A program made the translations under genes and the position numbers. DNA of 64,000 bases from Streptomyces sp. WP-1 (GTDB lineage: Bacteria > Actinomycetota > Actinomycetes > Streptomycetales > Streptomycetaceae). This document shows, piece after piece, positions 1 to 64,000 of this stretch; within the stretch, counting starts at the first letter, position 1; every line of letters begins with the position of its first letter. The notes beneath the pieces were generated by a model. That model ran no database searches. It had not been told where the DNA came from and saw nothing but the letters and a program-made list of their open reading frames with translations. Where the stretch lies: positions 1,798,001 through 1,862,000 of the forward strand of contig NZ_CP123923.1 of assembly GCF_030450125.1 (NCBI RefSeq), written 5' to 3'.

Positions 1-157
1 GGAGGAGAAGCGGCGCCTGGTCGCGAACATCGCCGGGGGTCTCGCCCAGGTCTCCCGCGACGACGTGATCGAGAAGAACCTCGCGCACTTCCAGGCGGCG
101 GACCCGGAGTACGGCAGGCGGGTGCGGGAAGCGGTCGAGGCCCTGCGCGAGGACTGA
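1..157 (+). CDS. catalase, C-terminal end (partial)
   Basis: The first 51 complete codons (from base 2) read in one frame to TGA at 155-157. The peptide (EEKRRLVANIAGGLAQVSRD, then FQAADPEYGRRVREAVEALR) matches the C-terminal tail of clade-3 haem catalases. In that family a DPEYG-type motif closes the protein, which breaks hydrogen peroxide down to water and oxygen. The haem and active-site regions lie before the window, so the assignment rests on the tail alone. Confidence 0.75.
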   Translation, partial: EEKRRLVANIAGGLAQVSRDDVIEKNLAHFQAADPEYGRRVREAVEALRED

Positions 158-391
158 GCCGGCCGATCAGCAGGCGGCGTGCGGGGACTGACGGGAGGTC
201 ATTCCCGCGCACGCGGCCCGCGCCGCACCGACGGCCCGGATTGAGGGGTGGCCGTCCGGGGCGGACGCGGGCAGGGCGAGGACCGCGGCGGCGTGCGAGC
301 CAGTGCGGTGGTCAAGGAGCCGGGTCTCTTCTCGACCAGAGTGAAGAGCCCCCGTCTCCCTCACACCCCCGCGGTCCCACCCACCCCTACC
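158..391. other. intergenic, no gene supported
   Basis: This sits between the catalase stop and the Shedu-like gene terminator. An imperfect hairpin (GCGTGCGGG pairing with CCCGCGCACGC, about 178-216) could end the catalase transcript. A 65-codon minus-strand reading frame at 167-364 has no convincing ribosome site and atypical composition, so it is not called. Confidence 0.4.
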
Positions 392-443
392 CCGTCCGGC
401 GGCGCGACCTACCTGTCGCGCCCAGCGCCGCGCCGCCGGACGG
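392..443 (-). terminator. 15-bp stem terminator after the DUF4263 gene
   Basis: CCGTCCGGCGGCGCG (392-406) is perfectly complementary to 429-443. Inside it, GGCGCGAC and GTCGCGCC can form a competing shorter stem around CTACCT. It lies 17 nt beyond the minus-strand stop at 461, as expected for a terminator. There is no T-run, which is common in Streptomyces. Confidence 0.6.
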
Positions 444-460
444 CACCAGCACGACGCTCC

Positions 461-1678
461 CTACGCCGGGTCGAAGTCCCCGGCGAGGGAGCGTTCGGCG
501 TTGTCGAGGAGTTCCTTGTAGGTGAGGACCTCCACGCGGGTGACATGCGCGTTGAAGGTCCGCAGCGTCTCCGCGACCTCCTCCTCCGGCACCTCGGCGT
601 GCAGGGCGGGGTGGCCGAGGAGCACGAGGGCGCCGGCCCGGCGGGTCTCGATGCCGAACTCCTCGCGGATCCGGGCCCGGTTCTCGTCCAGCCCGACGAG
701 GTAGTTGACGGCCTGCCCGACGGCCTCGTGCACGGCGTCGGCCGGCACCCAGGCGTTGCGGTGCCGTCTGATCAGGGGCCGCTTGAGCCCCATGGCCCGC
801 TTCAGTTCCACGATGTGCAGGGCGCCGTCCGCGCGTATCAGCGGGATGTCCACCTCGTCACCGGGCACCAGCCGGCGCCGGGCGGCCTCCCCGACGTACC
901 GCCCACCGAAGATCCAGTGGTTCCCTTGCAGGGCGCGCTGGAGGTCCGCTTCCGTGGCGGCGGCGTCGTCCACGACGGCCCGCAGGGCGCGGAGACCCGC
1001 GGTACGGCGCTGGAGTTCGGCGGCCTGAAGGATGAGCCGACCGTCGTGGTCGGCGGCGAGCAACGCGAGGGCCTCCGGCGAGGTCGCGAGGCGGCGGGCC
1101 CGCGTCGCGGGGTCCTCGATGCCGATCCGGTCGCTGCGCAGCAGGCGCTCCAGCCACAGGGAGATCTCCGACGTGCCGCGCGGGATCACATAGCGTCCCG
1201 GCCGGTCGTCCGGGGCGCGCAGGAAGCCGGTGTCGGCGCGCTGGGCCTTGAAGTGGGCGAGCACGTCCTGCGCGCTCGCGCCGGGGTGGTCCCGCAGATA
1301 CGCCTCGCTCACCGCGACCAGCCACTCGTGCATGCCACGCAGGGAGGACGCCACGAAATCGCGGTTGCGGACCTTGCGCGCCCCGTCCCGGTAGACCCGG
1401 TACAGCTCATCGAGGTCGGGCCGGAGGATCCGGCCCTCGGCGTGGTCCAGAGAGTCCTGCAGCAGCCGTACGACCCGCCACTCCCCCACCTCCGCCGCGG
1501 TGCCCCGGGCGACCTTGAGCAGGCGCACGAGTTCCTTCCCCCCTCTGCGCCTGCCGCCGGGGCCACTGTGCATGTGGGTGAGGACGGCGGTCAGCGCGAA
1601 CCGCACCGGCGGCGCGGCCGTCTCCTTCTCCACCACACGGAGCTGCGTCTCCAGGGCCTTGTCACTGCGTGTCGCCAT
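461..1678 (-). CDS. Shedu-like DUF4263 nuclease-domain protein
   Basis: A 405-residue protein. The C-terminal part (about 240-395) has the layout of DUF4263, the nuclease domain of the Shedu (SduA) anti-phage protein: LQRALQGNHWIFGGRY, then an acidic D277 in GDEVDIPL, E291-L-K293 in HIVELK, and Q322 in GQAVNYL. This is the D...ExK...Q pattern of PD-(D/E)xK nucleases, so the active site looks intact. The N-terminal 230 residues are helical and unrecognised; SduA N-termini vary and may sense phage. ATG at 1678 (MATRSDKA) is chosen because the upstream extension is low-complexity and overlaps the divergent promoter region. The gene is alone, with its own terminator. Family membership is seen in the motifs; a defence role is inferred. 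Confidence 0.75.
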   Translation of the reverse strand: MATRSDKALETQLRVVEKETAAPPVRFALTAVLTHMHSGPGGRRRGGKELVRLLKVARGTAAEVGEWRVVRLLQDSLDHAEGRILRPDLDELYRVYRDGARKVRNRDFVASSLRGMHEWLVAVSEAYLRDHPGASAQDVLAHFKAQRADTGFLRAPDDRPGRYVIPRGTSEISLWLERLLRSDRIGIEDPATRARRLATSPEALALLAADHDGRLILQAAELQRRTAGLRALRAVVDDAAATEADLQRALQGNHWIFGGRYVGEAARRRLVPGDEVDIPLIRADGALHIVELKRAMGLKRPLIRRHRNAWVPADAVHEAVGQAVNYLVGLDENRARIREEFGIETRRAGALVLLGHPALHAEVPEEEVAETLRTFNAHVTRVEVLTYKELLDNAERSLAGDFDPA

Positions 1679-1750
1679 ACGCGCAAGTCTGCCCGCCGGG
1701 TCTGACAATCCCGACGTGCGCAAACACCGGGGGCGTCGCACGCTGGCGGT

Positions 1751-1984
1751 ATGGGCAGTCCGACGCAGCACCCGCACATCGTCGTCCACGCGCCCGCCCT
1801 GGACGGCTCCCGGCGCGTCACCGAGGGGGAGGTGACGCTCGGGCTGGCCTCGCACCTGGACGATGTGGTGGAGATCCTGCGCCTCGCCGATCTGGACCGG
1901 GTCGAGGTGGAGGAGGACGACCTCATCGAGTGGCAGGGCGGCGGGCCCGAGGACTGGCCGGGGCTCTCGGAGCGCGAGGCGTAG
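1751..1984 (+). CDS. small conserved acidic protein, function unknown
   Basis: A 77-residue protein beginning MGSPTQHPHIVVHAP. It is acidic, especially at the end (VEVEEDDLIEW, then GGGPEDWPGL), with no membrane segment or signal. I recall similar short proteins of unknown function in many Streptomyces. Divergent from the DUF4263 gene, with 72 bp between the start codons; there is no obvious ribosome-binding site, so it may be translated from a very short leader. A strong terminator follows. Function unknown. Confidence 0.65.
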   Translation: MGSPTQHPHIVVHAPALDGSRRVTEGEVTLGLASHLDDVVEILRLADLDRVEVEEDDLIEWQGGGPEDWPGLSEREA

Positions 1985-2000
1985 GAACGCGTACGGAAGA

Positions 2001-2030
2001 AAGGGGCGGCCCGTGAACGGGCCGCCCCTT
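2001..2030. terminator. bidirectional terminator
   Basis: AAGGGGCGGCCC (2001-2012), a 6-nt loop GTGAAC, and GGGCCGCCCCTT (2019-2030) form a perfect 12-bp stem with A/T ends on both sides. It lies between the convergent small gene and gcl and can serve both. Confidence 0.85.
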
Positions 2031-2043
2031 CCGCAGGATCGCG

Positions 2044-3831
2044 TCAGCGCTTCAGCGCGCCGATCGCCGTCGGCGCGTGGGACGCCTCCGTGGCGAGAGG
2101 CTCGAACTCGGTGACGTCGCTGATGTCCATCGTGCGGCTCATCGAGATGTTCGTGACCCGCTCCAGGATCGCCTCGACCACGACCGGCACCCGGTACCGC
2201 GCCGCCAGCTTCTTCGCCTCCTCGAAGGCGGGGCCCAGCCGGTCCGGCTCGGTGACCCGCAGGGCCTTGCAGCCCAGGCCCTCGGCGACCTTGACGTGGT
2301 CCACGCCGTAGACACCGATCTCAGGCGTGTTGATGTTCTCGAACTCCAGATTGACCTGGAAGTCGATGTCCAGGCCGAGCTGCGCCTGGCGGATCAGGCC
2401 CAGGTAGGCGTTGTTGACCAGGACGTGCACATACGGGATCCGGTGCTGGGCGGCGACCGCCAGTTCCTCGATCAGGAACTGGAAGTCGTAGTCGCCGGAC
2501 AGCGCGACCACCGCCGCCTCCGGGTCGGCCCTGGCGACGCCGATCGCGGCCGGGATCGTCCAGCCGAGCGGGCCCGCCTGCCCGCAGTTGATCCAGTGCC
2601 GGGGCTTGTACACATGCAGCATCTGCGCGCCGGCGATCTGGGAGAGGCCGATCGTGGTGACGTACCGCGTCTCGGGGCCGAAGGCCCGGTTCATCTCCTC
2701 GTACACCCGCTGCGGCTTCATCGGCACGTCGTCGAAGTGGGTACGGCGCAGCAGCGTGGCCTTGCGCTCCTGGCACGAGGCGATCCAGTCCGCGCGGTCG
2801 GGGAGCCGGCCCGCCGCCTTCAGTTCGCGCGCCACCTCCACGAACATCTCGAGTGCCGCCCGCGCGTCGGAGACCACGCCGTAGTCGGGCGGGAAGATCC
2901 GGCCGATCTGCGTGGGCTCGATGTCCACGTGCACGAAGGTGCGGCCCTCGCGGTAGACGTCCAGCTTGTAGCCGGTGTGCCGGTTCGCCCACCGGTTGCC
3001 GACGCCGAGGACGAAGTCGGACTCCAGGAAGGTGGCGTTGCCGTAGCGGTGCGCGGTCTGCACGCCGGCCATGCCCGCGTTCAGCTCGTGGTCGTCGGGC
3101 AGCGCGCCCCAGCCCATCAGAGTCGGGATGACGGGGGTGCCGGTCAGCTCGGCGAACTCGGTGAGCAGCGCGCACGCGTCGGCGCCGATGACGCCGCCGC
3201 CCGCCACGAGGACGGGCCGCTCGGCGGCGAGCAGGTACGACATCGCCTTCTCGATCTGCGCGCGGGTCGCGGCCGGCTTGTACACCGGCAGCGGCTCGTA
3301 CGTCTCCGGGTCGAACTCGATCTCCGTGAGCTGCACATCGATCGGCAGGTCGATCAGCACCGGTCCCGGCCGGCCGGAGCGCATCAGGTGGAACGCCTGC
3401 TGGAAGACGCCGGGGACCTGGGCCGCCTCCAGCACGGTCACCGCCATCTTGGTGACCGGGCCCGCGATCGCGGCGATGTCGACGGCCTGGAAGTCCTCCT
3501 TGTGGATCACATGCGTGGGCGCCTGCCCGGTGATGCACAGGATCGGGATCGAGTCGCCGGAGGCCGAGTACAGACCGGTGATCATGTCGGTGCCGGCCGG
3601 TCCCGACGTGCCGACGCACACGCCGATGTTGCCGGGCCGCGCGCGGGTGTACCCCTCGGCCATGTGCGAGGCGCCCTCGACATGGCGGGCGAGGGTGTGC
3701 TGGATGCCGCCGCCCTCCTTGAGGGCCTTGTAGAACGGGTTGATCGCGGCGCCCGGCACACCGAAGGCGTCCCTGACGCCCTCGCGCTTGAGGATCTCAA
3801 CTGCCGCGCGGGCAGCGGTCATACGAGCCAT
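2044..3831 (-). CDS. gcl: glyoxylate carboligase (tartronate-semialdehyde synthase)
   Basis: A 595-residue ThDP enzyme that joins two glyoxylates to tartronate semialdehyde and CO2, the glyoxylate step of purine/allantoin and glycolate use. Diagnostic residues: [15 protein letters not shown] near 50-64 places Val51 where other ThDP enzymes have the catalytic Glu, as in E. coli Gcl; TSGPAGTDM follows; the ThDP/Mg site is SGDYDFQF...VNNAYLGL. Length matches E. coli Gcl (593). ATG 3831 ([10 protein letters not shown]) is preceded by AGGAG at good spacing; a longer frame to 3888 has no such site. The neighbours do not supply hydroxypyruvate isomerase or a reductase, so the pathway partners lie elsewhere. 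The promoter has an IclR-type palindrome, consistent with AllR-like control. Confidence 0.95.
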
Positions 3832-3910
3832 CGAGTACTCCTGCCTCGGTGTCGGATGCGTACTCCCGTCGCGCCCCGCGGTGAGCACTGTCTCCAGAGA
3901 GTCCCGTCAA

Positions 3911-3927
3911 ATTCCGCACTATGGAAT
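3911..3927. promoter_or_regulatory. IclR/AllR-type operator in the gcl promoter
   Basis: ATTCC-GCACTAT-GGAAT is an inverted repeat with 5-bp arms (TTCC/GGAA core) 80 bp upstream of the gcl start. The surrounding 3905-3960 is A/T-rich for this genome. IclR-family regulators, including the allantoin regulator AllR of Streptomyces, bind palindromes of this shape in glyoxylate/allantoin promoters. The link to AllR is inferred; no such regulator is in the window. Confidence 0.5.
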
Positions 3928-4085
3928 TTGCTTTCTACTATCTGGAAGTAATCTAGAGGTGGGTGTTGACCTCGTCAAGAGACACCAAGACACCGGCAAG
4001 TGGTGGGGGAATGCCGGACAAACGCCGTACGGCGGGAGCACCATGAGAGCGCTGTCCCGAGGTGTCGTGCGAGAGTGAGTGGGCC

Positions 4086-4868
4086 ATGCCCGAGAGCGTG
4101 CCGGTGCGCTGTCCGGCCTGTCGGCGCGAGCATGTCTACACCGCACCGGCGTATCCCTGCGCCTGCGGAACCCCGGCCGCCCCGCGGCTGGACCGGGTGG
4201 CGGCGCCGGTGGTCGCCGGGCACCGGACCTGGGGCGACGAGTGGATCGACGCCGTGTGCGCCGTGTGCGGGCGGCTCAACCACTGGCCCCGCCCGGAACT
4301 GGGCTGCCCCTGCGGCACGGTGCTGCGGATCCCGGTGCTGGAGACACACCCGGACCCGGCGGGGGCCCGCGCCCAGCCGTCCCCCGCCCACGCCGAGCCC
4401 GGTGCCGCCCACCCCGAGCCCCGCGCCCGGCCGGAGTCCCTCGACCCGGCCCCGTCCCGCCGCGCCTTCCAGCCGCACGCCGTGCGCACCGCCCGGGACG
4501 CCGTCACCGCGACCGCGCTGTATCTGCGCTGGCTCGGGTACGGGGACATCCGGCGCGCCGACCAGCGGCCGGTGAACGGCATCGGGCTCGCCGCCCGGGG
4601 ACTGCTCGCCCAGGTGGACCCGACGGCACGGCCCGCCGCACCCCGGGACGTGGAGTGCCTGTGGCTGACCGCGATGACGGAGTCCGCCGACTGCGTCCAC
4701 TTCTCCCTCGCCGGATACACCGACGCCGCCCGCGCCTGCGCGGACTCGCTCGGTGTACCGCTGTTCGTCCTCGACCTCGCGGGCGTCCCGCAGCCGGTGA
4801 ACGACCCCGCCGACGCCCTGAACACCGACGGCGCCCCGCAACCGGGGCGCCGCGCGCGTCGGGGCTGA
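4086..4868 (+). CDS. Cys-rich protein with degenerate Mrr-like domain
   Basis: A 260-residue protein. The N-terminus has two short Cys clusters (CPACRREHVY with CAC, and CAVC with CPC at roughly 55-80), which resemble zinc ribbons. A proline-rich linker (about 90-130) follows. The C-terminal region (ARDAVTATALYLRWLGYGD ... GLLAQVDPT ... CVHFSLAGYTDAARACADSL ... PLFVLDLAG) follows the fold order of Mrr-type restriction endonucleases. Where those have QxK, this has QVD, so catalysis is doubtful. ATG 4086 is used; a GTG at 4062 in frame is possible. It could bind nucleic acid. No function is established. Confidence 0.6.
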   Translation: MPESVPVRCPACRREHVYTAPAYPCACGTPAAPRLDRVAAPVVAGHRTWGDEWIDAVCAVCGRLNHWPRPELGCPCGTVLRIPVLETHPDPAGARAQPSPAHAEPGAAHPEPRARPESLDPAPSRRAFQPHAVRTARDAVTATALYLRWLGYGDIRRADQRPVNGIGLAARGLLAQVDPTARPAAPRDVECLWLTAMTESADCVHFSLAGYTDAARACADSLGVPLFVLDLAGVPQPVNDPADALNTDGAPQPGRRARRG

Positions 4869-4878
4869 GGGGGACGGC

Positions 4879-6510
4879 TCAGTCCCGGTACCGCTCCCGC
4901 AGTTCGATCTTCCGCACCTTCCCCGACACCGTCATCGGGAAGGCGTCGAGGATGCCGAGCCTGCTCGGCACCTTGTAGTGCGCGAGCCGCCCCCGGCAGA
5001 AGGCGCGCAGTTCCTCCAGGGTCAGCGGGTCGCCGTCGTCGCGCGGGATCACACAGGCCAGCACCTCCTCGCCGTACTTCTCGTCCGGCACCCCGACGAC
5101 CTGTACGTCCCTGATCTTCGGGTGGGCGTAGAGGAACTCCTCGATCTCGCGCGGGTAGATGTTCTCGCCGCCCCGGATGATCATGTCCTTGATGCGGCCG
5201 ACGATCTCCACGTACCCGTCCTCGCGCATCATCGCGAGGTCCCCGGTGTGCATCCAGCGGCCCGCGTCGATGACCTCGGCGCTCTTCTCTGGCTCGTCCC
5301 AGTAGCCGAGCATCACGCTGTAGCCGCGGGTGCACAACTCACCTGCCGCGCCCCGTGGTCGGGTGACCCCGGTGGCCGGGTCGACGACCTTGACCTCCAG
5401 GTGGGGCAGGACGCGGCCGACGGTTGCGGTGCGGTGCTCCAGGTCGTCGTCGGTGCGGGTCTGCAGGGACACCGGCGAGGTCTCGGTCATGCCGTAGCAG
5501 ATGGCGACCTCGGCCATGTGCATCTCGGCGACGACCCGCTTCATCACCTCCACCGGGCAGGGCGAGCCCGCCATGATGCCGGTGCGCAGGGTGGAGAGGT
5601 CGTACGACGCGAAGTCCGGGAGGTTCAGCTCCGCGATGAACATGGTCGGGACGCCGTACAGGGACGTACACCGCTCCCGCTGCACCGCCTCCAGGCTGGC
5701 CCTCGGCTCGAAGGACGGGGCCGGGATCACCATGCAGGCGCCGTGCGAGGTGGCCGCCAGGTTGGCCATCACCATGCCGAAGCAGTGGTAGAAGGGGACC
5801 GGGATACAAATGCGGTCCTGCTCCGTGTACTTGACCAACTCCCCGACGAAATAGCCATTGTTGAGGATGTTGTGGTGGGAGAGGGTGGCGCCCTTGGGGA
5901 AGCCGGTGGTGCCGGAGGTGTACTGGATGTTGATCGGGTCGTCGCAGGACAACTCCGCTTCCCGCGCGGCCAGTTCGCTCCGGTCCTCGCCCTCGCCGCG
6001 TGCGGTGAACGCCTCCCAGCCGGGGTCCCCGAGGTGGACGACCTCGCGCAGCTCGTGGCAGTCGCCGCGGACCTCCTCGACCATGGCCCGGTAGTCGCTG
6101 GTCTTGTGGCTGAGGGAGGCGAACAGCAGCCGTACGCCCGCCTGGCGCAGGACGAACCGCACCTCGTGGGTGCGGTAGGCCGGGTTGATGTTGACCATGA
6201 CGGCGCCGACACGGGCGGTGGCGTACTGCACGAGCACCCACTCGGCGCGGTTGACCGCCCAGATGCCCACCCGGTCGCCCTTGGCGATGCCGCTCGCCAG
6301 CAGGGCGCGGGCGAGCCGGTCCACGTCGGCGTCGAAGGCGGCGTACGTCCAGCGGCGCCCGGCCGCCACATCGACCAGGGCCTCGCGGTCCGGCCAGGTC
6401 GCCGCCGTACGGGCGAGGTTGGCGCCGATGGTCTCGCCGAGCAGCGCGGTGGTGCCCGTCCCGTGCGCGTACGACAGCAGCGGGGCGCTCGCCGCACGTC
6501 CCGCGCTCAC
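4879..6510 (-). CDS. acyl-CoA synthetase (AMP-forming), FadD-like
   Basis: A 543-residue adenylate-forming ligase that activates a carboxylic, probably fatty, acid to its CoA thioester via an acyl-AMP. Motifs in order: [16 protein letters not shown] (P-loop), [44 protein letters not shown], and the catalytic Lys in [12 protein letters not shown]. The start overlaps the stop of the upstream ligase gene by four bases (ATGA), so the two are translationally coupled. The pair faces a divergent GAF-LuxR regulator that is the likely controller. Chain length and physiological substrate cannot be read from sequence. Confidence 0.9.
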
Positions 6511-8180
6511 CGGAAGTCCTCCTCGCGGTACTCGTCCGCCGAGCCCTGCGCGGTGGCCTCGCGCAGCTCGATGCGGCGGATCTTGCCGGAGACGGTCTTG
6601 GGCAGCGCGCCGAACTCCAGGCGGCGCACGCGCTTGTAGGGGGCGAGCACCTGGCGGGAGTGCTCGAAAATGACCTTGGCGGTGTCGGGTCCCGGCTCGT
6701 AGCCCTCGGCGAGGACGACGTACGCCTTGGGCACCGCGAGCCGCAGGTCGTCCGGGGCGGGCACCACGGCGGCCTCGGCCACCGCCGGGTGCTCCAGCAG
6801 CGCGCTCTCCAGCTCGAAGGGGCTGATCTTGTAGTCGGACGCCTTGAAGACGTCGTCGGCGCGGCCGATGTAGGTCAGGTAGCCGTCCTCGTCACGGGCC
6901 GCGATGTCGCCGGTGCGGTAGTAGCCGCCCGCCATGGCCTCGGCGGTGCGGTCCGGGTCGCCGTGGTAGCCGGCCATCAGGCCGATGGGCGGGTCGCCGA
7001 GGTCGAGCGCGATCTCGCCCTCGGCGGCGCCGGGCGCGCCGGTGACCGGGTCGAGCAGCTCCACCTTGTAGCCGGGGCTGGGGCGGCCCATGGAGCCGGT
7101 CTTCAGGCGCTGGCCGGGTGCGTTGGAGACCTGCACGGCGGTCTCGGTCTGCCCGAAGCCGTCCCGGATGGTCAACCCCCAGGCACGGCGCACCTGTTCG
7201 ATGACCTCGGGATTGAGCGGCTCGCCCGCGGCCACCACTTCGCGTGGCGGCGTGCGCAGTTGGCCGAGGTCGGCTTGGATGAGCATGCGCCACACGGTCG
7301 GTGGGGCGCAGAAGGTGGTGACCCCGGCGCGGTCCATCTCGGCCATCAGCCGGCCCGCGTCGAACCTCGTGTAGTTGAAGATGAAGACGGTCGCCTCGGC
7401 GTTCCACGGGGCGAACAGGTTGGACCAGGCGTGCTTGGCCCAGCCGGGCGAGGAGATGTTCAGATGGACGTCACCGGGCTTCAGGCCGACCCAGTACATG
7501 GTCGCCAAGTGGCCGATGGGGTACGAGACATGGGTGTGCTCGACCAGCTTGGGGCGGGCGGTGGTGCCCGAGGTGAAGTAGAGCATCAGCGGGTCGTCGG
7601 AGAGGGTGGGCCCGTCGGCCGTGAAGCCGGTGGGGGCGTCGTACGCGTCCTCGTACGAAAGCCAGCCCTGCGCCGGTGTGCCGCCGACCGCGATCCGGGT
7701 GTAGGAGCCGGGCACCTCGGCGAACTTGGCGGTGTCCTCGGCCCGCACCAGCACATGCCGGACCCGGCCGCGCCCGACGCGGTCGCGCAGGTCGGCGGGG
7801 CCGAGCAGCGGGGTGGCCGGGATGACGACCGCGCGCAGCTTCATCGCGGCCAGCATGACCTCCCACAGCTCGGCCTGGTTGCCGAGCATGACCAGGACGC
7901 GGTGCTCGGCGGCGACGCCCCGCGCGCGCAGCCAGTTCGCGATCCGGTCGGAGCGCTCGGACAGCTCGGCGAAGGACAGCCGGACCTCGCGGCCGTCCTC
8001 CTCCACGATGTGCAGCGCGGTGCGGTCGTTGCCGGCGGCGATCACGTCGAACCAGTCCAGCGCCCAGTTGAAGTGCTCCGGCCGGGGCCACGTGAACCCG
8101 TCGTAGGCGGTGGCGTAGTCCTCGCGGTGTGCCAGCAGGAAGTCCCGTGCGTTCCTGAAGGCATCGGTCGCCGTCGTCAT
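6507..8180 (-). CDS. AMP-dependent acid:CoA ligase, acetyl/medium-chain type
   Basis: A 557-residue adenylate-forming ligase. It has the acetyl-CoA-synthetase/MACS-like layout: [65 protein letters not shown], and [14 protein letters not shown] with the C-terminal catalytic Lys. ATG 8180 follows GGAGGA at good spacing; residues encoded upstream look non-coding. First gene of a two-ligase operon, overlapping the second by 4 nt. The pair may activate two related acids or one substrate range. Not acetyl-CoA synthetase proper, which is about 650 residues. Confidence 0.88.
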
Positions 8181-8263
8181 CCGTCGTCCTCCTCTGCTCC
8201 CGACCATTGCCGGGCGGCTCCCTGGCATCGTCTAATCCGTGATGCAGGTCTCACTACCCCCGA

Positions 8264-8301
8264 ACGGGGGTGTGGTCCCTGTGCGCACGGGGGTGTGGTC
8301 C
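8264..8301. promoter_or_regulatory. 15-bp direct repeats in the ligase/regulator intergenic region
   Basis: ACGGGGGTGTGGTCC occurs at 8264-8278 and exactly again at 8287-8301, 23 bp apart (about two helical turns). The first copy overlaps an inverted repeat (ACCCCCGAACGGGGGT, 8256-8271). It lies 31-68 bp upstream of the regulator GTG. The probable ligand is the adjacent LuxR-type protein (inference). Confidence 0.5.
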
Positions 8302-8331
8302 GCACATCAGCCGCACCGAAGGAGCGATGAG

Positions 8332-9204
8332 GTGACAGCAGAGGCCGTGACGGTGGTGGAGATCCGCGGTGCGCTGCTCAGGCTGCGGCGCGCGACGGGG
8401 CTGCCGGTCGCCTTCGGCGGGCTGGTGGAGTCCGGCCGGCCCCAGGTGCGCATCAGCGAGCTGAGCGGCACGGCGACGGCCGCGCTGCGCTCGCTCGCGG
8501 TGAGTTCGGGCAGCGGACTCGGCGGCAAGGCGGTGGCACTGGCCCGGCCGTGCGCGGTGACGGACTACTCCAACTCCCGGCACATCAGCCACGAGTACGA
8601 CATCCCGGTGGCCGCCGAGGGCATCCGCTCGGTGCTCGCGGTGCCGGTGGTGGTACGGCGCCGGGTGCGCGGGGTGCTGTACGGCGCGCTGCGTTCGGCC
8701 CAGCCGCTCGGCGACCGGGCGCTCGGCGCGGCGGTGGCGGTGGCGCGGGACGTGGAGCAGACACTGATACTGCGGGACGAGGCGTGGGAGCTGCTGACGG
8801 CGGCCGGGCGGGGCGCTCCCGGGGACGCGGGGGCAGGGCCGTGCGGCGGCCCGGAGACCGGCGCGGGGCCCGGTACGGGCGCCTGGGAGCAGGTGCGGGA
8901 GGCGCACGCGGCGCTGCGGGCGCTGGCGCCCCGGATCACCGATGCGGCCCTGCGCGCCGATCTGCTGGCCGCCTGCGGGCTGCTGACGGCGCCGCGGCCG
9001 TCCGGCGGACCGGCTCTGGCGCCGCGCGAACTGGACGTGCTGTCCTGGGTCGCGGCGGGTGCGACCAACGCCGCGGTGGCCGAGCGGCTGGGGCTGCGCC
9101 CGGAGACGGTCAAGGGCTATCTGCGTTCGGCCATGCGGAAGTTGGGCGCACATACGCGGGGGGAGGCGGTGACCGCGGCACGCAGGGCGGGGCTGCTTCC
9201 GTAG
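8332..9204 (+). CDS. GAF-LuxR transcriptional regulator
   Basis: A 290-residue regulator. Residues about 15-150 are a GAF-like sensor (LGGKAVALARPCAVTDYSNS, GIRSVLAVPVVVRRRVRGVL). An Ala/Gly-rich linker follows. A LuxR/NarL helix-turn-helix closes the protein (PRELDVLSWVAAGATNAAVA, then LRPETVKGYLRSAMRKLGAH). There is no receiver Asp, so it is not a response regulator. GTG 8332 follows AAGGAG with 7-nt spacing; the frame is open to 8239 but those codons overlap the repeats. Divergent from the acid:CoA ligase pair, which suggests it senses a related small molecule and controls that operon. Confidence 0.85.
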   Translation: MTAEAVTVVEIRGALLRLRRATGLPVAFGGLVESGRPQVRISELSGTATAALRSLAVSSGSGLGGKAVALARPCAVTDYSNSRHISHEYDIPVAAEGIRSVLAVPVVVRRRVRGVLYGALRSAQPLGDRALGAAVAVARDVEQTLILRDEAWELLTAAGRGAPGDAGAGPCGGPETGAGPGTGAWEQVREAHAALRALAPRITDAALRADLLAACGLLTAPRPSGGPALAPRELDVLSWVAAGATNAAVAERLGLRPETVKGYLRSAMRKLGAHTRGEAVTAARRAGLLP

Positions 9205-9211
9205 CCCCCCG

Positions 9212-9240
9212 AGACATGAAGGAAACCTTCCCATTCATGC
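9212..9240 (+). terminator. possible terminator after the GAF-LuxR gene
   Basis: GAAGG-AAA-CCTTC (about 9219-9231) sits within a longer dyad ATGAAGG...CCTTCCCATTCAT. It is only 5-6 bp in its core and no T-run follows, so the call is tentative. Confidence 0.35.
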
Positions 9241-9279
9241 GCGGATGCTTTGAATTTCCTCATGCTTGACCGTTTGTTA

Positions 9280-9290
9280 TTTCCCTCACC
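9280..9290 (+). promoter_or_regulatory. TTTCCCTCACC element upstream of the LAL regulator
   Basis: The 11-mer TTTCCCTCACC lies 75 bp before the LAL regulator start. The identical 11-mer is at 12223-12233 upstream of the trypsin gene that follows. Two exact copies in front of adjacent genes suggests a shared regulator, possibly the LAL protein itself. Confidence 0.4.
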
Positions 9291-9365
9291 ACGGCTTCCG
9301 TCCGAATTTCAAGGATCGTTGCCTAGAATTTGGTCCGGACACGACACACGAGGGGAGCGGTGACC

Positions 9366-12188
9366 GTGCGACGGGACTTCCAGGAGTCTGCCCGATGCCG
9401 CTCGGACCTGGTCATCGGCCGCGAGGACGTGTGCGCCGCCGCCCGCGCCCGACTCGCCTCCGGCGGCAGTGTGCTGCTCCACGGCCCGGCCGGAATAGGG
9501 AAATCGACCGTCCTGCGGGCATTGGCCGAGGAATACGCCGCCACCGCGCACATCGTCCTGCGCTGCTCGGCGACCGAGTCCGAATCCCACCTTCCGTTCC
9601 TCGCCCTCGCCGACCTCCTCGGCCTGGTGCTCGACGACGTCTGCCCCCGGCTGCCCGCCGCCCAGCGCACCGCGCTGGAGTCGGCGCTCACCGGCCGCGG
9701 CGAGTCCAGCCTCCAGCGCGACGGCCTCGCCCTGCGCCTCGCGGTGCTGTCCGCGCTGCGCGCGCTCGCCGTCCGCGGCCCGGTCCTGGTCGTCGCCGAC
9801 GACCTCCAGTGGCTGGACCCCGCCAGCGCCGAACTGCTCGGCTTCGCCGCCCGCCGGCTCGGCGGCACCCCGGTCCAACTCCTGTGCGCCGTAAGGACGG
9901 AGGGCCGGGACAGCCAGGAGTACGACCGCCATCTGCGGTCCTGCCCGCCGGACACCCTCGCCGTGCGGATCGGGCCGCTCTCGCACGCCCGGATCGCCGA
10001 GCTGCTCGGCCACCGCGGCCACGGCGCTCTGCCCCGCTCCACGGTCCGCGAGGTGCACCGCACCAGCGGCGGCAACCCGCTGTTCGCGCTGGAACTCGGC
10101 CGCGCCCTCGCCGAGAGCCGCACCCCGCCGCGCCCCGGCGAGCCGCTGCCGGTGCCCACCTCGCTGCGCGCCCTGGTGCTCAGCCGCCTGGACATGCTGT
10201 CCGTGGAGGCCCGCCGCACCCTGCTGGTGGCCAGCGCCGGCGCCCGGCCCACCCCGGCGCTGCTGCACGCGGCGGGCCGGGAGAACGCCGAGGCGGAGTG
10301 CGCCCAGGCCGCCGAACTCGGGTTGCTGGCAACGGAGTCGGACGGCCCCGCCGTACGCTTCGCGCATCCCCTCATCTCCGCCGCGCTGTACGCGGAGGCG
10401 CCCGCGCAGGAGCGGCGGGCCGCGCACGCGGCGCTGTCCACGGCCGCCTCCGATCCCATCGAGCGGGCCCGGCACCTCGCCCTCGCCACCACCGGCGCCG
10501 ACCCGGAGGTCGCCGCCCGGCTCGCCGAGGCCGCCGCCCTCGCCCGGGACCGCGGCGCGCCCTCGGTCGCCGCCCAGCTGGGGCTGCTGGCCGCCCGGCA
10601 CACCCCGGTGGACGGCGTGCCCAGCCCGGAGGAACGGCGGCTGGTCGCCGCCGAGGACGCCATCACGGCGGGCGAGGTGGACCTCGCCCGGGACATCGCC
10701 CGCGAGGTACTCAAACGGGCGAGTGTGCCCGCCGAACGGGTGCGCGCCTGGATCATCGTCATCGACACCGCCGGCCACACCATGGCCGAGGTCGACGCCC
10801 TCTTCCCGCAGGCCCTCGCCGACGCCGGTGACGATCCGCGGCTGCTCGCCCTGGTCCACTACCAGCTGGGCTGGCGGGCACTGATCGTGGAAGGCGACTT
10901 CACCGCGGCCCGCGACGCCGCCGCGCACGCCGCCGAGCTGGCCGCGCGCAGCAAGGACCGGCGCACCGAGCTGCTCGCCCTCGCCTTCCAGGCGCAGACC
11001 GAGACCCTGATGGGCCATCCGGAGGCGCCCCGCACCATCAAACGGGCCCTGCGCGAGCCCCAGGACCCGCGGGTGGCCTGGCATCACAACGGGGCGGGCA
11101 GCGCCCGGTTCCGCTGGCTGGTCATGGGCGACCAGCTGGCCGAGGCGCGGGCCACCGTCACCGGGCTGCTGCGCGAGGTGCGCCGGCGCGGCTCGGTGGA
11201 GAGCGAGGTGCACTTCCTGCGCGGCCTCGCCGAGACCGAACTGCGCGCCGGGCACTGCGGCCGCGCCCTCGACCTCGCCCGCGAGGGCCTCAAGCTGGCC
11301 CGGGACTCCGGGATCGGCGAGACCGCCTCGGCGATGCTGACCTCGCTCGCGGAGGCGTCCGGCGGAGACGTGGACCGGGCGCTCACCCTCGCCCGGGAGG
11401 CGGTGGAGCACGCCGAGGGGGACGGCGACCAGATGTACCTCTCCCGGGCCCTGGGCGCGCTCGGGTACGCCCAGTTGGTGGCCGGGGACCCGGCCGGCAC
11501 CGTGCGCTCGCTGCGCCGGGTGCGCAGCCTGGAGCTGGGCCTCGGCATCACCGACCCGGCCCGGGGCCGCTGGCAGGGCGACCTCGCCGAGGCGCTGGTC
11601 CGTATCGGTGAACCCGCCGAGGCGCAGGACGTCATCGACACCGCGCGGGAGCACGCGCTGCGGCTCGGCCGGGAGAGCGTGCTCGCCGTGCTCGACCGCT
11701 CCGAGGCCCTGGTGCGGGCCGCGCAGGGCGCGGGCGAGGCGGCGCTCGACCGGCTGAGATCGGCTCAGGACCGGCTCGGCAAGCTGGGTTACGGCCTGGA
11801 GGAGGCGCGGGCCGCGTTCGCGCTGGCCCGGCTGCGCGGCCGGCGCCCGGGGCCCGCGGCCTTCGACGAGGCGACCCGGATGTTCCGCCGCTGCCGGGCG
11901 CTGCCGTGGCTGCGCCAGGTGGACGAGGCGCTCACCACCCTCGACACCGAACCCGTGCGGACCGTGCCCGCCGCCCTGGACGCGCTCGACGTGCTGGACG
12001 TCCTGGCCGCGATGGAGCGTCAGGTGGCCGCGCTGGTCATGGAGGGTGCCACCAACAGGGAGATAGCGGCGCGGCTGTTCATCAGCGTCAAGACGGTCGA
12101 GGCCACGCTCACCCGGGTCTACCGCAAGCTCGGGATCCGGTCGCGGGTCGACATCGTCCGATTGGCCGCAGGTCGGCGCGCGCACTGA
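9366..12188 (+). CDS. LAL-family (large ATP-binding LuxR) regulator
   Basis: A 940-residue regulator. The N-terminal AAA/STAND ATPase has Walker A GPAGIGKST (about 40-48) and Walker B VLVVADDLQWLDPAS. A long helical, TPR-like middle follows (repeats of A-L-x-A-R-E type). The C-terminal LuxR helix-turn-helix is QVAALVMEGATNREIAARLF ... KTVEATLTRVYRKLGI. GTG 9366 is preferred because AGGGGAG ends 8 nt before it; GTG 9360 is too close. LAL proteins use nucleotide binding to switch activity and often act as pathway-specific activators. The next gene is a secreted trypsin sharing an 11-bp upstream element, so control of that gene is plausible. No stop or frameshift was seen. Confidence 0.9.
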   Translation: MRRDFQESARCRSDLVIGREDVCAAARARLASGGSVLLHGPAGIGKSTVLRALAEEYAATAHIVLRCSATESESHLPFLALADLLGLVLDDVCPRLPAAQRTALESALTGRGESSLQRDGLALRLAVLSALRALAVRGPVLVVADDLQWLDPASAELLGFAARRLGGTPVQLLCAVRTEGRDSQEYDRHLRSCPPDTLAVRIGPLSHARIAELLGHRGHGALPRSTVREVHRTSGGNPLFALELGRALAESRTPPRPGEPLPVPTSLRALVLSRLDMLSVEARRTLLVASAGARPTPALLHAAGRENAEAECAQAAELGLLATESDGPAVRFAHPLISAALYAEAPAQERRAAHAALSTAASDPIERARHLALATTGADPEVAARLAEAAALARDRGAPSVAAQLGLLAARHTPVDGVPSPEERRLVAAEDAITAGEVDLARDIAREVLKRASVPAERVRAWIIVIDTAGHTMAEVDALFPQALADAGDDPRLLALVHYQLGWRALIVEGDFTAARDAAAHAAELAARSKDRRTELLALAFQAQTETLMGHPEAPRTIKRALREPQDPRVAWHHNGAGSARFRWLVMGDQLAEARATVTGLLREVRRRGSVESEVHFLRGLAETELRAGHCGRALDLAREGLKLARDSGIGETASAMLTSLAEASGGDVDRALTLAREAVEHAEGDGDQMYLSRALGALGYAQLVAGDPAGTVRSLRRVRSLELGLGITDPARGRWQGDLAEALVRIGEPAEAQDVIDTAREHALRLGRESVLAVLDRSEALVRAAQGAGEAALDRLRSAQDRLGKLGYGLEEARAAFALARLRGRRPGPAAFDEATRMFRRCRALPWLRQVDEALTTLDTEPVRTVPAALDALDVLDVLAAMERQVAALVMEGATNREIAARLFISVKTVEATLTRVYRKLGIRSRVDIVRLAAGRRAH

Positions 12189-12216
12189 GCGGGGCGCCTG
12201 TTAACTGAACCGGACC

Positions 12217-12256
12217 GAGGGTTTTCCCTCACCCGACCCCCTAGGGGGTTCCCTCA
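12217..12256. promoter_or_regulatory. clustered dyads upstream of the trypsin gene
   Basis: Three elements lie side by side: GAGGGTTTTCCCTC (12217-12230, inverted repeat containing the TTTCCCTCACC copy at 12223-12233), the perfect palindrome ACCCCCTAGGGGGT (12236-12249), and a second TTCCCTCA (12249-12256), 25 bp from the first (12224-12231). They are 143-182 bp upstream of the protease start. This looks like an operator region. Confidence 0.5.
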
Positions 12257-12398
12257 TTGGGAGCCGAAGGTTCCGGGACCTAGCGTAATGGGCGTACCGC
12301 TCGCCCGGGTACAGGGGGTCGGACCCACCCCCCACCACCGTGCACAACCCCTCTACCCGTGCGAACCCCCCACCGGTGCAACCCCACTGAGGAGACTC

Positions 12399-13190
12399 AT
12401 GTTCGGGCCCACACGTGCCAGACGCACCGCCGCGATCCTGGTGGCCACCGCCGCCGCCGCGACGACCGCGCTGCTCGCCTCCCCCACGGCGAGCGCAGCT
12501 CCCCAGCCCATCGTCGGCGGTACGACGACCACCACCACGGCGTACCCGTTCGTCATGCAGATCACGGACGCGTCCGGCAGCCAGTTCTGCGGCGGCACCC
12601 TGGTGTCCGCCACCAAGGTGGTGACGGCCGCGCACTGCATGGCCGGCGAGACCCCCGACAGTGTCCGCGTCGTCGGCGGCCGTACCAAGCTCAACGGTAC
12701 CGACGGCACGGTGAGCAAGGTCAGCAAGATCTGGGTGAACCCGGACTACACGGACGCCACCAACGGCGACGACGTGTCCGTGCTGACCCTGTCGACGTCG
12801 ATGCCGTACCAGCCGGTGTCGTACGTCTCCTCCTCCCAGACGGGTGTGTACGCGGCCGGTACCACGGCGCGGATCCTCGGCTGGGGCACGACTTCGGAGA
12901 ACGGCAGCTCCTCCAACCAGCTGCGGACCGCGACCGTACCGGTCGTGTCCGACGCGAGCTGCCGTTCCGCCTACGGTTCGGACTACGTGCAGTCCGACAT
13001 GGTGTGCGCCGGATACAGCTCCGGCGGCGTAGACACCTGCCAGGGCGACAGCGGCGGTCCCCTGCTCATCGGGGGCGTCCTGGCAGGGATCACTTCTTGG
13101 GGCGAGGGGTGCGCGGAGGCGGGTTACCCGGGTGTCTACACCCGGCTGGCCACCTTCTCGGACCAGGTCACCGCACAGGTGAACTCGTGA
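12399..13190 (+). CDS. secreted trypsin-like serine protease (S1)
   Basis: A 263-residue preproprotein. Signal peptide: Arg-rich start MFGPTRARRT, hydrophobic Ala-rich core, cleavage near TASA. A very short propeptide (APQP) precedes the mature N-terminus IVGG. Catalytic triad: His in VTAAHC, Asp in NGDDVSVLTL, Ser in CQGDSGGPLL. The Asp six residues before the Ser (GVDTCQGDSGG) predicts trypsin specificity for Arg/Lys. Six Cys can form the usual disulfides. It closely resembles S. griseus trypsin. ATG 12399 follows GAGGAG; the upstream frame is the promoter. Likely regulated with development by the neighbouring LAL protein (inferred). Confidence 0.93.
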   Translation: MFGPTRARRTAAILVATAAAATTALLASPTASAAPQPIVGGTTTTTTAYPFVMQITDASGSQFCGGTLVSATKVVTAAHCMAGETPDSVRVVGGRTKLNGTDGTVSKVSKIWVNPDYTDATNGDDVSVLTLSTSMPYQPVSYVSSSQTGVYAAGTTARILGWGTTSENGSSSNQLRTATVPVVSDASCRSAYGSDYVQSDMVCAGYSSGGVDTCQGDSGGPLLIGGVLAGITSWGEGCAEAGYPGVYTRLATFSDQVTAQVNS

Positions 13191-13227
13191 CCCGGAAGAT
13201 CTCCCGAGTACCCCTCGGGTAAGGCCA

Positions 13228-13273
13228 GGGGGGCGTTGCGAGCGACCACGAGCAGCCCGCAGCGCCCCCCTTT
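13228..13273 (+). terminator. terminator after the trypsin gene
   Basis: GGGGGGCGTTGCG (13228-13240) pairs with CGCAGCGCCCCCC (13258-13270), 13 bp with one G-T pair, followed by TTT. It lies 38 nt after the protease stop. A smaller CCCGAG/CTCGGG hairpin (13203-13219) precedes it. Confidence 0.75.
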
Positions 13274-13346
13274 CCACGAACGGATCCGGCCACGCCGGGT
13301 GACACCGGTTTCCACGAACGGATCCGGCCACGCCGGGTGGCACCGG
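13271..13346. repeat. 38-bp tandem duplication
   Basis: A 38-bp unit (starts TTTCCACGAACGGATCCGG) at 13271-13308 is repeated head-to-tail at 13309-13346 with a single A/G difference. The unit contains the palindrome CGGATCCG. It is in a 336-bp gene-free stretch (13191-13526) between the protease and a membrane protein. The remainder, 13347-13526, shows nothing recognisable beyond a probable promoter. Confidence 0.8.
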
Positions 13347-13526
13347 CGACCCCCTCGCGCCCTCCTCCGCATCGCGGAATGCACCCAGTGACCTGCCGGG
13401 TCGCACGCCCGATCACCGCGTTCCGGATGACGGTCGCTGCCGCAGTCGCTTTCACGCCGGTCCCGCGCGGCCCCGGTCTTCGCCCCTTGACCTGCGTGAA
13501 CACGCGGTGTCTACAGTGGCCGGGCC

Positions 13527-13949
13527 ATGGGCGGACGGACCGGTGTCGGAGGAGATGGCGTGGTGGCCGGGAGAGTTGTCGTCGGCTGGATCGTGGCTAT
13601 CGCCGTCGTCCTCGGGGCGGTGGCCTGGCTCGCGCACCGCATGAACACCGACGACCAGCCGGCCACCGGCTCGCCGGAACCCGTGGAGATCACGGACTCC
13701 GGGGTCCGGTACGAGCGCGGCGAGCAGGTGTTCAGCGCGGACTACGCCATCCGCAACGACGAGGGCCACGCGGTCACTTACACCGTGGTGTTCGACTTCG
13801 AGAACGGAACCACTCGGACGGTGACCAGGCGGGTCGCGTCCGGCGTGTCCGTGCGGGGAACGGTCGACACGCCGTTCGAGAAGTCGCGTCCCTCGGCCGA
13901 GGGCACACCCTCCGAGGTGCGCGTCGCCGACATCAGTACCTCGGAGTGA
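13527..13949 (+). CDS. membrane-anchored hypothetical protein
   Basis: A 140-residue protein. A Gly/Val-rich N-terminus is followed by one transmembrane segment (about 15-35, VVVGWIVAIAVVLGAVAWLA). An extracytoplasmic beta-rich domain follows (YERGEQVFSADYAIRN, then VTYTVVFDFENGTTRTVTRR), reminiscent of FxLYD/DUF-type domains that read like a beta-sandwich. The start is uncertain: ATG 13527 or GTG 13560, as neither has a clear ribosome site. It sits alone before a small terminator. Unknown function. Confidence 0.65.
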   Translation: MGGRTGVGGDGVVAGRVVVGWIVAIAVVLGAVAWLAHRMNTDDQPATGSPEPVEITDSGVRYERGEQVFSADYAIRNDEGHAVTYTVVFDFENGTTRTVTRRVASGVSVRGTVDTPFEKSRPSAEGTPSEVRVADISTSE

Positions 13950-13951
13950 TT

Positions 13952-13974
13952 CCGGACGCCGTCCGGTCCTTTTT
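13952..13974 (+). terminator. short hairpin with T-run
   Basis: CCGGAC-GCC-GTCCGG (13952-13966) followed by TCCTTTTT is a classic intrinsic terminator, one of few T-run examples in the window. It begins right after the membrane protein stop at 13949. Confidence 0.85.
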
Positions 13975-14079
13975 GGGCCTTTACCCGTGGGGGGACCTTG
14001 GGCGGGGGCGGCGGAGGGAAGGGTTCCTCCTGGGGCCGGTGAGGCCGGTGCGATGTCGGAGAGTGCTGGAGGGGCAGAG

Positions 14080-14922
14080 ATGACCGAGGCGTTGGTGCTG
14101 GGTGGCGGCGGGGTGGGCGGGATCGCCTGGATGACCGGGCTGCTCGCGGGACTCGCCGATGCCGGGCAGGACGTCACCGGGGCCGGATTGCTGGTGGGCA
14201 CCTCGGCGGGGGCGACCGTCGCGGCCCAACTGGGCAGCGGGCTCGGCGTGGAGAAGCTGTACGCGCGGCAGGTGGAGCCCGCCCTGCAGGCGCGCGAGAT
14301 CATGGCCGAGATGGACATCGACAGGTTCGCCGCGGAGATCGGCGTCACGATGGCCACGGCGTCCTCGGCGGCGGAGCTGCGCGGCGCGGTCGGCCGGGTG
14401 GCCCTCGCCGCGCGGACGGTCGGCGAGCCCGAGCGGCTCGCGGTGATCGAGTCCAGGCTCCCCGAACACGGCTGGCCCCGGCGGGCGTTGAAGGTCGTCG
14501 CGGTCGACGCCGAGACCGGTGACACGCGGGTCTTCGACCGTGACTCGGGTGTCCCGCTGGTCGACGCGGTCGCCGCCAGCTGCGCCGTCCCGGGGGTGTG
14601 GCCGCCGGTGACGATCGCCGGGCGCCGCTACATCGACGGCGGTGTCCGCTCCGTCGCCAACGCCGACCTCGCCTCCGGTGCCGACCGCGTGCTGGTCCTC
14701 GTCCCGCTGGGCCCCGTCGAGCCCCTGCCGAGCGACCACCCGCTGGACGACACGGTCGCGGCCCTGCGCGCCGAGGGCGCCGAGGTCCTCGTCGTCGGCC
14801 CCGACGACGCCTCGACCGCCGCGATCGGCGCCAACCCGCTGGACCCGGCGACCCGCGAACCGGCGGCGAGGGCGGGCCGCGAGCAGGGGCGGCGGCTGAA
14901 GCTGGAGTGGGCGAAGGCCTGA
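14080..14922 (+). CDS. patatin-like phospholipase
   Basis: A 280-residue protein of the patatin/RssA family, lipid acyl hydrolases using a Ser-Asp dyad. Glycine-rich oxyanion loop: LVLGGGGVGGIAW (about 4-16). Nucleophile: GTSAGATVAA (GxSxG). Catalytic Asp: YIDGGVRSVANADLA (DGG). All key residues are present, and length is typical for bacterial patatins. ATG 14080 follows GGAGG with 7-nt spacing; ATG 14053 is an alternative. There is no signal peptide, so it acts in the cytoplasm or at the inner membrane face. Single gene, convergent with the following SDR. Confidence 0.88.
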   Translation: MTEALVLGGGGVGGIAWMTGLLAGLADAGQDVTGAGLLVGTSAGATVAAQLGSGLGVEKLYARQVEPALQAREIMAEMDIDRFAAEIGVTMATASSAAELRGAVGRVALAARTVGEPERLAVIESRLPEHGWPRRALKVVAVDAETGDTRVFDRDSGVPLVDAVAASCAVPGVWPPVTIAGRRYIDGGVRSVANADLASGADRVLVLVPLGPVEPLPSDHPLDDTVAALRAEGAEVLVVGPDDASTAAIGANPLDPATREPAARAGREQGRRLKLEWAKA

Positions 14923-15076
14923 CCGGGACCCGCAGGCGTCGCGGACGGGGGCGGCGTGGTGCCGGAGGCGTCCAGGCAGGAGGCGGCCGGGGAGAGGCGT
15001 GGTGGCGAGGCCCGGTGCCAGGCGGGGCCGGGTGGCGGCGGGTGAGGTACGCCTCGCGCAACACGCCCCCCGGGGG

Positions 15077-15796
15077 CTACCAGGGGACGGTTCGGCCCTG
15101 GTAGTCGAGGAACTGTACGCCGGGGGTGCCGAGTTGGGCGAGCATGACGTCCACCAGCCGGGGGATGCTGTCCTCGATCCCGAGGGGGGCGTCCGGTCCG
15201 CCCAGTTCGGTGCGGATCCAGCCGGGTGCCAGGACCAGCAGCGTGCGCGCGGGCTCCGGCTGGCGGACCGCGAAGCTGCGCATGAACTGGTTCAGGGCCG
15301 CCTTGCTGCCCCGGTAGACCTCTCGCCGCCCGGTCTCGTTGTTGGCGATGCTGCCCTGGCCGGACGACATCGCGCCGATCAGACCGGTCGGGGTGACGAG
15401 GTCCTGCAGGGATTCGATGACGCGCATCGGGCTCAGCGCGTTGGTGAGCATGACGGCGTTGAACTCCTCGGTCGTGACCTCGCCGACGGGGATGTGCTCG
15501 TCCCGCGTGGTGATTCCCGCGTTGACGAAGAGGACGTCCAGCACGCGGCCGTCCAGGCGTCCGCGCAGCGCCGCGATCTGGTCCGGCTCGTCGATGTCCA
15601 GCGTCTCGATCTCCAGCCTGCCGCCGGCGGTCTCGGCGAGTTCGTGCAGCCCGGATCGCGGACGGCCCGGCCGGACCGTGCCGATGACCTGCCATCCCCT
15701 GTCGAGGAACTGCTCGGCGACGGCGCGGCCCAGCCCACGGCCGGCGGCGACGATCAAGGCGGTCGGGGGCGTTCTCTTCGAGGTGGGTGCAGGCAT
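15077..15796 (-). CDS. short-chain dehydrogenase/reductase
   Basis: A 239-residue SDR. The cofactor motif is ALIVAAGRGLGRAVAEQ (a TGxxxGxG variant with Ala for Thr-Gly). NAG is seen in LFVNAGITT; the catalytic Ser is in GAMSSGQGS and Tyr/Lys in YRGSKAALNQF. The family reduces or oxidises carbonyl/alcohol groups with NAD(P)H; the substrate is unknown. ATG 15796 (MPAPTSKRTPP) is preferred over an in-frame start at 15943, which would run through the regulator start. Divergent from a truncated Lrp/AsnC-type regulator gene that probably once controlled it. Confidence 0.85.
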   Translation of the reverse strand: MPAPTSKRTPPTALIVAAGRGLGRAVAEQFLDRGWQVIGTVRPGRPRSGLHELAETAGGRLEIETLDIDEPDQIAALRGRLDGRVLDVLFVNAGITTRDEHIPVGEVTTEEFNAVMLTNALSPMRVIESLQDLVTPTGLIGAMSSGQGSIANNETGRREVYRGSKAALNQFMRSFAVRQPEPARTLLVLAPGWIRTELGGPDAPLGIEDSIPRLVDVMLAQLGTPGVQFLDYQGRTVPW

Positions 15797-15911
15797 GGTT
15801 GCAGGCCCTTCATCGGTCGGTCGTCGTACCCGTGTCGTCGTGCTCCTGCAAGCCTCGGCCAGGCGCGCCGCACGGCGAGCTGGAAACGCCGCCGTCTGTG
15901 GCATCACCGCC

Positions 15912-16256
15912 ATGCCGCGCCCCGAAATCGCCGCATCCGACATCCCGGAGTCGGACGACGTGCGAATCCTTCGGGCACTCCGGATCGATCCACGGGTGGG
16001 ATCCGCGACCGCGGCGAAGGTCCTCGGGATCTCCGGGCCGACCGTCGCCCGCCGCTACCGCCGGATGCGACGGGCCGGGGCGATCCGGGTGGTCGGGGTC
16101 GTCGATCCGGGAGCGCTCGGGCAGAGCCGGTGGATGGTGCGGCCGCGCCGCCGCCGTGCTCGACCTCCGGGCGTCGAGGCGATGGAGGTGAGCCCGGTCG
16201 TCCACCGTCGGATCGAGCAGGCCGGGGCCCGGGTCGATGGCGAACACCTTATGTGA
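15912..16256 (+). pseudogene. truncated Lrp/AsnC-type regulator
   Basis: 114 codons. The N-terminal half is a normal AsnC/Lrp DNA-binding domain (DVRILRALRIDPRVGSATAA, KVLGISGPTVARRYRRMRRA). The start of the ligand-binding part (VGVVDPGALGQSRWMVR) is present. After about residue 77 the frame turns into low-complexity Arg/Pro-rich sequence, and neither other plus frame continues the RAM domain up to the promoter of the next gene. Full Lrp-type regulators are about 150 or more residues (double-domain ones about 330). This looks like a deletion remnant; it could still bind DNA. Divergent from the SDR gene, the usual place for its regulator. Confidence 0.6.
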
Positions 16257-16298
16257 ACAATTGCCCCACATTCGCACAAATGGACTATAAAATGTGTG

Positions 16299-16304
16299 TA
16301 TAGT
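16299..16304 (+). promoter_or_regulatory. -10 element for a probably leaderless transcript
   Basis: TATAGT ends 6 nt before GTG 16311. A transcription start about 7 nt downstream would put the 5' end on the start codon, and there is no Shine-Dalgarno sequence. A second possible -10, TATAAA (16286-16291), lies 19 nt after TTGCCC (16261-16266). Leaderless mRNAs are common in Streptomyces; the call is inferred. Confidence 0.45.
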
Positions 16305-16310
16305 CCCGGC

Positions 16311-17129
16311 GTGTTTCCTTCGATCAAGAAGACGCCCGCGCCGGTGTCCGCGACAGAGAAGATGCGGGAACGGCGCCGAGGGTTCCGTCCGGCCGCGCTC
16401 GTCCCGGCCGCCGTCGGCATGGCGCTGGCGCTGACCGGCTGCGCTCAGGTCGACACCACCTCGCCGAGCACCGCGCGCAAGGAGGCGGCGCAGGGGGCGC
16501 CGGCGAGCCTCGGCGGTGTCGACTGCCGCAAGGCCAAGTGCATCGCGCTGACCTTCGACGCGGGTCCCAGCGAGAACTCCCCGAAGCTGCTGGACATCCT
16601 GAAGGAGAAGAAGGTCCACGCGACGTTCTTCCTGCTCGGCGAGCGGCACATCGAGAAGTACCCGCAGCTGGTCAAGCGCATGGCCAACGAGGGCCACGAG
16701 GTGGCGAGCCACACCTGGGACCACAAGATCCTCACGGACATATCCGACGACCAGGTGCGCGAGGAGTTGCGGCGGCCGAACGACGCGATCAAGCGGATCA
16801 CCGGACGCAAGCCCACGCTGATGCGCCCGCCGCAGGGCCGTACGGATGCCAACATCCATGAGATCTGCAAGGAGTTGGGGCTCGCGGAGGTCCTGTGGAG
16901 CGTGACCGCGAAGGACTACGCGACCACCGACTCGGCGCTCATCACCAAGCGCGTCCTCGACCAGGCCGACCGGGACGGGATCATCCTGCTGCACGACATC
17001 TACTCCGGTACCGTGCCCGCCGTACCGGGCATCATCGACGCCCTCAAGAAGCGCGGGTACACCTTCGTGACGGTCCCCCAGCTCCTCGCCCCCGGCAGGG
17101 CCGAGCCGGGCAAGGTCTACCGGCCCTGA
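16311..17129 (+). CDS. polysaccharide deacetylase lipoprotein (NodB domain)
   Basis: A 272-residue protein. Type II signal peptide with lipobox L-T-G-C (Cys44). NodB homology domain about 77-260: motif 1 TFDAGPSENSPK, motif 2 SHTWDH, motif 3 LMRPPQGRTD, motif 5 IILLHDIYSG. Family members remove N- or O-acetyl groups from cell-wall or extracellular glycans (CE4). In motif 1 the metal-binding second Asp of TFDDGP is Ala, a variant I recall in other Streptomyces paralogues; activity or metal use may differ. Start GTG 16311 fits a leaderless promoter; ATG 16362 is an alternative that still leaves a signal peptide. Acts on the outer face of the membrane. Confidence 0.88.
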   Translation: MFPSIKKTPAPVSATEKMRERRRGFRPAALVPAAVGMALALTGCAQVDTTSPSTARKEAAQGAPASLGGVDCRKAKCIALTFDAGPSENSPKLLDILKEKKVHATFFLLGERHIEKYPQLVKRMANEGHEVASHTWDHKILTDISDDQVREELRRPNDAIKRITGRKPTLMRPPQGRTDANIHEICKELGLAEVLWSVTAKDYATTDSALITKRVLDQADRDGIILLHDIYSGTVPAVPGIIDALKKRGYTFVTVPQLLAPGRAEPGKVYRP

Positions 17130-17207
17130 GCCCCGGGGTGCTGGGCCGACCGGGTGAGCCGGTACCGAACTCCCGGCCGCGCGAGGGCCAGTGCCTACGA
17201 TCGGCAC

Positions 17208-17648
17208 GTGCCGACCTTCACCCTCACCCGGACCGTGCCGCTCCCGCTGGACGAGGCGTGGCGCCGGATCACCGAGTGGCCCCGCCACTCGATCGCCGTG
17301 CCGCTGACCCGGGTCAGGGTGCTGACCCCCGGCCCGACCCGGGTGGGCACCCGTTTCACGGCGCGCTCCGGCCTCGGCCCGCTCACCATGGACGACCCCA
17401 TGGAGGTGACCGTCTGGCGCCCGCCCGCGGACGGCGAGGGCGGGCTGTGCCGGCTGGAGAAGCGGGGCCGGGTGATCCTCGGCTGGGCGGAGATCGAGGT
17501 CCGGCCGGGGCCCGGGGGCCGCAGCCGGGTGGTGTGGCGGGAGGAGCTGCGGGTGCGGTTCCTGCCGCAGGCGTTCGACGGGGTGGTGAGGCGTACGGCC
17601 CGTATCGTCTTCGGGCGCGGGGTGAACCGGCTGCTCAGGCGGGCTTGA
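17208..17648 (+). CDS. SRPBCC-fold protein (polyketide cyclase/START-like)
   Basis: A 146-residue protein with the SRPBCC pattern: FTLTRTVPLPLDEAWRRITE at the start (strand then helix), GPTRVGTRFTARSG, then SRVVWREELRVRFLPQAF and a long C-terminal helix VVRRTARIVFGRGVNRLLRR. The fold binds hydrophobic ligands; the ligand is unknown. GTG 17208 lies 7 nt after TACGAT (about 17195-17200), a -10-like hexamer, and has no ribosome site, so it may be leaderless. It follows the deacetylase by 78 nt but probably has its own promoter. Confidence 0.75.
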   Translation: MPTFTLTRTVPLPLDEAWRRITEWPRHSIAVPLTRVRVLTPGPTRVGTRFTARSGLGPLTMDDPMEVTVWRPPADGEGGLCRLEKRGRVILGWAEIEVRPGPGGRSRVVWREELRVRFLPQAFDGVVRRTARIVFGRGVNRLLRRA

Positions 17649-17697
17649 GCGGGACCGGCTCCGGGCGGGGCCGAACGGCCGTACGCCTGGGCGGGGT

Positions 17698-18339
17698 TCA
17701 GTCCTTGCGGCCCGTCGCCGCCACCGTCACGCCCAGGCCGATCATCGCCAGGCCGCCGGCGCCGCCGACCGCGGACAGCCGGCGGGGCGAGCGGGCGAAC
17801 CAGTCGCGGGCGGCGGAGGCGACCAGGCCCCAGACGCTGTCCGAGACCAGCGCGATGAGGTTGAAGACGAGGCCGAGCAACAGCATCTGGAGGGGCACGT
17901 GCCCCTGTGCGCGGTCCACGAACTGGGGCAGTACGGCGGCGAAGAACACCATCGTCTTGGGGTTGGCCACACCGACCGCGAAGCCCTCCCCGAGGGTGCG
18001 CAGACCGCCCCGCTCCGGAGGGCCGGGCCGGGTGAACGCGGCCCGCAGCGAACCGCGTTGCCGCCATGCCTTGATGCCGAGGTACACCAGGTAGGCGGCG
18101 CCCGCGAGCTTGAGCGCGGTGAAGAGGAGCACCGAGCGCTCCACCACCGGTCCGATGCCGAGGGCCACGGCGGCGACGAGGACGTACGCGCCCAGGGTGT
18201 TCCCGGCGACCGTGGTCAGCGCGGCACGCCGGCCGTGCGCGAGGGCCCGCCCGACGACGAAGAGCACGCTCGGGCCGGGTATCACGATCAGCACAAGGGC
18301 CAGCGCCGAGAAGGCGAACAGCCGGTCGAGGGAGACCAT
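17698..18339 (-). CDS. LysE/RhtB family amino-acid exporter
   Basis: A 213-residue integral membrane protein with about six hydrophobic segments. It has the family signatures VIPGPSVLFVVGRALAHGRR near 20-40 and GFAVGVANPKTMVFFAAVLP in the middle. LysE/RhtB proteins export basic or neutral amino acids, homoserine lactones or related metabolites with the proton gradient. ATG 18339 (MVSLDRLFAF) is used, with GAGGG upstream; the in-frame upstream start at 18375 is unlikely. Single gene; it converges on the SRPBCC gene with a 49-bp gap. Substrate unknown. Confidence 0.9.
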   Translation of the reverse strand: MVSLDRLFAFSALALVLIVIPGPSVLFVVGRALAHGRRAALTTVAGNTLGAYVLVAAVALGIGPVVERSVLLFTALKLAGAAYLVYLGIKAWRQRGSLRAAFTRPGPPERGGLRTLGEGFAVGVANPKTMVFFAAVLPQFVDRAQGHVPLQMLLLGLVFNLIALVSDSVWGLVASAARDWFARSPRRLSAVGGAGGLAMIGLGVTVAATGRKD

Positions 18340-18567
18340 GCCCTCATGGAACACAGGCGCCGAGGCGGTCGGCAATGGCTTTTCGGGGAGGCGTGGCCCG
18401 GGGGGGCGTTCAGTGGGGACTGGGCGGGTCTCGGAGGCTGGGGCCTTGGATTGCGCAAGGGCGGGGCCCCGTTGTCGCCGCCCGCTCCCGAGCGGCGCCT
18501 CGGCCGTCCGGGGCGCTCGGCGCCGGTCGCGGAGCGGACGCGCAGGCGAAGGGACGACCGGCCCGCA

Positions 18568-19500
18568 TCACCTGTGAGGCCGAAGCCGGTCGTCGAGCGC
18601 GGCACCGACGTCGGGGCAGTTCTTCCGGATGGTGTCGAGGAAGGCGCGCAGCACCGGGGAGTGATCGCGGGCCGCGAAGGACAGGATGAGATCGGGCAGG
18701 GGGGTGCGCGGGGTCACTTCACAGAACCGCACTCCCGGACGCGGGACCGCCCTCATACGGGACGGCCCCAGGCCGACGCCCACGCCGGAGGCGGCGAGGC
18801 CGATGATCGTGTGCACGTCCCTCGCGACGGTCGCACCGCCGAGAGCCGGGGAGTCCGCGCCCAGCAGGGTGCGCAGTCCGGCGACTACAGCGGGCTCGTC
18901 CTCGCCGGCCGACATGATCAGCGGCTGTGTCCGCAACTGGTCGGCACTCACCGTGTGTTGACCGGCGTACGGGTGCACCGTACTGACCACGGCGATCACG
19001 TGGTCGCGTCCGATCGGGACGGACACGAGATGCTCGGCTCCGGCACCTCGTGGCGGGCCGAGGGTGAGGGCCACGTCCAGTTCCCCGGCGACGAGAGCCG
19101 GGCCGCTGCGGCTGGTCGCCATCTCGTGCAGTTCCAGTCTCACGTCGGGCCGTTCGCGGCCGAACCGGCGCAGCACGCCCGGCAGCGGGTCGAGCAGTGC
19201 CGAGGCGACGAAGCCGAGGCGCAGACGTCCCGTCTCGCCGCGCGCGGCCCGGCCCGCGTCGACCGTGGCCGCCGCGATCTCGTCGAGCGCCCGGCGCGCC
19301 CGCGCGAGGAACGCCTCACCGGCGGCGGTGGGGAAGACACCCCGGCGTGTGCGGTCGAACAGCCGGGCCCCGACCTCGCGCTCCAGGTCGGCGATCTGCT
19401 TGGACAGCGGCGGCTGCGCGATGCCCAGTTCGCCGGCCGCCCGGCCGAAGTGTCCGTGCTCGGCGAGAGCGACCGCGTACCGCAGGTGGCGCGCTTCCAC
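18568..19500 (-). CDS. LysR-type transcriptional regulator
   Basis: A 310-residue LysR protein. N-terminal winged HTH: RHLRYAVALAEHGHFGRAAG, ELGIAQPPLSKQIADLEREV. C-terminal co-inducer domain from about 90 (GRLRLGFVASALLDPLPGVL). GTG 19500 is chosen because AAGGGG lies 6 nt upstream, itself inside the ATG AAG GGG that could give a start at 19515. Divergent from an alpha/beta hydrolase gene, with a perfect 7-bp dyad matching T-N11-A between them. It most likely controls itself and the hydrolase in response to the hydrolase substrate or product. Confidence 0.9.
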   Translation of the reverse strand: MEARHLRYAVALAEHGHFGRAAGELGIAQPPLSKQIADLEREVGARLFDRTRRGVFPTAAGEAFLARARRALDEIAAATVDAGRAARGETGRLRLGFVASALLDPLPGVLRRFGRERPDVRLELHEMATSRSGPALVAGELDVALTLGPPRGAGAEHLVSVPIGRDHVIAVVSTVHPYAGQHTVSADQLRTQPLIMSAGEDEPAVVAGLRTLLGADSPALGGATVARDVHTIIGLAASGVGVGLGPSRMRAVPRPGVRFCEVTPRTPLPDLILSFAARDHSPVLRAFLDTIRKNCPDVGAALDDRLRPHR

Positions 19501-19534
19501 GACCCACCCCTTCATCGACGTCACATCGGCTACT

Positions 19535-19557
19535 GGCGATACCTCAAAGATATCGCC
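19535..19557. promoter_or_regulatory. LysR-type operator between divergent genes
   Basis: GGCGATA-CCTCAAAGA-TATCGCC is a perfect 7-bp inverted repeat with a 9-bp spacer. It contains the LysR consensus T-N11-A (T19540, A19552). It sits 35 bp from the LysR start and 59 bp from the hydrolase start. Confidence 0.7.
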
Positions 19558-19615
19558 GTGCCGCTTACCAGATGTACGAAGAGATGGCGCTGTGGTTCCT
19601 GTCTGGAATGGAGCC

Positions 19616-20461
19616 ATGAGGAACGTATCTCTGACCGACACCGTTTTCGTTTTCGTGCACGGCGCCTGGCACGGCTCCGGACAGTGGGCGGCGACGCAGC
19701 GCGCGCTGGCCGGACTGGGCGCCGCGAGCGTGGCCGTCGACATGCCGGGGCACGGCTTCGACGCGCCCCTGCCCACCGGATACCTGCTGCCCGGTCAGCC
19801 GGGCCTGCTGACCGAGAAGTCCCGGCTCGCCCCCCTGACGATGGACGACTGCGCCGAGACGGTACTGAACGTCCTGCGCCAGGTGCGTCACCATCGCGCT
19901 GTCGTGCTCGTCGCGCACAGCGCGGGCGGCGGCCCCGCGTCCCTGGCCGCGGAGCGGGCGCCCGGGCTGGTGGACCGGATCGTCTACCTGTCCGCGTTCG
20001 TCCCGGGCGGGCGGCCGCGGTTCTTCGACTACCTGGGCTCACCCGAGAACGCCACCGCCCGGGGCGAGAACCTGAACCTCGGCGACCCCGGGGCCCTGGG
20101 CGCCGTACGGATCAATCCGCTCTCACCGGATCCCGCCTACCTCGACGAACTGCGGGAAACGTACTACCACGACACCCCCCTGGACCGCTTCGACCGGTGG
20201 CGGTCCGCGCTGAGCCCTGATCTGCCGCTGGCGATCCCGACGGCTCCGGTCACCCTGACCGCGGCACGGTGGGGACGAATTCCACGAACTTTCGTGCGCT
20301 GCGCCGAGGACCGGGCGCTCGCACCGGCCGCGCAGGACCTGATGATCGCGGAGGCCGACCGGGCCTTCCCCGGTAACCCGTTCAGCGTGCGTACCCTGCC
20401 CGGCGGCCACAGCCCGTTCGCCGCCCGGCCGAGCGAACTCGCCGTGGCCCTCGCCTCGTGA
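19616..20461 (+). CDS. alpha/beta hydrolase, esterase/salicylate-esterase type
   Basis: A 281-residue alpha/beta-fold hydrolase. Oxyanion motif: FVHGAWHGSGQW (about 13-24). Nucleophile: VLVAHSAGGGPASL. Acid and His: CAEDRALAP and LPGGHSPFAARP. The HGAWHG start and short cap resemble plant-type esterases (SABP2/EstC-like) common in actinomycetes. The triad is complete. No signal peptide, hence cytosolic. ATG 19616 is preceded by GGAATGGAG. Divergent from the LysR regulator gene, and ended by a strong hairpin. Substrate unknown. Confidence 0.87.
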   Translation: MRNVSLTDTVFVFVHGAWHGSGQWAATQRALAGLGAASVAVDMPGHGFDAPLPTGYLLPGQPGLLTEKSRLAPLTMDDCAETVLNVLRQVRHHRAVVLVAHSAGGGPASLAAERAPGLVDRIVYLSAFVPGGRPRFFDYLGSPENATARGENLNLGDPGALGAVRINPLSPDPAYLDELRETYYHDTPLDRFDRWRSALSPDLPLAIPTAPVTLTAARWGRIPRTFVRCAEDRALAPAAQDLMIAEADRAFPGNPFSVRTLPGGHSPFAARPSELAVALAS

Positions 20462-20535
20462 GCCGTAGCGGCTCGTGCGGGCCTCCCCGCCCCTGGGCGG
20501 GGGACGGTTCGCGGCCGGTGGCGGTGGCGGTGTGG

Positions 20536-20568
20536 GTGCCGGCCCGGTCCCCGGGGGCCGGGCGGCAC
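20536..20568. terminator. bidirectional terminator between hydrolase and xdhC
   Basis: GTGCC-G-GCCCGGTCCCC (20536-20552) pairs with GGGGGCCGGGC-GGCAC. It is a 15-bp stem with one bulged G and one mismatch, between two converging genes. Confidence 0.65.
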
Positions 20569-20628
20569 ACGAGGGTTCGGGTTCGGCGGGGGCCGAGCGG
20601 GACGCGGCAGCCCGCGTCTCCCGGGGGG

Positions 20629-21774
20629 TCAGGCCACCGAGCCGATCCGGGGTCGGGGTGCCGGGTCGTGGTGGATCGGGGTGTGGCCGCCGGTCAGGGT
20701 GGTGCCGGTGCCGCCGCGGCGGGCGGCGACGATCTCCGCGGCGATCGACAGGGCCGTCTCCTCGGGCGTACGGGCGCCGAGGTCCAGGCCGATCGGGGAC
20801 CGCAGGCGGGACAACTCCCGCTCGGTGAGGCCGACTTCACGCAGGCGTCGGGCGCGGTCCAGGTGGGTGCGGCGGGAGCCCATCGCGCCGACGTAGGCGA
20901 CCGGGAGGCGCAGCGCCACCTTCAGCAGCGGTACGTCGAACTTGGCGTCGTGGGTGAGGACGCACAGGACGGTACGGCCGTCGGTCCCGGTGCGTTCCAG
21001 ATAGGCGTGGGGCCACTCGACCACGATCTCGTCGGCCTCCGGGAAGCGGGTGCGGGTGGCGAAGACCGGGCGGGCGTCGCACACGGTGACGTGATGGCCG
21101 AGGAACTTGCCGACCCGGACCAGCGCGGAGGCGAAGTCGATCGCGCCGAAGACGATCATCCGGGGCGGGGGCACGGAGGACTCCACCAGGACGGTGACCG
21201 GCGCCCCGCAGCGCGAGCCCCGGGCGCCGATCTCCACGGTGCCGGTGCGGCCCGCGTCCAGCAGGGCGCGGGCCTCGGCGGCGACGGTGCGGTCCAGTTC
21301 GGGGTGGGCGCCGTAACCGCCGTCGTACGATCCGTCGGGCCGGACCAGCAGGGCGCGGCCGGGGAGGCCGGCCGGGCCGGCCACGATCCGGGCGAGCGCC
21401 GCCGCCTCCCCCCGCGCGGCGGCGGCCAGCGTGGCCGCGATCACCGGCCGGGCGGGGTCGTCCGCCCGGACCGGCACCACCAGGATGTCGATGACGCCGC
21501 CGCAGGTCAGGCCGACCGCGAAGGCGTCCTCGTCGCTGTACCCGAAGCGTTCGAGGACGGTGTCCCCGTCCGTGAGCGCCTGCCTGCACAGCTCGTACAC
21601 CGCGCCCTCCACGCACCCCCCGGAGACCGACCCGACGGCCGTGCCGTCGGCGTCCACCGCGAGCGCGGCACCGGGCTGCCGGGGCGCGCTGCCGCCGACG
21701 GCGACGACGGTCGCGACGGCGAAGTCACGTCCCTGGCCGATCCAACGGTTCAACTCCTCGGCGATGTCCAGCAT
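20629..21774 (-). CDS. xdhC: XdhC/CoxI molybdenum-cofactor handling protein
   Basis: A 381-residue protein. N-terminal XdhC_CoxI domain: VATVVAVGGSAPRQPGAALA, GSVSGGCVEGAVYEL, FGLTCGG-like AVGLTCGGVIDILV with the conserved Cys. C-terminal Rossmann part (IVFGAIDFASALVRVGKFLG, LCVLTHDAKFD, YVGAMGSRRTH). XdhC binds the molybdenum cofactor, helps its sulfuration and inserts it into xanthine dehydrogenase. ATG 21774 follows GAGGAG. It is last in the xanthine dehydrogenase cluster, 49 bp after the permease, which supports that partner. The C-terminus has a short Gly/Pro tail. Confidence 0.93.
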   Translation of the reverse strand: MLDIAEELNRWIGQGRDFAVATVVAVGGSAPRQPGAALAVDADGTAVGSVSGGCVEGAVYELCRQALTDGDTVLERFGYSDEDAFAVGLTCGGVIDILVVPVRADDPARPVIAATLAAAARGEAAALARIVAGPAGLPGRALLVRPDGSYDGGYGAHPELDRTVAAEARALLDAGRTGTVEIGARGSRCGAPVTVLVESSVPPPRMIVFGAIDFASALVRVGKFLGHHVTVCDARPVFATRTRFPEADEIVVEWPHAYLERTGTDGRTVLCVLTHDAKFDVPLLKVALRLPVAYVGAMGSRRTHLDRARRLREVGLTERELSRLRSPIGLDLGARTPEETALSIAAEIVAARRGGTGTTLTGGHTPIHHDPAPRPRIGSVA

Positions 21775-21823
21775 CTGTCGGTCTCCTCAGGATGGTTGCC
21801 GGGAAGGGGGCGGCGGCGCGGCG

Positions 21824-23281
21824 CTAGTGGACGCCGAGCCAGCTCTCGACGGGGTGCAGCGCGAAGTACACGAGGAAGATCACGGTGAGCCCCCACATGA
21901 ACGCGCCGATCTCCCGCGCCCTGCCCTGGGCCACCTTGATCGCCGTGTACGAGACGACTCCGGCCGCGACGCCCGTGGTGATCGTGTACGTGAACGGCAT
22001 CAGGACGACGGTCAGGAAGACCGGGATCGCCGTGGCGCGGTCGCCCCAGTCCACGTGCCGCGCGTTCATCAGCATCATCGCGCCGATGACCACCAGCGCC
22101 GCGGAGGCCACCTCCTGCGGGACGATCGCGGTCACCGGGGTGAAGAACAGGCAGGCCGCGAAGAGCAGTCCGGTCACCGCGGACGCGAGGCCCGTGCGGG
22201 CGCCCTCGCCGACACCGGTCGCCGACTCGATGAAGACCGTCTGGCCGGAGCCGCCGGCCAGACCGCCGATCGCACCGCCCGCGCCGTCGATGAACAGCGC
22301 CTTGGACAGCCCCGGCATCCGCCCCTTGTCGTCGGCGAGCCCGGCCTCCGTGCCGACGCCGATGATGGTGGCCATCGCGTCGAAGAACCCGGCGAGCACC
22401 AGGGTGAAGACGATCACCGCGATGGTCATCCCGCCGACCTTGTCCCAGCCGCCGAAGCCGATGTGTCCGAAGAGCGAGAAGTCCGGCATCGAGACGGCGC
22501 CGCCGTGCAGTTCGGGGGCGCCGGACGCCCACTGGCGGGGGTCGATGACGCCGAGCCCGTTGAGGACGGCGGCGACGACCGTGCCGGAGACGATGCCGAT
22601 GAGGATGGCGCCGGGGACGTTGCGGGCCTGGAGCATGAAGATCAGCAGCAGGGTGCCGGCGAAGAGCAGCACCGGCCAGCCGGTGAGCTGGCCCGCGGGG
22701 CCGAGGCTCAGCGGGCCGCCCTTGCCCTGGTGCACGAAGCCGGACTTGTAGAAGCCGATGAGGGCGATGAACAGGCCGATGCCCATGGTGATGCCGTGCT
22801 TGAGCGCGAGCGGGATCGCGTTCATGACCATCTCGCGCAGGCCGGTGACGACCAGCAGCATGATGACGACGCCGTACAGCACGCACATGCCCATCGCCTG
22901 CGGCCAGGTCATGTCGGGCACGACCTGCGCGGACAGGACGCCGGAGACCGAGAGGCCGGCGGCGAGCGCGAGGGGCACCTTGCCGACGAAGCCCATCAGC
23001 AGTGTGGTGAGGGCCGCGGCGAACGCGGTCGCGGTGATCAGGGCCTTCTGGCCGAGCGTGTCGCCCTGGACGTCCTTGCCGGACAGGATCAGGGGGTTGA
23101 GGAGCAGGATGTAGGCCATCGCCATGAAGGTGGTGACCCCGCCGCGCACCTCTCGCGCGACGGTGGATCCTCTCCGGGATATGTGGAAGTACCGGTCGAG
23201 CCAGGACCGGCCGGCCGGGACGCGGCTGCCGTCGCCGGCGTCCTCGGCCGTGGTCCTGGGCTCCACTGATGATCGGGTCAT
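21824..23281 (-). CDS. purine permease, AzgA-type NCS2 transporter
   Basis: A 485-residue membrane protein with 12-14 predicted segments. The start STVAREVRGGVTTFMAMAYI and the motif GLSVSGVLSAQVV ... GITMGIGLFIALIGFYKSG place it in the AzgA-like branch of NCS2 (adenine/guanine/hypoxanthine uptake). A later motif is GGSGQTVFIESATGVGEGAR. ATG 23281 is chosen (GGGAG at 8 nt), rather than the in-frame TTG at 23296. Next to xanthine dehydrogenase genes it most likely imports hypoxanthine or a related purine for oxidation. It is separated from the upstream xdh gene by 214 bp with a hairpin, so it may have its own promoter. Confidence 0.9.
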   Translation of the reverse strand: MTRSSVEPRTTAEDAGDGSRVPAGRSWLDRYFHISRRGSTVAREVRGGVTTFMAMAYILLLNPLILSGKDVQGDTLGQKALITATAFAAALTTLLMGFVGKVPLALAAGLSVSGVLSAQVVPDMTWPQAMGMCVLYGVVIMLLVVTGLREMVMNAIPLALKHGITMGIGLFIALIGFYKSGFVHQGKGGPLSLGPAGQLTGWPVLLFAGTLLLIFMLQARNVPGAILIGIVSGTVVAAVLNGLGVIDPRQWASGAPELHGGAVSMPDFSLFGHIGFGGWDKVGGMTIAVIVFTLVLAGFFDAMATIIGVGTEAGLADDKGRMPGLSKALFIDGAGGAIGGLAGGSGQTVFIESATGVGEGARTGLASAVTGLLFAACLFFTPVTAIVPQEVASAALVVIGAMMLMNARHVDWGDRATAIPVFLTVVLMPFTYTITTGVAAGVVSYTAIKVAQGRAREIGAFMWGLTVIFLVYFALHPVESWLGVH

Positions 23282-23434
23282 GGTGCCGTCTCCCAAGGTT
23301 CACAGGGGCACCCGGTCAACTCCATCGAGCTGAGCGGGATTTGGGATGTGCACGTAACCCGGGGGACGGCCCGGTGTGGCACGTATGGGGGGTGGGGGTG
23401 GGCCGGGAACGAGCGGTTGCCCGGCGTCGGGGTG

Positions 23435-23483
23435 CCGTCGCGCCCACCCGCGCCGCCTGGGGCGGCACGCGTGCCCGCGACGG
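23435..23483 (-). terminator. nested hairpin after xdh large subunit
   Basis: Outer arms CCGTCGCG (23435-23442) and CGCGACGG (23476-23483) enclose an inner stem GCCGCC-TGG-GGCGGC (23452-23466). It lies just past the large subunit stop (23496, minus). It probably gives full or partial termination before the permease gene. Confidence 0.5.
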
Positions 23484-23495
23484 CGGGGGGGTGTG

Positions 23496-25880
23496 TCAGG
23501 CCGTGCCCGTGAGGTGCTCCGGGCGTACCGGCGTCCGGTCGAGCTGGAGGCCCGTCGCCGCGCGGATCGCCGCGAGGACGGCCGGGGTCGAGGACAGCGT
23601 CGGGGCCTCGCCGATGCCGCGCAGCCCGTACGGGGCGTGCTCGTCGGCGAGTTCGAGGACGTCGACCGGGATGGTCGGCGTGTCGAGGATGGTCGGGATC
23701 AGGTAGTCCGTGAAGGAGGGGTTCCTGACCTTCGCGGTCTTCGGGTCCACGATGATCTCCTCCATCACCGCGACGCCCAGGCCCTGTGTGGTGCCGCCCT
23801 GGATCTGGCCGACGACGGAGAGCGGGTTGAGCGCCTTGCCGACGTCCTGGGCGCAGGCCAGTTCGATGACCTTGACGAGGCCGAGTTCGGTGTCGACCTC
23901 GACCACGGCGCGGTGCGCGGCGAAGGAGTACTGGACGTGGCCGTTGCCCTGACCGGTGCGCAGGTCGAAGGCCTCGGTCGGCCGGTGCCGCCACTCCTCC
24001 TCCAGCTCCACCGCCTCGTCCTCCAGGACGTCGACCAGGTCGGCGAGCACCTCGCCGCCGTCGGTGACGACCTTGCCGCCCTCCAGCAGCAGCTCCGCGG
24101 TGGCCCAGGCGGGGTGGTAGGAGCCGAACTTGCGCCGGCCGATGTCCAGGACCCGTTCGCGGACCAGCTCGCAGGCGTTCTTGACGGCGCCGCCGGTGAC
24201 GTACGTCTGCCGGGAGGCGGAGGTCGAACCCGCCGAGCCCACCTGGGTGTCGGCGGGGTGGATGGTGACCTGGGCGACGCCGAGCTCGCTGCGGGCGATC
24301 TGGGCGTGCACGGTGACACCGCCCTGGCCGACCTCCGCCATCGCGGTGTGCACGGTGGCGACCGGCTCGCCCGCGATCACCTCCATGCGCACCCGGGCGG
24401 TGGAGTAGTCGTCGAAGCCCTCGGAGAAGCCGACGTTCTTGATGCCGACCGCGTAGCCGATCCCCCGGACGACGCCCTCGCCGTGCGTGGTGTTGGACAG
24501 GCCGCCGGGCAGCTGCCGTACGTCGGCGCCCTCGCTGGACTCCCACTGGCGCTCGGGCGGCAGCGGCATCGCCTTGACGCGGCGCAGCAGCTCGGCGACC
24601 GGCGCCGGGGAGTCGACCGGCTGCCCGGTGGGCATGACCGTGCCCTGCTCCATGGCGTTCAGCTGCCTGAACTCCACCGGGTCCAGGCCGAGTTCCTTCG
24701 CCAGCTTGTCCATCTGGGCCTCGTACGCGAAGCACGCCTGGACCGCGCCGAAGCCGCGCATCGCGCCGCAGGGCGGGTTGTTGGTGTAGAGGGCGATGGC
24801 CTCGATGTCGACGTCGTCCACGACGTACGGCCCGATGCTCAGCGAGGAGGCGTTGCCGACGACGGCCGGGGAGGCGGAGGCGTAGGCGCCGCCGTCCAGG
24901 ACGATCCGGCATGTGACGTGGGTCAGCTTGCCGTCGCGGGTGGCGCCGTGCTCGTAGTACAGCTTGGCCGGGTGGCGGTGGACGTGGCCGAAGAAGGACT
25001 CGAACCGGTTGTAGACGATCTTGACGGGCTTGCCGGTGCGCAGCGCCAGCAGGCAGGCGTGGATCTGCATGGACAGGTCCTCGCGGCCGCCGAACGCGCC
25101 GCCGACGCCGGACAGCGTCATCCGCACCTTGCGCTCGGGCAGGCCGAGTACGGGCGCGATCTGGCGCAGGTCGGAGTGCAGCCACTGGGTGGCGATGTAG
25201 AGGTGGACACCGCCGTCCTCCTCGGGCACCGCGAGCCCGGACTCGGGGCCGAGGAAGGCCTGGTCCTGCATGCCGAAGGTGTACTCGCCCCTGACGATCA
25301 CATCGGCCCGGGCGGCGGCAGCGGCGGCGTCGCCGCGCACGATCGGCTGGCGGTGCACGATGTTCGGGTGCGCGACATGCCCGATGTGGTGGTCGTCGCG
25401 GTGCTCGTGGACGAGGACGGCGTCCGGTCCGAGGGCCGACTTCTCGTCGATGATCACGGGGAGTTCGCGGTACTCCACCTTGATCTTGGCGGCGGCGCGG
25501 CGGGCGGTCTCCGGGTGGTCGGCGGCGACGATCGCGACCGGCTCCCCGTGGTGGCGCACCTTGCCGTGCGCGAGGACCGGGGTGTCCTGGATCTCCAGGC
25601 CGTAGTGCTTCACCTCGGTGGGCAGGTCGTCGTACGTCATGACGGCGTACACGCCCGGCAGGGCGAGGGCCTCGGCGGTGTCGATGGAGACGATCTCGGC
25701 GTGCGCGACGGTGGAGCGCAGGATCTGGCCCCACAGCATGTCCTCGTGCCACATGTCCGAGGAGTAGGCGAACTCGCCGGTGACCTTGAGGGTGCCGTCG
25801 GGGCGCAGGGTGGACTCGCCGATGCCGCCCTTGGTGCCCGAGCCCTGGGTGATCTTCGCGGGAACTCCGTTGGCCGGCAT
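23496..25880 (-). CDS. xanthine dehydrogenase, molybdopterin-binding large subunit
   Basis: A 794-residue subunit of the XDH/aldehyde-oxidase family that oxidises hypoxanthine and xanthine to urate at a Mo centre. Recognisable parts: GKVTGEFAYSSD-like start (DGTLKVTGEFAYSSDMWHED), FGMQDQAFLGPESGLAVPEE, the Mo-pterin loop GVGGAFGGREDLSMQIHACL, RGFGAVQACFAYEAQMDKLA, AEVGQGGVTVHAQIA, and the catalytic-Glu region LRGIGEAPTLSSTPA (GxGE). ATG 25880 follows GAGGGG with 8-nt spacing, 2 nt after the stop of the 2Fe-2S subunit gene. Three-gene order FAD, FeS, Mo on separate chains is typical of bacteria. The substrate could be another purine. Confidence 0.95.
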   Translation of the reverse strand: MPANGVPAKITQGSGTKGGIGESTLRPDGTLKVTGEFAYSSDMWHEDMLWGQILRSTVAHAEIVSIDTAEALALPGVYAVMTYDDLPTEVKHYGLEIQDTPVLAHGKVRHHGEPVAIVAADHPETARRAAAKIKVEYRELPVIIDEKSALGPDAVLVHEHRDDHHIGHVAHPNIVHRQPIVRGDAAAAAARADVIVRGEYTFGMQDQAFLGPESGLAVPEEDGGVHLYIATQWLHSDLRQIAPVLGLPERKVRMTLSGVGGAFGGREDLSMQIHACLLALRTGKPVKIVYNRFESFFGHVHRHPAKLYYEHGATRDGKLTHVTCRIVLDGGAYASASPAVVGNASSLSIGPYVVDDVDIEAIALYTNNPPCGAMRGFGAVQACFAYEAQMDKLAKELGLDPVEFRQLNAMEQGTVMPTGQPVDSPAPVAELLRRVKAMPLPPERQWESSEGADVRQLPGGLSNTTHGEGVVRGIGYAVGIKNVGFSEGFDDYSTARVRMEVIAGEPVATVHTAMAEVGQGGVTVHAQIARSELGVAQVTIHPADTQVGSAGSTSASRQTYVTGGAVKNACELVRERVLDIGRRKFGSYHPAWATAELLLEGGKVVTDGGEVLADLVDVLEDEAVELEEEWRHRPTEAFDLRTGQGNGHVQYSFAAHRAVVEVDTELGLVKVIELACAQDVGKALNPLSVVGQIQGGTTQGLGVAVMEEIIVDPKTAKVRNPSFTDYLIPTILDTPTIPVDVLELADEHAPYGLRGIGEAPTLSSTPAVLAAIRAATGLQLDRTPVRPEHLTGTA

Positions 25881-25882
25881 GG

Positions 25883-26467
25883 TCAGACCCCCTCGGACTG
25901 GCGGGCGGCGGCCAGGCGGACCGCGTCCATGATCTTCTCGTAGCCCGTGCAGCGGCACAGGTTGCCCGACAGCGCCTCGCGGATGTCGGCGTCGGACGGG
26001 TTGGGGTTGCGCTCCAGGAGTTCGTCGGAGGCGACGAGCAGGCCCGGGGTGCAGAAGCCGCACTGGACGGCGCCGGCGTCGATGAACGCCTGCTGGACCG
26101 GGGCGAGTTCGGCGCCCTCGCCGGCCTGGGAGTCGGTCCCGCCCTTGGCCGCCCAGCCCTTGGCGGCGTCCAGGCAGACGCCGTCGGAGGCTTGGCCGGA
26201 GCCGCCGCGGGAGCGCTGCCGGGCGTGGTCGGCGAGGCCCTCGACGGTCACCACGTCCCGGCCCTCGGCCTGTCCGGCCGCGACCAGACAGGAACAGACC
26301 GGCACGCCGTCGAGCCGTACCGTGCAGGATCCGCACTCACCCTGTTCGCAGGCGTTCTTGGAGCCGGGCAGGCCGAGCCGCTCGCGCAGCACGTAGAGCA
26401 GGGACTCGCCCTCCCAGACGTCGTCGGCCTCCTGCGGGCGTCCGTTGACGGTGAAGTTGACGCGCAT
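25883..26467 (-). CDS. xanthine dehydrogenase, 2Fe-2S subunit
   Basis: A 194-residue subunit with two [2Fe-2S] centres. Plant-type cluster: CEQGECGSCTVRLDGVPVC (C-x4-C-x2-C-x9-C). Second cluster: CGFCTPGLLV and LCRCTGYEKI. It passes electrons from the Mo centre to FAD. A linker of about 45 residues (RQRSRGGSGQASDG onward, ending before PVQQAFIDAG) is longer and more polar than in usual 160-residue homologues, which join the domains more directly. The ATG shares its A with the TGA of the FAD subunit (TGATG), so the two are coupled. Confidence 0.95.
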   Translation of the reverse strand: MRVNFTVNGRPQEADDVWEGESLLYVLRERLGLPGSKNACEQGECGSCTVRLDGVPVCSCLVAAGQAEGRDVVTVEGLADHARQRSRGGSGQASDGVCLDAAKGWAAKGGTDSQAGEGAELAPVQQAFIDAGAVQCGFCTPGLLVASDELLERNPNPSDADIREALSGNLCRCTGYEKIMDAVRLAAARQSEGV

Positions 26468-27357
26468 CACGCAGCTCCCTCGGTGCGGCGGGTGCCGCGG
26501 TACGACTCCCAGGTCCAGGTCAGCGTCCGGCGGGCCATGACGCCGACCGCGTGCCGGCGGTAGCTCGCGGTGCCCCGGACGTCGTCGATCGGGTTGCAGG
26601 AGGCGGCGCACAGGTCGGCGAACTGCTTGGCGACGGCGGGGGTGATGGTCTTCCCGTTGTCCCAGAAGCCGCCCTCCGCGAGCGCCGCGTTCAGGAACTC
26701 CTCGGCGGCCTTGGCGCGCACCGGTGTGGGCGCGGCCGAGCCGATGCCGGTGCGCACGGTGCGGCTCTCGGGGTGCAGGGCGAGGCCGAAGGCGCACACG
26801 GCGATGACCATGGCGTTGCGGGTGCCGACCTTGGAGTACTGCTGGGGGCCGTCCGCCTTCTTCACATGGACGGCGCGGATCAGTTCGTCGGGCTGGAGCG
26901 CGTTGCGCTTGACGCCGGTGTAGAAGTCGTCGATCGGGATCATCCGGGTGCCGCGCGCCGCCGACGCCACCTCGACCTCGGCGCCCGCGGCGAGGAGGGC
27001 GGGGTGGGCGTCGCCGGCGGGCGACGCCGTACCGAGGTTGCCGCCGACGCCGCCGCGGTTGCGGATCTGCGGGGAGGCGACCGTGTGCGAGGCGAGCGCG
27101 AGGCCCGGCAGCTCGGCACGGAGCCGTTCCATGATGGTGCTGTACGGCACGGAGGCACCCAGCCGCACGGAGTCCTCGCCGGTCTCCCATTCGTAGAGAT
27201 CGACGACGCGGTTGAGGTCGAGCAGGTACTCGGGCCTGCGGTGGTCGAAGTTGATCTCGACCATCACATCGGTGCCACCCGCAATCGGCACAGCGGTGGG
27301 ATGCGCGGCCTTCGCGGCGAGCGCCTCCTCCCAGCTGGCGGGGCGAAGGAAGTCCAT
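26467..27357 (-). CDS. xanthine dehydrogenase, FAD-binding subunit
   Basis: A 296-residue subunit of the CoxM/CutM type. FAD motifs: VPIAGGTDVMVEINF and ASPQIRNRGGVGGNLGTASP, then a C-terminal CO_deh_flav_C region (GIGSAAPTPVRAKAAEEFLN). It accepts electrons from the 2Fe-2S subunit and passes them to NAD or another acceptor. ATG 27357 (MDFLRPASW) is preceded by AGAAGAGAG; upstream codons in frame (to 27402) are Arg-rich and unlikely to be coding. First gene of the purine oxidation unit, divergent from a PucR-type regulator. Confidence 0.95.
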   Translation of the reverse strand: MDFLRPASWEEALAAKAAHPTAVPIAGGTDVMVEINFDHRRPEYLLDLNRVVDLYEWETGEDSVRLGASVPYSTIMERLRAELPGLALASHTVASPQIRNRGGVGGNLGTASPAGDAHPALLAAGAEVEVASAARGTRMIPIDDFYTGVKRNALQPDELIRAVHVKKADGPQQYSKVGTRNAMVIAVCAFGLALHPESRTVRTGIGSAAPTPVRAKAAEEFLNAALAEGGFWDNGKTITPAVAKQFADLCAASCNPIDDVRGTASYRRHAVGVMARRTLTWTWESYRGTRRTEGAA

Positions 27358-27456
27358 GACCGGCTCTCTTCTTCGTCTCGGGGTTCTGCGGATTTGAGCC
27401 AATCCGTGTGCGGCGGGCCCGGCTCGTTCCTGTCGTGTTGACGTGGAGTGGAGTCA

Positions 27457-27472
27457 GTACACCGCCGTGTAC
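27457..27472. promoter_or_regulatory. GTACAC-CGCC-GTGTAC palindrome in the xdh promoter
   Basis: A perfect 6-bp inverted repeat with a 4-bp centre, flanked by GGAGT and ACTCC that nearly extend it. It is 100 bp upstream of the xdh operon start and is a good candidate operator. Confidence 0.5.
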
Positions 27473-27543
27473 TCCGACGGGGTCAGTCACCGAAACCATG
27501 AAGGAGTTCGCTGGCCAGGGGAAGCATCTTGTAGATTCGTATG

Positions 27544-27639
27544 AACGGAGGACATCGGTAACCTCTCCGTTTTCCCGAGGAAACGGCCACACGCCCGTCA
27601 CCCTCCGAAGATCCATCGTAGGTTTCGAGACACAGAAAC
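27544..27639. promoter_or_regulatory. three inverted repeats upstream of the PucR regulator
   Basis: AACGGAG (27544-27550) with CTCCGTT (27565-27571). Overlapping it, CCGTTTTCC-CGA-GGAAACGG (27567-27586). Then GTTTC-GAGACACA-GAAAC (27622-27639) only 14 bp before the regulator start. The region is relatively A/T-rich. The repeats may be autoregulatory sites; the ligand protein is inferred. Confidence 0.45.
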
Positions 27640-27652
27640 GGCGGCAACTGAG

Positions 27653-29335
27653 ATGCGGCTGCGCGCACTGCTGGACACCGACGCGCTGGGCCTGCTGCTG
27701 CTCGGCGGCGAGGACGAGCTGGACCGCTCGGTGCGCGGTGTGATGACGACCGACCTGCGGGACCCGAGCCGCTACCTCGCCGGTGGCGAGCTGGTGCTGA
27801 CCGGGCTCGCCTGGCGGCGGGACGCGGCGGACTCCGAGCCGTTCGTGCGCCTGCTGGTGCAGGCCGGGGTGGCGGCCCTCGCGGCGGGCACCGCCGAGCT
27901 GGGCGGGGTGCCGGAGGACCTGGTCGCGGCCTGCGCCAGGCACCGGCTGCCGCTGCTCGCGGTGGACGAGTCGGTGGCCTTCGCGACGGTCACCGAGCAT
28001 GTCGTACGACAGGTGTCCGGTGAGCGCGCCGGGGACCTGGCCGCCGTGGTGGACCGGCACCGCCGGATGATGACCTCGGGCCCGGCGGGCGGCGGCCCCG
28101 ATGTGGTGCTCGACCTGCTCGGCACCGACCTCGACCTGCGCGCCTGGGTGCTCTCCCCCACCGGCCGGCTGATCGCCGGCTCCAAGGTGGCGGGCCCCGA
28201 GCTGCCCGCCGGGACCTGCGCCCGGCTGGCCGCCGAGCAGCTGGCCGCCACCCGCACCGGCCGGCGCGGCCCGCACCGGGTCCAGCTGGACGGTACGACG
28301 TACTCGCTCTTCCCGATCCGCTCCTCGGGGCGCACCCCGGGCGCCGCGCGCGATGTGCGCGAGACGGTGCTGTCGGACTGGCTGCTGGCCGTGGAGGCGG
28401 ACGCGAGCGACTGGGACGGGCAGCGGATGGACCTGCTCCAGGGCGTCACCCAGCTGATCGCCGTGGAGCGCGACCGCCGGGAGGCGGCCCGTACGGTACG
28501 GCGCCGGCTCGCCCAGGAGGTCCTGGAGCTGGTGCAGACGGGCGCGGCGCCAGCGGAGATCGCGGCCCGGCTGCGGGTGGCCGCGCCGGTGCTGCTGCCC
28601 GGTCTCGGCGCGGCTCCGCACTGGCAGGTCGTGGTGGCCCGGGTGGAGTGGGACGGCGAGGAGATCGAGGGCGGCCCGGTGGCCCAGTCGCTCCTGGAGG
28701 AGGTGCTGGTCGACCCGCTGGCGACCGGCCCCGAGCCCGCCGACCGGATCGCCGTGGCGCACACCGGGGACGAGGCGGTGGCGCTGGTGCCGCTGCCCGC
28801 CGTACCGGCCGTCGCCGCGGACCGGGCGGGCGCGGAGACCGGGCTGCTCGCCGACGCGCTGCTCCAGGTGGTGCGCGAGCCGCTGTCGGCGGGCCTGGAC
28901 GGCGACGGGCGGCTCACGCTCGGCGTCAGCGCGGCCGTGCACTCGGCGGAGGGCCTGCGCGGCGCCCTGGAGGAGGCACGGCACGCCCGCCGGGTGGCGG
29001 CGGCCCGGCCCGGCCGGGTCTGCGCGGCCGGGCACCAGGAGCTGGCCAGCCATGTGCTGCTGCTGCCGTTCGTCCCGGACGATGTGCGCCGCGCCTTCAC
29101 GGCCCGGCTGCTCGACCCGCTGACGGACTACGACCGCCGGCACCGCGCGGAGCTGATACCGACCCTGGAGGCGTTCCTCGACTGCGACGGCTCCTGGACC
29201 CGCTGCGCCACCCGGCTGCATCTGCACGTCAACACGCTGCGCTACCGCGTCGGGCGGATCGAGCAGTTGACGGGACGGGACCTGTCGCGGCTGGAGGACA
29301 AGCTCGATTTCTTCCTGGCGCTGCGGATGAGCTGA
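27653..29335 (+). CDS. PucR-family purine catabolism regulator
   Basis: A 560-residue regulator. N-terminal PucR domain (LRDPSRYLAGGELVLTGLAW ... RHRLPLLAVDESVAFATVTE). A middle region of GGDEF-like/CdaR shape follows. The C-terminal PucR helix-turn-helix is LIPTLEAFLDCDGSWTRCAT, RLHLHVNTLRYRVGRIEQLT, then LEDKLDFFLALRM. PucR activates purine degradation genes in Bacillus; here it is divergent from the xanthine dehydrogenase operon, so direct control is likely. ATG 27653 lacks a strong ribosome site. Confidence 0.93.
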   Translation: MRLRALLDTDALGLLLLGGEDELDRSVRGVMTTDLRDPSRYLAGGELVLTGLAWRRDAADSEPFVRLLVQAGVAALAAGTAELGGVPEDLVAACARHRLPLLAVDESVAFATVTEHVVRQVSGERAGDLAAVVDRHRRMMTSGPAGGGPDVVLDLLGTDLDLRAWVLSPTGRLIAGSKVAGPELPAGTCARLAAEQLAATRTGRRGPHRVQLDGTTYSLFPIRSSGRTPGAARDVRETVLSDWLLAVEADASDWDGQRMDLLQGVTQLIAVERDRREAARTVRRRLAQEVLELVQTGAAPAEIAARLRVAAPVLLPGLGAAPHWQVVVARVEWDGEEIEGGPVAQSLLEEVLVDPLATGPEPADRIAVAHTGDEAVALVPLPAVPAVAADRAGAETGLLADALLQVVREPLSAGLDGDGRLTLGVSAAVHSAEGLRGALEEARHARRVAAARPGRVCAAGHQELASHVLLLPFVPDDVRRAFTARLLDPLTDYDRRHRAELIPTLEAFLDCDGSWTRCATRLHLHVNTLRYRVGRIEQLTGRDLSRLEDKLDFFLALRMS

Positions 29336-29485
29336 GCCGGGCGGGGCGAAGCGGACCAATCGCGTCCGCGCCACGCCCCCACGACTTTGTGAAATCTTTC
29401 ACCCACCCCCTTGGCCAGGTGTGGCGATCGGTGCTGGAATGCCGCCACCACTCAACAGCCCGATGGCGTGCCTGGGGAGGTCAAC

Positions 29486-30268
29486 GTGGCGTATACCGCC
29501 ATGTCTGGGAACGGAACGACCGACGGTGACGATCCTCTCCAGACCGCGGTATGGCGGTTGCGCTCGCGGGCCTGCTGGGCCGACGCCGCGGCCCTGCTGC
29601 CGGGGGACACGCCGGGCGCGGCGCTGCAACGGGCGATGCTGCTGGTGGAGCGCTGCCTGTACACGGAGGGCGGCTGGGCGGACGCGGAGGACGCGCTGCG
29701 TACGGCGGAGGCGCTCGCGCACACCGACGAGGAGCGGGGCGCGGCCGCCTGCGAGCGCGGGCAGCTCGCGTACGCCGCGACGCTGCACGGCGTCCGGGAC
29801 CGGGTGGACGAGGCGCGGGCCGCGCTGGGGCGGGCGGCGGCGCTGATCCCGCCGGGGGCGGCGGGGCGGGCGCTGCTGGACTTCCGGCGGGGGCTGCTCG
29901 CGGAGAACCTGTCCCGCTCCCCGCAGGCGGCGCGCGCCGCGTACCGCCGGGCGCACGCGGGCGCGACCGCGCACCCCGATCCACTGCTGCTGTCGTTCAC
30001 CTGGCGCCATCTCGCCGGACTCGCCCTGCGGGACGGGGAGTTGGCGGAGGCGCGGCACGGGTTCGCCGAGTCCCTGCGGATCCGGGAGGAGCTGGGGTAC
30101 CTCGTGGGTACGGCGCCCGCGCTGGTGTCGCTGGCGGACACGGAGGACGAACCGGCGGCGACCCGGCTGCGGGACGAGGCGCGGCGGCTGTTCCGCCTCC
30201 TGGGGGGCGTGCCGACGTGGCTGGCGGCGCAGCTGGTGCCTCCGGCGGCGGGGCCGGTCACGGCGTGA
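29486..30268 (+). CDS. TPR-like helical protein, function unknown
   Basis: A 260-residue, all-helical, Ala-rich protein with a repeat spacing like tetratricopeptides: AWxDAEDALRTAEALAHTDE, DEARAALGRAAALIPPGAAG, QAARAAYRRAHAGA, LAEARHGFAESLRIREELGY. No enzyme motif or membrane segment. GTG 29486 follows GGGGAGG by 5 nt. It would act as a scaffold or binding partner. It lies between PucR and GntR with no operon link; convergent with the GntR gene. Confidence 0.75.
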   Translation: MAYTAMSGNGTTDGDDPLQTAVWRLRSRACWADAAALLPGDTPGAALQRAMLLVERCLYTEGGWADAEDALRTAEALAHTDEERGAAACERGQLAYAATLHGVRDRVDEARAALGRAAALIPPGAAGRALLDFRRGLLAENLSRSPQAARAAYRRAHAGATAHPDPLLLSFTWRHLAGLALRDGELAEARHGFAESLRIREELGYLVGTAPALVSLADTEDEPAATRLRDEARRLFRLLGGVPTWLAAQLVPPAAGPVTA

Positions 30269-30415
30269 GGAGGGCGCGGGGGTGTGCGGGAGGGAGCGTG
30301 CGGGGGGGGCGCGGGGAACCGTGCGACGAGCCACGACGGATCCGCGCCGGTACCGGCACCCGCGCCCGGGTACGGCCGCCCGTGCCTGCTCCACCCGCGC
30401 CCGTTCCGGCTGCGC

Positions 30416-31129
30416 TCAGGCCGCGCCCGCGAAGTGTTCCGCCACCAGTTCCCGCACCACCTCGAAGTCCCGGGACACCAGCGCCTCCAGCAGGGACACA
30501 TGCTCCGCCGCGTCCGCGACGAGGTCCGCGCGGGCGTGCCGGACGGGGCCGCCGACCAGGGGCCACTGGGCGCGGCGGTGCAGGTCGCAGGCGATGCGGA
30601 CCAGTTCGTCGTTGCCGGAGAGGGCCAGCATCGCGCGGTGGAAGGCGCGGTCGGACTCGGCGTACGTCGCGGGGCAGCCGGACGCCGCCGCGCGGACCGT
30701 GTCCTGGGCGAGCGGCCGCAGCTCGGCCCAGCGCGCGGCCGGGACCGTACGCGCGAGGCGCAGCATCACCGGGACCTCCAGCAGCTCCCGCACCTCCGCC
30801 AGCTCGGCCAGCTCCCGCACGCCCCGCTCGACCACCCGGAACCCGCGGTTGGGCACCACCTCGACGGCGCCCTCCAGGGCCAGCTGCTGCATCGCCTCGC
30901 GCACGGGCGTCGCCGAGACCCCGAAGCGGTCCCCGAGCAGCGGCGCCGAGTACACCTCGCCCGGCTTCAGCTCGCCCGCGACCAGCGCCGTGCGCAGCGC
31001 CTCCAGGATCTGCCCGCGCACCGAGGCCCGCTGTATCACGGGCCGCCCGTCCTCGGGCCGGCGCGGGCCGGGAACCAGTCCCTCACTGTGCGTGTACGCC
31101 GCCGCGGAGCCCTGCGCGCCCTGCCTCAC
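30416..31129 (-). CDS. GntR-family regulator, FCD subgroup
   Basis: A 237-residue regulator. The wHTH is at about 35-100 (VRGQILEALRTALVAGELKP, GVSATPVREAMQQLALEGAV, EVVPNRGFRVVE). The FCD effector domain follows (about 110-230) with D and three His of the metal-dependent ligand pocket: ESDRAFHRAMLALSGNDEL, and LVADAAEHVSLLEALVSRD ... EHFAGAA. FCD regulators sense carboxylic acids. GTG 31129 is preceded by AGGAGG at 6 nt. Promoter TTGACG (31189-31194) and GTTAAT (31165-31170), 18 nt apart on the minus strand, fits. The target genes are not obvious. Confidence 0.92.
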   Translation of the reverse strand: MRQGAQGSAAAYTHSEGLVPGPRRPEDGRPVIQRASVRGQILEALRTALVAGELKPGEVYSAPLLGDRFGVSATPVREAMQQLALEGAVEVVPNRGFRVVERGVRELAELAEVRELLEVPVMLRLARTVPAARWAELRPLAQDTVRAAASGCPATYAESDRAFHRAMLALSGNDELVRIACDLHRRAQWPLVGGPVRHARADLVADAAEHVSLLEALVSRDFEVVRELVAEHFAGAA

Positions 31130-31164
31130 GGGGTCCTCCTGGCGGCTTGTCGGTACTTGGGGTC

Positions 31165-31222
31165 ATTAACGACGGGTTGTCGGTTGTTCGTCAAGCACCC
31201 TAGACGTACCGAGCGGTACGTC
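31165..31222 (-). promoter_or_regulatory. gntR promoter with 20-bp palindrome
   Basis: On the minus strand, -35 TTGACG (31189-31194) and -10 GTTAAT (31165-31170) have an 18-nt spacer. Just upstream, GACGTACC-GAGC-GGTACGTC (31203-31222) is a perfect 8-bp inverted repeat. TTGTCGGT also appears twice, 30 bp apart, at 31147 and 31177. The palindrome may bind the GntR protein or an activator. Confidence 0.5.
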
Positions 31223-31550
31223 AAACTCGATCGAGGTCGGTCAGCACGGTCGATCGGGGGTGAGCGGACCCCCGCGGTCCACTAAGATCAACTCGAATCG
31301 GGCCGCCGCGCACGGACAGGTGATTCACAACTTCCTCACCTCTCGCAGGAACTTTCCGTTGAACCATCCGTACGGGTAGTCTTATTCGAACTCAACTCCC
31401 GCCCCTCATGCGGCAGTTCGAGCAGATCGCCGTCCCTGGTCATCCCCTCGCACCTCCTTGGCGGCCTCTTGCCGCGAAACCCCCTGAGGGCCGCCCGGAG
31501 TGGGTCAATATGGCGGGCGTTACGCCCTATCCCAATGCAAGGGACCCCTG
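31223..31550. other. gene-free stretch upstream of the DUF2637 gene
   Basis: There is no credible reading frame. It contains A/T-richer segments near 31325-31395 (TTGAAC at 31359-31364 could be a -35) and a small dyad GGGCG-TTA-CGCCC (31515-31527) just before the gene. AAGGGA at 31539-31544 is the ribosome site for the ATG at 31551. Confidence 0.4.
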
Positions 31551-32621
31551 ATGAGACTGACCGACATATCGCTGAACTGGCTGCTTCCGGGCGCCGTACT
31601 GCTCCTGGGCATGGTGGCGGCGGTAGCGGTGCTCGCGCGCGGAAAGCGCTCCTCCGGGGAGAACGCGAGTGCGGACGACTCCTGGGAGCGCAGCGAGGAG
31701 CGCCGGCGCCGCAAGGAGGCCATCTACGGCACCGCCTCCTACGTGCTGCTGTTCTGCTGCGCGGCGGTGGCGGCCGCGCTGTCCTTCCACGGCCTCGTCG
31801 GCTTCGGCGAGCAGAACCTGGGCCTGACCGACGGCTGGCAGTACCTGGTGCCGTTCGGCCTCGACGGTGCGGCCATGTTCTGCTCCGTCCTCGCGGTGCG
31901 CGAGGCCAGCCACGGTGACGCGGCCCTCGGCTCGCGCATCCTCGTATGGATGTTCGCCGCGGCCGCGGCCTGGTTCAACTGGGTGCACGCGCCGCGCGGC
32001 GTCGACCACGCGGGCGCCCCGCAGTTCTTCTCCGGCATGTCCCTGTCGGCCGCCGTCCTGTTCGACCGCGCGCTCAAGCAGACCCGCCGCGCCGCGCTGC
32101 GCGAGCAGGGCCTGGTGCCGCGTCCGCTGCCGCAGATCCGCATCGTGCGCTGGCTGCGCGCGCCCCGCGAGACCTACAAGGCGTGGTCGCTGATGCTCCT
32201 GGAGGGCGTGCGCAGCCTGGACGAGGCGGTCGAGGAGGTCCGCGAGGACAACCGGCAGAAGGAGCAGTCGCGCCTGCGCAGGCGCGAGCAGCAGCGGATG
32301 GAGCGCGCCCAGCTCAAGGCCATCAGCCGGGGCCACGGCCGCTTCGTGAACCGGGTCGGCGGCGGCCGGCAGGTCGAGGTGCAGGCGGTGGAGCGCGGCT
32401 CCTCGGGCGCCACCACCGCGGAGCCTGCCATAGCGGCCGCGGAACAGCTGCCGGTGCCCTCCCGTCCCTCCCTCCAGCCGGTCCGCAAAGGGTCTGAGCC
32501 CGTGGCCAAAGGGTCCGAGCCGGTGACCGTCGACCTCACCGCCGAGGACGACACCATGGCCCTGCCCCGACTGGACTCCCTGGAGCGCAAGCTCAAGGAG
32601 ATGGAGCAGCAGTTCGGCTAG
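31551..32621 (+). CDS. DUF2637 membrane protein
   Basis: A 356-residue protein with four hydrophobic segments: LLPGAVLLLGMVAAVAVL near 11-28; SYVLLFCCAAVAAALSFHGL about 64-83; a weak one around GWQYLVPFGLDGAAMFCSVL; and LVWMFAAAAAWFNWVHAP. This is the DUF2637 layout. A long, charged cytosolic tail with coiled-coil potential follows (VEEVREDNRQKEQSRLRRRE, ending LERKLKEMEQQFG). The family is related to SpdB-type plasmid-spread proteins of Streptomyces, but chromosomal copies are common. ATG 31551 follows AAGGGA. No transfer genes are near, so conjugal function is not supported here. Confidence 0.8.
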   Translation: MRLTDISLNWLLPGAVLLLGMVAAVAVLARGKRSSGENASADDSWERSEERRRRKEAIYGTASYVLLFCCAAVAAALSFHGLVGFGEQNLGLTDGWQYLVPFGLDGAAMFCSVLAVREASHGDAALGSRILVWMFAAAAAWFNWVHAPRGVDHAGAPQFFSGMSLSAAVLFDRALKQTRRAALREQGLVPRPLPQIRIVRWLRAPRETYKAWSLMLLEGVRSLDEAVEEVREDNRQKEQSRLRRREQQRMERAQLKAISRGHGRFVNRVGGGRQVEVQAVERGSSGATTAEPAIAAAEQLPVPSRPSLQPVRKGSEPVAKGSEPVTVDLTAEDDTMALPRLDSLERKLKEMEQQFG

Positions 32622-32798
32622 GGTCTTTCGTTTGGATCAGGCCGGATCAGAAAGCGGGGTCTGGTGCCGTCCGTCGCAAGGCGGAGGGGGGCGACATGGC
32701 GGAGCCATGGCAACCGACGACAACGCCGCGAGGCGCGGCACCAGGGCCCGCGAGCCCGGCGTGATCCGAACGAGAGGCCCTGGGAGCGAGTGGAGTTC

Positions 32799-32841
32799 AT
32801 GGGCCGGGGGTGTGACCGTACGGGTCGCGCCCCCGGCCCAT
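32799..32841. terminator. long hairpin terminator between convergent genes
   Basis: ATGGGCCGGGGG (32799-32810) pairs with CCCCCGGCCCAT (32830-32841). The loop holds a further GACC-GTAC-GGGTC stem. It ends the HATPase gene on the minus strand. 32622-32798 holds nothing recognisable. Confidence 0.75.
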
Positions 32842-32870
32842 GTCCGCACCCGGCCCCCGGCCGTCGCCGC

Positions 32871-33557
32871 TCACGCCGCCTCGGCGCCCAGTTCGAACCA
32901 CACCGATTTGCCGACCCCGTGCGGCCGTACGCCCCAGGCGTCCGCGAGCGACTCCACCAGGACCATGCCCCGGCCGTGGGTGTCGTCGTCCGGGTCCGGG
33001 GTGCGCACCTGGGGTCTTCGGGGCACGAAGTCCCGTACCTCCACCCGGAGTCCGCCCGGTGCCACGACCGCGGTGAGCACGGCGTCGTCGTCGGTGTGCA
33101 CGAGCGCGTTGGTGACCAGTTCGCTGGTGAGCAGCTCGGCGATCTCCGAGCGTCCCGGCTTGCCCCAGTCCCGCAGCAGCTCGCGCAGCTCCCGGCGGGC
33201 CTCGGGCACCGAGCGCAGATCCGCCCGCCCGAGCCTGCGCCACAGCCGCTGCGGCGGCTCCACGACCCGGCCGCGCCCGCCGCGCCGCTCCCGTCCGTCC
33301 CGCCCGTCCCGCCCGTCCTGCAAGGAATCGTCGACGGGAATCCGCACCAGGCGACCCGGTGGCTCCCCGGTGGCCGGCGCGGACCGCGGTTCACCGACGG
33401 CCTGTACCCGCCGTGGCTCCCCTACGGTCCGTACGGTGCCCACCGCCTCCCGGGCGCCGCCCAGGACTTCCCCCGGGGTCTCCCCCGTGCCGTCCCCCGG
33501 TTCCGCGGAGGGGATCCCGGTGGTCACGGGACCGCCTCCTCGCGCCTGCCTCTCCAT
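32871..33557 (-). CDS. ATP-binding anti-sigma-factor-like (HATPase_c_2) protein
   Basis: A 228-residue protein. After a low-complexity Gly/Pro/Arg N-terminus, an RsbW/SpoIIAB-like kinase fold begins at about 130: VPEARRELRELLRDWGKPGR, N-box SELVTNALVHTDDDAV, G-box HGRGMVLVESLADAWGV, and final W-F-E-L. Streptomyces have dozens of such proteins that act with SpoIIE-type phosphatases and anti-anti-sigma partners. The start is uncertain: ATG 33557 is used (GGGGG upstream), but GTG codons at 33605-33611 are also possible. Separate from the SpoIIE gene further downstream; its partner is not in the immediate neighbourhood. Confidence 0.75.
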   Translation of the reverse strand: MERQARGGGPVTTGIPSAEPGDGTGETPGEVLGGAREAVGTVRTVGEPRRVQAVGEPRSAPATGEPPGRLVRIPVDDSLQDGRDGRDGRERRGGRGRVVEPPQRLWRRLGRADLRSVPEARRELRELLRDWGKPGRSEIAELLTSELVTNALVHTDDDAVLTAVVAPGGLRVEVRDFVPRRPQVRTPDPDDDTHGRGMVLVESLADAWGVRPHGVGKSVWFELGAEAA

Positions 33558-33861
33558 GGCCCCCGCCCGCACGCCGCTCGAACCCTGCCCCTCCTGGTCG
33601 AACACGTTCACGGGGGGATGCTTGCCCAGTGGACCAACGGCCAGTCCTGGCCCCGGCCCGATGACCGGCGGTTCGGCCACTCCCGGGGCCCTCCGCAGCC
33701 GGGCGCGGGACGGCCGAGGGGACCCGGTGAGGGCCCTCGGGGCGGCCGCCTGACGCCGCTGACGCCCCGTGACGGCCGGACCGCCGCGCCCGGCACAGCC
33801 GGTCGGCATGTCGTCACGGGCCGTGAAACTGGCCGAAATCAACTCCCTGGACCGGGTGGTG

Positions 33862-35604
33862 TCAGGGCCGGGGCACGTTGCGCAGGTTGGAGCGGGCCAT
33901 CTGGACCATGCGGCCGACCCCGCCGTCCAGCACGATCTTGGAGGCGGACAGCGCGAACCCGGTGACCATCTCGGCGCTGATCTTCGGCGGGATGGACAGG
34001 GCGTTGGGGTCGGTGACGATGTCCACCAGGGCCGGTCCCTTGTGCCGGAACGCGTCCTTGAGCGCCCCCGCGAGCTGCTTGGGCTTCTCCACCCGCACCC
34101 CGTACGCCCCGCACGCGCGGGCCACGGCGGCGAAGTCCGGGTTGGCGTTGGCGGTGCCGTACGCGGGCAGTCCGGAGACCATCATCTCCAACTCGACCAT
34201 GCCGAGCGAGGAGTTGTCGAACAGCACGACCTTGACCGGAAGGTCCTGCTGCACCAGCGTCAGGAAGTCGCCCATCAGCATGGCGAATCCGCCGTCGCCC
34301 GACATCGACACCACCTGCCGGCGCCGGTCGGTGAACTGCGCGCCGATCGCCATGGGCAGCGCGTTGGCCATCGAGCCGTGCGAGAAAGAACCGATGATCC
34401 TGCGGCGGCCGTTGGGCGAGATGTAGCGCGCGGCCCAGACGTTGCACATGCCGGTGTCGACGGTGAACACCGCGTCGTCGTCGGCGACTTCGTCCAGGAC
34501 GGCGGCCACGTACTCGGGGTGGATCGGGACGTGCCGGTCGACCTTCCTGGTGTACGCCTTGACCACGCCCTCCAGCGCGTCGGCGTGCTTCTTCAGCATC
34601 CGGTCCAGGAAGCGCCGGTCGGTCTTCTCCTTGACACGCGGGACGAGGCACCGCAACGTCTCGCGCACATCGCCCCACACGGCGAGGTCGAGCCGGGAGC
34701 GCCGGCCGAGCACCTCGGGCCGTACGTCGATCTGGGCGATCCGCACATCGTCGGGCAGGAAGGCGTTGTACGGGAAGTCGGTGCCGAGCAGGATCAGCAG
34801 ATCGCACCCGTGGGTCGCCTCGTAGGCGGCGCCGTAGCCGAGCAGCCCGCTCATGCCGACGTCGTACGGGTTGTCGTACTGGATGAACTCCTTGCCGCGC
34901 AGGGCGTGTCCCACCGGGGACTTGACCTTCTCGGCGAACTCCATGACCTCGGCGTGCGCCCCGGCCGTGCCGCTGCCGCAGAACAGGGTGACCTTGCCCG
35001 CCTGGTCGATCATCTCCACGAGGGCGTCGATCTCGGCGTCGCCGGGGCGGACGGTGGGCCGGGAGGTGACCAGGGCGCTCTGCGCGGCCTTCTCCGGGGC
35101 CGGTTCGGCGGCGATGTCGCCGGGCAGCGCGACCACGCTGACGCCGCTCTGGCCGACCGCGTGCTGGATGGCGGTCTGGAGCAGCCGGGGCATCTGCTTG
35201 GGGCTGGAGATCAGCTCGCTGTAGTGGCTGCACTCCTGGAAGAGCCGGTCGGGGTGGGTCTCCTGGAAGTACCCGAGGCCGATCTCGCTGGAGGGGATGT
35301 GGGAGGCGAGGGCGAGCACGGGGGCCATGGAGCGGTGAGCGTCGTACAGGCCGTTGATGAGGTGCAGGTTGCCGGGGCCGCAGGAGCCCGCGCAGGCGGC
35401 CAGCTTCCCGGTGATCTGGGCCTCGGCGCCGGCCGCGAAGGCGGCGGTCTCCTCGTGGCGGACGTGCACCCAGTCGATATGGGAGTGCCGGCGGACGGCG
35501 TCCACGATCGGGTTGAGGCTGTCGCCGACGACGCCGTACAGGCGGCGCACGCCGGCGCGGACGAGGATGTCGACGAACTGCTCGGCTACGTTCTGCTTGG
35601 CCAT
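33862..35604 (-). CDS. poxB: pyruvate oxidase/dehydrogenase-like ThDP enzyme
   Basis: A 580-residue ThDP-dependent enzyme. It has the catalytic Glu in VRHEETAAFAAGAEA (about 48-62), PGNLHLINGLYDAHRS, a middle FAD-type domain, and the ThDP site SGDGGFAMLMGDFLTLVQQD ... LFDNSSLGMVELEMM. The C-terminus resembles PoxB of E. coli (572 residues), the pyruvate:ubiquinone oxidoreductase that makes acetate and CO2 at the membrane. ATG 35604 (MAKQNVAEQF) is used. Pyruvate as substrate is by homology; other 2-oxo acids are possible. The preceding minus-strand gene is a PP2C-like protein, ending 105 bp upstream. Confidence 0.9.
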   Translation of the reverse strand: MAKQNVAEQFVDILVRAGVRRLYGVVGDSLNPIVDAVRRHSHIDWVHVRHEETAAFAAGAEAQITGKLAACAGSCGPGNLHLINGLYDAHRSMAPVLALASHIPSSEIGLGYFQETHPDRLFQECSHYSELISSPKQMPRLLQTAIQHAVGQSGVSVVALPGDIAAEPAPEKAAQSALVTSRPTVRPGDAEIDALVEMIDQAGKVTLFCGSGTAGAHAEVMEFAEKVKSPVGHALRGKEFIQYDNPYDVGMSGLLGYGAAYEATHGCDLLILLGTDFPYNAFLPDDVRIAQIDVRPEVLGRRSRLDLAVWGDVRETLRCLVPRVKEKTDRRFLDRMLKKHADALEGVVKAYTRKVDRHVPIHPEYVAAVLDEVADDDAVFTVDTGMCNVWAARYISPNGRRRIIGSFSHGSMANALPMAIGAQFTDRRRQVVSMSGDGGFAMLMGDFLTLVQQDLPVKVVLFDNSSLGMVELEMMVSGLPAYGTANANPDFAAVARACGAYGVRVEKPKQLAGALKDAFRHKGPALVDIVTDPNALSIPPKISAEMVTGFALSASKIVLDGGVGRMVQMARSNLRNVPRP

Positions 35605-35626
35605 GTTCTCTCGTCTGCCCCTTCCG

Positions 35627-35657
35627 GGGTCCGGGATCCGTGCGGGACCCCGGACCC
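35627..35657 (-). terminator. hairpin between PP2C-like gene and poxB
   Basis: GGGTCCGGG (35627-35635) pairs with CCCGGACCC (35649-35657). GGATCCGTGCG is also present twice nearby (about 35634 and 35663). It is 23 nt before the poxB start, so it could be a terminator of the upstream gene or part of the poxB leader. Confidence 0.4.
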
Positions 35658-35709
35658 GTCCCGGATCCGTGCGTGGTGCCCCGGTTCCATGGAGGCACAC
35701 GAGGGGCGG

Positions 35710-37683
35710 TTACGCCTCCCACAGGGCCGCGGCCGTACGGTCGTCGGCGTAGCCCTTGACCCGTACCCGGGCGTCGGCGAGGAACGCGGCGAGGCCGGGC
35801 GCGCGGCGGCCGGACCAGCGCCGGGACAGATAGGCGCTCAGGGCGGGCTCACCGCGCAGCGGCTCCGCGAGGCCCTGGGTGCACATCAGCAGCGCATCAC
35901 CCGGGCGGGCTAGCGAGACCTGGAAGCGGAAGGGGTCGCGGGCGGGCGGGGGCGGCTCGGGCCGGGGTTCGTACGGGTCCGGCGGGGCGGGGAGGCCGAG
36001 GTCGAGGGTGAGGCGGTCGTCGTCCTCGGCGGGCCCGGGTGCCCGGGGCGGGGCGGGGGGCTCGTCCGCCGTGGCGCGCGGCTCGATGTCCCGCCAGGTG
36101 CCGTCCCGCAGCAGGAAGAGGCCGCCGTCGCCGACGCCGAAGAAGACACGGGTACGGCAGTACGGGTCGGCGGGCAGCAGCAGGCAGCGCAGGGTGGCCG
36201 TGTACTCCTCGGGCCGTGCGCCCCGTTCGGCGGCGCTCGCGCGGAGCCGGCCGAGGCCCCGGTCGGTGAGCCGGTGCAGGCCCGCCTTCAGGTCGGCGCG
36301 GCGGGTGGCGCGGATGTCCTCGGCGAGCCGCCGGTGGCTGCGGCCCACCGCCCGGCCGATCCAGCGGCACGCCTCGGCCGCCGCGAGGTGCGCCTCGGGG
36401 GTGGCCCGGGCGCCGGTGGCCATCGCGACGAGTACGAGGGCGTGTTCGCCGGTGCCGAACCGCGCGGTCAGCAGCGCGTCCCGGCGCGGCTCGCCCCGGT
36501 AGCGCGCCGAGTCCCCGCTCAGCGACACCGACCGCAGCGTCCACGTCCCGTACCGGGCCCCGTCCAGGACGGTGTCCGGCACCAGCTCCCCCAGCTCCTC
36601 GGGCTCGGCCTCGGGGAGGGCGGTGGGCTCGGGATCGTAGGTGGGCGGCCCGGACCCCACGAAGTCGAGAGCCGAGGCGGGCTCGGGGACGGAAGGGGAC
36701 TCGCGGACCGGACGCCGTGCGGGAAGGTCGGGCCGGGCCGACTGGACGGGGAGGACGTGACGGGCGGGGGCGTCGGGGAGCCTCGGGGCGCCGGGCGGGG
36801 CGGGGTTGTCGGGGGGCCTGGGGGTGCGGGGCGGGGTGGGGTGGTCGGGGGGCCTCGGGGCGCCGGGCGGGGTGGGGGCAACGGGCGTTACCGGTACGTC
36901 GGTCGAATCCGTGGCGTCGGACGCGGCCCGGCCGTCGGGCGAACCCGGAATGTCGCCCCACGGCGGGGCATCGGCCGGTGCCTCGGCATCGGACGCCCTC
37001 CGGACGCCGGGCGGAGCCGCGCCACCGGACGGGCCCGGAGCCTCGGACGCCGGGCCCGGAACGTCACCCCAGGACGAACCGTCCGCCGGAACCACGACAT
37101 CGGACGCCCCCCGAACGCCGGACGATGCCACACCAGCGGACGGCCCCGGAACATCGGGCGTGCCCGGCGCATCGGCCCGAGACGGGGCGTCAGCCGAAAC
37201 CTCGGCACCATCCGACGGTGTCCGGGCGTCAGGCGGGACCACGTCATCGTGCGGACCCCAGGCGTCGTGCAGACCCTGGGCATCACGCGGATCCGGCGCG
37301 TCGACCGGAGACGGAACACCCACCGGAGCCCGGCCGTCCACCGGAGCCGCAGCATCGGACGCTCCCCGAGCCCCACTTGGAACCCCGCCATCCGACGGAC
37401 CCGGAACACCCGGCCTGCCCGGAGCGTCGGCCGAGGACGGGGCGTCGGCCGGGGACGGGGCGTCGGCCGAGGACGGGGCGTCGGCCGAGGACGGGGCGTC
37501 GGGCGGCGCCTGCGCATCGTCCGGGGCCGGTCTCTCCCGCACCGTGTTCCGGGCCGAGGTGAAGCGGTCGTCCAGGGAGTCGGGCGTGGTCGTCGGGCCC
37601 GTGTCCCCGGTGGCGTCGTCGTACAGCTGACCCCACCAGTCGTCCTCGGGACGGGCGGTGGGCCTTCCCCCCTGCTGGCTCAT
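35710..37683 (-). CDS. PP2C-like protein with long repetitive N-terminus
   Basis: A 657-residue protein. After MSQQGGRPTARPEDDWWGQL the N-terminal ~330 residues are Pro/Ala/Asp/Ser-rich and disordered, including tandem PSSADA units. The C-terminal ~270 residues follow the PP2C_2 fold (YGTWTLRSVSLSGDSARYRG ... FGVGDGGLFLLRDGTWRDIE ... DALLMCTQGLAEPLRG ... GYADDRTAAALWEA). The usual VADGxGG metal motif is replaced by VAMATGARA, and the SDGL Asp is Gln, so only the final DD remains. It is therefore probably not an active phosphatase. ATG 37683 has a weak site (CAGGGC). Antisense frames through this gene look open only because of composition. Confidence 0.72.
   Translation of the reverse strand: MSQQGGRPTARPEDDWWGQLYDDATGDTGPTTTPDSLDDRFTSARNTVRERPAPDDAQAPPDAPSSADAPSSADAPSPADAPSSADAPGRPGVPGPSDGGVPSGARGASDAAAPVDGRAPVGVPSPVDAPDPRDAQGLHDAWGPHDDVVPPDARTPSDGAEVSADAPSRADAPGTPDVPGPSAGVASSGVRGASDVVVPADGSSWGDVPGPASEAPGPSGGAAPPGVRRASDAEAPADAPPWGDIPGSPDGRAASDATDSTDVPVTPVAPTPPGAPRPPDHPTPPRTPRPPDNPAPPGAPRLPDAPARHVLPVQSARPDLPARRPVRESPSVPEPASALDFVGSGPPTYDPEPTALPEAEPEELGELVPDTVLDGARYGTWTLRSVSLSGDSARYRGEPRRDALLTARFGTGEHALVLVAMATGARATPEAHLAAAEACRWIGRAVGRSHRRLAEDIRATRRADLKAGLHRLTDRGLGRLRASAAERGARPEEYTATLRCLLLPADPYCRTRVFFGVGDGGLFLLRDGTWRDIEPRATADEPPAPPRAPGPAEDDDRLTLDLGLPAPPDPYEPRPEPPPPARDPFRFQVSLARPGDALLMCTQGLAEPLRGEPALSAYLSRRWSGRRAPGLAAFLADARVRVKGYADDRTAAALWEA
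37426..37497. repeat. 18-bp tandem repeat, four copies, inside the PP2C-like gene
   Basis: GTCGGCCGAGGACGGGGC is repeated four times head-to-tail (37426, 37444, 37462, 37480) with one A/G change in copy 2. It encodes PSSADA-type hexapeptides on the minus strand. In-frame 18-bp units let the repeat number vary without frameshift. Confidence 0.9.
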
Positions 37684-37756
37684 GCCCTGATTGTCACCAC
37701 GCGGGCGCGGGGAAAACGGGGCATCGGGAAATTCCGGCCGCGAAAAGGTGAACGGC

Positions 37757-37847
37757 CGCCGGACGGCCCCACCCCCCACGGGGGGACCGCCCGACGGCGT
37801 GCTCGGTCCTCGCGGACCGGACTGTGTCGGCCACCCGACGGGTGGCC
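37757..37847. other. cluster of strong hairpins in a divergent intergenic region
   Basis: The 384-bp gap 37684-38067 holds, in order: an imperfect stem CGCCGGACGGCCCC... against ...GGGGGGACCGCCCGACGGCG (37757-37799, tip CCCCCCACGGGGGG); GGTCC-TCGC-GGACC (37805-37818); and a perfect GGCCACCC-GAC-GGGTGGCC (37829-37847). They fall between divergent genes, so simple termination does not explain them. No tRNA or known riboswitch was recognised. Further along, GTACGTACGTAC lies just before 38040 in the promoter of the plus-strand gene. Confidence 0.45.
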
Positions 37848-38067
37848 GGATCGCGGCGCACCGATGGCTGCCGTACCGAGGCCCACCTTGGCAGACACAC
37901 CTGTGATCCGGCGATGATGGCGGCGGCGGGTTTACGCCGTGGCCGGTTCCCGCCAGCCATGGCCCTCGGCGACGGCCTGTTCTCGGACGGCCGGTGCCCG
38001 GGACGCCGTGCACTCAGGTGGCTTGTACGTACGTACTCGGGGCGTACTCAGGGGAGGGACGCGGGCG

Positions 38068-39057
38068 ATGCTGACGGCGATAGGTCTGGACGACCGGCAC
38101 GAGGCGGCGTACCGGGCGCTGGTGGCGGTGGGCGCGGCCGATGTGGCCGATCTGGCACGGCGGTTGACGCTGGGGGTGCCGGACACCGAGCGCGCGTTGC
38201 AGGGGCTGGAGCGGCAGGGGCTCGCGGCCCGTTCCTCGGCGCGGCCCGGCCGTTGGGTGGCGGCGCCGCCCGCGGTGGCGCTGGGCGCGCTGCTCACCCG
38301 GCAGCGGCACGAGCTGGAGCGGGCCGAGCTGGCGGCGGCGCTGCTCGCGCGGGAGTACCGGGCGGCGGCGGCCGAGCCCGCGGTGCACGACCTGGTGGAG
38401 GTGGTGACCGGCGCCTCGGCGGTCGCGCAGCGCTTCCTCCAGCTGCAACTGGGCGCCGCCGATGAGGTGTGCGCGCTGGTGACCGGGGATCCGGTGGCGG
38501 TGACCGCGCCGGAGAACGAGGCGGAGGAGCAGGCGACCGGGCGCGGGGTGCGCTACCGGGTGGTGGTGGAACGGGCGGTGCTCGATCTGCCGCAGGCGCT
38601 CGGCGGGTTGACGGAGGCGCTCGGCCGGGGCGAGCGGGTGCGGATGGCGGACCGGGTGCCGACGAAGCTGGTGGTGGCCGACCGCTCGCTCGCGATGGTG
38701 CCGCTGACCTCGCACAGCGCGGAGCCGGCCGCGCTCGTGGTGCATGCCAGCGGTCTGCTGGAGCTGCTGGCCGGGCTGTTCGAGTCGGTGTGGCGGGAGG
38801 CGCTGCCGCTGCGGCTGAACACGGACGGCGCGGCGGAGGAGGTGCCGGACGGTCCGGACGCCACCGATCTGGAGGTGCTGTCGCTGCTGCTGGCCGGGCT
38901 GACAGACGCGAGCGTGGCCAAGCAGCTGGATCTGGGCCTGCGCACCGTGCAGCGCCGGGTGAAGCGGCTGATGGAGCTGGCCGGGGTGACCACCCGGCTC
39001 CAGCTGGGCTGGCACGCCTACGAGCGCGGCTGGGTCACCCGTGGCCGCCCGGACTGA
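38068..39057 (+). CDS. TrmB/LuxR-type transcriptional regulator
   Basis: A 329-residue regulator. The N-terminal TrmB-like wHTH (about 5-70) is LDDRHEAAYRALVAVGAADV ... LQGLERQGLAARSSARPGRW. A central sensor domain follows. The C-terminal LuxR HTH is DLEVLSLLLAGLTDASVAKQ, then LGLRTVQRRVKRLMELAGVT. The combination is common in Streptomyces, often near secreted enzymes. ATG 38068 follows GGGGAGGGA. It overlaps the convergent SGNH hydrolase gene by 23 nt at the 3' ends, which is notable but only an end-to-end overlap. Confidence 0.85.
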   Translation: MLTAIGLDDRHEAAYRALVAVGAADVADLARRLTLGVPDTERALQGLERQGLAARSSARPGRWVAAPPAVALGALLTRQRHELERAELAAALLAREYRAAAAEPAVHDLVEVVTGASAVAQRFLQLQLGAADEVCALVTGDPVAVTAPENEAEEQATGRGVRYRVVVERAVLDLPQALGGLTEALGRGERVRMADRVPTKLVVADRSLAMVPLTSHSAEPAALVVHASGLLELLAGLFESVWREALPLRLNTDGAAEEVPDGPDATDLEVLSLLLAGLTDASVAKQLDLGLRTVQRRVKRLMELAGVTTRLQLGWHAYERGWVTRGRPD

Positions 39058-40258
39058 TCCGGCCGAGCGCCCTCCGGACCGTCTCCGCCACCGCCGCCAT
39101 CCCGGCGTCGGTGAAGTGCAGATGGTCGCCGGGGTCGTACGCCGGGCGGATCCGGGTCGGCTCGGCCGGGTCGCGGACGGCCGCGTCGGCGTCGGCGACC
39201 GCGTCGAAGGCGCCGCCGGTGCGGATGAAGGCGTTGATCCGCTGCCGTACGTCCTCGCGGCCGTCGGTGTAGGCGGCGTAGCCGCGGAACGGGGTGAGGG
39301 TGACGCCGACGACCCGGATGCCCCGGGCGTGGGCGCGGGAGACGAGGGTGCGGTAGGCGTCGGCGTAGGCGGCGGGGTCGTTGGCCGGGGGCAGGCCCTT
39401 GATGTCGTTGATGCCCTCGAGGACGACGAGGATGCGGGCCCCGGCCCGGTCGAGGGCGTCGGCGTCGAGGCGGGCGAGGGCGCTGGGGCCGGTGCCGTCG
39501 CGCAGCAGCCGGTTGCCGCTGATCCCGGCGTTGAGGACGCCGAGCCCGTGGTCGCGCAGCCGGGCGGCGAGCCGGTCGGGCCAGCGGCGGTCGGTGTCCG
39601 GGGTGGATCCGGTGCCGTCGGTGAGGGAGTCGCCGAAGGCCACGACGCTGCCGGTGGCGCGGCCGAGGACGTCGACGCCGGTCACGTAGTACCAGGACTT
39701 GATGATCGTCCGGTACGACGACCCGCTCGTGTCATCGGCATGGCCCGCGCCCTCGGGGGCCACGTAGCTGGTCTGGAGGGCGCTCGCGTGGTAGGTGGCG
39801 CGGCCGTCGTCCTCGGGTGTGTACACGGTGACGAGGAGGTCGGCGGCGTCCGGCACGGCCAGCGGCACCCGGTCGCTGACGGTGTCCCGCCCCGCCGGGA
39901 CGGTCGTTGCGGGGGCGCCCTTGAAGGTGACGGGGCGCAGGGTACCGGGTGCGGCGTCCGGGCCCTGGGCCCGGCGCAGCGCCACGGTGACCGCCCCGAG
40001 CCGCAGCGGCTCGGTGCCGAGCCGGTTGCTGATCCGGACCCGTACGGCGGTGCCGCCGACGCTGAGCCGGACGACGTTGCGGATCGCCGCGCCGGGCCGC
40101 GCGGCGGTGGTCCCGGAGGGCGCGGTCTCCCAACTTCCGCTCCAGCGGGGCGCGGTGTGGACGACACCGGGTGCGGCGGCGACGCCGACGGTGGCCCGGG
40201 TGCCCGGCAGGGCCAGCGCCAGCAGCAGGACCGTGAGGACCCGTTTCACCTTGCCCAT
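39035..40258 (-). CDS. secreted SGNH/GDSL hydrolase
   Basis: A 407-residue protein. Signal peptide MGKVKRVLTVLLLALALPGT to about residue 30. A beta-rich N-terminal half (about 35-190; WSGSWETAPSG, VVRLSVGGTAVRVRISNRLG) precedes the SGNH domain: GDSLTDG (block I), NAGISGNRLL (II), EGINDI (III), and DHLHFTDAG (V, with catalytic Asp/His). This GDSL type (SGNH_3-like) includes esterases and arylesterases. ATG 40258 precedes a good signal peptide; in-frame codons further upstream to 40303 are not needed. The 3' end overlaps the TrmB/LuxR gene by 23 nt. Substrate unknown. Confidence 0.9.
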   Translation of the reverse strand: MGKVKRVLTVLLLALALPGTRATVGVAAAPGVVHTAPRWSGSWETAPSGTTAARPGAAIRNVVRLSVGGTAVRVRISNRLGTEPLRLGAVTVALRRAQGPDAAPGTLRPVTFKGAPATTVPAGRDTVSDRVPLAVPDAADLLVTVYTPEDDGRATYHASALQTSYVAPEGAGHADDTSGSSYRTIIKSWYYVTGVDVLGRATGSVVAFGDSLTDGTGSTPDTDRRWPDRLAARLRDHGLGVLNAGISGNRLLRDGTGPSALARLDADALDRAGARILVVLEGINDIKGLPPANDPAAYADAYRTLVSRAHARGIRVVGVTLTPFRGYAAYTDGREDVRQRINAFIRTGGAFDAVADADAAVRDPAEPTRIRPAYDPGDHLHFTDAGMAAVAETVRRALGRISPGGHG

Positions 40259-40465
40259 GTGCGCCCGCCCTTCCCCGTGCTCCGCCGGAGGCGACCGTGT
40301 CACAGCGGCGGCCCGCGTCGCCGTAAGTCGGCCGCGATTCCACCCGGTCGGCCCAATGGGCGAGGGGCGGGAGGTGTCGACACGGGCTCGTGAGCCGGGT
40401 GTAGGACGCGGGGCGTAGGACGTTCAGCCGATGCGGGCGGCGGCGGGGGGTGCTTGGCTGCTGTC

Positions 40466-40843
40466 ATGACCGGATTCAGCGCGGCGGAACTGTCGTATCT
40501 GCGCTCCCAGCGCCTCGGCCGGATGGCCACCGTCGATCCCCGGGGCCGGCCGCAGGCGAACCCTGTCGGCTACCGCCTCCAGGACGACGGCACGATCCTG
40601 ATCGGCGGCTACGCGATGGGCACCACCAAGAAGTGGCGCAATCTGCGGGAGAACCCGAGGATCGCGCTCGTCGTGGACGACATCGTGAGCGTCGATCCCT
40701 GGCGGGTGCGCGGTGTCGACATCCGGGGCACGGCCGAACTCCTCGTCGGGCCTCACGAGTTGGGGCCGCAGCTCAGTGAGGAGGTGATCCGGATCCACCC
40801 CGAGCGCGTGCTCAGCTGGGGCCTTGAGGAGCCTTCGCCCTGA
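40466..40843 (+). CDS. F420/FMN-type pyridoxamine-oxidase-fold protein
   Basis: A 125-residue split beta-barrel protein of the PPOX class. It has LRSQRLGRMATVDPRGRPQA near the start, GGYAMGTTKKWRNLRENPRI (cofactor-phosphate binding TKKWRN), and VDIRGTAELLVG. Actinobacterial relatives use F420 or FMN to reduce quinones and similar acceptors. It ends with a conserved IRIHPERVLSWGL. ATG 40466 is used with no strong ribosome site. Single gene; the substrate is unknown. Confidence 0.85.
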   Translation: MTGFSAAELSYLRSQRLGRMATVDPRGRPQANPVGYRLQDDGTILIGGYAMGTTKKWRNLRENPRIALVVDDIVSVDPWRVRGVDIRGTAELLVGPHELGPQLSEEVIRIHPERVLSWGLEEPSP

Positions 40844-40916
40844 CGCGGGCGAGTTGCTCCCGGGGCAAGCCGCTGACGCCGAGGCCGACCGGCAAGGCCG
40901 GCTGACGCCCCGGAGT

Positions 40917-41147
40917 TCACACCCCGAAGACCGACGCGAGTCCGGCGGCCGGCACGAAGAGCAGGACGGCGGCGAAGACGACGACCACCGGCTCGGCGCC
41001 GGAGCCGGGCCTGGTCCTGGCACGGATCCCGGAGGCATTTCCGGTGCCCCAGGTCATCCAGAGGGGTGCCGAGAGGAAGAAGCCGAAGAAGAGCACCGTC
41101 ACAAGGCCGTTCACGTCCAGGTCCTCCGACCGCACCAGGCGTACCAC
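40917..41147 (-). CDS. small two-helix membrane protein
   Basis: A 76-residue protein with two hydrophobic helices: GLVTVLFFGFFLSAPLWMTW (about 14-33) and PVVVVFAAVLLFVPAAGLAS (about 53-72). The connecting loop is GTGNASGIRARTRPGSGAE. Similar two-TM small proteins are found in many Streptomyces; function unknown. The start could be the later GTG (VRSEDLDVNG). It lies between the PPOX gene and the repair genes and is minus-strand, so it may be read from the same direction as ogt but has a separate position. Confidence 0.6.
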   Translation of the reverse strand: MVRLVRSEDLDVNGLVTVLFFGFFLSAPLWMTWGTGNASGIRARTRPGSGAEPVVVVFAAVLLFVPAAGLASVFGV

Positions 41148-41165
41148 GGCCCGGTCAGCATACGG

Positions 41166-41642
41166 CTACCCCGCGAGCGCGCCCTCCAGGGTCAGCAGAC
41201 GGGTCTTGCGGGTGAGGCCGCCCGCGTAGCCGGTCAGGGAGCCGTCGGCGCCGATGACGCGGTGGCAGGGGCGCACGATCAGCAGGGGGTTGGCGCCGAG
41301 GGCACCGCCGACCGCGCGGACGGCGGCGCGCGGGGCGCCGATGCGGGCGGCCAGTTCGCCGTAGGTGAGGGTGCTGCCGTACGGCACCTCGTCGACGGCG
41401 GCCCAGACCCGTCGGCGGAACTCGGTGCCGGACGCCCGCAACGGGAGCCGGAACTCCTTGAGTTCACCGGCGAAGTAGGCGTCGAGCTGTTCGCGTACCT
41501 CGGCGAACGGTTCCGGGTCCTCCCGCAGTCCGGCGGGGACGTCCCGCGCGCAGTGCAGCGAGGTGAGGGTGCCGTCCGGGTCGGCGGTGAGCAGCAGCCG
41601 GCCGAGGGGCGTGTCGAGGTGGGTGAAGCTTCCGGCGGTCAT
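41166..41642 (-). CDS. ogt: methylated-DNA-protein cysteine methyltransferase
   Basis: A 158-residue O6-alkylguanine-DNA alkyltransferase. The signature IVRPCHRVIGADGSLTGYAG has the acceptor Cys in PCHRV. The AdaB-type HTH (VPYGSTLTYGELAARIGAP, RAVGGALGANP) precedes it. It repairs O6-methylguanine and O4-methylthymine by taking the alkyl group. The ATG overlaps the TGA of the upstream Ada-AlkA fusion gene by four bases (ATGA), so they are one operon and likely co-induced by alkylation. The N-terminal RNase-like domain is normal. Confidence 0.96.
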   Translation of the reverse strand: MTAGSFTHLDTPLGRLLLTADPDGTLTSLHCARDVPAGLREDPEPFAEVREQLDAYFAGELKEFRLPLRASGTEFRRRVWAAVDEVPYGSTLTYGELAARIGAPRAAVRAVGGALGANPLLIVRPCHRVIGADGSLTGYAGGLTRKTRLLTLEGALAG

Positions 41643-43033
41643 CGGGGCAACTCTCCTGCCGTGTAGAGGTGTTGGGTGGCATAGGTCCGCCAGGGGCGCC
41701 AGGCGTCGGACGCCTGGACGCCGGGCGGGGTCACATCGGGGTCGCCGAGCGCGCGGGCCCGGATCAGCGCGGCGGTGGCCGCGTCCATCCCCGGCAGCGC
41801 GAGCAACTCCCGCTGTGCGTCGTCCCGGTCGGCGCCGGGGTCGAGGCGGAGGGTGCCGTCGGCGAGGGCGGCGGCGAGCGCGGAGAGCGGGGCGGGCACA
41901 CCGTGGGGCGGTGCGAGCGCCGCCGCCTCCGGGAAGAGGTGGGTGAGGGCGCCGTCCGGGGTGTCGAGGGTCTTGCCGTACGCCTCGACCAGGCGCCCGC
42001 ACCCGGCCGGGCCCAGCAGCGCGCGGGCCGCCGCCTCCAGGGGGTCGACGGCACCGGGGGCGCGCAGCCCGGGGCGGGCCTCGACCAGGGGGGCGAGACG
42101 GGGATCGGCGCTCAGGCGCTCGTCGACGGCGTACGGGTCGGCGTCCAGGTCGAACAGCCGGCGCAGTCGCTGCACGGCGGTGGTGAGGTCCCGCGGGTCG
42201 GTGAGGTGCAGCCGCGCGTCCAGCCAGCCGCCCGGATGGGTGCCGGTGCCCGCGCGCGGCGCCCGGGTGCGCTCGGCGACGGCGGCGATCCCGGTGCCGT
42301 ACGGCAGCCGCAGGGTGCGCCGGTAGGTGCGCGCGCCGGGCCGTCCCGTGACCTCCTCGACCCCCGGCACGGCCTCCCGCGCGAGCTGGTCGAAGACGGC
42401 GGCGGCCTGGTAGGGGCCACGGTGGGCGAGCCGCAGCGGGATGCCGGTGCCGTCGGCGGCCCGGCGGGCGCCGTCGCGCGGGGCGGCCGTGCGCACCTCG
42501 GTCGGGGTGGCCGCGTACACCTCGCGGACCGTGTCGTTGAACTGCCGCACGCTGGCGAACCCGGCGGCGAACGCGATCTCGGTGACCGGCAGCCCGGTGG
42601 TCTGGAGCAGGACCCGCGCGGTGTGCGCCCGCTGCGCGCGGGCCAGTGCCACCGGTCCCGCGCCCAGCTCGGTGGTGAGCTGGCGCTGCACCTGCCGGGC
42701 GCTGTAGCCGAGCCGGGTGGCGAGCCCGGCGACGCCCTCGCGGTCCACCACGCCGTCGGCGATCAGCCGCATGGCCCGGCCGACGACGTCCGCGCGCACG
42801 TTCCACTCCGCCGAGCCGGGCACCGCGTCCGGCCGGCAGCGGCGGCAGGCCCGGAACCCGGAGCGCTGGGCGGCGGCGGCCGTCGGATAGAACCGCACAT
42901 TGCGCCGTCTGGGGGTCACCGCGGGGCAGCTGGGCCGGCAGTAGATCCCGGTCGTCTCGACGGCGAAGAAGAACGCGCCGTCGAACCGTCCGTCCCGGCC
43001 GCGCACCGCCTCGTACCTGCTGTCCTCGTCCAT
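41639..43033 (-). CDS. alkA: Ada regulator-AlkA glycosylase fusion
   Basis: A 464-residue fusion. AdaA part: GIYCRPSCP ... FRACRRC gives the four zinc Cys, one being the methylphosphotriester acceptor, followed by an AraC HTH (RLGYSARQVQRQLTTELGAG, ... AFAAGFASVRQFNDTVREVY). AlkA part (about 185-460): YRRTLRLPYGTGIAAV, the HhH motif LLALPGMDAATAALIRARA, and GDPDVTPPGVQASDAWRPWR, where the catalytic Asp lies just after the HhH. It senses alkyl damage and removes 3-methyladenine-type bases. The AdaA-AlkA arrangement is known in actinobacteria. ATG 43033 is used. Coupled with ogt. Confidence 0.93.
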   Translation of the reverse strand: MDEDSRYEAVRGRDGRFDGAFFFAVETTGIYCRPSCPAVTPRRRNVRFYPTAAAAQRSGFRACRRCRPDAVPGSAEWNVRADVVGRAMRLIADGVVDREGVAGLATRLGYSARQVQRQLTTELGAGPVALARAQRAHTARVLLQTTGLPVTEIAFAAGFASVRQFNDTVREVYAATPTEVRTAAPRDGARRAADGTGIPLRLAHRGPYQAAAVFDQLAREAVPGVEEVTGRPGARTYRRTLRLPYGTGIAAVAERTRAPRAGTGTHPGGWLDARLHLTDPRDLTTAVQRLRRLFDLDADPYAVDERLSADPRLAPLVEARPGLRAPGAVDPLEAAARALLGPAGCGRLVEAYGKTLDTPDGALTHLFPEAAALAPPHGVPAPLSALAAALADGTLRLDPGADRDDAQRELLALPGMDAATAALIRARALGDPDVTPPGVQASDAWRPWRTYATQHLYTAGELPR

Positions 43034-43100
43034 CACAGGTCCCAGTGTGGCCCGCCGCCCGGACCACGGCTGGCGGAAAACGGACACGCAGTCCGCCCGG

Positions 43101-43106
43101 TAGGAT
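43101..43106 (+). promoter_or_regulatory. -10 element for the leader ORF/acetyltransferase transcript
   Basis: TAGGAT, 50 bp before the 21-codon ORF and about 195 bp before the acetyltransferase. The -35 is weak. The transcript would carry both. Confidence 0.4.
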
Positions 43107-43155
43107 GGCGGGGTTCGTGTTCGATCAGGAGCGGAAGACGCGGGAGGTGGGGTCG

Positions 43156-43221
43156 ATGACCGCGCTCATGGCCACCGTGTGCGGTGTCCGGGTCTCCCTC
43201 ATGCCCCGGGCCGTGGCCTGA
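43156..43221 (+). CDS. possible 21-residue leader peptide
   Basis: ATG 43156 follows GGAGGTG with about 7-nt spacing. The frame ends at TGA 43219-43221. The peptide starts MTALMATVCGVRV and ends RAVA. It sits in the 5' leader of the acetyltransferase gene, 80 nt upstream of its ATG. It might be a translated uORF that controls the downstream gene, but it is only 21 residues and conservation is unknown. Confidence 0.4.
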   Translation: MTALMATVCGVRVSLMPRAVA

Positions 43222-43301
43222 CCCTCCTGTCGCCGCCCCGCCGAGAGCGTGAGCTCGCGGGGCCACCACACGAACCTCTCCCTGAACGGACATCCGACAT
43301 C

Positions 43302-43814
43302 ATGGGCAACACCTGGATCTCGCGCGCCGAGACCGGCGCCGACATTCCCGCCGTCCGCGACATCAATCTCGCCGCCTTCCCGACCCCCGCCGAGGCCGAC
43401 CTGGTCGACGCCCTGCGTGCCGATCCGGCCGCCTGGGTCGAGGGGCTCTCCCTCGTCGCGGTGGACGAGGCCGACCGGCCGGTGGGGCACGCGCTGCTCA
43501 CCCGGTGCCATATCGGCACCGCGCCGGCCCTGGCCCTGGCCCCCTGCGCGGTCCGGCCGGAGCTTCAGCGGACCGGCGCGGGCACCGCGGCGATCCACGC
43601 CGCCCTGGCCGCGGCGCGGGCGCGGGGCGAACACCATGTGGTCGTCCTCGGGCATCCCGCCTACTACCCCCGGTTCGGGTTCACCCGTGCCTCGGACCAC
43701 GGCATCCGTCTGACCGTCGACGTCCCCGACGACGCCCTGATGGCGCTGAGCCTCGACGCCGGCCGTCCGCTCCCCGGCGGCACCGTCCACTACGCCGCCG
43801 CGTTCGGCATCTGA
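43302..43814 (+). CDS. GNAT N-acetyltransferase
   Basis: A 170-residue protein with the GNAT fold: WISRAETGADIPAVRDINLA, AFPTPAEADLVDALRADP, LAPCAVRPELQRTGAGTAAI (acetyl-CoA pyrophosphate loop RxGxG/A), and HVVVLGHPAYYPRFGFTRAS. The last motif is typical of the YhbS-like branch. It transfers acetyl from acetyl-CoA to an unknown amine. ATG 43302 lacks a strong ribosome site; translation may depend on the upstream leader ORF. Convergent with the SpoIIE-type gene. Confidence 0.88.
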   Translation: MGNTWISRAETGADIPAVRDINLAAFPTPAEADLVDALRADPAAWVEGLSLVAVDEADRPVGHALLTRCHIGTAPALALAPCAVRPELQRTGAGTAAIHAALAAARARGEHHVVVLGHPAYYPRFGFTRASDHGIRLTVDVPDDALMALSLDAGRPLPGGTVHYAAAFGI

Positions 43815-43853
43815 CCCCACGCCCCGGTCCGGCCAGATCAAGGACGGGAGCCG

Positions 43854-46697
43854 CTAGATGCTCTCCCACTGGTCCAGGATGTCGTCCGCGCTGTCCGCCG
43901 CGTCCGCGCCGGCGGCCGGTGCCGGGGTGTCCTCCTGGGGGGACAGCTCGGCCCAGATCACCTTGCCGCGGGCGGTGTAGCGGGTGCCCCAGCGGGAGGC
44001 GAGCTGGGCGACGAGGAAGAGTCCGCGGCCGCCCTCGTCGGTGGCCGCGGCCCGGCGCGGATGCGGGGCGGTGCTGCTGCCGTCGGCGACCTCGCAGATC
44101 AGGCCCCGGTCGTGGAGGAGGCGGACGCGGATGGGCGGGGAGCCGTAGCGGACCGCGTTGGTGATCAGCTCGCTGAGGATCAGCTCGGCGGTGTAGCCGA
44201 GGTCGCCGAGCCCCCATGCCTCCAGCGTGGCGGCGCACTCGGCGCGGACCGGGCCCACGGCCGCCGGATCGCGGGGCACCTCCCACTCGGCCACGTGTTC
44301 GGGGCCGAGCAGCCGGGTGCGGGCCACCAGCAGGGCGACGTCATCGATCGGCCGGGCGGGCAGCACCGCGTCCAGGACGGCCGTGCACAGGGCCTCGGGG
44401 CCGTCCCCCGCCGGGCCCGCCAGGGTGTCGCGCAGCAGGTCGAGGCCGGCGCCGATGTCCCGCTGCCGGTCCTCCAGCAGCCCGTCGGTGTACAGCACCA
44501 GGTACGAGCCCTCGGGCAGCTCCAGCTCCAGCGTCTCCACCGGCATGCCGTCGCCGAGGCCCAGCGGCGGGGAGACCGGCACGTCGGGGTAGGTGGCGGT
44601 GCCGTCGGGCAGCACGAGGGCGGGGCCGGGGTGTCCGGCCCGCGCGATGGTGACGCGCCCGGCGACCGGGTCGTAGACCGCGTACAGGCAGCTGGCGCCG
44701 GTGACGTTCGCGATGCCGTCGCGCGCGACCCGCCCGTCCCGCAGCAACCCGTCGGACTCCCCCGCGCCCTGGGCGTCGCCCCGCTCGTCGCTGTCGATGC
44801 GGCTGACCAGTTCGTCCAGGTGGACGAGGAGTTCGTCGGGGCTGAGGTCGAGCGCGGAGAAGTTGGCCACGGCGGTGCGCAGCCGGCCCATGGTGGCCGT
44901 CGCGTGCAGCCCGTGTCCCACGACATCGCCGACGACGAGGGCCACCCGGGCGCCGGGCAGCGGGATGACGTCGAACCAGTCGCCGCCCACCCCGGCCTGC
45001 GCGGGCAGATAGCGGTAGGCCACCTCCAGCGCGGACTGGTCGGGGACGCGGCGCGGCAGCAGGCTGCGCTGGAGGGTGACGGCGGTGGTGTGCTCGCGGG
45101 TGTAGCGGCGGGCGTTGTCGATGGCGAGCGCGGCCCGCGCCACCAGTTCCTCGGCGACCGCCTGGTCCTCCTCCTCGAACGGCTCGGCGTCCGCATTACG
45201 CCAGAAACTCGCCACACCCATCAGGACGCCCCGGGCGCGCACCGGCACCACCAGCATCGAGCGGATGCCATGGGCGAGGATGCGGCGCGCGTTGTCGGGG
45301 TCGTTGCGCTCCCATCCGCCGTCCTGGCGCAGATCGGGTTCCAGGACCGGGGCGCCGGTGCCGAGGCCGATGGCCTGCGGGGTCTGGGAGGCGAAGTCCA
45401 CGAGGGTGCCGACGGGGTAGAGCGGGTGGCCGGTGTCGATGGCGGTGAGGGCCGTACGACGCATCATCGTGCCCTCGGGCTCCCCGCCGCGCAGGATCGA
45501 GTCGAGGAGGTCCACACAGGCGTAGTCGGCGAACCGGGGGACGGTGAACCGGGTCAGTTCCTCGGCGGTGCACCCTACGTCGAGGGTGGTGCCGATCCTG
45601 CTCATGGCGTCGTACAGCAGCCGCAGCCGCCGCTGGGCGACGGCGGCGCGCCCGGCGACGGCCCGCAGCTCGGTGGTGTCGCGCAGGGTGACGATGCTGG
45701 AGGGCCGGCAGCCGTGCGGCGCGGTCGGGCGGACGCTCACCGCGAGCAGCCGGTCGCCGGCCTCGCACACCTCGTCGGTCGCGGGGCGGGCGGAGGACAG
45801 CAGGGCGGCGAGGGACGGGGCGAGTCCGAGGTCGGTGAGCGGGTGGCCCTCGGCGTCCTCGGGGAGGCCGAGCAGGCGCCGGGCCTCGTCGTTGGCGAGC
45901 AGCAGGGTGCCGTCGACGCCGACGATGAGGACGCCCTCGCGGGCGGCGTGCAGCACGGCGTCGTGGTGATCGTACATCCGGCGCAGCTCGGCCGGTTCCA
46001 GGCCGCGGGTCTGGCGCCGCAGCCGGCGGTTGACCAGGGCGATGCCGCCCGTCGCCAGCAGCAGCGCGCCGCCGCCGGACGCGAGCAGCAGGGGCAGCTG
46101 CCGGATCACCTGGTGGTGGATGTTGCGCACGGTGATGCCCGCGGTGACCAGTCCGACGACCTTGGCGTGGTCGCCCAGCACGGGGACGGTGGACTCCACG
46201 GCCACGCCGATGGGGGTGTTCAGGGTGTAGGTGCGCGCGTGTCCGTGCAGCGGCTGCGCGTAGTCGCCGATCACATGTCGGCCGATGAGGTGGGCGTTGG
46301 GGTGGGTCCAGCGGATGCCGGCCGGGCTGAACGCCACGAGGTAGTCGATGCCGGTCTCCTTGCGGACCTGCTCGGCGTGGGGTTGCAGCAGGGGTGAGGG
46401 GTCCGGGGAGTTCATCGCGGCCAGGGTGCCGGGGGCGTGGGCGAAGCCGGCGGCGGCGGCGAAGGTGCGTTGCCGCGCCTCGTTCACACCGGCCTGCCTG
46501 GCCTGGACCACCAGGACGGTGCCCGCCGCCACACCGAACAGCAGCAGGATGATCAACTGAAGTACGAACATCTGTCCGGCGACGCTCCGGGCACCGGGCG
46601 GCAGCCACCTGAACCGACCGGAGTCGGCGGCAGCGGGGGACGCTCCGACCGGGGCGGAAGCGTCCCACCCCGAAAACAGGCCGAAACGCCTCTTCAT
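43854..46697 (-). CDS. membrane sensor-PAS-GAF-SpoIIE phosphatase-HATPase protein
   Basis: A 947-residue signalling protein. TM1 about 42-62 (FVLQLIILLLFGVAAGTVLV). A CitA/DcuS-like extracellular sensor follows (about 65-195) with RWTHPNAHLIGRHVIGDYAQ, a carboxylate-sensor pattern. TM2 is about 205-225. PAS about 240-340 (AREGVLIVGVDGTLLLANDE), then GAF (about 365-540). SpoIIE/PP2C: LQRSLLPRRVPDQSALEVAY, QAGVGGDWFDVIPLPGARVA, VVGDVVGHGLHAT, LVLYTDGLLEDR. A C-terminal HATPase has ELILSELITNAVRYGSPPIR and GRGLFLVAQLASRW. All catalytic Asp/Gly seen. It would control anti-anti-sigma phosphorylation in response to an external organic acid (inferred). Confidence 0.9.
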   Translation of the reverse strand: MKRRFGLFSGWDASAPVGASPAAADSGRFRWLPPGARSVAGQMFVLQLIILLLFGVAAGTVLVVQARQAGVNEARQRTFAAAAGFAHAPGTLAAMNSPDPSPLLQPHAEQVRKETGIDYLVAFSPAGIRWTHPNAHLIGRHVIGDYAQPLHGHARTYTLNTPIGVAVESTVPVLGDHAKVVGLVTAGITVRNIHHQVIRQLPLLLASGGGALLLATGGIALVNRRLRRQTRGLEPAELRRMYDHHDAVLHAAREGVLIVGVDGTLLLANDEARRLLGLPEDAEGHPLTDLGLAPSLAALLSSARPATDEVCEAGDRLLAVSVRPTAPHGCRPSSIVTLRDTTELRAVAGRAAVAQRRLRLLYDAMSRIGTTLDVGCTAEELTRFTVPRFADYACVDLLDSILRGGEPEGTMMRRTALTAIDTGHPLYPVGTLVDFASQTPQAIGLGTGAPVLEPDLRQDGGWERNDPDNARRILAHGIRSMLVVPVRARGVLMGVASFWRNADAEPFEEEDQAVAEELVARAALAIDNARRYTREHTTAVTLQRSLLPRRVPDQSALEVAYRYLPAQAGVGGDWFDVIPLPGARVALVVGDVVGHGLHATATMGRLRTAVANFSALDLSPDELLVHLDELVSRIDSDERGDAQGAGESDGLLRDGRVARDGIANVTGASCLYAVYDPVAGRVTIARAGHPGPALVLPDGTATYPDVPVSPPLGLGDGMPVETLELELPEGSYLVLYTDGLLEDRQRDIGAGLDLLRDTLAGPAGDGPEALCTAVLDAVLPARPIDDVALLVARTRLLGPEHVAEWEVPRDPAAVGPVRAECAATLEAWGLGDLGYTAELILSELITNAVRYGSPPIRVRLLHDRGLICEVADGSSTAPHPRRAAATDEGGRGLFLVAQLASRWGTRYTARGKVIWAELSPQEDTPAPAAGADAADSADDILDQWESI

Positions 46698-46803
46698 GAT
46701 GTATTTCTAGCATTCGCCGAGGAGGGGGACACAGCGCGACCTGCCGGGACCCCCGCCGGATACCGGTCGAGCCGTACACGTACCGACCGGGTCGGTCAGG
46801 CGT

Positions 46804-46892
46804 GCGGATGGTCGGGCGTGACGGACCGTCGGGCGGGCGGATGACCGGGCGTACCGGACTGTCGGGCGGGCGGATGGCCGGAGGTGCGGATG
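46804..46892. repeat. 33-bp imperfect tandem repeat upstream of the SpoIIE-type gene
   Basis: Units start GCGGATGGTCGGGCGTGACG (46804) and GCGGATGACCGGGCGTACCG (46837), each 33 bp and differing at a few sites. A third shortened unit starts at 46870. They lie 107 bp and more upstream of the SpoIIE-type ATG (46697), in the 222-bp gap to rsgA. They could be multiple regulator binding sites. Confidence 0.7.
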
Positions 46893-46914
46893 GGGCCGGG
46901 GCGGCCCCATCCGC
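46886..46914 (-). terminator. terminator after rsgA
   Basis: GCGGATGGGGCC (46886-46897), loop GGGGC, then GGCCCCATCCGC (46903-46914): a 12-bp perfect stem immediately past the rsgA stop. Confidence 0.85.
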
Positions 46915-46919
46915 GGGGG

Positions 46920-48014
46920 TCATGCCCAGCGGCCCTGCTTGGCCCGCATCGCGGCCCGGCCCTCGGCGCCCTTGCGCTTCCAGTCGCGGCGGATCTCGGC
47001 GCGCAGGCGGGCGTCGGTCTTGGCCACGATCCACTGGTTCTCGCGGACCAGTTTGCGGTAGCTCTCCAGACGGCGGACGGGCAGTTCCCCGCCGTCCACG
47101 GCGGCGCGCACCGCGCAGCCGGGTTCGCTCTCGTGGGCGCAGTCGTGGAAGCGGCACCGCTCGGCCAGTTCCTCGATCTCGGCGAACACCTGTCCGACCC
47201 CGCTCTCGGCGTCGTACAGGCCGACCCCGCGCAGCCCCGGGGTGTCGATCAGGACCCCGCCGCCGGGCAGGGCGAGCAGGTTGCGGGTGGTCGTGGTGTG
47301 CCGCCCCTTGCCGTCGACGTCCCGGGCGGCCCGTACGTCCATCACGTCCTCGCCGATCAGCGCGTTGGCCAGGGTGGACTTGCCCGCACCGGACTGGCCG
47401 AGCAGGACGGAGGTGCCGCCGCCGACGAGGGCGCGCAGGACGTCGAGGCCGTCGCCGCAGTGGGCGCTGACGCCGAGCACGGGTACGCCGGGCGCGGTGT
47501 TCTCCACGTCCCGCACGAGGTGGGACAGGGTGACCGGGTCGGTCACCAGGTCGGCCTTGGTGAGCACGACCACGGGCTGCGCCCCGGACTCCCACGCGAG
47601 GGCGAGGAAGCGTTCGACGCGGCCGAGATCGAGGTCGACGGCGAGGGACACGGCGACGACGGCGTGGTCGACGTTGGCCGCGAGGATCTGTCCGTCGGAC
47701 CGCTTGGAGGAGGTGGACCGCACGAAGGCGGTGCGGCGCGGCAGATACGCCCGGACGTATGGGGGGTTGCCGCCCTCCTCGACGGCGACCCAGTCGCCGG
47801 TGCAGACGACCCGCATGGGGTCGTGGGGGGTGACGAACGCGGTGTCGGCGCGGACGGTCCCGCCGGCGGTGACCACGTCGCACTGGCCGCGGTCGACCCG
47901 GACCACCCGGCCGGGCAGCAGGCCTTCGGTGGCGTACGGGGTGAACGCGTCGGCCCATTCGTCGTCCCAGCCGTAGGGGGCCAGGGCGGAGTACACAGCG
48001 GAGCTGGAAGTCAA
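46920..48014 (-). CDS. rsgA: ribosome small-subunit GTPase RsgA
   Basis: A 364-residue circularly permuted GTPase that helps 30S subunit maturation. An OB-fold N-terminus (GRVVRVDRGQCDVVTAGGTV) is followed by G4 VVVLTKADLV, G1 VLLGQSGAGKSTLANALIGE (P-loop), G3 IDTPGLRGVGLYD, and a C-terminal zinc site CRFHDCAHESEPGCAVRAAV. Order G4-G5-G1-G2-G3 is diagnostic. The apparent start is TTG 48014 (MTSSSAVYSA) with GAAGGG at 7 nt. A 23-codon ORF with a perfect ribosome site lies 57 nt upstream on the same transcript. Confidence 0.95.
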   Translation of the reverse strand: MTSSSAVYSALAPYGWDDEWADAFTPYATEGLLPGRVVRVDRGQCDVVTAGGTVRADTAFVTPHDPMRVVCTGDWVAVEEGGNPPYVRAYLPRRTAFVRSTSSKRSDGQILAANVDHAVVAVSLAVDLDLGRVERFLALAWESGAQPVVVLTKADLVTDPVTLSHLVRDVENTAPGVPVLGVSAHCGDGLDVLRALVGGGTSVLLGQSGAGKSTLANALIGEDVMDVRAARDVDGKGRHTTTTRNLLALPGGGVLIDTPGLRGVGLYDAESGVGQVFAEIEELAERCRFHDCAHESEPGCAVRAAVDGGELPVRRLESYRKLVRENQWIVAKTDARLRAEIRRDWKRKGAEGRAAMRAKQGRWA

Positions 48015-48071
48015 GGGAGACCCTTCGGGGGGTGGCCCCGGGCGGGAGCGGTCGTCAGCGACGCGCTCGGG

Positions 48072-48143
48072 TCAGCCGGTGGCCACGGAGGCGGACTCGG
48101 GGAGTTCCTGGATGCGGGCGGCGCCCGGCACAGTGACAGCCAT
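48072..48143 (-). CDS. 23-residue ORF with perfect Shine-Dalgarno, rsgA leader
   Basis: ATG 48143 follows AAGGAGGTG, a full match to the 16S tail, at ideal spacing. It reads 23 codons to TGA 48074-48072. The peptide starts MAVTVPGAARIQ and ends ASVATG. It ends 57 nt before the TTG start of rsgA. Candidate promoter: -35 TGGCAC (48235-48240) and -10 TAGGGT (48212-48217), 17-nt spacer, minus strand. It could be a leader peptide controlling rsgA or an independent small protein. Confidence 0.55.
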   Translation of the reverse strand: MAVTVPGAARIQELPESASVATG

Positions 48144-48214
48144 CGTCGACACCTCCTTCCGCTTCTTCCGCGCTCGAACGTCGGCGGCCCTCGCCGCACG
48201 ACGTGATCATCACC

Positions 48215-48667
48215 CTAGGACGGCACGGCCGCGTGTGCCACCGAATTGACGCGCTCCGGCCGACAGGCCGTGGCGGCGAGCCGTCGCACCTCCTCGTCCA
48301 GCGCCATGCCCCGCGGGCCGCCCCCGCCGCAGAGCCGTTCGGCGCGGTCGCGGTACGCGCGCAACAGCGGTGCGAAGGACCGGACTTCGGGCCCCAGGTC
48401 GGTGAGTGCGCGCAGGGCGGCCAGTTCGACCGGGGGTCGCGGCGCCGGGGCCGGGGTGGGCCCCGTCAGGCAGCGGGCCGGCGCGGACCGCAGCGCGGGG
48501 ACCGGCAGCGCGTCCGCCCAGGGGACGGTGTCGAGGCCGGCGAGAGGCACCGGATCGGCTATCGCGGATTCTCCTTCGGGGCTCTTGATTGACAACGCTG
48601 TCGTCCGCGATCCTGTAACACGAATTTGAACGTTCGGTTTCGGGGGCGAGTCCGGTGAGTATGCCAT
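48215..48667 (-). CDS. hypothetical protein at the edge of the accessory region
   Basis: A 150-residue protein from ATG 48667 (GAGGTGG at 8 nt). The N-terminal ~45 residues (MAYSPDSPPKPNVQIRVTG...) have lower GC than the rest. The middle is Pro/Ala-rich (LTGPTPAPAPRPPVELAALR), then a helical, charged end (VRSFAPLLRAYRDRAERLCG, then DEEVRRLAATACRPE). I do not recognise a family. Divergent from the 49.1-54.6 kb operon. It could be a small regulator or just an accessory gene. Confidence 0.45.
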   Translation of the reverse strand: MAYSPDSPPKPNVQIRVTGSRTTALSIKSPEGESAIADPVPLAGLDTVPWADALPVPALRSAPARCLTGPTPAPAPRPPVELAALRALTDLGPEVRSFAPLLRAYRDRAERLCGGGGPRGMALDEEVRRLAATACRPERVNSVAHAAVPS

Positions 48668-48692
48668 GACGGCGGCCACCTCGAATCATCAC

Positions 48693-48704
48693 CGATCATG
48701 ATCG
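48693..48704. promoter_or_regulatory. 12-bp palindrome in the divergent intergenic region
   Basis: CGATCATGATCG is a perfect 12-bp palindrome 26 bp upstream of the minus-strand gene start at 48667. The surrounding 48600-48850 is noticeably less GC-rich than the rest of the window. Possible operator. Confidence 0.4.
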
Positions 48705-48869
48705 ATACCAGAGCAAATTGAGTCTTGGACGACCCGTGCGCCGATGCTGGACTTGACGCGTGACGCACCACGCAGGCCAAACACCCCCGACGGCGACGGT
48801 ATATGGAAAGTAAATTTCTTCTGCCAATTCGGCGCGATATAAGGATGGCCACCGGCTGCCATCTCCACC

Positions 48870-48899
48870 TTGCACTTCCCGCGCCGGGACGGCTAGCAT
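48870..48899 (+). promoter_or_regulatory. promoter for the five-gene operon
   Basis: -35 TTGCAC (48870-48875) and -10 TAGCAT (48894-48899) with an 18-bp spacer. A start near 48906 would give a 5' leader of about 210 nt before ATG 49117. Within the leader a small hairpin GATGG-AAT-CCATC occurs at 49060-49072. 48668-48869 shows no credible gene. Confidence 0.55.
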
Positions 48900-49116
48900 C
48901 CATTCCGCCCACGGGGGCCCGGCCGGCGAAGTGACTACGCATTGACGGCGCGTCCGGAATTCTCGAACGAATCAATCAGGAATCAGGGCAACGGGGGACG
49001 GGGGAAATCGACACCATGTGTCACTTATCTGCTGACACCGACTTTTCGCTGCGGTGCACGATGGAATCCATCATTCTCGCTCCCCGCCGCCACCTCGGAC
49101 AGTCAACGGAGGAGAC

Positions 49117-50052
49117 ATGGTCACCAATCTCGATGTGACGCTGCGAGACGGGGGATACCGCAACAACTTCGGCTTCACCCTCGAATACGCCCTGGAGCAC
49201 GCCCGGGAGAGCGTCGCGGCCGGAATCGAATGGGTGGAGATCGGCTACCGCAAGGGGTCCTTCCAGCCCAAGCCCGACCTGGGGCTGACGGGCACGGGCG
49301 CCGACGACTACATACGGGCCATGGCCGAGGTCATACCGCCCGAGCGGATCTGCATGATCCTGCACCCGAAGAACATCGAGGACGACGACCTCACCCAGAT
49401 GTACGAGGCCGGCGTACGGCTCGTACGGTTCTGCCTGCCGTCCACGACGCCCGAGCCCGGTCTCGCCGTGCTCCGCAAGGCGGCGGACCTCGGCTTCACC
49501 ACCACCGTGAACATCACCCGCGTCAGCCAGCTCGACCGGCGGCGGCTCGTGGAACTGTCCGCGATGTCCGAGGACTCGGGCGCGGACGTGATCTACCTGG
49601 CCGACTCCAACGGCAGTCTGCTGCCGGACGAGGTCTCCCGCCTGGTCACCCTGGTGCGCTCGGTGACCCGCGCCGAGATAGGCCTGCACGCGCACAACAA
49701 CCTGGGCCTGGCGCTCGCCAACTCCATCGCGGCGGTCGACGCGGGTGCCACCTGGATCGACTCCTCGGTCCTCGGCATGGGCAAGGGCCCCGGCAACCTG
49801 ATCACCGAGCAGTGGCTCGCCTACCTGGGCCGCGCCGGGCACACCGACCGGTACGACCTCGGGCGGATCCTCACCCTCGCGCACCGCATGGAGTCCGAGA
49901 TCGCCGAGGCGAGACCCTCGCTGCCGCTGCCCGACCTGGTCCTCGGCCACTTCGACCTCTCCGTCGAGGAGCGCGCCAAGCTGCCCGTGGACCACATGGG
50001 CGCCGCCTTCAGCGCGGCGCGCGAGCTGACCAGCCCGGTGGTCGCGGCATGA
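49117..50052 (+). CDS. DRE-TIM (HMGL-like) aldolase
   Basis: A 311-residue TIM-barrel metalloenzyme of the DRE-TIM family. It begins with LDVTLRDGGYRNNFGFTLEY (catalytic Arg and metal Asp in LRD), then GIEWVEIGYRKGS. The two metal His are in EIGLHAHNNLGLALANSIAA (HxHNN), with GADVIYLADSNGSLLPDEV before. The C-terminus LGMGKGPGNLITEQWLAYLG is like 4-hydroxy-2-oxovalerate aldolases rather than the long acyl-CoA synthases; there is no LeuA dimer domain. It probably cleaves or makes a C-C bond at a 2-oxo acid. ATG 49117 follows GGAGGAG. First gene of the operon; ATGA overlap with the next. Substrate unknown. Confidence 0.85.
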   Translation: MVTNLDVTLRDGGYRNNFGFTLEYALEHARESVAAGIEWVEIGYRKGSFQPKPDLGLTGTGADDYIRAMAEVIPPERICMILHPKNIEDDDLTQMYEAGVRLVRFCLPSTTPEPGLAVLRKAADLGFTTTVNITRVSQLDRRRLVELSAMSEDSGADVIYLADSNGSLLPDEVSRLVTLVRSVTRAEIGLHAHNNLGLALANSIAAVDAGATWIDSSVLGMGKGPGNLITEQWLAYLGRAGHTDRYDLGRILTLAHRMESEIAEARPSLPLPDLVLGHFDLSVEERAKLPVDHMGAAFSAARELTSPVVAA

Positions 50053-50870
50053 CCTCGCCGGCCGCGACACCCCTGCGGGCCCCGGTCGCCGTGCACCTGG
50101 GCGGGGCGGGCGCGCCCCGCACCGCCTGTGTGCTCGCGCCCGTCATGGCCCGCTGGGACCGGGGAGCCTTCTTCGAGCCGGTCGCCGAGGCGCTGGTGAC
50201 GACCGGCCACCGGGTGACGGTGTACGACACCCTGTCGCTGCTGCGCGACGGGGACGACCTCGGGCTCCTCGCCGACCGGTGGGCGGGGGTCCTGCGCGCC
50301 GAGGAGCCCGACGTCCTGGTGGGCAACGCCCTGGGCGGCGCCGTCGTCCAGCAACTGCTCGACCAGCCGTGGACGCACCGGGCCGACGTCGTCCTGCTGT
50401 CCTCCCCCACGGTCGCCGACGGGACGCTCGACGCGACCCTGGAGCGCATCGCGGCGGCCGTGGCCGAGCGGGGCACAGCCGCCGCGCTCGACCTGCTGCA
50501 CGAGGTGGTCCGCGGCCCGGCGGACCCCGCGCCCCTACCGGCCCCGGCCGGCCCCCGGGACACCCCGGACAGCGGGCGGGACGGCGCCGACGACCCGCTG
50601 TCCGGCCGGCGCCTGGCCACCGGTCTGCGCCTGCTGCACCGCGCCGATCTGCGCGACCGCGTCGAGGCGTTCCCGGGCAGACTGCTGCACGTCTACGGCA
50701 CCGAGTCGAACCTCGTGGGCGAGCGGCACCTCGCAACCGGCCCCGGGCACAACGGCGTCGGCATTCCAGGGGCGGGCATGCGCCCCCACGCCGACCAGCC
50801 GGAGGCCACCCGGCGGGCCGTCGCCGCGTTCCTGGCACCACAGCAACAGAAGAGGATCCATGACCAGTAA
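50049..50870 (+). CDS. alpha/beta-hydrolase-like protein lacking the nucleophile
   Basis: A 273-residue protein. Layout is that of a small alpha/beta hydrolase: RTACVLAPVMARWDRGAFFE near the start, GHRVTVYDTL, then VLVGNALGGAVVQQLLDQPW at 89-108, and a C-terminal LLHVYGTESNLVGERHLA ... GVGIPGAGMRPHADQPEAT. The elbow is G-N-A-L-G (92-96), with Ala where the catalytic Ser is expected (GNSLGG is usual). H at PHADQPEATR may be the remaining His. It may be a binding or partner protein, or work by another mechanism. Translationally coupled at both ends (ATGA upstream, 11-nt overlap downstream). Confidence 0.65.
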   Translation: MTSPAATPLRAPVAVHLGGAGAPRTACVLAPVMARWDRGAFFEPVAEALVTTGHRVTVYDTLSLLRDGDDLGLLADRWAGVLRAEEPDVLVGNALGGAVVQQLLDQPWTHRADVVLLSSPTVADGTLDATLERIAAAVAERGTAAALDLLHEVVRGPADPAPLPAPAGPRDTPDSGRDGADDPLSGRRLATGLRLLHRADLRDRVEAFPGRLLHVYGTESNLVGERHLATGPGHNGVGIPGAGMRPHADQPEATRRAVAAFLAPQQQKRIHDQ

Positions 50871-53064
50871 GACCGTCGCAGTACTTCCCGGCGATGGCAT
50901 CGGCCCCGAGGTACTCGATGCGGCCCTCCCGGTGATCGACGCCCTCGGGCTGCCCATCACCCTCGAACACGGCGACATCGGCTGGGAGTTCTGGCGCACC
51001 GAGGGCACCCCGGTGCCGCAGCGCACTTGGGACCTGATCGGCCGCAGCGACGCGGTGCTGCTCGGCGCCACCACCAGCAAGCCGGGACGCGAGGCCCTGG
51101 CCGACCTGGCACCGCACCTGCGTGAGCAGGCCCCGCAGTACGTGTCGCCGATCATCCAACTGCGCCAGCGCCTCGACCTGTTCGCCAATCTCCGGCCGGT
51201 CGAGAGCTACCTGGGCGGCACCCCGTACCGCTTCTGCGTGGTGCGCGAGAACACCGAGGGTCTGTACGCGGGCCTCGACTGGGACCAGGTGCCCGAGCAG
51301 ATGTGGCCGCTCGTCGCGGACCACCCCAACGCGCGGATCAGCGGCCGCGAGGCCACCACCGCGAGCGTGCGGATGCTCACCCGGCACGGCCTCGACCGCA
51401 TCCTGCGCTACGCCTTCGAGCACGCCCGCGCCCACGGGCACGGCCGGGTCACCCTCGCGGACAAGCCGAACGTGCTGCGGCGCAGCAGCGCCTACGCCCG
51501 CGAGCGCCTGGAGGAGATCGCCGCGGACTACCCGGAGATCGAGTACGAGATCCTCAACGTGGACGCGGTCGCGCTGTGGATGGCGCGCCGCCCGGAGCGC
51601 TTCGGGGTCATCGTCGCCGAGAACATGTTCGGCGACATCCTGTCCGACCTCGGCGGCGGGGTGATGGGCGGCCTCGGCCTCGCGCCCAGCGCCAACATCG
51701 GGGAGAACGGCAACTACTTCGAGCCGGTGCACGGCAGCGCCCCCGCCCTCGCCGGGACCGGCCGGGCCAACCCGCTCGCCGCCTTCCTCACCGTCGGCCT
51801 GCTCCTCGAACACCTCGGCTTCGGCGAGGCCGCCGGGCAGGTCCGGGACGCGGTCTCGCATGTCACGCGCCGCCGGGACCGGGTGACGTACGACCTGGGC
51901 GGTACGGCGACCACCGCCGAGTGCGCCGCGTCCGTGCTGGACGCCTGCCGTGCCGTGCCGCGCGTCCACACCGCGGCCGTCGTCACCGTCGGGGACGAGC
52001 TGCTGCGGGCGGTACTGGAGGACAGCAACGCGGGCGAGGCGTCCCGCAGGCTGGCCGCCCGTGCCGTACCGGTCCGCGTCCGGCACACCGTCGGTGACGA
52101 CGAGGCGGCGATCGCGGACGCCGTGCGCTCCTGCCTCGGCCGCGACGACGTGGTCGTGGTGATGGGCGGTCTCGGCCCCACCTCGGACGATGTGACCCGG
52201 GTCGGGGTGGCCCGCGCCGTCGGCCGGCCGCTGGAGCACCGCGAGGAGGCGTGGCAGGGCGTCGTCGAGCGGCTCACCCGCTTCGGGGTCGCCGTCCACG
52301 AGGACAACCGCCGCCAGGCGCAGTTCCCCGAGGGCGCCGAACTGCTGCCCAACACCAACGGCACCGCCTGGGGCTGCCGCCTCGATGTGCAGGGCACCAC
52401 CGTGGTGATGCTCCCCGGCCCGCCGCGCGAGTGCCTGCCGATGCTCGACGCCTTCCTGCGCGACGGCATCGCCCACCTCCCCGAACCGGAGCCCGTCGTC
52501 ACGGTGTTCCGCCGTACCCTCGGGGTCATCGAGGCGGACGCCGCCGCCGCGGTGGACGCCCTGGTGCGGGACCTGGGGCTGCGGGTCAAGCCCGCCTACC
52601 GCTGGCACTACCCCTACGTGGACGTCCGGATCGACTGCCCGCCGCAGAGCGCGGCGGAGCTGGCGAAGCGGCTGGACGACGCGCTCGGCGCGTACGTCGT
52701 CACCAGCAGGGAGCGCACCGCCGTCCAGGAGCTCGCCGAGCTGCTGGACACGCGTGGCCTGGGTCTGGAGGCCGAGGACCGGGTCACCGGCGGCCGGTTC
52801 GCCGCCGAACTGGCCGCCGAGCGGCGGCCGGCCGAGGACCGGGAGCCGTCCGGCCGGGTGTCCGTGACGCTGGACGCGGCCTGGGACGGCGGCGGCCCGC
52901 AGGATCACACCGGCACCGTCCGCCTCCGGTGCGCGGTGCGGGACGGGGCGCGGGAGCGCACCGGCGAGCTGACCGTCCCCAACCGGGGTCCCGAAGTCCT
53001 CGGGTACGCCGGACAGTTCGCCGCCTGGACCATCGCCCGTCAGCTCGTGGAGGAGACCGTATGA
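50860..53064 (+). CDS. LeuB/isocitrate-type dehydrogenase fused to CinA
   Basis: A 734-residue two-part protein. Residues 1-350 are a beta-decarboxylating dehydrogenase of the LeuB/IcdH family: AVLPGDGIGPEVLDAALPVI, YRFCVVRENTEGLYAGLDWD (Tyr), TLADKPNVLRRSSAYARERL (Lys), ENMFGDILSDLGGGVMGG (metal Asp pair), EPVHGSAPALAGTGRANPLA (NAD site). Residues about 365-734 are CinA-like: AAVVTVGDELLRAVLEDSNA, DDVVVVMGGLGPTSDDVTRV and LPGPPRECLPMLDAFLRDGI, then a CinA C-terminal domain in which the catalytic-Ser motif AESCTGG reads AEDRVTGG, so the deamidase site is probably dead. No stop separates them. I know of no such fusion. ATG 50860 follows AGAGGATCC. Confidence 0.9.
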   Translation: MTSKTVAVLPGDGIGPEVLDAALPVIDALGLPITLEHGDIGWEFWRTEGTPVPQRTWDLIGRSDAVLLGATTSKPGREALADLAPHLREQAPQYVSPIIQLRQRLDLFANLRPVESYLGGTPYRFCVVRENTEGLYAGLDWDQVPEQMWPLVADHPNARISGREATTASVRMLTRHGLDRILRYAFEHARAHGHGRVTLADKPNVLRRSSAYARERLEEIAADYPEIEYEILNVDAVALWMARRPERFGVIVAENMFGDILSDLGGGVMGGLGLAPSANIGENGNYFEPVHGSAPALAGTGRANPLAAFLTVGLLLEHLGFGEAAGQVRDAVSHVTRRRDRVTYDLGGTATTAECAASVLDACRAVPRVHTAAVVTVGDELLRAVLEDSNAGEASRRLAARAVPVRVRHTVGDDEAAIADAVRSCLGRDDVVVVMGGLGPTSDDVTRVGVARAVGRPLEHREEAWQGVVERLTRFGVAVHEDNRRQAQFPEGAELLPNTNGTAWGCRLDVQGTTVVMLPGPPRECLPMLDAFLRDGIAHLPEPEPVVTVFRRTLGVIEADAAAAVDALVRDLGLRVKPAYRWHYPYVDVRIDCPPQSAAELAKRLDDALGAYVVTSRERTAVQELAELLDTRGLGLEAEDRVTGGRFAAELAAERRPAEDREPSGRVSVTLDAAWDGGGPQDHTGTVRLRCAVRDGARERTGELTVPNRGPEVLGYAGQFAAWTIARQLVEETV

Positions 53065-53762
53065 CCACCGCATCCGCCGACCCGCTGCTCGACAGCGAGC
53101 TGAGCGCACGCCTGGCCCGGCTGGACACGGCCGCCCTCTCCGACGCGCTGGACAGCCTGCGGGCCGCGCCGTTCGTGCTGCCCGGCATCGCCGCCCGCAC
53201 GCCTGGCAGCGTGGCCTTCGGGCCCGCGTTCACCCTGCGCTACCGGCCCGTCGAGGACGACGGCGCGTTCCACAACGCCGCCAACTACATCGACGACGTG
53301 CCGCCCGGCTCGGTCGTGGTCGCGGACAACGGCGGCACCGGCGCCTGCACCAACTGGGGTTCCCTGCTCACCTCGGTGGCGCTGCGCCGGGGCATCGCGG
53401 GCACCGTCGTGCACGGGGCCGTGCGCGACGTACGGGAGACCCGCGAGTCCGGGTACCCGCTGTTCAGCACCGCCGTCACCATGGTCAGCGGCAAGAACCG
53501 GGTGGTGCTCGACCGCACCGGTGTCGACCTGGACATCGCCGGCACCGTGGTCCGCCCCGGCGACCTGGTGTTCGCGGACGACAACGGGGCGCTGCGCGTC
53601 CCCGCCGACCTGGTCGACGAGGTCGTCCGGCGCGCCGAGGCCGTCGAGCGGACCGAGCGCCGCATCCGGGAGGCCGCGGCGGACGGTATCCGGCTGGACG
53701 AGGCGCGGGCCCGCTACGGCTACGCGCGCCCCTGGGAGGACGAGGGCCGTGACGACCACTGA
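53061..53762 (+). CDS. RraA-type aldolase (HMG/CHA aldolase family)
   Basis: A 233-residue RraA-fold protein. It begins ALSDALDSLRAAPFVLPGIA and carries the family core DNGGTGACTNWGSLLTSVAL, then GIAGTVVHGAVRDVRETRES (Arg and Asp that bind substrate and metal) and GYPLFSTAVT. Active members cleave 4-hydroxy-4-methyl-2-oxoglutarate or 4-carboxy-4-hydroxy-2-oxoadipate and decarboxylate oxaloacetate; true RraA only binds RNase E. The retained R-D and the metabolic neighbours favour the enzyme. ATGA overlap with the LeuB-CinA gene; GTG of the next gene overlaps its end by 14 nt. Confidence 0.85.
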   Translation: MTTASADPLLDSELSARLARLDTAALSDALDSLRAAPFVLPGIAARTPGSVAFGPAFTLRYRPVEDDGAFHNAANYIDDVPPGSVVVADNGGTGACTNWGSLLTSVALRRGIAGTVVHGAVRDVRETRESGYPLFSTAVTMVSGKNRVVLDRTGVDLDIAGTVVRPGDLVFADDNGALRVPADLVDEVVRRAEAVERTERRIREAAADGIRLDEARARYGYARPWEDEGRDDH

Positions 53763-54633
53763 ACCGCGGCCCGCGCCCGGCACCGGCCAGGCGGCGTTCG
53801 TGGACGTCCACTACCACGTCGGCCCGGACGCCTATGTGCGGCGGCACACCGCCACCACGGCCGGCGAGCAGTACGCCCGGCTCGGCGGCTGGGTGGTGCT
53901 GAAGAACCACCTGGGCTCCACCGCGGCCCAGGCGTGGGAGGCCCGTCAGCAGGGCCTGCCCGTGTCCGGTTCGATCGTGCTCAACGACATCGCGGGCGGC
54001 CTGGACACCCGGGCCGTGGAGCAGGCCGTCGTCCAGCACGGTGAGGACAGCGGGCTGCGCCTGATCGTCCATCTGCCGACGGTGACCGGGCGGACCCACA
54101 CGAGCCGGCTGTCCCGTACCCCGGCGCATCCGCTGCTGGCCCGGGACGGGCTGCGGCCGCTCACCGTCACGGACGGGGACGGCGCGCTCCGGCCCGAGGC
54201 GCGGGAGATCCTGCGCATGGCCCGGGACCTGCCGATCGTGATCTCCACCGGCCACGCCGACGGGCGCGAGGTGCTCCTGCTGGTCGAGGAGGCGGTACGG
54301 CTCGACGTGCCGCGGGTGATGCTCAATCAGCCGGCCAACCCGATGACCGGTCTGAGCTGCGCCGATCTGCTGGACATCGCCTCGGCGGAACAGGTGTACG
54401 CGGAGCAGACCGCGCTGACCCACCTGCTGGGCTACCAGGACTGGGACGACTTCTCCGCCGTCCTCGCCAAGGTGCCGCGCGCCCTCTACAGCTCCGATCT
54501 GGGGCAGACGTCCCAGATGGACATCGGGGAGTGGACGACACAGAGCCGGGACTGGTTCGCGAAGGCCGGTCTCGACGAGAGCCGGATCACGGAGGTCGTG
54601 CGGGACGCGCCGCTGAGGATGCTCAGCCTGTAG
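53749..54633 (+). CDS. DUF6282-like amidohydrolase-fold protein
   Basis: A 294-residue protein resembling DUF6282/amidohydrolase-like barrels. Near the N-terminus AAFVDVHYHVGPDAYVRRHT holds an HxH-type metal site; GGWVVLKNHLGST (Lys), LIVHLPTV, LPIVISTGHADGREVLLLVE (His), and a final Asp in LYSSDLGQTSQMDIGEW follow the order of beta-barrel metal hydrolases. Such proteins hydrolyse, hydrate or decarboxylate small acids. GTG 53749 follows GGAGG. Last gene of the operon, immediately before an 18-bp stem terminator. Reaction unknown. Confidence 0.72.
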   Translation: MTTTEPRPAPGTGQAAFVDVHYHVGPDAYVRRHTATTAGEQYARLGGWVVLKNHLGSTAAQAWEARQQGLPVSGSIVLNDIAGGLDTRAVEQAVVQHGEDSGLRLIVHLPTVTGRTHTSRLSRTPAHPLLARDGLRPLTVTDGDGALRPEAREILRMARDLPIVISTGHADGREVLLLVEEAVRLDVPRVMLNQPANPMTGLSCADLLDIASAEQVYAEQTALTHLLGYQDWDDFSAVLAKVPRALYSSDLGQTSQMDIGEWTTQSRDWFAKAGLDESRITEVVRDAPLRMLSL

Positions 54634-54656
54634 GGCGGCCGGTCCGAGCGAGTGTC

Positions 54657-54700
54657 AGCGCCCCGGGAGGGACCCGTACTGCGGTCCCTCCCGGGGCGCT
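54657..54700. terminator. 18-bp perfect stem, bidirectional
   Basis: AGCGCCCCGGGAGGGACC (54657-54674), 8-nt loop, then exact complement (54683-54700). It ends the five-gene operon and the LysR gene from the other side. One of the strongest hairpins here. Confidence 0.92.
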
Positions 54701-54727
54701 GCGCGTGCGGCGGGGTCCGTCAGGCGG

Positions 54728-55630
54728 TCAGGCGGACCCCATCGTCTTGCGGCGAACCCGCGCCGCCGTCTCGGTGAGCAGTTCCAGCCGCATCGGGTCC
54801 GCGTTCTCCGGCAGCGCGAGGAACATCCGCATGGTGATGGGCTCCCCGTCGAGCGGAAGCAGCGCGATCCGGCGGGAGGAGACCGTGTCGGCCGCCGTCG
54901 GGTACATCAGGGTCCAGCCGTCGCCGCTCGCGCCGATCTCGGCGAGGGTGTCCTGGAAACCCGTGAAGGGCGCACCGAAGGTGGGTTCGAAACCGGCCTT
55001 GCGGCAGGCGGCGACGACGGCGTCGTAGAGCGCCGGGTTCTCGCCGCGGGAGGCGATGCGCAGGGGAACTCCCGCCAGGTCGGCGAGGTTCAGGCTGGCG
55101 CGGCCGGACAGCGGGTGGGCGGCGGGGAGCGCGGCGACCAGGGGGTCGTACCAGAGGGTGAGCAGCCGCAGTCCGGGGGCGCTCTCGACGCCCCGCACGA
55201 AGGCGGCGTCCAGCCGGCCGGCCCGTACCTCCTCCAGGCGGTGGTGGGCGCCGAGGGTCTGGAACTCGAAGCGGGTGCCGGTCCCGGAGCCGGGCAGCGC
55301 GTCCAGGAAGTCGTCCAGGCGCTCGCCGAGGGCGGAGCTGATCCCGACGCGGAAGGTGGCGTCCTTCTGGGCGGCCAGCCGCTGGGCCTTGGCGGCGAAG
55401 GAGTCCAGCGCCTTCAGCAGTTGGCGGCCCTCGGGCAGCAGCGCCTGCCCGGCCGCGGTGAGCGTGACCGTGCGGCTGGAGCGGTCGAAGAGCTGGGTGC
55501 GCAGCTCCCGTTCCAGCCGGCGCACCTGCTGGCTGACCGCGGGCTGGCCGATGTGCAGCCGCTGCGCCGCCCTGCCGAAATGCAGTTCCTCCGCGACGGC
55601 GACGAAGTACTGGATCTGGCGCAGTTCCAC
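54728..55630 (-). CDS. LysR-type regulator
   Basis: A 300-residue LysR protein. wHTH: ELRQIQYFVAVAEELHFGRA, RLHIGQPAVSQQVRRLEREL. Effector domain from about 90 (FRVGISSALGERLDDFLDAL). GTG 55630 (VELRQIQYF) is preceded by GGGGG at suitable distance. It faces the end of the 49.1-54.6 kb operon and lies downstream, on the same strand, of the MFS exporter. It could control either or both; no clear T-N11-A dyad was found at 48.7-49.1 kb. Confidence 0.92.
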   Translation of the reverse strand: MELRQIQYFVAVAEELHFGRAAQRLHIGQPAVSQQVRRLERELRTQLFDRSSRTVTLTAAGQALLPEGRQLLKALDSFAAKAQRLAAQKDATFRVGISSALGERLDDFLDALPGSGTGTRFEFQTLGAHHRLEEVRAGRLDAAFVRGVESAPGLRLLTLWYDPLVAALPAAHPLSGRASLNLADLAGVPLRIASRGENPALYDAVVAACRKAGFEPTFGAPFTGFQDTLAEIGASGDGWTLMYPTAADTVSSRRIALLPLDGEPITMRMFLALPENADPMRLELLTETAARVRRKTMGSA

Positions 55631-55745
55631 AGGACCCCCCAATCCTCGACGGGCGGCCCTGTGATGGAAACTCAAATCAGCTCTGTTGATGAATAGATCG
55701 ATACAGGCTTCGGGGTCGCCGCAGAGGAATCCTCGCACACCTGAC

Positions 55746-55787
55746 GGCGGCCCCCGTACGCGCACCAGCGCGGTACGGGTGCCGCCG
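55746..55787 (-). terminator. hairpin after the MFS gene
   Basis: GGCGGC...CCCGTACGCGC (55746-55763) pairs with GCGCGGTACGGG...GCCGCC (55768-55787), with one bulge. It lies just past the MFS stop (55815, minus), so MFS and LysR may be separate transcripts. 55631-55745 probably holds the LysR promoter. Confidence 0.6.
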
Positions 55788-55814
55788 TCGTCGGTCGTAC
55801 GGCCCCATGTGGGC

Positions 55815-57110
55815 TTATTCCATGGCGGCTTCCTGGAGGTCGGCGGCCGGGCGGTCGGTCGGCCGCTCTCCGCCGTCGCGCACCGGCGCGGAGACGGGCA
55901 CGGGCGCCGTCGTCCGGGCGGCGAGCGACAGGAACAGGGCGAAGGCGCAGATGCCCAGCACCGCGGCGATCAGCACGAACCAGCCGAGGGCGAACAGGTC
56001 ACCGGCGGGCAGCCGGCTGGACAGGTAGATGCCCAGCGAGGCGGAGAGCAGCTGGAGCGCGCCCATCAGGCCCGACGCCGAACCGGCGGTGGCGCGGAAC
56101 GTGGTCACGCCCGCGCTCATCGACAGCGGCAGCAGGAAGCCGTTGCCGAACGTCATGACCGGCATGAAGACCAGCACCAGCAGACCCCAGCGGCCGCCGG
56201 CCCCGCTAAGCCCGAGGCCCAGCATCATCAGCGCGCCGACGAGGAAGAACCCGTGGCCCATCCACAGCAGCCGGTTGACGGACCGGGTGCGGACCAGGGC
56301 GCGCGAGGTGAGGTTGCCCGCGACGTAGGCGAGGGAGACGGTGATGTAGCAGTAGCTGGTGGTCTCGGTGGCCAGCCGCATCTTCTCGAACACCAGCGGG
56401 GAGGCCGCCAGGTAGCCGAAGTAACCGCCGTACGCCACGCACAGGTTGACCGTGTAGGCCCAGAACAGGGGGCGGGACAGCAGCTTCGGGTAGCCCTTGA
56501 GGGTGGCGCCCAGGTGCTTGCTGCGGCGCTCCGGCGGCAGGCTCTCGGGGATCGCGGTGATCATCGCGACCAGGGTCACCAGGCCGATCGCCGCGGTGAC
56601 CACGAACGGCGCGCGCCAGGAGACGTAGGTCGTCAGATAGCCGCCGATCAGCGGGGCGACGGACGGGGAGACACCGACGATCGGCATGACCGTGGCGAAC
56701 ATCCGGGCCGCGTCCTTCTCCTCGTACAGGTCGCTGATCACGGCCCGGCCGAGCACCATGCCCGAACCGGCGCCGAGCGCCTGGAGGAGCCGGCTCGCGC
56801 CGAACACCTCGACCGTGGGCGCCGCGGCGCACACCAGGGAGGCGAGGACGAACAGGCCGAGCCCGGAGACGATGACGCGCTTACGGCCGTACGCGTCGGA
56901 TATGGGCCCGTAGACCGCCTGCGAGACCGCGATGCCGATCATGAACGCGCTGAACGTCCACTGCACCGACGCGACCGGGGTGTGGAAGGCGTGCGCGGTG
57001 GCCGGCACGCCCGGCAGGTTGATGTCGGAGGCGAACAGGCCACCCGCGTTCAGCGAGGACAGGACGGCGAGCAACAGCGCGTAGGGGGTGCGTGTCGTTG
57101 CGGTCTTCAT
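55815..57110 (-). CDS. MFS transporter, Bcr/CflA drug-resistance type
   Basis: A 431-residue, 12-TM major facilitator. Motif A is AVYGPISDAYGRKRVIVSGL (GxxxDxxGRK), with the Bcr/CflA start YALLLAVLSSLNAGGLFASD and INLPGVPATAHAF. LLQALGAGSGMVLGRAVISD is the TM4-5 motif C-like region of drug:H+ antiporters. It likely exports a small polar compound, possibly a product or toxic intermediate of the facing operon. ATG 57110 is used, with AAGGAAG 12 nt before (slightly far). Both ends have hairpins. Confidence 0.9.
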   Translation of the reverse strand: MKTATTRTPYALLLAVLSSLNAGGLFASDINLPGVPATAHAFHTPVASVQWTFSAFMIGIAVSQAVYGPISDAYGRKRVIVSGLGLFVLASLVCAAAPTVEVFGASRLLQALGAGSGMVLGRAVISDLYEEKDAARMFATVMPIVGVSPSVAPLIGGYLTTYVSWRAPFVVTAAIGLVTLVAMITAIPESLPPERRSKHLGATLKGYPKLLSRPLFWAYTVNLCVAYGGYFGYLAASPLVFEKMRLATETTSYCYITVSLAYVAGNLTSRALVRTRSVNRLLWMGHGFFLVGALMMLGLGLSGAGGRWGLLVLVFMPVMTFGNGFLLPLSMSAGVTTFRATAGSASGLMGALQLLSASLGIYLSSRLPAGDLFALGWFVLIAAVLGICAFALFLSLAARTTAPVPVSAPVRDGGERPTDRPAADLQEAAME

Positions 57111-57159
57111 GGCACGTGGCAACTTCCTTGGTCAAGACTCGTGTCGACCGAAAGGGGAA

Positions 57160-57201
57160 GCCGTTCCCGGGCGAAACGGGGGATGTGCGCCCGGGAACGG
57201 C
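57160..57201 (-). terminator. 14-bp stem between tautomerase and MFS genes
   Basis: GCCGTTCCCGGGCG (57160-57173) and CGCCCGGGAACGGC (57188-57201) pair perfectly around a 14-nt loop. It would end the tautomerase transcript on the minus strand, or attenuate read-through into the MFS gene. Confidence 0.8.
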
Positions 57202-57224
57202 GGCTCGGGTGTCGGCCCCTGGGT

Positions 57225-57422
57225 TCAGCGCTTGGCGGCGCGGGCGGCCAGCGTCTCACCGGCGATGGACCAGCTGTCGGTGGCGATCTCCTGCACGGTC
57301 ACCCAGACGCTCTCCGGCTTGCTGCCGGTGGCCTTGACGTACGCGTCGGTGAGCTCGCGGACCAGCTCGGCCTTCTGCTCGGCGGTCTTGCCGGGGGTCT
57401 GCTGCACGTGGATGAGAGGCAT
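57225..57422 (-). CDS. 4-oxalocrotonate tautomerase family protein
   Basis: A 65-residue protein. It begins Met-Pro-Leu-Ile-His-Val; Pro2 becomes the catalytic N-terminal base after Met removal. Length and pattern (PGKTAEQKAELVRELTDAYV, VWVTVQEIATDSWSIAGETL) match 4-OT enzymes (62-65 residues). They tautomerise 2-hydroxymuconate and related dienols. Active-site Arg11 and Arg39 of the classical enzyme are replaced (Gly/Lys near 11, VQE region), so the substrate may differ. ATG 57422 follows AGGAG. Upstream is a 15-bp palindrome. It stands alone between hairpins. Confidence 0.9.
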   Translation of the reverse strand: MPLIHVQQTPGKTAEQKAELVRELTDAYVKATGSKPESVWVTVQEIATDSWSIAGETLAARAAKR

Positions 57423-57548
57423 CGCGTTCTCCTGGATCGAGGTCGCGCCGATGGCGCGCGGTCCGCGGCCGGTTCGGCCGGGATCCGCAGTGGACCCAGT
57501 CCAGCACCGGACCAGGGGCCGTCCAAGACGCAATACGCTCTGAGAACG

Positions 57549-57563
57549 ATCACGACTCGTGAT
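57549..57563. promoter_or_regulatory. 15-bp palindrome upstream of the tautomerase gene
   Basis: ATCACGA-C-TCGTGAT is a perfect dyad 127-141 bp upstream of the tautomerase ATG. 57423-57639 otherwise has no gene. Looks like a TetR/MarR- or GntR-type operator; the regulator is not known. Confidence 0.5.
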
Positions 57564-57639
57564 ACGTCCAGGTGAGACGGCCGTACGACAGCTCGTCAGG
57601 TAGAGACCAGTGGCCCCCGGGAAGGGGGCGGCGCGGCGG

Positions 57640-59154
57640 CTACGCGCAGCGCCGGCCGTTGAGCGTGAAGACGTCCGGGGCGCGGTCGGCGCCGGTCCAG
57701 GTGCCGGTGAAGCCGAAGGACACGGCGGTGCGGGCCGGGACGGCCCGGTCGTAGGCGGCGGCGGTGGCGGTGACCCGGGAACCGTGCTGCCGGGCGGTGA
57801 CGTCCCAGATCCGGCCGATCCGCTGGCCGTCCGGGAACGTCCAGTCGACCCGCCATCCGTCCAGGGCCCGCTCGGCGGTGACGGTGACGGTGGCCTGGAA
57901 GCCGCCGGACCACTGGCTGACGAGGTCGTAGACGACCCGGCAGGACGACGACGGCGGGGCGGCCGGGCGGACCGGCACGCCCACCGGGCCGTGGGCCAGG
58001 GAGGAGAAGGCCCTGGGCGGGGAGTCGGGGGCGGGCTCGGGCCTCGTACGGCCGAGGTCCCGGCCGCCCTGACCGGCGGGCACCCGCGCGGAGGCGGACG
58101 GGCCCGCGGGCGCCGGATCCGGGGCGGAGGTCGGTTCACGACCGGACGTCGACTTCCACTCGGACTTCGGGGTCGGCCTCGGGGTCGGTGTCGGGGTCGG
58201 CGAGGAGCCCGCGACGGTGGGGCGGGTGCCGCCCCGGCCGCCGCCCCGGGTGGCGGCGCCGTGGCCGGACGTACCGCTGTCGTCGGGTGCCGCGGTGTCG
58301 TCGCGGGTGGCGGCGGTGTCGTCCCGGGCGGTGAAGGAGTCCGCGCCCGAACCGCCGGGGGCCATGAGCGAGACGCCCAGTGCCGTCGCCGACAGCAGCA
58401 GGGCGGTGGCGAACATCCCGCCGCCGCGCAGCAGCCGCCTGAGCCCCGGGCGCTCCTCGGGTTCACCCCTGGGGGCCTCCCCCGCCCGGCCGGTCCCGGC
58501 CCGGGCCTCGGCGGACCGCCGGCGCCGCTCCAGATAGTCGAGCCCGCCCCAGCCGAGCACCCCGCCCGCCAGTACGGCGGCCAGCCCCGCGCTCTCGGGC
58601 TCCGGGGCGTCACCCCGGGCGCGCCGCCAGCGCTCCCGGAACAGCGCCCGGACCCGGTCGAGTTCGGTCCGGGCGGTGGCCGGGTCCAGACCGAGCCGGT
58701 GCGCCGCCGCGGGCAGCGGCAGGGCCTCCACCTCGGCCAGCCACAGCAGCGCCGCGTCCGTCCCGCCGAGGTCGCGCAGGGCCCGCAGCGCCGGTGGATG
58801 GGCACGGGGCGAGCCGGTGAGGCGGGACGCCTCGGGCGAGGTCAGCCACTGGGGAAGGCCAGGGGCGAGCAGCCGGCCCTGGCCCGCGGCCGACCAGCCG
58901 GCGGCGGTGGCGCGCACGGCGGTGAGCAGGGCCGGGATCGTGGGCAGCCGGGCGGGGCGGCGGCCCGCGCCGCGCACATGGGTGCGACCGGCGGCGCGGA
59001 CCTCGCGCATGCCGAGGGTGAACGCCTCGGTGGCCAGCCGGTGGGCGGTGGCGGAACCGGAGGCGCACAGGGCGGCGTACGAGAGCACCGCGTCCCAGGA
59101 CTCCGAGAACAGCGCGGCCTCGGCGTCGTCCTGAGGGGTCGGCAGGTCGGGCAT
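57640..59154 (-). CDS. sigma-like N-terminus, one TM, CBM2 C-terminus
   Basis: A 504-residue protein. Residues 10-55 (DDAEAALFSESWDAVLSYAA, LATEAFTLGMREVR) and 120-178 (ALRALRDLGGTDAALLWLAE, LPAAAHRLGLDPATARTELD, RVRALFRERW) follow the order of ECF sigma regions 2 and 4, though region 2 is poor. A Gly/Arg linker leads to one TM (about 245-265, GGMFATALLLSATALGVSLM). A Pro/Thr linker (SPTPTPTPRPTPKSEW) leads to a family-2 carbohydrate-binding module (about 403-504; CRVVYDLVSQWSGGFQATVT, GWRVDWTFPDG, VFTLNGRRCA, with terminal Cys). Similar transmembrane ECF-CBM2 fusions (ECF52-like) exist in Streptomyces; no zinc-finger anti-sigma motif was seen here. Confidence 0.7.
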   Translation of the reverse strand: MPDLPTPQDDAEAALFSESWDAVLSYAALCASGSATAHRLATEAFTLGMREVRAAGRTHVRGAGRRPARLPTIPALLTAVRATAAGWSAAGQGRLLAPGLPQWLTSPEASRLTGSPRAHPPALRALRDLGGTDAALLWLAEVEALPLPAAAHRLGLDPATARTELDRVRALFRERWRRARGDAPEPESAGLAAVLAGGVLGWGGLDYLERRRRSAEARAGTGRAGEAPRGEPEERPGLRRLLRGGGMFATALLLSATALGVSLMAPGGSGADSFTARDDTAATRDDTAAPDDSGTSGHGAATRGGGRGGTRPTVAGSSPTPTPTPRPTPKSEWKSTSGREPTSAPDPAPAGPSASARVPAGQGGRDLGRTRPEPAPDSPPRAFSSLAHGPVGVPVRPAAPPSSSCRVVYDLVSQWSGGFQATVTVTAERALDGWRVDWTFPDGQRIGRIWDVTARQHGSRVTATAAAYDRAVPARTAVSFGFTGTWTGADRAPDVFTLNGRRCA

Positions 59155-59253
59155 GGAACTCCTGCATCACGGGCGAGGTCAACTCACCACAGGGACGACG
59201 GAGTTGTCATAAACCCCGCGGAACCGAGCCTTTCACGGGCCCGGCCCCGCTGA

Positions 59254-63099
<3,846 letters not shown>

Positions 63100-63134
63100 C
63101 GGTCTGTGGGGGCGGGGAGTGTTCCGGGCAGGGA

Positions 63135-63174
63135 GTGGGCGCCCTTGTCTGGTCAGGGGGTGGGCGCCCTTGTC
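63135..63174. repeat. 15-bp direct repeat before the beta-galactosidase gene
   Basis: GTGGGCGCCCTTGTC at 63135-63149 and again at 63160-63174, 25 bp apart. Each contains the palindrome GGGCGCCC. Possible operator for the GH2 gene or terminator region for alditol oxidase. Confidence 0.5.
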
Positions 63175-63263
63175 GGGTGCCGGGTGCCGTGTCTAGCCTC
63201 GCGTGAGCATCCCTCCCGCCTGACCCCACCCCTGCGTCGTGTGTGGCTCCAGATCGGAGACCG

Positions 63264-64000
63264 ATGTCCGTCGACCCCTTCCCCTGCAACGGCAACGGCA
63301 CCGAGTACGTCGAGGACGTCTCCCCCGGCTCCGGTGCGCTGCCGCCCCGCGCCCGGTACGCGTCCTCCGACGCCCCGTCCCTCTCCCTGAACGGCTCCTG
63401 GCGCTTCCGGCTGTCGCCCACGGCCGAGGCCGAGCCCTTCGCGCGGGAGGGGTACGACGCCGGCGGCTGGGCCGAGATCGCGGTCCCCGGCCACTGGGTC
63501 CTCCAGGGCCACGGCTCCCCGGTGTACACCAACCACCGCTACCCCTTCCCCGTCGATCCGCCGCGCGTGCCGACCGAGAACCCGACCGGCGACCATCTGC
63601 GGTGCTTCGACCTCCCGGCGGACTGGCCGCACGGCGACGGCGACGGGGCGGTGCTGCGCTTCGACGGGGTGGAGTCCTGCGCCCGGGTCTGGCTGAACGG
63701 CACCGAGCTGGGCACGTTCAAAGGGTCGCGGCTGGCCCATGAGTTCGCGGTCGGGCCGCTGCTCAGGGCCGCCGGGAATGTGCTCGCCGTACGGGTGCAC
63801 CAGTGGTCGGCGGGGTCCTATCTGGAGGACCAGGACCAGTGGTGGCTGCCCGGCATCTTCCGCGATGTCACCCTGCTGCACCGCCCCGCCGACGGCGTAC
63901 GGGACTTCTTCGTGCACGCCTCGTACGACCATCGCACGGGCACCGGCACCCTGCGCGTCGACTCGGACGTCGCGGGCCGGGTCACGGTCGCGGACCTCGG
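63264..64000 (+). CDS. GH2 beta-galactosidase (partial, N-terminal)
   Basis: The first 245 residues of a glycoside hydrolase family 2 enzyme. ATG 63264 follows GGAGA; the protein starts MSVDPFPCNGNG. The GH2 sugar-binding domain is clear: LSLNGSWRFRLSPTAEAE, AVPGHWVLQGHGSPVYTNHR, VLRFDGVESCARVWLNGTEL, GTFKGSRLAHEFAVG, NVLAVRVHQWSAGSYLEDQD, QWWLPGIFRDVTLL. These match LacZ-like beta-galactosidases. The catalytic barrel lies beyond the window. No signal peptide, so cytosolic. Confidence 0.92.
   Translation, partial: MSVDPFPCNGNGTEYVEDVSPGSGALPPRARYASSDAPSLSLNGSWRFRLSPTAEAEPFAREGYDAGGWAEIAVPGHWVLQGHGSPVYTNHRYPFPVDPPRVPTENPTGDHLRCFDLPADWPHGDGDGAVLRFDGVESCARVWLNGTELGTFKGSRLAHEFAVGPLLRAAGNVLAVRVHQWSAGSYLEDQDQWWLPGIFRDVTLLHRPADGVRDFFVHASYDHRTGTGTLRVDSDVAGRVTVADL

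What the first reader, a model, noticed from the sequence alone, without database searches (positions are those of the whole stretch)
49117..54633. Five-gene operon that looks like an undescribed oxo-acid pathway
Five plus-strand genes overlap by 4 to 14 nt and form one unit: DRE-TIM aldolase, serine-less alpha/beta-hydrolase-like protein, LeuB-CinA fusion, RraA-type aldolase and a DUF6282-like metal hydrolase. A promoter (48870-48899) leads and an 18-bp stem ends it. Aldolase plus decarboxylating dehydrogenase plus a second aldolase resembles parts of meta-cleavage or malate-homologue chain chemistry, but no pathway I know has this set. The facing MFS exporter and 4-OT tautomerase might belong, suggesting synthesis or breakdown of a branched hydroxy-oxo acid. 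The proposed chemistry is inference.
Basis: partly seen in the sequence, partly recalled or inferred. Interest (0 to 1): 0.85.

Follow-up and report, generated by a model that had tools for sequence, protein, structure and literature searches.

The report
Travelling five-enzyme oxo-acid gene cassette
Five overlapping bacterial genes form a real, unnamed enzyme team that recurs together in soil, plant-associated and intracellular bacteria and has apparently moved between distant groups; it probably builds (or possibly breaks down) a small organic acid that has not been identified.

Summary
'Never together' fails: all five lie together in 13 of 13 Streptomyces genomes holding a close relative of this DUF6282 gene, of 392 searched, and in 25 of 25 such Legionellaceae genomes (of 112) the aldolase lies about 3.4 kb away. 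The set also occurs in Pseudomonas, Burkholderia, Actinopolyspora and, partly decayed, Bartonella. One Pseudomonas groups with actinobacterial forms in four of five trees. Here operon, LysR regulator, efflux-family transporter and tautomerase form one 9.6-kb islet; 7 of 15 same-genus loci show the site empty. The dehydrogenase is fused to RraA in 11 of 33 non-redundant loci, elsewhere to CinA, never both. The 'hydrolase' lacks its catalytic histidine in all 35 rows, its serine in 26. Best reading: a mobile cassette making and exporting a small hydroxy/oxo acid; catabolism is a serious rival. Substrate and product are unknown.

The parts
48015..57639 (.). Islet: whole cassette between rsgA (46920-48014, -) and the gene at 57640-59154 (-)
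   Evidence: In 7 of 15 same-genus loci rsgA and the 57640-59154 orthologue are direct neighbours (gap about 220-300 bp)
49117..50052 (+). ald: DRE-TIM (HMGL-like) metallo-aldolase, 311 aa
   Evidence: PF00682 112.5 bits; R10-D11 and H191-A-H193 invariant in the 21-sequence alignment and apart from the truncated L074; closest solved 3dxi, 1nvm
50049..50870 (+). abh: alpha/beta-hydrolase fold, catalytic Ser and His replaced, 273 aa
50860..51945 (+). Isocitrate/isopropylmalate-dehydrogenase domain (residues 1-362)
   Evidence: PF00180 270.2 bits; motifs
51967..53064 (+). CinA N-terminal (MoCF_biosynth) domain of the fusion; C-terminal deamidase domain not recognised
   Evidence: PF00994 97 bits; CinA motifs kept; 4ct8 match
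53061..53762 (+). rraA: RraA/HMG-aldolase-like, 233 aa
   Evidence: PF03737 115.9 bits; 3k4i 197.6 bits; G..RD motif kept in all rows
53749..54633 (+). DUF6282: amidohydrolase-superfamily fold, 294 aa
54656..54701 (.). terminator-like hairpin between convergent operon and lysR
   Evidence: z -6.1
54728..55765 (-). LysR-type regulator
   Evidence: PF00126/PF03466; orthologue beside the operon in 8 of 10 CinA-type Streptomyces loci
55815..57122 (-). Bcr/CflA-family efflux MFS transporter
   Evidence: TIGR00710 239.6 bits, cut-off 200.9; 8 of 10; a relative also flanks the P. kilonensis L027 and Bartonella forms
57225..57422 (-). 4-oxalocrotonate-tautomerase-like, 65 aa
   Evidence: PF01361 60.6 bits; 7 of 10

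Best explanation
It is a horizontally mobile metabolic cassette. Its core (aldolase, pseudo-hydrolase, beta-decarboxylating dehydrogenase, RraA, DUF6282) works as one enzyme chain on small hydroxy/oxo di- or tricarboxylic acids. Proposed order (inferred): the aldolase joins pyruvate or another 2-oxo acid to an aldehyde or oxo acid, giving a 4-hydroxy-2-oxo acid. The dehydrogenase oxidises and decarboxylates a 3-substituted malate whose side group is not held by the carboxylate-binding residues of isocitrate or homoisocitrate dehydrogenases. RraA, physically fused to the dehydrogenase in a third of relatives, acts directly on its 2-oxo-acid product by aldol cleavage or decarboxylation. DUF6282 hydrolyses or hydrates a cyclic (lactone-type) intermediate. 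The pseudo-hydrolase, using two invariant arginines, catalyses a non-hydrolytic step such as decarboxylation or isomerisation. In this genome the product is probably tautomerised by the 4-OT protein and exported by the Bcr/CflA transporter under LysR control. Shown: unit, recurrence, fusions, islet, residue losses. Inferred: every reaction, the direction (synthesis) and export.
For: Five genes together on one strand in 13 of 13 Streptomyces with a close DUF6282 relative (of 392). Aldolase beside DUF6282 in 25 of 25 positive Legionellaceae (of 112). Concordant distances for 26 loci plus the window, r 0.81-0.98, 0 of 2000 permutations. Dehydrogenase-RraA fusion in 11 of 33 non-redundant loci with both genes. 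Islet includes exporter and tautomerase; the transporter is above an efflux-family cut-off, and relatives flank the P. kilonensis and Bartonella forms. RimK-like ATP-grasp genes adjoin the aldolase in 5 of 7 Legionella loci examined (Pfam on two), a ligase type that fits synthesis. No importer or ring-cleaving enzyme among the islet proteins scanned. Dehydrogenase positions 98 and 99 are aliphatic in 42 of 43 rows, where isocitrate and homoisocitrate dehydrogenases align Asn or Arg (role of those residues recalled). A related aldolase-RraA pair occurs in an aminotransferase/ATP-grasp cluster (L019-L021).
Against: No substrate or product is known. LysR control and several canonical DUF6282 genes in catabolic-looking neighbourhoods (mostly read by eye) favour breakdown. 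Both aldolase types run readily in the cleavage direction (recalled). 14 of 39 aldolase-positive Legionellaceae lack the DUF6282 relative; L050 has no abh in the DNA held; L117 and L026 lack the LysR/MFS/4-OT neighbours in the DNA held, so neither core nor accessories are fixed. Concordant distances partly reflect shared species history; DUF6282 is the least concordant; branch supports were not examined.
Confidence: 0.5

Rival explanations
1. Catabolic or detoxifying cassette: DUF6282 opens a lactone or hydrates an unsaturated acid, the dehydrogenase decarboxylates, and RraA and the aldolase cleave the resulting 4-hydroxy-2-oxo acids to pyruvate plus a small carbonyl compound; the MFS protein handles the substrate or a toxic intermediate.
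For: LysR neighbour and 4-OT. TcuA-like (tricarballylate-dehydrogenase-related) genes in L018, L025, L032 and L038, and nitronate-monooxygenase relatives in L018, L032, L038 and six proteobacterial loci (Pfam/NCBIfam on some). Luciferase-like monooxygenase plus flavin reductase in P. corrugata L033 and, by eye, Burkholderia paludis L035. Several canonical DUF6282 genes beside beta-keto-acid-cleavage-like, aldolase-like or RraA genes (for RraA; by eye).
Against: No importer in the islet; the transporter scores over an efflux-family cut-off; ATP-grasp neighbours in Legionella; rare, patchy presence (13 of 392 Streptomyces; 10 of 249 Pseudomonas, at least two of them known positives beforehand).
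Confidence: 0.35
2. Metabolite-repair or protection module: the dehydrogenase-CinA fusion and partners dispose of a damaged cofactor or dead-end carboxylate, and the MFS protein expels it.
For: CinA-type domain (nucleotide-processing; function recalled). In Bartonella L030 and L031 the fusion frame is open and CinA motifs are intact although dehydrogenase residues R129 and Y136 are lost.
Against: In Bartonella L049 and L048 the same gene carries in-frame stops, so selection to keep CinA is not general. CinA is absent from type-B and Legionella forms. Core presence is patchy, unlike housekeeping repair.
Confidence: 0.07
3. Chance assembly or annotation artefact: five unrelated genes that happen to sit together.
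For: None found.
Against: Recurrent order, fusions and concordant distances across phyla.
Confidence: 0.01

Closest known systems
Protocatechuate 4,5-cleavage lower pathway (LigI/LigJ/LigK/LigU; pathway recalled)
   Different: No ring-cleaving dioxygenase; extra dehydrogenase, second aldolase and pseudo-hydrolase; RraA far below the LigK/PcmE cut-off (76 vs 304.5)
4-hydroxy-2-oxovalerate aldolase (BphI/DmpG) of meta-cleavage pathways
   Same: Fold family, R-D and HxH metal site
   Different: 144.5 bits against a cut-off of 286; the DmpG His21 position (role recalled) is Tyr except in the Legionella loci; no partner aldehyde dehydrogenase in the islet
NAD-dependent beta-decarboxylating dehydrogenases (isocitrate, homoisocitrate, isopropylmalate, tartrate)
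   Same: Family and catalytic Arg/Tyr/Lys/Asp motifs
   Different: Below every curated cut-off listed; side-group pocket aliphatic; fused to CinA or RraA in many loci
Aldolase-RraA cluster with haem-oxygenase-like enzyme (L019-L021)
   Same: Aldolase 33-36% and RraA 40-46% identical, same strand, a few kb apart
   Different: Class IV aminotransferase, Haem_oxygenas_2, CP_ATPgrasp, MR_MLE enolase and M81 peptidase instead of abh, idh and DUF6282 (Pfam on L019 and L021 proteins)

Membership tests
HMGL-like DRE-TIM metallolyase | Pfam PF00682 above cut-off and metal motif R-D / HxH | tested here: met
   112.5 vs 29 bits
4-hydroxy-2-oxovalerate aldolase (TIGR03217) | curated equivalog cut-off 286 bits | tested here: not met
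   144.5 bits
3-isopropylmalate / isocitrate / homoisocitrate / tartrate dehydrogenase | curated subfamily cut-offs | tested here: not met
   best 291.2 vs 540 (AksF2), LeuB 206.1 vs 353.2
Isocitrate/isopropylmalate dehydrogenase superfamily | PF00180 and conserved catalytic residues | tested here: met
   270.2 vs 27 bits; R102, R112, R129, Y136, K202, D235, D259, D263 present in the window; lost only in Bartonella rows (roles recalled)
CinA | full CinA (TIGR00200) cut-off and C-terminal deamidase domain | tested here: not met
   128.3 vs 243.15 bits; only MoCF_biosynth found
RraA-like | PF03737 and G-x..-R-D motif | tested here: met
   115.9 vs 24.5 bits
HMG/CHA aldolase (LigK/PcmE) | equivalog cut-off 304.5 bits | tested here: not met
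   76 bits
DUF6282 | PF19799 cut-off | tested here: met
   178.8 vs 26.8 bits
Alpha/beta hydrolase superfamily | fold | tested here: met
Catalytic alpha/beta hydrolases | Ser-His catalytic pair | tested here: not met
   Ala94; Met244 at the expected His position by alignment and strand order in the model
Meta-cleavage pathway | ring-cleaving dioxygenase and acylating aldehyde dehydrogenase nearby | tested here: not met
   none among the islet proteins scanned; the rest of the genome was not searched for them
Leucine-type chain elongation | acyl-CoA synthase plus aconitase-type isomerase plus dehydrogenase in the unit | tested here: not met
   no isomerase among the islet proteins scanned
Any enzyme named above | catalytic activity | not testable with these tools
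   needs purified enzyme

The most novel reading that the evidence does not exclude
A previously undescribed pathway for a small, exported or amide-linked hydroxy/oxo acid, built around a fused beta-decarboxylating dehydrogenase/RraA and a serine- and histidine-less alpha/beta-hydrolase, is shared by Streptomyces, plant-associated Pseudomonas and intracellular Legionella and Bartonella through transfer between phyla, with type-specific tailoring enzymes giving different end products.
Probability: 0.4. Interest if true: 0.8.

Novelty: new variant of a known kind. Interest (0 to 1): 0.62.

Why it matters
A recurrent five-enzyme team with no known product, kept by soil bacteria and by intracellular bacteria with small genomes, points to a metabolite worth handling in very different settings. 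The fusions and lost catalytic residues make specific reactions testable, and the islet gives a clean unit to delete or move.

Tried and rejected
Rejected: meta-cleavage pathway, leucine-type elongation and chance assembly (see Membership tests and rivals). An isocitrate- or homoisocitrate-type substrate is disfavoured by the aliphatic pocket residues. Methylketone synthase 1 (an Ala-His-Asn triad, recalled) looked like a lead for the abh but matched only at E 0.45, and the His is not kept here. Literature: 10 searches gave no paper on this set; only search listings were seen, plus reference-list passages of PMC11345546. That 3k4i is a Pseudomonas syringae protein is recalled. Promoter scan: no support. 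VIA-align was a second look at Foldseek's own matches, not a search. The residue table was mis-numbered by one at four positions and is not used; one search gives the right ones.

Duplicates were left out of trees and but are. L074 was dropped from the trees for a short, broken gene. L036 (abh missed by tblastn but present as an ORF), L026 and L034 (cut by contig ends), L037 and L044 (no DUF6282 found), L050 (no abh) and the seven other Bartonella loci were not in the trees.
Full report
Observation. Pfam gives HMGL-like, nothing for the second protein, Iso_dh plus MoCF_biosynth, RraA-like and DUF6282. A very stable hairpin lies between the operon and the convergent lysR gene. The proposed promoter was not recovered. 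The window is a stretch of a 7.6-Mb single-contig genome; that it is Streptomyces is inferred from its closest named relatives.

Co-occurrence. Thirty of them, L023-L051 and L074, carry at least one further gene of the set or its transporter (tblastn E <= 1e-5); in four Bartonella loci (L029, L030, L031, L049) this is essentially the transporter alone. The other 50 showed only the dehydrogenase, apart from a weak rraA match in L066 and ald match in L095. Among 392 Streptomyces genomes 13 have a close relative of this DUF6282 protein (E <= 1e-20), and all 13, the window included, have all five genes on one strand. In Legionellaceae 25 of 112 genomes have the DUF6282 relative and 39 the aldolase. 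All 25 are among the 39, and in each the two genes lie on the same contig and strand with starts 3.29-3.55 kb apart; the three genes between were not checked in these 25. Fourteen have the aldolase without DUF6282, as in L037 and L044. In Pseudomonas 10 of 249 genomes have the gene, at least two of them known positives beforehand. The unit is rare and patchy, but its members travel together. More distant DUF6282 genes (24-32% identical) occur elsewhere without the set.

Architectures. Type A (window, S. griseofuscus and relatives, P. kilonensis L027, Bartonella) has the dehydrogenase fused to a CinA-type domain, usually with a Bcr/CflA transporter beside it. Of 10 other non-redundant CinA-type Streptomyces loci, 8 have LysR and MFS orthologues beside the operon and 7 the tautomerase; L026 and L117 have none in the DNA held, and the L119 stretch held may be too short for the tautomerase. 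Type B lacks CinA. L018 and L032 add nitronate-monooxygenase, YCII/ABM-type and TcuA-like FAD-enzyme genes, and L038 nitronate-monooxygenase and TcuA-like genes (Pfam on L018 and the L032 TcuA-like protein). P. corrugata L033 adds a luciferase-like monooxygenase and flavin reductase and ABM-type and nitronate-monooxygenase relatives; B. paludis L035 looks the same by eye. Of seven Legionella loci, five have an ATP-grasp gene next to the aldolase (L037, L040, L043, L044, L046, by eye; RimK-like by Pfam in L044 and L046); L036 does not, and L039 begins too close to its contig end. The annotated L. adelaidensis record shows the core in the same order after a hypothetical protein that was not scanned. 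Of 35 loci holding both dehydrogenase and RraA (33 without duplicates), 11 have them fused in one frame; no locus has both kinds of fusion.

Descent. Distance matrices of the five proteins from 26 loci plus the window correlate at r 0.81-0.98 (0 of 2000 permutations as high for each of ten pairs). P. kilonensis groups with the actinobacterial forms, not with the other Pseudomonas, in the ald, abh, idh and rraA trees, but not in the DUF6282 tree; trees were midpoint-rooted and branch supports not examined. With its CinA fusion and transporter this suggests transfer between phyla. The permutation test does not remove shared species history. Flanking genes match in G003 and S. griseofuscus on both sides and in G366 on the right; the other Streptomyces loci tested showed no match to six flank proteins in the DNA held. 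Of 15 other same-genus loci found with the right-hand gene, 7 have rsgA as its immediate neighbour with about 220-300 bp between, against 9.6 kb here; one (G003) has the cassette; in 7 no rsgA was seen in the up to 1500 bases fetched. Gain versus loss was not resolved.

Interpretation. The fusion of dehydrogenase and RraA is the strongest mechanistic clue: the 2-oxo acid left after oxidation and decarboxylation should be the RraA substrate. Efflux-family transporter, ATP-grasp neighbours, absence of an importer and patchy transfer favour synthesis of a small acid. LysR, the 4-OT, TcuA-like or monooxygenase partners and the catabolic-looking neighbourhoods of several ordinary DUF6282 genes (by eye) favour breakdown. 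I put synthesis and export at 0.5 and catabolism at 0.35. No reaction has been shown.

Novelty. Ten searches of the open PMC library found no paper on this gene set; most subscription papers are not held there, and the large protein database was not available. The enzymes belong to known families, but no core protein reached the cut-off of any NCBIfam model listed; the team is a new variant of a known kind of metabolic cassette.

Noticed in passing
L030, L031, L049, L048 (Bartonella), dehydrogenase-CinA gene: In L030, L031 and L049 aldolase, rraA and DUF6282 are not found by tblastn and dehydrogenase residues R129 and Y136 are lost, while CinA motifs are intact; the frame is open in L030 and L031 but L049 and L048 carry in-frame stops. 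In five Bartonella genomes searched the fusion is the only match to the N-terminal part of CinA.
   Followed up: partly
L019, L020, L021: A different actinobacterial cluster pairs a related aldolase with RraA, plus Haem_oxygenas_2, class IV aminotransferase, CP_ATPgrasp, MR_MLE enolase and M81 peptidase (Pfam on L019 and L021 proteins only).
   Followed up: partly
L037, L040, L043, L044, L046 upstream of the aldolase: ATP-grasp genes adjoin the core in five Legionella loci; L040 appears to have three (by eye; RimK-like by Pfam in L044 and L046).
   Followed up: partly
L185 (NZ_LR134433.1): A Legionella adelaidensis record labelled plasmid carries eno, ftsB, pal and queE beside the cassette and may be chromosomal.
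   Followed up: no
window 48215-48679 (-): A 154-aa ORF inside the islet without Pfam match; only fragments are recognisable in L023 and L125, so it may not be a gene.
   Followed up: no
L074 (Bartonella tribocorum): All five genes are recognisable but several are broken.
   Followed up: no
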